From a virus, in IMG/VR virus record IMGVR_UViG_3300034093_002302, positions 1-22,370 of that record: 22,370 nucleotides of DNA; one strand, written 5' to 3'. This document shows, in pieces, positions 1-22,370 of the stretch. Position numbers and translations under genes: made by a program. The notes beneath the pieces are model-generated. The model searched no databases. It saw only the letters and a program-made list of their open reading frames with translations, and was not told the DNA's origin. Within the stretch, counting starts at the first letter, position 1, and every line of letters begins with the position of its first letter.

Positions 1-5
1 AATCC

Positions 6-722
6 ATGGAAATACCCATCTATCCCATGACCATCAAAGATGAGATCACCATCAAGACCCCAGACGCATTGATGAACGGGCAAGGGGTAGTTGATGTGAT
101 ACACAGTTGTTGCCCCAGTATCAAAAATGCATGGGCAACACCGTCGGTGGATCTTGATGCTATTTTTATTGCTATCAGGATTGCCAGTTACGGGTCAAGC
201 ATGGACATTGATTCTGTTTGCCCGCATTGCGGAGAGGAAAATAGACACGCAGTTGATCTTACACAATTGCTAGACAGAATCCAACCACCAGACTATGTAC
301 CTGTTGAAATTGAAGATTTGACCTTTGAATTCATGCCACAAAACTTCAAAAACTACAATGATGCCAACTTGGTTGTGTACGAGCAACAAAAACTAATTGC
401 TGCAATTACTGATAGTACCTTGACCGACGAGGAAAAAGTACAGCAGTTCAATACTATTTTTCCTCGCTTGACAGACATGAATGTTGGTAATATTGTAAAC
501 AACATTTTGGCCATTAATGCCAATGGCAGCAGAGTCACTGAGAGACATCATGTGAAAGAATTTATCATGAACTGTGATCGTAAAGTGTTTGCTCAGATAA
601 AGCAAACAGTCGATGCCTTTGCTGACTCTGCTAAAATCAAATCATTAGCAGCACAATGTACCGCTTGTTCAGGCACGTACCTGCAAGAACTCACGTTTGA
701 TCAAGCAAATTTTTTCGTGTAA
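6..722 (+). CDS. 26: Baseplate hub protein, T4 gp26-like
   Basis: This 238-residue protein resembles the T4 gp26 family, which helps assemble the central hub of the tail baseplate. Two cysteine pairs are visible, CPHC at residues 72-75 and CTAC at 218-221, spaced as expected for one zinc site joining the middle and C-terminal parts. The N-terminus (MEIPIYPMTIK) and an IFIAIRIASYG segment before the first pair fit the family as I remember it. The next gene starts 11 bases downstream, in line with the 26-51 order of T4. The start lies 6 bases from the window edge, so no ribosome site can be checked and an upstream start cannot be excluded. Confidence 0.75.
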   Translation: MEIPIYPMTIKDEITIKTPDALMNGQGVVDVIHSCCPSIKNAWATPSVDLDAIFIAIRIASYGSSMDIDSVCPHCGEENRHAVDLTQLLDRIQPPDYVPVEIEDLTFEFMPQNFKNYNDANLVVYEQQKLIAAITDSTLTDEEKVQQFNTIFPRLTDMNVGNIVNNILAINANGSRVTERHHVKEFIMNCDRKVFAQIKQTVDAFADSAKIKSLAAQCTACSGTYLQELTFDQANFFV

Positions 723-733
723 GGCTTTTGACC

Positions 734-946
734 ATGTCCGACCAAGACATAGTCTCGTATTTTGATCAACTGGAAAGACAGTCAAAAGCCTTAAAAGAAG
801 AAGCACTAAGACTGGCCTGGTACATGCGTGGTGGATTAAGCTACGATGATGCCATGCACTTGAGCCAATCTGATAGAGAAATAATTGGTAAAATTGTTAA
901 AGATAATTTAGAAACTGCTAAAAAAAGTGGAATGCCATTTTTTTAG
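734..946 (+). CDS. Small conserved T4-like phage protein following gp26
   Basis: A 70-residue, probably helical protein. An in-frame TTG lies at 728, but I chose the ATG at 734 because AAGG at 721-724 is well placed as its ribosome site. The sequence contains LAWYMRGGLSYDDAM, then SDREIIGKIVKDNLE, and ends KKSGMPFF; I associate this pattern with short proteins beside gp26 in aquatic T4-like phages. By position it could take the place of gp51, the hub assembly factor, but T4 gp51 is much longer and I cannot show homology. A role in hub assembly, perhaps as a chaperone, is inference. It is the last plus-strand gene before the non-coding gap. Confidence 0.7.
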   Translation: MSDQDIVSYFDQLERQSKALKEEALRLAWYMRGGLSYDDAMHLSQSDREIIGKIVKDNLETAKKSGMPFF

Positions 947-1409
947 TAAAAGAATATCAAAGTTGTTAAACAGTATCTAATCATTCAAGACTAACTTCGT
1001 TAGTCTATTGATATCGCTTGCGCTCATCAATGTTTTCTTAAAAGCAGCTAAGACAGTTTCATCTAGATTAATCAGTCACTCTTTGCCCTGGCCGGGCAAA
1101 AAATATATTGCGCTTCATCTGAGTAGCACAGTCACTGATATTAGAGCATTACAGAGGCGGTTGTCCTGTACCTCGAGCTCCGTCTTTATACAACGGCAGG
1201 TTAGTTTATACATATCAGCATACAATTAACCCTGCGATATCGCTATCGCGTCTTTTAGCTTGTTATTATCTTCAAACAATCAAATCGCAGCGTTTAAAAG
1301 CGATCTTCATCCCAAGGGGTAGTGATTGAGTGCTCGTTGCAGCGACGAGGCTTCCGTCCCTGTGATCTGTGATCCAGGTATAGGGCACACGATGTTAGCT
1401 TGTGCTAGC
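947..1409. other. Hairpin-rich non-coding gap between convergent gene blocks
   Basis: No convincing gene is present, but inverted repeats are dense: 988-995/999-1006 (8 bp), 1007-1012/1026-1031 (6 bp), 1082-1088/1094-1100 (7 bp), 1197-1203/1227-1234 (7 bp, one bulge), 1234-1239/1244-1249 (6 bp), 1284-1288/1300-1304 (5 bp), 1333-1339/1343-1349 (7 bp), 1359-1367/1371-1378 (8 bp, one bulge) and 1394-1399/1404-1409 (6 bp). ATCAGT at 1071-1076 can also pair with ACTGAT at 1134-1139 and would enclose the 1082 hairpin. The stems at 1333 and 1394 each contain a G-U pair when read as plus-strand RNA, which becomes an A-C mismatch on the minus strand. No tRNA T-loop was found on either strand, and I recognise no known RNA family. 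Confidence 0.5.
1234..1256 (+). terminator. Possible weak intrinsic terminator
   Basis: A 6-bp stem, GCGATA with TATCGC around a TCGC loop at 1234-1249, is followed by GTCTTTT. This is the only hairpin in the gap with a T-rich tail on its 3' side. The stem is short and the tail imperfect, so termination of transcripts from the gp26 block here is only a possibility. Confidence 0.2.
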
Positions 1410-1844
1410 TCAACTGCCTAACTTGTTTTTGATGTGGGAGCCATGGACACGAACGCTGATCTGTCCGTTATAATAATCATCTGATTCTAAGACTTGGTGT
1501 CTAAATTGTTCACGTGCTTCGATGTAGGAGCACTCTGATTTGGATTTGCAATAAAAAAGTATTTCTCTAGTAAACTTGTCTGAGCCTAATATTTCTATGT
1601 CTTTGTTTAGTTCGTCGTTTGAGCCATAATATGTTTGCCAATCTGAATCTATTTTACTTCTAATTTTCTTTCTTTTTTTGTTACCATTTTTGAGCTTTAC
1701 TACTCGATAAGTAGTTTTGCTAAATTTAGCAAGTTTTTTACCTATGTATTTACGACCCGACACTGTATTTGTAATAATATAAACATACCCGACGCAATCT
1801 TCGGGTAATGTTTCAATCTGTGTGTTCTCAAATAACCATGTCAT
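1410..1844 (-). CDS. SegE-like GIY-YIG endonuclease
   Basis: This 144-residue protein has a GIY-YIG nuclease signature: GYVYIITN at residues 19-26 and KYIGKK at 32-37. A basic stretch follows (about 49-64), then WQTYYGSNDELNKDI, then REILFYCKSKSECSYIEAREQF with Glu109 as the likely metal-binding glutamate. This arrangement matches the SegE-type branch of T4-like phages, whose members act as free-standing homing nucleases. The gene begins 9 bases after the SDR gene and is the last of the minus operon; AAGG lies rather far upstream of its ATG. It might move neighbouring DNA between phages or be a domesticated nuclease. Its target cannot be inferred. A hairpin (1394-1409) abuts the stop codon. 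Confidence 0.8.
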   Translation of the reverse strand: MTWLFENTQIETLPEDCVGYVYIITNTVSGRKYIGKKLAKFSKTTYRVVKLKNGNKKRKKIRSKIDSDWQTYYGSNDELNKDIEILGSDKFTREILFYCKSKSECSYIEAREQFRHQVLESDDYYNGQISVRVHGSHIKNKLGS

Positions 1845-1853
1845 GTAACATAA

Positions 1854-2438
1854 TTATGCCTTGTAATCAAGATTGCAATAAAATGTTATTTCTTCAATAC
1901 AGGTACTTGGACTAGTGGTCACTGCATATTTTATAAAATCTGACACTTCTGCCAGGTTAATACCGTTGCCAGTCCATGTTGCACGACTGCGACTAAGCTC
2001 TGTATCTAAGCGATCTAGAGTAATCAAGGTTGTTTTAAACGGTACATGATTGGTCTTAAATGATGCGGTACACTGCTTACTGGCATGGGCCAGTGCTGCT
2101 TTGGCCACACGATACGTTTCAAAGCCAGGCTCACGAGCAACAATACTTTTTTCTCCGGTACTGCCTACGTTAAAAATATAACCCAATTTACCTGCCTGTT
2201 TCCATGCATCGTACACTGCTGCCAGTACCTGTACTTGACCAAAGTTAGCCCAAGATTCTTGGGGAGGCCCATCAAATGCATTGTTTACAAATACATCATA
2301 CTTTAAACTATGTTCTGCAATCTGCTCTACATCTTTGGTAATGTCAAATCCAGTGGATCTGCTAATACCATCTGCACCAAACACATTACATAAAAATTGT
2401 CCTAGCCCCCTATTGCCGCCTGTTACTAGCATCTTCAT
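1854..2438 (-). CDS. Short-chain dehydrogenase/reductase (SDR)
   Basis: A 194-residue NAD(P)-dependent oxidoreductase of the SDR family. TGGNRGLG at residues 6-13 is the Rossmann nucleotide-binding loop, VNNA at 51-54 the structural motif, Ser93 a candidate catalytic serine, and YRVAK at 109-113 supplies the catalytic Tyr and Lys. It is somewhat short for the family, so substrate-binding parts may be reduced. An in-frame ATG at 2462 exists, but the ATG at 2438 is preferred: it overlaps the previous stop as ATGA and has a perfect AAGGAGG 9 bases upstream. The substrate is unknown. Its position directly after two radical SAM enzymes suggests a shared pathway, for example on a sugar or modified nucleotide; that is inference. 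Confidence 0.85.
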   Translation of the reverse strand: MKMLVTGGNRGLGQFLCNVFGADGISRSTGFDITKDVEQIAEHSLKYDVFVNNAFDGPPQESWANFGQVQVLAAVYDAWKQAGKLGYIFNVGSTGEKSIVAREPGFETYRVAKAALAHASKQCTASFKTNHVPFKTTLITLDRLDTELSRSRATWTGNGINLAEVSDFIKYAVTTSPSTCIEEITFYCNLDYKA

Positions 2439-3550
2439 CTGATGGATCCTCCTTGATCCCATACTTTAGTAAACTTTTCTCCACACGTCATGGCACATTC
2501 CATGATACGATCTTTTGTGCCCCAGCCTGCGGCTAGTTCTTGCCAAAATTTAGATTTAAAAATATTCTCTAAACTGCAATTGTTTAAATCTAGTTCTGTT
2601 TGATATTTCTGTACAAACTGCTGAATCTGAACCTTGCCATCTACGTAACTGTGCTGACTGCTTCCGGGCAATGCACCAGGTGTGTGAAATCTAGCATCGT
2701 ACAGGTTATGGTTGAAAAAATTGCAAGGCAGTACCAGCCCTTGCGCATTGACAGCAACTTTTTTACCCGCAGCAGCATCGCATTGGATTGTGGTCTGCTG
2801 CAGATATTCTCCAAAACTTCCGTACATGTGTTTTAACACTTGTATCTTTTGTACACTGGGATTGCGTAATTCTGCGCTGGTTGGAGCTTCTAATTGAAAT
2901 TCAACATCGCCTTTTTTATCCATTACCGGCCAGTATTTGAATTCTGTTTCATTTTGATGATCGTAAAAGCGACCGGTCTTTCTTGCTAGAAAATTAAAAA
3001 ATCCATATTCCTTGCTCAACTGCCTGGCCTGTTCCGATTGATGTTCGTTGTGCTTGAACGCAATAAAGTTCCATTGCGCCCTACCGCCTGCTTTAATATA
3101 TGCTCTTGCATTACGCATGGCAACTGTGTATTTTACATTACGACGATACAAATGTAAAGTATCTTCTAGTCCATCGAACCCAAAGTCAATTTGCCCGTAC
3201 CCGTTCATTATGGTAGCAATTTCTGCCCAGTAATGTTCGTCGTGTACACCGCCATTGGTATGAACATACAGCCACAGCGTGGGATTCTTGCGTCTAAAGT
3301 CCTGTAGAATATCTAAAAAATCTGGATGCATTATAGGGTCGCCATAACTGCCACAGAAAAATACCTGTCTAAGCTTACCGCAATGTTCAACACTAAATGC
3401 CGCATCAATGGCCTCTCTACTCAAATGCACCAGCGGCATGTAGGGATTAACGCCTTGCCCTAATTCATTCCGGGGACATTGAGGACAGGCAGCATTACAA
3501 TAGGTTGTAATTTCAATTTGGTACTCGGTTATGTTGTTATAATTAAACAT
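2435..3550 (-). CDS. Radical SAM enzyme with SPASM-like C-terminal domain
   Basis: A 371-residue radical S-adenosylmethionine enzyme. The cluster motif CNAACPQC has Cys18, Cys22 and Cys25 in the CxxxCxxC order that holds the catalytic [4Fe-4S]. A CGSYGDP segment and an LYVHTNGG strand continue the barrel. The C-terminal part carries Cys257, Cys276, Cys325, Cys352 and Cys356; the C-x18-C pair around a QGLVLPC turn and the closing CAMTC look like a SPASM domain binding extra Fe-S clusters, as in peptide-modifying maturases. I start at the ATG at 3550, which overlaps the upstream stop by 8 bases (AATGTTTAA); an in-frame ATG at 3649 would add 33 residues overlapping a better gene. Similar proteins occur in aquatic phages as I recall. 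The substrate is unknown. Confidence 0.85.
   Translation of the reverse strand: MFNYNNITEYQIEITTYCNAACPQCPRNELGQGVNPYMPLVHLSREAIDAAFSVEHCGKLRQVFFCGSYGDPIMHPDFLDILQDFRRKNPTLWLYVHTNGGVHDEHYWAEIATIMNGYGQIDFGFDGLEDTLHLYRRNVKYTVAMRNARAYIKAGGRAQWNFIAFKHNEHQSEQARQLSKEYGFFNFLARKTGRFYDHQNETEFKYWPVMDKKGDVEFQLEAPTSAELRNPSVQKIQVLKHMYGSFGEYLQQTTIQCDAAAGKKVAVNAQGLVLPCNFFNHNLYDARFHTPGALPGSSQHSYVDGKVQIQQFVQKYQTELDLNNCSLENIFKSKFWQELAAGWGTKDRIMECAMTCGEKFTKVWDQGGSIR
2448..2454 (-). promoter_or_regulatory. Strong Shine-Dalgarno deciding the SDR start
   Basis: AAGGAGG on the minus strand, 9 bases before the ATG at 2438 and inside the last codons of the upstream radical SAM gene. It lies downstream of the alternative ATG at 2462, so it rules in favour of the shorter SDR. 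It is the strongest ribosome site I noticed in the minus operon. Confidence 0.8.
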
Positions 3551-4028
3551 TAAAGTATGCTTTAATCTGCTGTAACACTTCTTTAGTTGTTTGTTGTCCG
3601 TCCATGGTTGTGTCATTGATATTAAACAAATCTTGTATCCATGAATCAATTGGGCTATTAAAATTTAGTAATAAAACTCCGTTGTGTCCAAGATATAAAC
3701 TATGCTCCGGTGGCCCAACGGTGTCCCACGGAGGTAGATATGCCAATTGCTTAAATTTGTGTATGTGATACTTTAAGTCAACATCGTTGATGTAAATCTT
3801 ATGTAATTCAAAATACTTGTCTGGGTTATTATCTAACAAATAGTTTTTTCCGTAGTGCTCTATTTTAAGATCATTGCAGTCTTGGAAATCTAGCGTAAAT
3901 TCTTTTTCCCACGTCGTGGAATTAGCTTCAAATCTGTCAATAATGACATCATTGATCTTGATCATTATCAACGGCCATCCATTGCTATTCTGTGAGTGAT
4001 ATTCTAATTTTAGTTTTATACTTGCCAT
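3543..4028 (-). CDS. Uncharacterised beta-rich protein between two radical SAM genes
   Basis: A 161-residue protein that I do not recognise. It alternates short hydrophobic and charged stretches (IKLKLEYHSQNS, WEKEFTLDF, LYLGHNGVLLLNF), which suggests a beta-sandwich, and ends in a helical QQTTKEVLQQIKAYFNV. Aromatic residues are frequent, as in carbohydrate-binding folds, but that is only an impression. No signal peptide, membrane segment or cysteine motif is seen; it has a single cysteine. Its first 44 bases overlap the end of the upstream radical SAM gene; an internal ATG at 3965 would avoid the overlap but cut an apparent strand. Its stop overlaps the next radical SAM start by 8 bases. 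It may be a partner or substrate of these enzymes. Confidence 0.7.
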   Translation of the reverse strand: MASIKLKLEYHSQNSNGWPLIMIKINDVIIDRFEANSTTWEKEFTLDFQDCNDLKIEHYGKNYLLDNNPDKYFELHKIYINDVDLKYHIHKFKQLAYLPPWDTVGPPEHSLYLGHNGVLLLNFNSPIDSWIQDLFNINDTTMDGQQTTKEVLQQIKAYFNV

Positions 4029-5469
4029 TGGTTATCTTTTTGTATGCTTCTTTGAGTCTTAATAGCTGACTGTCACCGTTCCAAATTTTATAACCCAGCT
4101 CCATTAATATTTCCTGCAATTTTATTCTACGATTAATGCGTTCTTTAAATGTTAATTGCGGATTTATTGCCAAGGTCCAATCAAATCCCACAGCCTCGCT
4201 GTGGAACTCTTCATGCAACGGAGTGCCTTCGTCAATACTGGCAGTGCTGCCTAAGTTAACTCCGTAAATAGTTCCATCAAGCGCATACTTCTTGTATTGT
4301 TTAAATCTTTCTATTCCTACATTAAAGTCTTGTTCGGTTTCTGTTGGGTATCCAACTATCATTAAAAAGTAACAATTCATATCATTTTTATGCATCTGAG
4401 CTAAGGTAAAATCAAGATCGTCGTCGGTAAATCCTTTTTTCATATGATCACGCACAGATTCACTCAAGCTTTCTATACCTAGTGCTACTCCATTCATACC
4501 AGCAATAGCTGCCAATTGATAATCAGCTTCGGTGAATACAGTGGGGTTACGCACAATAAACTGTCCTCCCCAGCTGAAAAATTTTGAAGGCAGATTGTTA
4601 TTTTTATAAAAAGCTGCTAGGGTTTCACACAACTCTCTAAAATTCTTCACACTACCATTGATTAGACTATCAGTAAACCAAAAATTAGTAACATTGTATT
4701 TTTTAAAATGGTAAATCATTTCATTGGCTACACTAATTCCGGATCTAAACCTATATTTTTTCCATGCCACATGTATGTCGCAGAAGCTGCATTTGCGCAC
4801 ACATCCTCTGCTACTGGTAATTGGTATTTGTGGAGTTTTAGAGGTATAGCGATACTCTAACTCAATCACATCATCATAGTTAGGATAAGCAATATTATCT
4901 AAGTCATCTATCTGATTGGCTAAATCGTTGTTGATACCAGGTGCATCGTATTTTCCCTGTAGCAGATTGATAATATTAACATCACCTTCGCCTCTTATAT
5001 AAAAATTAATTAAATTATTAGCCAGTAATGCTGTACCAAAATCATTAGCATACGCTCCTATTCCGTTGGTGCTTATTCCAGCACCACCAATTAAAATTTG
5101 ATTCTTAAACACTGGGCGTAACTTTTGTAATAATTGTTTAGTAAAAAGCTGACACTGAAACGTAAACACGCTGATGCCTAGCCATCTAGGATTAATGCTG
5201 ACAATTTCTTCAATAATGTGTTGATAGTAAGAATCCAAATAGTCTTTTTCAGCAACATCAAGTTCAGCTTCGGTAATGTTTAAACTAAAATATTGATCTA
5301 GTTTTTGTGCAATAACAACATCTGTACACTCAGAATATAGTTTTAAATTATAATCTTTAACTTGAGCAGTATACCCGTGATGCTCGCAGATTCCTTTTAA
5401 TAAACTAGTAGCTGCAGGTGGATATACCAAGGATATTTGCGGCACATTTATTAAAAGAATATCTATCAT
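3985..5469 (-). CDS. Cobalamin-binding-type radical SAM enzyme
   Basis: A 494-residue protein with the two-domain plan of B12-binding radical SAM enzymes. Residues 1-170 look like the cobalamin-binding Rossmann domain: VYPPAATSLLKGI near the start, LGISVFTFQCQLFTKQLL at 97-114, ILIGGAGIST at 125-134 and FYIRGEGD at 156-163. No DxHxxG motif was seen, so cobalamin ligation would not use that histidine. The radical SAM domain follows, with SSRGCVRKCSFC placing Cys223, Cys227 and Cys230, then a FTDSLINGS strand, GIES at 327-330 and a MIVGYPTET turn. Members often methylate or rearrange unreactive carbons. Its ATG overlaps the gp46 stop as ATGA with no ribosome site of its own, so translation is probably coupled to gp46. 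Confidence 0.87.
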   Translation of the reverse strand: MIDILLINVPQISLVYPPAATSLLKGICEHHGYTAQVKDYNLKLYSECTDVVIAQKLDQYFSLNITEAELDVAEKDYLDSYYQHIIEEIVSINPRWLGISVFTFQCQLFTKQLLQKLRPVFKNQILIGGAGISTNGIGAYANDFGTALLANNLINFYIRGEGDVNIINLLQGKYDAPGINNDLANQIDDLDNIAYPNYDDVIELEYRYTSKTPQIPITSSRGCVRKCSFCDIHVAWKKYRFRSGISVANEMIYHFKKYNVTNFWFTDSLINGSVKNFRELCETLAAFYKNNNLPSKFFSWGGQFIVRNPTVFTEADYQLAAIAGMNGVALGIESLSESVRDHMKKGFTDDDLDFTLAQMHKNDMNCYFLMIVGYPTETEQDFNVGIERFKQYKKYALDGTIYGVNLGSTASIDEGTPLHEEFHSEAVGFDWTLAINPQLTFKERINRRIKLQEILMELGYKIWNGDSQLLRLKEAYKKITNGKYKTKIRISLTE

Positions 5470-7235
5470 ACAATATCAACATCAGTATTGTAACTGGTAA
5501 ACCCGTTTTCTTTTACTACACTTAGCACATTGTTTACCCGCCCAGCTAGCTCGTCCTTGTGTGACACTAGCCAAACTGAGCGATTGCCTTCACGTGCCAT
5601 TTTTTTCAATATAGCTAGGCTGTTCTCTACACCCGAACTATCCATGCCAGTATCAATTACTTCATCAATAAACATCAGGTTGATTGGTTGGTACAAGCTT
5701 TCCCACACATCACGGAACGCCCAGCTTAGACTCAGTATTAATCTGTTACGCTCGCCCCGACTCAGGTTGTCAAAGTCTAGCTCACGACCCAGTTCCTCAA
5801 TGCTAACTGTCAGGTCATTCAAGAACTTGACAGTGTGAGGCAAGCCAATACGATCTAGATATTGTCCCAGTCTAGCATTCAAGTAACTTAGGTTCTGATC
5901 AATAATACGTTTGCGAATGAAACTGTCTTTGTTGGTTAACAACTTGAGTAAAAAGTCTTGATGCTCTCGAACATTGGTCAATTGATTGATCATGTTGTAG
6001 TCAATTTCTTCTACTGCTTGGGTTTGCATTTCTTGGATTTGTTCGGCGTACGGATCTATTTCAAGTTGTTTTGCAGCCAACTGTTGCTGCAAGTTTTCAA
6101 TTGAATTGCGATGATTGATCGCATCTTCTTTGCTGTCATAAAAAATACTAGGAACTGGCCCTGGAACACCCAACTCTAACAATTTGGCAATATGTTCTTG
6201 TAATTGCGTATCAGTTGACAGATATTGCATGGCAGTTTCTGCCATGGCAGCACGTTTTTCGGTCAATACTTCTTGGTGTTTGCTGTCATGTAAAGATTGC
6301 CCACAGGCATAACATTCATGTTTTTCTAGTTTTTCTATTTCTGTTTTTAATTTTTCTTGAATTTTTAATAAACGCACTTGCTCTTGTTCGCACGAAATCT
6401 TCCAACGGGTTGTTTCTTTGATTTCTTTTGTCAGCTGATTGTGCAAATCCAGGCTGTCATGATTAACCAGCTCTTGTTTGATATCAATACTTGACAGCGC
6501 AGCCAATGCAGTTTCAAGTTTGGCAACGTCTTCGGCTTGTTTGTTTTGCCAAAGCGTCTGTCTGCGTCGTGTGGCATCAATTTGTTCTTGTATTCTAGCG
6601 TTGGCATCAGTTACTGCCTTGATACGATACTCTTCTGCGGTTATTGCATCTTTGCTGGCTTTCAGTTGCTCTTTCAGCAGATCAGCTTTTTCACTCAATA
6701 CTGTAATACCCAGCAGTTGCTCAATAATAGTGCGCTGTTCATTTGCTTTAAGCGCCAAGAATGGCTCAGTGTAGGTGTTAAGTGCCACAATATGCTTGAA
6801 CATGTCATGACTCATGCCCAGCATACGTTCTATGGCTGCTTGGGTTTCTCTACTATCGCCTTGACTCTCATCTGTAATTTCTTGTTCTTGATCGCCAATA
6901 TAAAATGCCATGGTGTTGGGTTTACGACCGCGTTCAATCTTGTATTCTGTGCCATTGTTTTCAAACTCAATAGTGACCAACATGTTCTTGGCATTGGTTT
7001 TGTTGATCAAGTTGTCTTTTTTGATATTGGTCAAAGCTGACCCATACAAGGCATAACTCAGTGCATTAATAATAGTAGTCTTACCAGTTCCGTTTCTGGC
7101 TCCGGTATCATCACCGCCTAGGTCCAAATTTTGTCCAAGCACCAAGGTAAGGTCACGACGATCAAATTGAACAGCCTGAGTGGTATTGCCCACGCTCATG
7201 AAATTCTTGACTGCAAGAGTTTTTATTTTAAACAT
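5466..7235 (-). CDS. 46: Recombination endonuclease subunit gp46 (Rad50/SbcC-like)
   Basis: A 589-residue SMC-type ATPase, close in length to T4 gp46. Walker A is GARNGTGKT at residues 45-53; two coiled-coil arms surround a zinc hook, CYAC at 308-311; the ABC signature LSRGERNRL begins at 491; Walker B LMFIDE is at 520-525; and an LVSHKDEL switch histidine lies near 566-573. With gp47 it resects DNA ends for recombination-dependent replication and helps degrade host DNA in T4. Its ATG overlaps the upstream stop by 8 bases (AATGTTTAA), and its own stop overlaps the first radical SAM start. Unlike many relatives, gp46 and gp47 are separated here by two small genes. Confidence 0.95.
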   Translation of the reverse strand: MFKIKTLAVKNFMSVGNTTQAVQFDRRDLTLVLGQNLDLGGDDTGARNGTGKTTIINALSYALYGSALTNIKKDNLINKTNAKNMLVTIEFENNGTEYKIERGRKPNTMAFYIGDQEQEITDESQGDSRETQAAIERMLGMSHDMFKHIVALNTYTEPFLALKANEQRTIIEQLLGITVLSEKADLLKEQLKASKDAITAEEYRIKAVTDANARIQEQIDATRRRQTLWQNKQAEDVAKLETALAALSSIDIKQELVNHDSLDLHNQLTKEIKETTRWKISCEQEQVRLLKIQEKLKTEIEKLEKHECYACGQSLHDSKHQEVLTEKRAAMAETAMQYLSTDTQLQEHIAKLLELGVPGPVPSIFYDSKEDAINHRNSIENLQQQLAAKQLEIDPYAEQIQEMQTQAVEEIDYNMINQLTNVREHQDFLLKLLTNKDSFIRKRIIDQNLSYLNARLGQYLDRIGLPHTVKFLNDLTVSIEELGRELDFDNLSRGERNRLILSLSWAFRDVWESLYQPINLMFIDEVIDTGMDSSGVENSLAILKKMAREGNRSVWLVSHKDELAGRVNNVLSVVKENGFTSYNTDVDIV

Positions 7236-7749
7236 TGAGGTTTTTAAGTTCCTGAGATTGCAAGTGAGTCAAGGTTAAAAAATTTTCTTCTAATATTGAG
7301 GATTTACTTTTAACTATTTCTTTAATTTCGTCTATGGGTTTTAACACAAAATCTTTAATAGTATTTTCTAAATAACACCATCGTTTGATAGGATCAAGGA
7401 TACTGTCGTATCCTTCGTCAATGATGTCGGGAAATGTGTGGAACCCCTTTGAGCGCAATAATGCCAAGGTTCCGGGTGCGCCAACAATGATAAACAATCT
7501 TTTGCATGCAATTGGTCGTAGACTTTTTTCAGATATATACGGATATCTATAATTATACACAGTTTCAGTAACAACATCAAGTGCAATTTTTTCATAAAAA
7601 CTAGAAAAATGTCTTGTGCTAACTGCATTAGCTTTACCAGTTATTAACGAGTGTGCAGTTATACTTGAATTATTATATGGAATAGAATTATCAAGCCATA
7701 GCTCGTTGGTTCTAGTAAACGGCACAGTTGAAATGTAGGTAGCGGTCAT
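7228..7749 (-). CDS. Conserved phage protein, C-terminal half of an apparently split family
   Basis: A 173-residue protein of unknown function. Its core reads VVTETVYNY, then ISEKSLRPIACKRLFIIVG, then GTLALLRSKGFHTF and IIDEGYDSILDP. I associate this order (T-E-T, S-E-K, P-I, G-F-x-T-F, D-E-x-Y-D) with the C-terminal half of uncharacterised proteins of about 300-370 residues in aquatic phages, sometimes likened to glycosyltransferases. Here it is a separate gene whose ATG overlaps the stop of the previous gene as ATGA, and that gene resembles the matching N-terminal half. It ends in a helical, charged tail and overlaps gp46 by 8 bases. Glycosyl transfer is a weak guess; no donor-binding motif can be named. 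Confidence 0.75.
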   Translation of the reverse strand: MTATYISTVPFTRTNELWLDNSIPYNNSSITAHSLITGKANAVSTRHFSSFYEKIALDVVTETVYNYRYPYISEKSLRPIACKRLFIIVGAPGTLALLRSKGFHTFPDIIDEGYDSILDPIKRWCYLENTIKDFVLKPIDEIKEIVKSKSSILEENFLTLTHLQSQELKNLNV

Positions 7750-8294
7750 TTATTATGGTATGCTGTTGCAATCACGTCTAGTAAATTATTGTTGTTAATA
7801 AAACTAGCGAGTACATCTCTATGCACTCTACCAGCACCCATCATGGCGATCCCCGGAACTTCAATAGCATCCGTATTAATGTTGTGATTCTCATATTCAC
7901 TGCTGTAGTGTAATGTAGAAATAAAAGATGAGATTACAGTTGGGCGATCAAATTGATCGTGCGCGGCTAACAAAAGTTCAAGTTCTTTTTCTATACCAAA
8001 ATGATTTGTAAATAACAACAAAGTAAATAACGGAATATCAACTGTTACAAATGCAGTAATCAAGTTGTACAAAGAAAACCCGTACGGAAAATCTGGCAAA
8101 TAAAAGTCCGTATCCATGTGCTCAATTATGATACGATCAGCTGAACTGAAGCGGTCTTTTTTGATTTGTGTCAGATATTCCTCTAATAGAGAAAAGTTTT
8201 CATCAAATTCCAAGAAATTAAAATGCCCAATTATTGTAAATTTTGAATACAATGCCTTGCGATACTCAGCCGACATTTCAAGCAAGGACGACAT
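7746..8294 (-). CDS. Conserved phage protein, N-terminal half of an apparently split family
   Basis: A 182-residue protein of unknown function. Visible landmarks are RIIIEHMDTDFYLPDFPYGFSL, a hydrophobic DIPLFTLLLFTNHFGIEKEL, and AMMGAGRVHRDVLASF near the end. The TNHFGI and MMG-x2-R-x-HR pieces recall the N-terminal half of the same large phage family whose C-terminal half is the next gene. The hydrophobic run is too short and too acid-flanked to be a convincing membrane anchor. The ATG directly follows the gp47 stop (TAAATG), with AGGAA 8 bases upstream as ribosome site inside the end of gp47. Probably the two polypeptides act together; that is inference. Confidence 0.75.
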   Translation of the reverse strand: MSSLLEMSAEYRKALYSKFTIIGHFNFLEFDENFSLLEEYLTQIKKDRFSSADRIIIEHMDTDFYLPDFPYGFSLYNLITAFVTVDIPLFTLLLFTNHFGIEKELELLLAAHDQFDRPTVISSFISTLHYSSEYENHNINTDAIEVPGIAMMGAGRVHRDVLASFINNNNLLDVIATAYHNK

Positions 8295-9314
8295 TTATAG
8301 ATTCCTGTAGATATCCAGCAACAATTTAGGATTGTACTGTTTGCTGTCAATATTAGTAAGCTGATTTGTTACAATAGTATCCACGCTTTCGAACATGATA
8401 TTGCCCTGCACATCAAAAGAAATATCATCACCTGTTACTTTTTGCGGAATAAGAGTGATCTCTCTGAGTTTGTATGTATTTACAAAAGTTTCTTTGATAA
8501 ACGTGGCTTCTTCGTAGCTGATGTCAACATCTAGATTGACCCGCACATGCATGCCTGGGTGCAACATAGTGTCAGTATTATTTAATACATCACTCAGCTG
8601 GTACACACGATATCTAGGTTGATCAGTCCATGCATGATATTCAGGCTTGCTGCCCCAGGTCATGACCATCATACCGCGGTCGTCGTCGCCGTTGTCGGCG
8701 TAGTTGTGTGGAAAGCAATTGCCTATGTAGGTAATGTTGTTTGCAGTCTGACGTTTGTGAAAGTGCCCAGTGAATACATGCTCAAACCCGCCAAAGTCAC
8801 CTCTAGCAATTTCACCATGATCCGGCATTTGTACCATGGCGTTCATGTAGTATCCAGGCAACTCAAAGTGCCCAAACATGTACTTGCCTTTTAGCCGTGG
8901 AATACGCTTATGATCGTCGCCGCAAAGCCAAGGCGCAATAACCACATCGCCAGACTGAAACCAGTCGTTGCAGATGTGGATATTTTTAAGATGTTTGGCC
9001 CATTCTACACTTTGAACATCACGCTTGTCACGATAGTACAAATCGTGATTGCCGGGAATAAAGTAAACAGACTCAAAATTGTCATTCAAGTGCTCTAGTG
9101 CTTGCAAGCTGTAGTTGAGAGTCACAATGTTAATACTGGCACGATTGTTGTGCCAATCACCGAGGAACATGGCTGTTTCGCAACCTTCCTCCCGGGCTTT
9201 GGCAGTAAACCACTTGATAAAGTTCAAGCAATCTTCATTGTGTTGAGTGCTATTACTTTTTAAACCAAAATGAATATCAGTGCAGATGGCTACTTTGCGA
9301 AATAAATTAGTCAT
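8295..9314 (-). CDS. 47: Recombination endonuclease subunit gp47 (Mre11/SbcD-like)
   Basis: A 339-residue metallophosphoesterase matching T4 gp47 in length. The metal-binding motifs are in order: DIH at residues 13-15, GDWHNNR at 52-58, GNHD at 88-91, GHFE at 148-151 and GHFHKRQ at 183-189. It is the nuclease partner of the gp46 ATPase and works in the cytoplasm on DNA ends. The C-terminal 100 residues would form the capping and gp46-contact regions. The ATG at 9314 is preceded directly by AGTAGG with almost no spacing, which is unusually close for a ribosome site, yet no better start exists before the first metal motif. It follows gp55 by 38 bases. Confidence 0.95.
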   Translation of the reverse strand: MTNLFRKVAICTDIHFGLKSNSTQHNEDCLNFIKWFTAKAREEGCETAMFLGDWHNNRASINIVTLNYSLQALEHLNDNFESVYFIPGNHDLYYRDKRDVQSVEWAKHLKNIHICNDWFQSGDVVIAPWLCGDDHKRIPRLKGKYMFGHFELPGYYMNAMVQMPDHGEIARGDFGGFEHVFTGHFHKRQTANNITYIGNCFPHNYADNGDDDRGMMVMTWGSKPEYHAWTDQPRYRVYQLSDVLNNTDTMLHPGMHVRVNLDVDISYEEATFIKETFVNTYKLREITLIPQKVTGDDISFDVQGNIMFESVDTIVTNQLTNIDSKQYNPKLLLDIYRNL

Positions 9315-9352
9315 CCTACTAGTTTACGCTATTGTTGGCAACAAAGTCAAAC

Positions 9353-10240
9353 TTATTCGTCAACAAAATCTCCACTTGGCGCACCACCACCACCCCAACT
9401 GCCCTGACCTTGCCTAGTATAGCTAGGGGTTAGTCCATTCATCTCAAGAATATCATCTCGAAGATTCTGGTTGCGTTTTTCAATGTTAAGGACTCGAGTA
9501 AAACTATTAGTGATAGCAGCAGTATAATAAGCAAAGGGATTCTGTGATTTGCTCTCGTCAAACTGTAAACCAATTTGACTGAGCTGGAGTAAAGCCTGCG
9601 AACGCATTTCATCATTGTAAGTGTATCCTCTCCAATTGGATCTAGTGGCATAACGCTCACATAACTTCATGAACATGTGAGCTAGTTTTTTGGTCATGGT
9701 ACCGTGTTCGCGACAGAATTCGCCAGTTTCCAAGTCGCCACGCCAGTGGCTATGGCCAACACAATAAGGCTTGCCTTCTTCGTTTAACCGATAATGTTTA
9801 AACGGAGGAAAGTTGCACTTGGTGTACTTGGTAGGAGCCACAATTTCCATGCCATCATCATCGTATTCAGTAACAACAGGGGCATCCTCGTCTACCACGA
9901 CTCCTGCTTTTTTCTTTTTTGTAGTATCAATTGGGATGTGTTCCCAGGTCATGATTCTAAAAACAACGTCAGTGTCCGCGATCTTGCTGGGTTTAATAGA
10001 GAAATCATCTAACCGTAATTTATCTGTTGTGGCTGCTTGTGCCAAGTCGTATGCTGCTCTGCCCAGTCGTTCTGCCCGTAACTTTCTGCCTTCGACTGTG
10101 TTCTTTTTGTTAATTTTGTCTACACTGGGCAGAATAATATCGCAGAATCCATCTTCGGGAGTCAAGAAACTGCAGTATGTTGTTTTACTTTTGTGTATTT
10201 CTTTAAGAATATCTCTGTTATTTAGATAATTGTGTTTCAT
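9353..10240 (-). CDS. 55: Late-transcription sigma factor gp55, long form
   Basis: A 295-residue relative of T4 gp55 (185 residues), the divergent sigma factor that directs host RNA polymerase to phage late promoters. The recognisable core is residues 185-270: KLAHMFMKLCERYATRSNWRG, then FDESKSQNPFAYYTAAITNSF and NIEKRNQNLRDDILEMNG. Ahead of it lie a conserved-looking N-terminus (NNRDILKEIHKSK), a Lys-rich then acidic linker (108-130) and a Cys/His cluster, C160-x2-H163 and C176-x2-H179. The tail is Gly-rich and ends SGDFVDE, where T4 gp55 has its sliding-clamp contact; whether this works the same way is unknown. AAAGGG upstream gives a good ribosome site. It is the first gene of the minus operon. 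Confidence 0.92.
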   Translation of the reverse strand: MKHNYLNNRDILKEIHKSKTTYCSFLTPEDGFCDIILPSVDKINKKNTVEGRKLRAERLGRAAYDLAQAATTDKLRLDDFSIKPSKIADTDVVFRIMTWEHIPIDTTKKKKAGVVVDEDAPVVTEYDDDGMEIVAPTKYTKCNFPPFKHYRLNEEGKPYCVGHSHWRGDLETGEFCREHGTMTKKLAHMFMKLCERYATRSNWRGYTYNDEMRSQALLQLSQIGLQFDESKSQNPFAYYTAAITNSFTRVLNIEKRNQNLRDDILEMNGLTPSYTRQGQGSWGGGGAPSGDFVDE

Positions 10241-10263
10241 TTGAACCCTTTAAATATGTACTT

Positions 10264-10292
10264 AATATAGCGAATAAATACTAAAAAAGCAA
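10264..10292 (-). promoter_or_regulatory. Sigma70-like promoter for the gp55 operon
   Basis: Read on the minus strand, TTGCTT (10292-10287) and TATATT (10269-10264) are separated by exactly 17 bases. The -10 matches the TATAAT consensus at 5 of 6 positions and the -35 at 3 of 6. Transcription would begin about 7 bases further on and read into gp55 at 10240 after a short leader. Host-type polymerase recognition suits an early or middle operon carrying gp55, gp47 and gp46. Confidence 0.5.
10274..10280 (+). promoter_or_regulatory. T4-type late promoter box before gp48
   Basis: ATAAATA within GAATAAATAC, close to the T4 late consensus TATAAATA, with 23 bases between its end and the gp48 ATG. Initiation a few bases downstream leaves a short leader holding the AGAGGA ribosome site. 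A second copy occurs before gp6. It lies inside the spacer of the divergent minus-strand promoter. Confidence 0.65.
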
Positions 10293-10303
10293 GAGGAATT
10301 TAT

Positions 10304-11122
10304 ATGCCACAAATAGAACCCGGTAAAGCGGGAATTTTTACAAACCCTGTAATTGGAACGCCCACAGTTGAAGACCAAAAACGAGGACTGTTTGCACTGC
10401 CTGCGGGGGTAACAACCAACACAGGTGTGTCAGGCATGTCAACTTCGGCTTTTAAAACAAATACTCCTGCCAGTGCCATACAGTTTAGCACAGTGTCCGC
10501 AGGCAAAGAAGATTGGCGAGTAAAAGTAAGTGTGACCAAAGGATCTGGCGTGTTGTACGATGATCCTAATCCGGGCATTATGGAACCTTTGGTATCTACT
10601 AATGGAGTCATTTTTCCTTATGTTCCTGCTGTTACTGTGGCCCATGCAGCCAAATATTCCACACAATCATTGACACATTCCAACTATAACAACTATTTTT
10701 ACGAAAGCAGCGAAGTACAAGCAATCAATATCACAGCTGATTTCACAGTACAAAATACTTATGAAGCAAAATACTTCCTGGCTGCTGTTTATTTCTTCAG
10801 GGCAGCAACAAAAATGTTTTACGGTGAGTCAAAGATGTACCAAGGCGCACCACCACCAATAATATATCTTGATGGTTATGGCGCTCATTATCTGCCCCAT
10901 GTCAGCTGCGTGGTAACTGGATTTAGCCACACCATGCCCAGTGACGTAGACTACATAGAAGTCACAATTGGCACAAGTGCCACCCGAGTGCCCACATCCA
11001 GTCAGTTTACCATTGGCCTGCAGCCGGTGTACAGCAGGACCAATCAACGAAAATTCAGTTTTGATGCGTTTGCACGTGGAGAACTTATTGTTGGCCCTGA
11101 TAGATCCACCGGATATCTATAA
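10304..11122 (+). CDS. 48: Baseplate tail tube cap protein, gp48-like
   Basis: A 272-residue protein of the tail tube-baseplate junction. After a loosely structured Gly/Pro/Thr-rich N-terminus, the conserved body contains VPAVTVAHAAKYSTQSL, YFYESSEVQAINITADFTVQN, YFLAAVYFFRAATKMFYG, PPPIIYLDGYG and FSHTMPSDVDYIEV, ending LQPVYSRTNQRKFSFDAFARG. This pattern matches the gp48-type tube caps of T4-like aquatic phages; T4 gp48 is longer. The related tube initiator gp54 is the main alternative, but adjacency to gp53 favours gp48. AGAGGA precedes the ATG, and a late ATAAATA box lies upstream, so it opens the late baseplate transcript. Confidence 0.75.
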   Translation: MPQIEPGKAGIFTNPVIGTPTVEDQKRGLFALPAGVTTNTGVSGMSTSAFKTNTPASAIQFSTVSAGKEDWRVKVSVTKGSGVLYDDPNPGIMEPLVSTNGVIFPYVPAVTVAHAAKYSTQSLTHSNYNNYFYESSEVQAINITADFTVQNTYEAKYFLAAVYFFRAATKMFYGESKMYQGAPPPIIYLDGYGAHYLPHVSCVVTGFSHTMPSDVDYIEVTIGTSATRVPTSSQFTIGLQPVYSRTNQRKFSFDAFARGELIVGPDRSTGYL

Positions 11123-11427
11123 TGTCAAATCTAAAATATAAAAACACCAGTCCGTACTTTCAGACCAGCCTATACGGTAATTTTCTAGATATCATGGTCA
11201 ACAGAAGCATTACAAAAAAATCTGACGATGTACTTTATGCAATTGATAAAATATACGAACACAGACCTGATCTATTGGCTGCAGACTTGTACGGAGATGG
11301 AGCATTGTGGTGGGTGTTTGCTATTAGAAATCCAAATGTGCTAAAAGATCCATTGTTTGATTTTCGTTCTGGGGTACAAATTTATATTCCCAAGAAAACC
11401 ACACTCCAACAAGAACTGGGAGTGTAA
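11122..11427 (+). CDS. 53: Baseplate wedge protein gp53-like
   Basis: A 101-residue protein similar to the conserved N-terminal part of T4 gp53 (196 residues), which joins wedges around the hub. Visible landmarks are DDVLYAIDKIYEHRPDLLAADLYGD, LWWVFAIRNPNVLKDPLFDF and GVQIYIPKKT, the last resembling the LysM-like part of gp53. The ATG overlaps the gp48 stop by one base (TAATG), so translation is probably coupled. The T4 C-terminal extension is absent, as seems usual for compact baseplates of related aquatic phages. Confidence 0.8.
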   Translation: MSNLKYKNTSPYFQTSLYGNFLDIMVNRSITKKSDDVLYAIDKIYEHRPDLLAADLYGDGALWWVFAIRNPNVLKDPLFDFRSGVQIYIPKKTTLQQELGV

Positions 11428-11429
11428 TA

Positions 11430-14400
11430 ATGATTACACTTTCGTCGGACACTGCAGACGCTAAATTGTTGAATGAACAATCATCTAATATTCCCGGTGC
11501 TGGTCAAGGCAATAATTCTACAAACCCATTTGCAGACCCAGCTACACAATCGTTGTCTCAATCAGAAATAACCAATATAAACAACGCTAACAAAGGTGCT
11601 GCTGCCGGCGGTACAGATCAAGATACCAGCAACAATTCAAACAAATCAGAATCTGGATCAGACCAAATTGCAGGGCCCGACGCAAAAATTGGTGTTGGAA
11701 CTGATAACAATGCCGCTGCAGCACAGGATGGTGCTTCGGTGCCGGCTTCACTGTACTACAATCGTCTACACAATTTTACTGGATACACTTATAAAATAAC
11801 ATTGTGGTTGTTGACTACAGAAGATTATCAGAAAATAACAGCAGATCCGGACAAATTTACTCCTACTCATTGTTTGATCAGCAGTAGTGGCGGCACTCCG
11901 CAATCAATATCTACTGACCAATCTAGTCGGCATCCGGACTTCCTGGAAGATTTTTACTTTGATAATCTTTCAATGACCACACTGATTGGGCTAAATTCAA
12001 AAAGCAAAGCAAGCAATGCCATTGACCTCAAATTCACTATCATTGAACCATATGGTATGACACTGTTAGACCGATTGTTATCAGCATGCCAAACAACAGC
12101 CAGTTGTAACAATTATGTTGATCAACCGTATCTGTTACAAATTGATTTTCTAGCCAACCCCATGGAAGCCGATCAATTTGGGGCAAAAGGCCATGTTATT
12201 GACAGCAAACGCATACCCATCAAGTTCACAGAATTTAAAATAAAACCTGGCGCTGGTGGAACAAATTATTTTGTAAAAGCTATGCCATACAATCATCTTG
12301 GATTTGTACAAAGCGTGGCTGCAGTACCAACCACTTTGTCTGTAACAGCAAAAACAGTGGGCGAATATTTTGATAGTACGGTTAAAGACCTGGCTTTGTT
12401 GTTTCGTGACGCCGCTGCTGTTGTTCAACAGCAGCGAATAGAAACTGAAATCAACAAGCTAGACATTGGCAGCATAAGCGAAGAAGAACTGCTATCACTC
12501 AAAGAGAGACTGAAGGCAGAGCTATCCAATGTAAATAGTTTTCCAAACGGTTATAATACCTGGTACAGGAACGCAGCTAACCAAGCCAAAAGGTCAGACG
12601 TACCGTTGAACTTGATATTGTTTGCCATAGACCCAGATATTGCCAAGTCTTTAATAGTTGATGTTGAAAAATCTGAATCCAAACGAGGGGTTTTTGCATC
12701 GCCTATCTACTCGGCACTGGCTGGCACTGCCACTGGTGGTGCAGGCCCTGATTTTAAAAATAAAAGTGTGTTTAGCGTATTAGCCGGTACTTCAGTGATC
12801 GAAGTAATAAACAGAATAGTTTCTGCCAGCGAGTATATTAAAGGTCAGATAAAAAACGCACAAACCGAAGCTGAAAAAACCAGTGGCTCTGATATTACCA
12901 CCAGCGACGCTGATGCAAGAACAGTATCGGCCGCTGGTTACAACAAATTATCAACACCAAACCAGACAAAAAAGATTGAATACAAACCAACAGACTGGTT
13001 TAAAATAATTCCAACAATATATTTAGGCAAGTTTGACTTGAGAACCAATTCTTATAGCAAAGCAATCTTGTACACAATATTGAAATACAATGCAGCCAAT
13101 GCATACCATCCAGATATGGCATTGACCAAAATTCCACCGGCTCAAGTGGTCAGAACATACAACTATTATTATACTGGATTAAATCAAGACATTATCAATT
13201 TGGATATTGATTTTGATGCAACTTTTGTAACCGGAATAGCAACGTTTACCAAGCAAATTGAATCATCCACCACCGTCGCCGGCGCAGACAAACCAAAAGA
13301 AAAAGCACCTCCTGAACCGGCATCCCAACCGTTTGCTTCTACTCCTTATGCTAAGTCTGTGCTAACACCATTGAATTCGCAAGCAAATCCGCAGAATCAA
13401 ACAGCTGAGGATTATTCTGTATCCAGTGTGTCGCGCAGTTTATACAGCGCATATCCTCGTGGCGACATGTTAAATATCCGAATGAAGATTGTGGGAGATC
13501 CTGCATTTATCAAGCAAGATGATATCTACCACAATCCTGTGCAAGACGGATATGGTGCAGTAATAAACAAAGTTAAAGCACCTGGGGCTCCGCCAATCAA
13601 TGAACAAGGACAGATAATATTTGACCATGAAGAAGTATACGTGCAAATATTGGTCAAGTCTGCAGTTGACATAGATGATGCAACAGGAATTACAAATAAA
13701 ACAGTAAAGTTGTCCAATGGTCAAGTGGCCAATGGCACATTCAGCGGTCTTTACAAAATCATGACAGTTGAAAGTGAGTTCAAACAAGGCAAGTTTGAAC
13801 AAACATTAAGCCTGATTAGAATGCCGGACAGCATGCTGGACAACGCCACTGGTACTACCAACAACAACGGTGGCGCAGTTGTATCAACGGCAACCAGCAC
13901 TGCGCAATCTGACGCCGTGCCCGGTGTTAAACCAGCCGCTACTGTGACCACTTCGCCTGTGGCACGAGATGCAACACTAACAGGCATTGCCAACGGATCA
14001 GCAACATCGCCGGTTCCTGCAGTAGCTGGCGCAGGCACAACAGCGGCGCCCAATCAACCATCAACAGCAGCAGCAGCAAATGTCAACGCCACGCAAGTAA
14101 ACATTCAGCAACAGCCTACTCCTAATAGTACTAATGGAATACAAGACTTCGCCGCAATTGAACAAGAAGTAAAAATTCTTGATGCGCAAACTGAAGCTGC
14201 CAATGCGCAGTTTCGGGCTGAACTAAAAAAGATAGAAAATAATGATGAGCTGACGCAAGTAGAGAAGAATAAGCAGGAACGTGCGCTCCTGGATGAAAGA
14301 GGCGATGCGCTTTTTCGAGCACAGCTCGGGTACAGTAGGCTTAACACAAAATTAGGCAAAATTATAGCTAAGATGGCCAAGGTCAATACTTTTGGTCCGG

Positions 14401-14498
14401 AAGCTAGCCTGGAGAGAGGCCTCCAAGACCGGGTGGACAATGTTAAGAACGACATCACTAACAATTACTACGCAATAGACCGAAATAGAAGAAGGTAA
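11430..14498 (+). CDS. Large baseplate hub protein, probably gp27-like
   Basis: A 1022-residue virion protein. Residues 1-105 are Asn/Gln/Ser/Ala-rich and probably disordered. The folded part starts near LYYNRLHNFTGYTYKITLWLL (about 108) and includes IEPYGMTLLDRLLSA and PYLLQIDFLANP, features I connect with tail hub proteins. Near 735-800, YVQILVKSAVDI and LYKIMTVESEFKQGKFEQTL resemble the closing beta domain of gp27-type hubs. Residues about 803-900 are a Thr/Ala/Pro/Gly linker, followed by a charged helical coiled-coil tail (about 905-1000) ending RNRRR. The position between gp53 and the gp5-like spike fits gp27, which in T4 is only 391 residues, so the identity is inferred. GGGAG precedes the ATG. 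Confidence 0.6.
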   Translation: MITLSSDTADAKLLNEQSSNIPGAGQGNNSTNPFADPATQSLSQSEITNINNANKGAAAGGTDQDTSNNSNKSESGSDQIAGPDAKIGVGTDNNAAAAQDGASVPASLYYNRLHNFTGYTYKITLWLLTTEDYQKITADPDKFTPTHCLISSSGGTPQSISTDQSSRHPDFLEDFYFDNLSMTTLIGLNSKSKASNAIDLKFTIIEPYGMTLLDRLLSACQTTASCNNYVDQPYLLQIDFLANPMEADQFGAKGHVIDSKRIPIKFTEFKIKPGAGGTNYFVKAMPYNHLGFVQSVAAVPTTLSVTAKTVGEYFDSTVKDLALLFRDAAAVVQQQRIETEINKLDIGSISEEELLSLKERLKAELSNVNSFPNGYNTWYRNAANQAKRSDVPLNLILFAIDPDIAKSLIVDVEKSESKRGVFASPIYSALAGTATGGAGPDFKNKSVFSVLAGTSVIEVINRIVSASEYIKGQIKNAQTEAEKTSGSDITTSDADARTVSAAGYNKLSTPNQTKKIEYKPTDWFKIIPTIYLGKFDLRTNSYSKAILYTILKYNAANAYHPDMALTKIPPAQVVRTYNYYYTGLNQDIINLDIDFDATFVTGIATFTKQIESSTTVAGADKPKEKAPPEPASQPFASTPYAKSVLTPLNSQANPQNQTAEDYSVSSVSRSLYSAYPRGDMLNIRMKIVGDPAFIKQDDIYHNPVQDGYGAVINKVKAPGAPPINEQGQIIFDHEEVYVQILVKSAVDIDDATGITNKTVKLSNGQVANGTFSGLYKIMTVESEFKQGKFEQTLSLIRMPDSMLDNATGTTNNNGGAVVSTATSTAQSDAVPGVKPAATVTTSPVARDATLTGIANGSATSPVPAVAGAGTTAAPNQPSTAAAANVNATQVNIQQQPTPNSTNGIQDFAAIEQEVKILDAQTEAANAQFRAELKKIENNDELTQVEKNKQERALLDERGDALFRAQLGYSRLNTKLGKIIAKMAKVNTFGPEASLERGLQDRVDNVKNDITNNYYAIDRNRRR

Positions 14499-14505
14499 CA
14501 GCAAT

Positions 14506-16146
14506 ATGTCTAAATCAGATCCAAGAATAGGAAGTAAATTACCAGACTGGGCCCGTATAGATCCGGGCCCATATATAGGCATTGTCAAAAACAATGTAGA
14601 TACTGCTAGACTGGGTCGGTTGCGGGTGCATATAGCGGCCCTTGGCAGCAATGAAATAGAACCCAGCAGCTGGATTTCAGTTTGTTACGCCAGCCCATTT
14701 TTAGGTGCCACTCAAGGATTACCAGGCAGTCCTGACGCAGGCGCATTTGGAACCGAGCAGCAGACTTACGGTTTTTGGGCTATGCCACCAGATCTTGGAA
14801 ATTTTGTATTGGTTACTTTTGTAATGGGAAATCCTAATGCCGGGTATTACTTTGCCTGCATACCAAACACGCCAGTTATGCACATGTTGCCTGGCATTGC
14901 TCGTCCAATTGATCAAAGATATATCGTATCCGATCCTGGTATTAACGGTAGAGTAGATACTGCATTGAGTTATTTGCCAGTTACAGAACTAAACACAAAC
15001 ATAACCGAGCGAGACAACGATCCTAATTTTGTCACCGCATTAAAATCTGTACACATATACCAGGCCAACATTGTGATAGAGCAAGGACTTGATACAGATC
15101 CCTTAAGAGGAACCATCACCAGTAGCTCACAAAGAGACACCCCTAGCAGAGTAATAGGATTAAGTTCTCCGGGAAGAACCACACCTGACACCACAGATTT
15201 TTCTAATCTAGACAAACAATTGAAAGCTGGTACCTTGTCAATTGCTTTGTTACAATCATTTTCTGCTAGAAAAGGTGGTCATACGTTTGTCATGGATGAT
15301 GGCGACATATACGGCAAGAGTCAATTAGTCAGACTGCGATCCGCAGGCGGCCACACTATACTAATGGATGACACCGAAGATATATTTTACATCATTAACA
15401 AAAAAGGCACAGCTTGGGTTGAGTTGACCACAGACGGTAGTATAAATGTGTACGGTAAAGGTAGCATAAACCTACGTGCAGCAAAAGATTTAAATCTACA
15501 TGCTGATGCAAACATCAACATGCATGCTGGTGATACTATACGTTCGTATGCAGGATCAAGCATATTGTCGCAAACCAAAATACAATTGGCCACAGCAGAT
15601 GATTTATACAACGTAAATGCAGGAGTGATTGGTGTTAGATCTGGTGGTAACATGGATCTTAGAGCAGTTAAAAGTTCATGGGAAACAGAAGGCAATATAA
15701 TTATACAATCTAATGCAAATGTCAGCATCAAGACCACTAACCTAATGAATATCAAATCAGGAATCTTTTATGCAAATGTAGCAAATGAGCTAGTGCTGAA
15801 CTCAGCCACAAATGCTGTTACTGCAGTGACCAGCGGGTGGAAAACATCCGGTGAGCTATGGCTAAAAGGTAGCGAAATATATTTAAACACCATTGCCAAG
15901 GAGCCAATTGATCCTTCTGTACCAGTGCCGCCAAATCCGCCTGCAATCAATCCTGCGTTTGATTTATACAAACAACCAAACGCAGTCTTTGATAACAATG
16001 TCAAGCGTTGGTTTACCACTGCAGACCAATTTGAGAGTGTGGCACCGTTTACGCCTACCCACGAGCCATGGCCTAGACAGACTGGCATCAAGAAGTTTGC
16101 CAGTGGCATTGTAGAAGATTCAATACAGCAAGGAAAACAATCATGA
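14506..16146 (+). CDS. 5: Baseplate central spike protein, gp5-like, without lysozyme domain
   Basis: A 546-residue spike protein. Residues 20-120 form the OB-fold seen in gp5 and VgrG proteins (GPYIGIVKNN, LGRLRVHIAAL, FVLVTFVMGNPNAGYYFACIP). After an interdomain region, HTFVMDD and GHTILMDD (about 259-287) lead into a repetitive beta-helix (about 296-470) with VYGKGSINLRAAKDLNLHADANI-type strands, the needle that pierces the outer membrane. The muramidase domain that T4 gp5 carries between these parts is not visible. The stop overlaps the next ATG as ATGA, and that gene has a transglycosylase-like domain that may supply the activity. AGAAGAAGG precedes the ATG. Confidence 0.85.
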   Translation: MSKSDPRIGSKLPDWARIDPGPYIGIVKNNVDTARLGRLRVHIAALGSNEIEPSSWISVCYASPFLGATQGLPGSPDAGAFGTEQQTYGFWAMPPDLGNFVLVTFVMGNPNAGYYFACIPNTPVMHMLPGIARPIDQRYIVSDPGINGRVDTALSYLPVTELNTNITERDNDPNFVTALKSVHIYQANIVIEQGLDTDPLRGTITSSSQRDTPSRVIGLSSPGRTTPDTTDFSNLDKQLKAGTLSIALLQSFSARKGGHTFVMDDGDIYGKSQLVRLRSAGGHTILMDDTEDIFYIINKKGTAWVELTTDGSINVYGKGSINLRAAKDLNLHADANINMHAGDTIRSYAGSSILSQTKIQLATADDLYNVNAGVIGVRSGGNMDLRAVKSSWETEGNIIIQSNANVSIKTTNLMNIKSGIFYANVANELVLNSATNAVTAVTSGWKTSGELWLKGSEIYLNTIAKEPIDPSVPVPPNPPAINPAFDLYKQPNAVFDNNVKRWFTTADQFESVAPFTPTHEPWPRQTGIKKFASGIVEDSIQQGKQS

Positions 16147-17513
16147 CTGTAGACGTAACTGCCTTTATACAGAATCTTACAAAAAATAATGCTGCCATTG
16201 AGGCCAACATTAAGAAAGGTGTATCAACTGCTACTGCTTTCTTTGGTGCATTGCAAGACGGGCAGCTGAATGCATCAACCTTGTTAAACTCTGGTTCATT
16301 GAGTGCAGAACAACAATCCAAAGCAGAAAATTTCATCAACGGTGGAATTGACACATCAGCATTTGACAGTACCTTGGCAGGAACAGGAGTAACCGGCAGC
16401 GGCACAGTCGCAACCACTCAGATTACTAATACAGGACCTGATGCTGCAATCACACAAACATTCACACAAGGAGTAAATCGCATTATTCTAGATCAACCTG
16501 ATATCCCAAAAGGAACATCAATTATTAGAATAAATGAAAACATTCCTGTACTGTTGCAAAACGAAGTTAGAGCCTTGATGGTGCAAATTGGTTACATAGC
16601 AAGCAACTGGGAATCTACCAAGACCAATTATGACACCGGGCAATTGGGCAGGTACCAGGTAACAAAAAGAACGCTGATAAATTACGGATATAGATTTACA
16701 GGCAACACAGACTTCACAGGAAAAGATGGCATAAGTTTTGATACAGAATTTTTGTTTGATGCCAATGTGCAAGATAGAGTAATGGAACGATTTATACAAG
16801 ATCAGTATCGTGCGCTGATAAAAGTAGGTGCCATTAGAGATTTTGATTCCAAAGAATACGTGGCCGGCATGATAGCAGTTGCGTATCAGTTTCAAGATGC
16901 AGTGCCTGGGCTAGGTGACATTGATGCTAGTGGACTGCTAGGCTCAATATCAGGTTCCACAGATGGGTTAACATCGCTGTTGGCAACCTCTGGTACAACA
17001 TTGAGCAAATCAACTTCGGTGTTATCATCAAGTGCAACCATGAATTCTACAGCAGCTGGCTTTGGCGAAAATGCAGCCAACAGTGGAGTATTTGACTCAC
17101 TGTCAAGTTTAACCCCAGGGTTGCTAGCTGCAGCCAAGTCAGGTGACCCTGCCGCTGCAAAAAGTCTAGTAGATGCGTCTGGTTTAGAAAGCAAGATGAA
17201 AACATTGGGCACCACCACAGCTGATGGGTTAAAGTCACAAGAATTTGATTCGTTCTCCGACATATCAAAGGACAATCTACCAGCCAGTTTAACTGGCATG
17301 CAAGATCAACTCAAGCTGTCAGCTGCAAAAGTTGATGTGGCTGCGTTAAAATCATCAGCTAGCGATTTTACCAGCAGCATACCAGCAAGCAAAGCCAACA
17401 AGTGGAGAAATACCGGAGTAGAACAAGACAGCAGTGGGCGTCCAGGCAGTTTATTCTTCAATGCAGGCAGATACGCAATACAGGTGTTGTCGGCTGATAT
17501 TACTACAGGTTAA
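16143..17513 (+). CDS. Tail protein with transglycosylase-like domain
   Basis: A 456-residue protein. Residues about 135-256 look like a lysozyme/transglycosylase-type fold: LQNEVRALMVQIGYIASNWES, GQLGRYQVTKRTLINYGY, then a helical end with MERFIQDQYRALI and VAGMIAVAYQFQDAVPG. In related enzymes the segment before the glycine-rich turn usually reads E-S-x-W, with Glu as the catalytic acid; here it reads A153-S-N-W with a Glu at 157, so activity is uncertain. The N-terminal 110 and the C-terminal 200 residues are rich in Ser, Ala, Thr and Gly and probably flexible. It overlaps the spike gene by ATGA, consistent with a hub-linked enzyme that opens peptidoglycan during DNA entry. Confidence 0.6.
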   Translation: MTVDVTAFIQNLTKNNAAIEANIKKGVSTATAFFGALQDGQLNASTLLNSGSLSAEQQSKAENFINGGIDTSAFDSTLAGTGVTGSGTVATTQITNTGPDAAITQTFTQGVNRIILDQPDIPKGTSIIRINENIPVLLQNEVRALMVQIGYIASNWESTKTNYDTGQLGRYQVTKRTLINYGYRFTGNTDFTGKDGISFDTEFLFDANVQDRVMERFIQDQYRALIKVGAIRDFDSKEYVAGMIAVAYQFQDAVPGLGDIDASGLLGSISGSTDGLTSLLATSGTTLSKSTSVLSSSATMNSTAAGFGENAANSGVFDSLSSLTPGLLAAAKSGDPAAAKSLVDASGLESKMKTLGTTTADGLKSQEFDSFSDISKDNLPASLTGMQDQLKLSAAKVDVAALKSSASDFTSSIPASKANKWRNTGVEQDSSGRPGSLFFNAGRYAIQVLSADITTG

Positions 17514-17523
17514 AGGAACAACA

Positions 17524-17901
17524 ATGGCAACAAAATATTATGGATTTAGCACAATTGATCAAGTTAAAAAGTTTAAACTGACAGACTTTGACCTGGTCAA
17601 GAGAGACTTACTGAATCATTTTAGTATACGCAGAGGAGAAAAACTGTTACAGCCAAATTTTGGCAGCATAATTTGGAATATGCTGTTTGAACCGCTGACA
17701 GAAGAAACCAAAGCAATTCTAGTGGAAGACATCAAACGCATTGTCAACTACGACCCTAGAATAAATGTCAATGGAGTAATAATTGATCAACTTGAAAACG
17801 GACTGCAAATTCAGGTTGAACTATTGTATCTGCCTACCAATATGTCAGATCAGCTGACACTGGTTTTTGATAATCAATCTAACTCATTGTCTGTGTCATA
17901 A
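17524..17901 (+). CDS. 25: Baseplate wedge protein gp25-like
   Basis: A 125-residue member of the gp25/gpW family; T4 gp25 has 132 residues. KYYGFSTID, DFDLVKRDLLNHFSIRRGEKLLQPNFGSIIW, LFEPLTEETKAILVEDIKRIVNYDPRI and IQVELLYLP follow the family in order, including the conserved turn from the R-x-G-E segment to NFGSIIW. The protein is a structural wedge part, lysozyme-like only in fold. The ATG at 17524 is chosen because AAGGAA at 17513-17518 is ideally spaced; an in-frame ATG at 17434 would extend into the upstream gene. Confidence 0.93.
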   Translation: MATKYYGFSTIDQVKKFKLTDFDLVKRDLLNHFSIRRGEKLLQPNFGSIIWNMLFEPLTEETKAILVEDIKRIVNYDPRINVNGVIIDQLENGLQIQVELLYLPTNMSDQLTLVFDNQSNSLSVS

Positions 17902-17922
17902 TAATACCAGTTTTTAATATCG

Positions 17923-17929
17923 ATAAATA
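17923..17929 (+). promoter_or_regulatory. T4-type late promoter box before gp6
   Basis: ATAAATA within TCGATAAATATT, with 20 bases between its end and the gp6 ATG, similar to the spacing of the copy before gp48. It would provide a separate late start for the long gp6 transcript. The leader between box and gene carries only a weak ribosome site (ACGGG). Confidence 0.6.
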
Positions 17930-17949
17930 TTAAAACAACGGGTATTACT

Positions 17950-20900
17950 ATGGCGATCACAACTAGACAAACCAGCTTATTAGTCCAACAGGATTGGACT
18001 AAAATTTATCAGACTTTCAGAGAAGCCGACTTCCAGAGTTTTGACTTTGAAACTTTGCGCAAGAGCATGATTGAATACTTGCGTACATATTATCCAGAAG
18101 ACTTCAACGACTTTACTGAAAGTTCTGAATATATTGCACTTATTGATCTTATTGCGTTCTTGGGACAAAGCCTAGCATTTCGCACTGATTTAAATGCCCG
18201 GGAAAACTTTCTAGACACAGCAGAACGTAGAGATTCTATATTAAAGCTGGCACGATTGTTGAGCTATAATCCAAAACGCAACGTTCCGGCAACAGGACTA
18301 TTAAAGTTTGACAGTGTCAGTACCACAGAAACAATCTATGACAGTCAAGGCAATAATCTCAACGGATTAATATTATTATGGAACGACACTACTAACAATA
18401 ACTGGCTAGAACAATTTACCGCTGTACTAAATGCTTCGTTGATAAACTCTCAAGCAATTGGTAAACCAGGAGCCACACAAACTCTAAGTGGTGTCAGAAC
18501 CGACGAATACAGTGTTGATATTCTGCTGAACTTGAACCCAACATATACATTTAAGTCCACCATTGCAGGATCAACGTTTCCTTTTGAAGTGACCAGTGTT
18601 ACTAGTCAAGGACAAACATACTTGTACGAGGTTGACCCTGTTGAAAATACCAAGTTTAACTTGGTGTACCGTAATGACAACCAAGGTAACGGATCAAACA
18701 ACACAGGATATTTTGTATATTTTAAACAAGGTGAACTAAGAAGCCTGGACTTCACAATAGCAGAAACGTTACCAAACAGAGTGGTCAGCATCAATTTTGA
18801 TAACATTAACAATTCTGATGTATGGCTATATTCGCTGAATTCCAATGGTCAGGCTGAAACCAAGTGGACTCAAGTGCCAGCAGTAAACGGTATTAATGTA
18901 ATCTACAACAACACAGATCAACGAAACCTGTACAGTGTTAGCACAAGAGCAAATGATCAAGTTGATTTGATATTTGGTGACGGTTCATTTACCAACATAC
19001 CAGTTGGCCAGTACAGAATTTACTATAGACAATCAAATAATTTAACTTATAAAATTACACCAGATGAAATGTCTAGTATTGCAATTAATATTCCTTATAG
19101 AGGAAGAACTGGTCGCGCTGAAACATTAACTGTTCGTGCCAGTCTGCAATACACAGTTACCAATGCCAGTGCTAGAGAAACGTTAGAATCTATTAGATCA
19201 AAAGCACCACAGCAATATTATACACAGAATCGTATGGTAACAGGCGAAGACTATAACGTGTTACCGTTTACTACATTTAATAATATTCTTAAAATTAAAG
19301 CAGTTAATCGCTCTAGTTCAGGCATTAGCCGCTATCTAGATGTAATTGATTCAACTGGAAAATATTCTAGCACAAATATATTTGCACAAGACGGCATAAT
19401 CTACAAAGAAAACTACTCAAATACCCTTAACTTCCAGTTTACCAGTAGTACTGAAGTAAACTACATTGTGCAGAATCTAATTAGACCGCTGATCAATGAT
19501 TTACCAACCAAGCACTTGTATTACGATACTGCCACAAGGTATAATCCAACCAGCGGCACAGTTAACGCCGGATCATTTATTGTAGGGTATGCTTATAAAA
19601 TAACGTCAGTGGGTACCAGCGATTTTACCACAATTGGTGCCAGCAGTAATGCAGTAGATGTTTTATTTGTGGCCACTGGTGAAGGTACTGGCAGCGGCAC
19701 TGCAGTTAGAGTAGCAAAATGGGCATTGACATCCGAAGTAAACAGCAGAAGCGTTGGAAGTTTCAGCAGTCCAAATTACACATATCTGGTCCAGGGTTCC
19801 TTGATCAAGTTTGCTGCACCAACAGGACAATACTTTGATGCGCAGAATCAGCTCCGGACCGGAACTGTAAGCTCAGAGTTTCATCAACACGAACTATGGG
19901 CCAGCGTAATTGAATACAGTACACCTGGTTCTGGCACTGCCACTTTGAGTATAGCAGTACCTACTGGTGCTATTGTGGTATCAATTGTACCGGTTTTTGC
20001 CAACGATTGGCCAGCTGGCACAATTGCTGCAATTGTGAATAATATTTTAAGCTTTAAAACGTTTGGTATCAGATACGATGTGCCAACCATGACATGGGAA
20101 TTGATAACAGAAAGTAATCTAGGGCCTGTTAGTGGTAACCCTTTTAGCCTGACAAACGCAGGATCCACTGCTGGCACCGGACTAGATGACAGTTGGTACA
20201 TACATTTATCTTTTGCTGATCAGCAATACACTGCAATCAGCAGAGGTATTAATTATTATTTTCAAAGCACCAGAGAAACAAGATTCTATTATGACCCAAA
20301 TGTAAAAGTGTATGACAGTAGAACTGCCACTACAAGAAGTGATGTTATCAAAGTATTAAGAACAAACACCTTGCCTGATTCTGCAGATGCGCTATATTAT
20401 TCGCAAAGTTATAGGGTATGGGATAAGGTAATTGGCATTGATGGCTACGAAGACAATAGAAAAATATTGATCAGCTTTCCTGATGACAACCTAGACTCTG
20501 TGCCTGACAATCCAGATTTGTTTGATATACTGGTTGCACCAACTGTGAATGAAAACGATAAATTTGTGTTTTATCAATTGACAACAGATCAGTATGACTT
20601 TTCTAGGTATGATCCAGTTGCCCAAGGCATAATTGTATCAGACTATTCAACCATAGATCAAATTGAAAGTAACTTGTCTTTGTATCTTCAAGACACAATA
20701 TTTTATGCTGTGTCTGAGGATGTATTTTATCAATCGTTGGGTACATCTGTGGTTGTAGTTGACACATATCTGGCCAGAGTTGGCAGACAAGAGTTAATGT
20801 TCCAGTACACACACAATGCACCAAACGACAGACGTATTGATCCAAGTCCAAACAACTTGATTGATTTTTACATATTAACCAAAGAATACAGCGATCAATA

Positions 20901-21405
20901 TTATTCTTATATTAAAGATTCTAGCGGCAAAGTGTCAGAGCCTCAGGTTCCAACCAACGACGAGTTAAAAATTAATTTTGGTTCAATTGAAAGTTATAAA
21001 TCCATCAGTGACAGTATAATTTATAACTCAGCCGTATTTAAACCGTTGTTTGGCAGCAAGGCCAGGCCAGAATTACGTGCCACATTTAAAATAGTCAAGA
21101 ACCCCAATATTAGCATCACCGACAACGACGTCAAGAGCCAAGTTATTTCGGCAATTAACACCTACTTTGATGTTAACAACTGGGACTTTGGAGAAACATT
21201 TTATTTTAGTGAATTGAGTGCATATTTACATTCAAGCTTGACCCCCAATGTGAGCAGTATTATTATTGTTCCAGATGCTGCTACTTCTAACTTTGGAACG
21301 CTGTACCAGATCAATGCTGAACCAAACGAGATTGTGGTAAGTGCCGCAACAGTCGATAATATACAAATTATTAGTGCAATAACAGCTGGACAACTTAACC
21401 AATAA
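17950..21405 (+). CDS. 6: Baseplate wedge protein gp6-like, enlarged
   Basis: An 1151-residue wedge protein; T4 gp6, which forms the ring around the hub, has 660 residues. The N-terminus is typical: DFETLRKSMIEYLRTYYPEDFNDF, ALIDLIAFLGQSLAFRTDLNARENFL and LLSYNPKRNVPA. A beta-rich middle with VTGEDYNVLPF follows, and a C-terminal gp25/gpJ-like region contains KPLFGSKARPELRATFKIV, SQVISAINTYFDVNNWDFGETFYFSELSAYL and PNVSSIIIVPDA. Residues about 533-591 contain an inserted-looking Gly/Thr/Ser segment with FVATGEGTGSGTAV, a motif I recall from many virion proteins. The extra length probably decorates the wedge. It follows gp25 by 48 bases and has its own late box. Confidence 0.9.
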   Translation: MAITTRQTSLLVQQDWTKIYQTFREADFQSFDFETLRKSMIEYLRTYYPEDFNDFTESSEYIALIDLIAFLGQSLAFRTDLNARENFLDTAERRDSILKLARLLSYNPKRNVPATGLLKFDSVSTTETIYDSQGNNLNGLILLWNDTTNNNWLEQFTAVLNASLINSQAIGKPGATQTLSGVRTDEYSVDILLNLNPTYTFKSTIAGSTFPFEVTSVTSQGQTYLYEVDPVENTKFNLVYRNDNQGNGSNNTGYFVYFKQGELRSLDFTIAETLPNRVVSINFDNINNSDVWLYSLNSNGQAETKWTQVPAVNGINVIYNNTDQRNLYSVSTRANDQVDLIFGDGSFTNIPVGQYRIYYRQSNNLTYKITPDEMSSIAINIPYRGRTGRAETLTVRASLQYTVTNASARETLESIRSKAPQQYYTQNRMVTGEDYNVLPFTTFNNILKIKAVNRSSSGISRYLDVIDSTGKYSSTNIFAQDGIIYKENYSNTLNFQFTSSTEVNYIVQNLIRPLINDLPTKHLYYDTATRYNPTSGTVNAGSFIVGYAYKITSVGTSDFTTIGASSNAVDVLFVATGEGTGSGTAVRVAKWALTSEVNSRSVGSFSSPNYTYLVQGSLIKFAAPTGQYFDAQNQLRTGTVSSEFHQHELWASVIEYSTPGSGTATLSIAVPTGAIVVSIVPVFANDWPAGTIAAIVNNILSFKTFGIRYDVPTMTWELITESNLGPVSGNPFSLTNAGSTAGTGLDDSWYIHLSFADQQYTAISRGINYYFQSTRETRFYYDPNVKVYDSRTATTRSDVIKVLRTNTLPDSADALYYSQSYRVWDKVIGIDGYEDNRKILISFPDDNLDSVPDNPDLFDILVAPTVNENDKFVFYQLTTDQYDFSRYDPVAQGIIVSDYSTIDQIESNLSLYLQDTIFYAVSEDVFYQSLGTSVVVVDTYLARVGRQELMFQYTHNAPNDRRIDPSPNNLIDFYILTKEYSDQYYSYIKDSSGKVSEPQVPTNDELKINFGSIESYKSISDSIIYNSAVFKPLFGSKARPELRATFKIVKNPNISITDNDVKSQVISAINTYFDVNNWDFGETFYFSELSAYLHSSLTPNVSSIIIVPDAATSNFGTLYQINAEPNEIVVSAATVDNIQIISAITAGQLNQ

Positions 21406-21418
21406 GTAGGAATAGATA

Positions 21419-22370
21419 ATGCCAATTCGTAAAAGTATAGAATTTTTACCTGAAATATTTAGAACTGACACAAATAAAAAATTCTTAAACGCCACCGTTG
21501 ACCAGCTGATCAGCGAACCACAGTTTAAGAGAATTACTGGCTATATTGGCAGAAAGCTGGCGCCATCGTTCAAGACAACCGATAGTTATATTGCTGAGCC
21601 CAGCAATATCCGTCAGCATTATCAGCTTGAGCCGTCGCTGATTATCAAAGATACTATTACAGATAAAATAACTTTTGCAACAACCTACTATGATATTGTA
21701 AATCAAATTGGGCACTACGGTGGCCTCAATAATAAACACGACAGACTGTTTGACAACGAATACTACACCTACGATCCAAAATTAGATTTTGACAAGTTCA
21801 TTAACTTTAGTCAGTATTACTGGCTTGAAAATGGGCCCAACGCAGTAATAGTATCTGCAGGTGGAGTTCCGTTATCGTACGAATTTACAGTAACATACGA
21901 CTCAGTTAACAAAGTATACTTGTTTTCAGGACAAGGATCTGCACCAAACCCTACACTGACATTGGCTCGTGGCGGAGTTTATACCTTTGTAAACAACAAT
22001 CAAGATAATCCTTTTTATATTCAGTCAAAGACTGGAACATCAGGATTTGACCCTGCATCTCCAAACATCAATGTCAGAGAGGTACTAGGAGTTTCTAATA
22101 ACGGTGCAGAAGTTGGAACCATACGGTTTACTATCCCGTCAGAAACTGCACAAATACAGTGGACCAGTATGACGGTAGCAGCCACAGTGGACTATGCAAC
22201 TGATCTAAGTTATGCCATGATTCATGGTGCAACACTGGACGACTTAAATTTAAATCTTGGTGGATTAGATGGCATTGTTACTTCAATAGAAGGTAAAAAA
22301 ATAGTATTTGTTAACAATAACTATCTAGAAGATGAATTTTGGACAGATTATTCAGCCACCATCATTGACG
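21419..22370 (+). CDS. Large baseplate wedge/structural protein (partial), gp7 position
   Basis: An open frame of 317 codons that runs off the window. It starts at ATG 21419, 13 bases after gp6, with TAGGAA as ribosome site. The N-terminus (RKSIEFLPEIFRTDTNKKFLNATVDQLI, RITGYIGRKL) and the GHYGGLNNKHDRLF and FINFSQYYWLENGP segments resemble very large structural proteins following gp6 in aquatic T4-like phages. Its place matches T4 gp7, a wedge protein of over 1000 residues, but I cannot show sequence homology to gp7. Residues about 170-255 (TLARGGVYTFVNNN, NPFYIQSKTG, IRFTIPSETAQIQWTS) look like a cupredoxin-like beta domain common in virion proteins, without an obvious copper site. Confidence 0.75.
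   Translation, partial: MPIRKSIEFLPEIFRTDTNKKFLNATVDQLISEPQFKRITGYIGRKLAPSFKTTDSYIAEPSNIRQHYQLEPSLIIKDTITDKITFATTYYDIVNQIGHYGGLNNKHDRLFDNEYYTYDPKLDFDKFINFSQYYWLENGPNAVIVSAGGVPLSYEFTVTYDSVNKVYLFSGQGSAPNPTLTLARGGVYTFVNNNQDNPFYIQSKTGTSGFDPASPNINVREVLGVSNNGAEVGTIRFTIPSETAQIQWTSMTVAATVDYATDLSYAMIHGATLDDLNLNLGGLDGIVTSIEGKKIVFVNNNYLEDEFWTDYSATIID

Follow-up and report, generated by a model that had tools for sequence, protein, structure and literature searches.

Two genes for different radical SAM enzymes, rSAM1 and rSAM2, lie behind the recombination gene gp46 in a stretch of viral DNA of 22,370 nt (the window), which raises the question of what these enzymes do, with which partners, and why they are encoded there. 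To our knowledge, radical SAM genes of phages have for the most part been recorded as single auxiliary metabolic genes without a function. The source is a large, uncultured T4-like phage of bacteria, probably a jumbo phage. The nearest cultured relatives of its gp46 are of the PA5oct and Atu_ph07 types (46–51% identity). A search of cultured phages with all four proteins encoded next to gp46 found no useful relatives; the only matches, weak ones to rSAM2, came from Campylobacter phages and Pelagibacter phage Mosig.

Organisation of the locus

The genes described here are all on the minus strand. The gene run starts with a gp55-like late sigma factor gene (positions 9353 to 10240; phrog_12791, E 1.5e-78), followed by gp47, which encodes an SbcD/Mre11-like protein (8295 to 9314; phrog_100, E 8e-60). 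The interval between gp47 and gp46 includes genes for two uncharacterised proteins of 182 and 173 aa (7746 to 8294 and 7228 to 7749); in Pfam, PHROG and NCBIfam, the former had no significant family match and the latter no match. The gene content of this second variable interval differs from locus to locus. Next are gp46 (5466 to 7235; phrog_77, E 6e-103), encoding an SbcC/Rad50-like recombination nuclease subunit, the four genes rSAM1 (3985 to 5469), mid (3543 to 4028), rSAM2 (2435 to 3550, with the ATG at 3550) and SDR (1854 to 2438), and a gene for a SegE-like GIY-YIG endonuclease (1410 to 1844; PF19835, E 1.7e-32).

The four-gene set between 1854 and 5469 is real, and all of its coordinates were verified. 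Its junctions are also as originally described, namely ATGA between gp46 and rSAM1, overlaps of 44 and 8 nt on the two sides of mid, and ATGA between rSAM2 and SDR. Overlapping stop and start codons are ordinary in phage operons, and the overlaps alone are thus no sign of a shared pathway. No glycosyltransferase or nucleotide-sugar genes were found within the window, a point against a sugar-related role of the set. Compared with locus L006, pN/pS was 0.15–0.27 for the four genes and 0.17 for gp46; synonymous sites were nearly saturated. Decay of the genes is ruled out by these values together with the invariance of the active sites.

Two enzyme-partner modules

rSAM2 (371 aa) passes the curated Pfam cut-off for PF04055 (E 9.3e-10) and has the predicted cysteines C18, C22 and C25. 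Its CxxxCxxC motif and C258, C277, C353 and C357 (P0001 numbering) do not vary among 38 orthologs; the latter four are likewise invariant in 16 paralogs. The enzyme had been proposed to be of the SPASM type with five C-terminal cysteines. Four of these are the invariant ones, but the fifth cysteine (in NNCSLENIF) is not invariant among the orthologs. A SPASM domain includes seven or so C-terminal cysteines and two auxiliary clusters, and a Twitch domain four cysteines and one cluster. With only four conserved C-terminal cysteines, rSAM2 is therefore predicted to be Twitch-like, with one auxiliary cluster, rather than a full SPASM enzyme.

The closest solved fold found for rSAM2 by Foldseek was BlsE (7vob, E 1e-10; about 16% identity), and the fold neighbours listed also include MoaA, BtrN, DesII, SuiB, SkfB, PqqE and viperin-like proteins. 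The TM-scores are modest (0.4–0.5), and the search of PDB sequences with the rSAM2 profile gave nothing meaningful, AprD4 being unmatched at E 1. Hence, the similarity to BlsE may reflect only a shared radical SAM/Twitch scaffold.

The SDR gene encodes a compact NAD(P)-dependent reductase of 194 aa. PF00106 is found in 33/33 members of the family, with the window's own SDR just under the cut-off, and the glycine-rich TGxxxGxG loop, Ser93, Tyr109 and Lys113 are conserved in all 33 aligned sequences. SDR directly follows rSAM2 in all 115 loci where the pair was compared, and in four loci (L123, L153, L174 and L176) the two are fused in a single protein of 568–573 aa, encoded at positions 8014 to 9720 in L174. 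As the two are always adjacent and sometimes fused, comparison of the loci shows rSAM2 and SDR to be one functional unit (module 2). The arrangement resembles that of AprD4 and AprD3, a radical SAM enzyme and an NADPH-dependent reductase that carry out a two-step C3' deoxygenation in apramycin biosynthesis (PMC5461906), in that the radical SAM enzyme has its own NAD(P)H reductase encoded beside it. It differs in that the phage pair is fused in some phages and the rSAM2 profile misses AprD4; a weak AprD4 match (E 0.0024) belongs to rSAM1 instead.

rSAM1 (494 aa) also passes the PF04055 cut-off (E 2.8e-13), and its CxxxCxxC motif, formed by C223, C227 and C230 as predicted, does not vary across 24 sequences. 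Its assignment as a cobalamin-type enzyme is tentative. The best NCBIfam models are those for B12-dependent radical SAM C-/P-methyltransferases and lipid B12-rSAM proteins, but all scores are far below the cut-offs, and the match to PF02310 is weak (E 0.05). In the PDB, the rSAM1 profile matched 9ccb, RimO, OxsB, CysS and TokK in addition to AprD4. rSAM1 shares a putative N-terminal B12-like domain and a radical SAM core with methyltransferases of the PhpK, CysS, TokK and OxsB kinds, whereas it falls under all curated NCBIfam cut-offs, and cobalamin binding is only predicted.

The 161-aa mid protein, modelled by AlphaFold2 (pLDDT 85), is a folded, conserved β-sandwich. Foldseek gave vCBM60 (2xhh/2xfd, E 6e-5) as the top matches, and VIA-align gave Z scores of 11.1 (spanning 113 residues) and 10.8 for CBM60/36, with the next entry at 6.5. 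As judged from the model, mid has the fold of the calcium-dependent carbohydrate-binding modules CBM60/36. In sequence searches, 3/25 mid relatives matched PF16841 weakly (best E 0.0012), and the PDB profile search with mid gave nothing meaningful. mid differs from these modules in standing alone beside a radical SAM gene, rather than being attached to a glycosidase. In addition, an Asp that we take to be the first of the CBM60 calcium motif is apparently replaced in mid by an invariant Lys. In the alignment of this region, read by eye, ND is changed to GK or NK, with Lys61 invariant and the second Asp (Asp70) retained. This replacement suggests that calcium-dependent sugar binding may be lost, and a binding-module fold is no proof that the ligand is a sugar.

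In a comparison set of >200 viral loci, which are phylogenetically non-independent, 82 of the 92 distinct cases have rSAM1 next to mid. The two genes move, invert or vanish together, and they also occur together in other phages far from gp46. The comparison shows this co-inherited, co-inverted and co-transplanted pair to be a second functional unit (module 1). Distance matrices correlate almost perfectly for rSAM1 with mid (r=0.97) and at 0.64 for rSAM2 with SDR; between modules, r is only 0.22–0.34.

The ordered set recurs, in support of the original interpretation: no arrangement is more frequent than rSAM1–mid–rSAM2–SDR, which occupies 32/162 de-duplicated slots between gp46 and the SegE-like gene, and relatives of the two enzymes are not scattered without shared neighbours. 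Nor are active sites degenerate in relatives, the catalytic residues of rSAM1, rSAM2 and SDR being invariant. The proposal of one dedicated pathway was not supported by the comparison. rSAM1 is absent from 23/55 rSAM2-anchored slots, and the separate histories of the modules rule out a single obligate four-gene pathway.

The gp46–SegE interval

Both modules occupy the interval between gp46, its left anchor, and the SegE-like gene, its right anchor. In gp46-anchored relatives, the interval is either empty, as in 19/62 near relatives, or filled, and 33 of the 36 non-redundant filled slots carry radical SAM genes. PLP aminotransferase genes together with mid, and another SDR–rSAM pair, are also found as cargo. 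The best reading of these gene contents is a cargo slot for exchangeable two-gene modules. The place of the cassette in what had been called a DNA recombination operon would thus be due to the slot, and not to a role in recombination.

Empty slots have clean gp46–SegE junctions, the SegE-like gene being located beside gp46 whether the slot is empty or filled. A role of this homing endonuclease as the carrier of the cargo is weakened by its persistence in empty slots.

Related contigs have 4–13 PF04055 matches each and a bank of N_Twi_rSAM genes, accompanied in L331 by a carbamoyltransferase. Pelagimyophages are already known to carry radical SAM gene cassettes in their host recognition cluster (PMC7029224), and in both cases radical SAM genes are variable cargo of T4-like aquatic phages. 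The pelagimyophage cassettes lie with tail fibre genes, whereas here defined two-gene modules are found in a radical SAM-dominated gp46–SegE slot. In a literature search that covered mostly sources other than subscription journals, no report of the slot, the module pairings or the fusion was found.

Possible substrates

A peptide, a sugar or lipid, and a modified nucleotide had been offered as substrates; a sugar or glycan is best supported, and there is little support for a modified nucleotide. Twitch/SPASM radical SAM sugar enzymes (BlsE, BtrN and DesII) are among the closest solved folds of rSAM2, and its four auxiliary cysteines are as in Twitch domains. The substrate of BlsE is cytosylglucuronic acid (PMC3715490). 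rSAM2 has no sequence-level match to these enzymes, and decarboxylation or deamination is unsupported for it. Individual cellular relatives of rSAM2 adjoin glycosyltransferase or UDP-glucose dehydrogenase genes, in L092, L098, L103 and L105; L092 (Bdellovibrionales) has its own rSAM2–SDR pair.

Maturation of proteins or peptides would have rSAM1 modify mid or a phage structural protein in the manner of a RiPP maturase, with rSAM2–SDR making a second protein modification. The rSAM1–mid coupling, the tightest of the set, is as expected for an enzyme and its protein substrate, and the folds neighbouring that of rSAM2 include SuiB, SkfB and PqqE. The RiPP C-methyltransferase model TIGR03975 is among the top models for rSAM1, but its score of 78.7 is far under the cut-off of 281.85. 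Only mid lies between the two radical SAM genes, and it is a folded domain that lacks a leader/core pattern in both alignment and model. SDR and the mid-associated aminotransferases also suit small-molecule chemistry better, and protein maturation is unlikely.

Alternatively, the cassette might make a hypermodified nucleotide for protection of the phage DNA. This would fit the gene run shared with recombination and late sigma factor genes, and also the MoaA- and viperin-like neighbours of rSAM2, which use GTP or CTP. Such a modification would, however, be dispensable, given the empty slots of near relatives. Furthermore, module 1 occurs away from the gp46/gp47 DNA genes, several cellular relatives are found in glycan loci, and thymidylate, deazaguanine and nucleotide-kinase genes were not seen in the window, which makes this explanation highly improbable. 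As anti-defence or superinfection cargo, the modules might instead make a small molecule, such as a nucleotide analogue or an antibiotic-like compound, directed against the host or rival phages. The high turnover of cargo in one slot among relatives is reminiscent of defence islands, and the chemistry is natural-product-like and includes an aminotransferase within the slot and a carbamoyltransferase outside it. The slot had no recognised toxin, immunity or transporter gene, though, and receptor- or glycan-related genes are expected to turn over equally; we consider this role distinctly doubtful.

The reading that we favour, with a little under an even chance of being correct, is that the four genes are two exchangeable sugar-tailoring modules in the gp46–SegE slot of uncultured T4-like, probably jumbo, phages. 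The substrate of both modules would be a sugar or glycan intermediate. Hydrogen abstraction by rSAM2 at a sugar carbon may yield a keto-sugar, oxidised or dehydrated, that SDR would reduce with NAD(P)H, leaving one position deoxygenated or epimerised, by the logic of AprD4/AprD3. rSAM1 would make a second radical change, C-methylation if cobalamin is bound and otherwise a redox change, on a sugar or glycan acceptor held by mid. The product might then join that of the larger, separate radical SAM/carbamoyltransferase cluster in decoration of the virion or the host envelope.

The comparisons give units that can be tested as enzyme-partner assignments. The natural rSAM2–SDR fusion is a possible complete two-step catalyst for expression, and relatives with empty and filled slots are a natural knock-out series. 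More tentatively, and with appreciable doubt, uncultured jumbo T4-like phages may keep a slot devoted to radical SAM genes and swap two-gene modules in it, among them a radical SAM–reductase fusion and a B12-type enzyme with a partner of carbohydrate-binding fold, thereby varying, as part of an arms race, the chemical structure of a sugar borne by the phage or its host. If the product proved to be a modified sugar, phages would be evolving radical carbohydrate chemistry, otherwise known chiefly from antibiotic pathways, as exchangeable cargo.

Phage backbone around the cassette

The window is a virus record of 22,370 bases, and its minus strand carries the gene run gp55-gp47-u182-u173-gp46-rSAM1-mid-rSAM2-SDR-SegE, flanked by baseplate and virion genes on the plus strand. 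The cassette comprises genes for a radical SAM enzyme resembling the B12 type (rSAM1), a 161-aa protein (mid), a Twitch-type radical SAM enzyme (rSAM2; minus strand, start 3550) and a short-chain dehydrogenase/reductase (SDR; minus strand, start 2438). The four genes, overlaps and cysteine motifs of the original prediction match coordinates and sequence. The gp55-gp47-gp46 order is shared with jumbo phage PA5oct, where the cassette is absent and no SegE is annotated behind gp46. The nearest cultured relatives of gp46 are from PA5oct-like and Atu_ph07-like jumbo phages (46–51% identity), and the window is presumed to be from a jumbo phage because related metagenomic contigs reach 191–286 kb.

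A second variable slot lies between gp47 and gp46: at 7228–8294 the window has unknown genes for two proteins of 173 and 182 aa, and related loci have other genes, or none. In many relatives gp46 is 693 aa long with an extra segment of ~105 aa; in locus L077 (3847–7143) it is split into residues 1–59 and 53–588, ~1.5 kb apart, as an intron or the insertion of a gene would leave it. The best PHROG match of the SegE-like protein (1410–1844) is family 447, labelled 'NAD synthetase', and Pfam identifies SegE GIY-YIG; the PHROG label is probably wrong.

Enzyme types and the fold of mid

The radical SAM motif and four C-terminal cysteines of rSAM2 are invariant in 38 orthologs, and these cysteines follow a Twitch sequence pattern; a fifth, also predicted originally, is not conserved. 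In rSAM1 the CxxxCxxC motif is invariant and the B12 domain was matched weakly, and the protein is classed from its sequence as B12-rSAM-like. Alignment of SDR revealed a retained cofactor loop and Ser-Tyr-Lys. Purifying selection acts on all four genes (pN/pS 0.15–0.27 against locus L006), and the active sites of the enzymes are conserved. Several relatives (L023:5006–5945, L059:8908–9838 and others) carry a split rSAM between SDR and SegE, in which a 208-aa rSAM core is followed by a Cys-rich protein of 104–109 aa resembling a SPASM/Twitch domain that has become detached.

The window's mid protein has no Pfam match itself; PF16841 (CBM60) was matched weakly by 3 of 25 relatives (best E 0.0012). 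Structure models were built from 21–25 sequences, and the AlphaFold2 model of mid (pLDDT 85) resembles vCBM60 entries 2xhh and 2xfd (Z 11.1 and 10.8; next entry 6.5). The vCBM60 proteins are calcium-dependent carbohydrate-binding modules. In an alignment of the family read by eye, an invariant Lys appears to occupy the first Asp position of the CBM60 calcium motif, and calcium binding by mid is therefore doubtful.

Two modules in a variable slot

SDR directly follows rSAM2 in all 115 viral loci with room for it, and both domains form a single reading frame of 568–573 aa in four other loci (L123, L153, L174, L176). Likewise, mid adjoins rSAM1 in 82 of 92 distinct cases, including phages with rSAM1 away from gp46, and both genes are flipped together relative to gp46 in L008, L064 and L068. 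Membership of module 1 (rSAM1-mid) and module 2 (rSAM2-SDR) is shown by comparison of loci. In the 53 loci that have every gene, the matrices of pairwise distances correlated at 0.97 for rSAM1-mid, 0.64 for rSAM2-SDR, 0.66 for gp46-rSAM2 and 0.19–0.34 for module 1 versus everything else, with permutation p-values serving as a guide only because the loci are related by descent. Module 2 therefore largely tracks the phage backbone, and module 1 is exchanged.

The interval between gp46 and SegE was scanned from gp46 rather than from the cassette, and gave 62 loci with both anchors. The slot is empty in 19, with gp46 and SegE 5–240 bp apart and a clean junction. An rSAM gene is present in 33 of 36 non-redundant non-empty slots, the other fillings being an aminotransferase-mid set (L219), a NUMOD3 protein (L226) and, in L221, an unknown gene on the reverse strand. 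Among the cargo are rSAM2 paralogs (one by itself or two), rSAM2-SDR, rSAM1-mid, aminotransferases with mid, pairs of divergent members in the opposite order, SDR-rSAM (L190, L204, L238), and dioxygenase-like proteins assigned by eye without Pfam support. The most frequent arrangement is that of the window (32 of 162 de-duplicated slots); gene calls are ORF tilings, IMG/VR loci are non-independent fragments, and the frequencies apply to near relatives only, since the searches of the collections started from the window. Slots with module 2 contain rSAM1 in 41 of 71 cases, versus 4 of 28 with other rSAMs, an indicative contrast only, as the samples come from different queries; the modules therefore tend to occur together, though neither is bound to the other.

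Whether the slot is filled or empty, SegE is closely preceded by the octamer CATAATTA (window ~1845–1860; L192, L193, L196, L210, L216), and L210 and L216 have a stretch, AAGGCATAATTA, identical to the sequence with which the SDR gene of the window ends (3' end). The shared sequence may be the scar of a deletion or a promoter element for SegE.

Genomic context and a proposed sugar modification

Contigs of the window's kind have 4–13 PF04055 matches each. Their N_Twi_rSAM genes form a bank of their own, found in L331 together with a carbamoyltransferase and near genes resembling, by eye, tail fibre genes; L330 has a similar set. These two contigs (191–286 kb) hold ~five N_Twi_rSAM genes, the carbamoyltransferase and many genes without a family match. 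In pelagimyophages, radical SAM cassettes have been reported from the host recognition cluster (PMC7029224), and phages of the Tasman Sea showed joint enrichment of rSAM and glycosyltransferase genes (PMC7150976). Cellular relatives of rSAM2 (28–38% identity) are found in Bdellovibrionia, Oligoflexia, Verrucomicrobia, Desulfobacterales, Rhodobacterales and Paraburkholderia; in L092, L098, L103 and L105 they lie near glycosyltransferases or UDP-glucose dehydrogenase, and L092 has its own rSAM2-SDR pair. Several rSAM families, including N_Twi_rSAM, stand side by side in the Bdellovibrionia/Oligoflexia loci L092, L093, L096 and L104.

AprD4/AprD3 is a precedent for reduction of an rSAM product by a partner reductase (PMC5461906). 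By analogy, rSAM2 would turn a sugar into a keto- or dehydrated sugar, which SDR would then reduce. The closest solved fold to the rSAM2 model, at a modest TM-score, is BlsE, whose substrate is a cytosylglucuronic acid (PMC3715490). AprD4 matches rSAM1 weakly but not rSAM2, and dehydration might therefore fall to either enzyme. With mid holding the sugar, rSAM1 may add a C-methyl group or a redox change.
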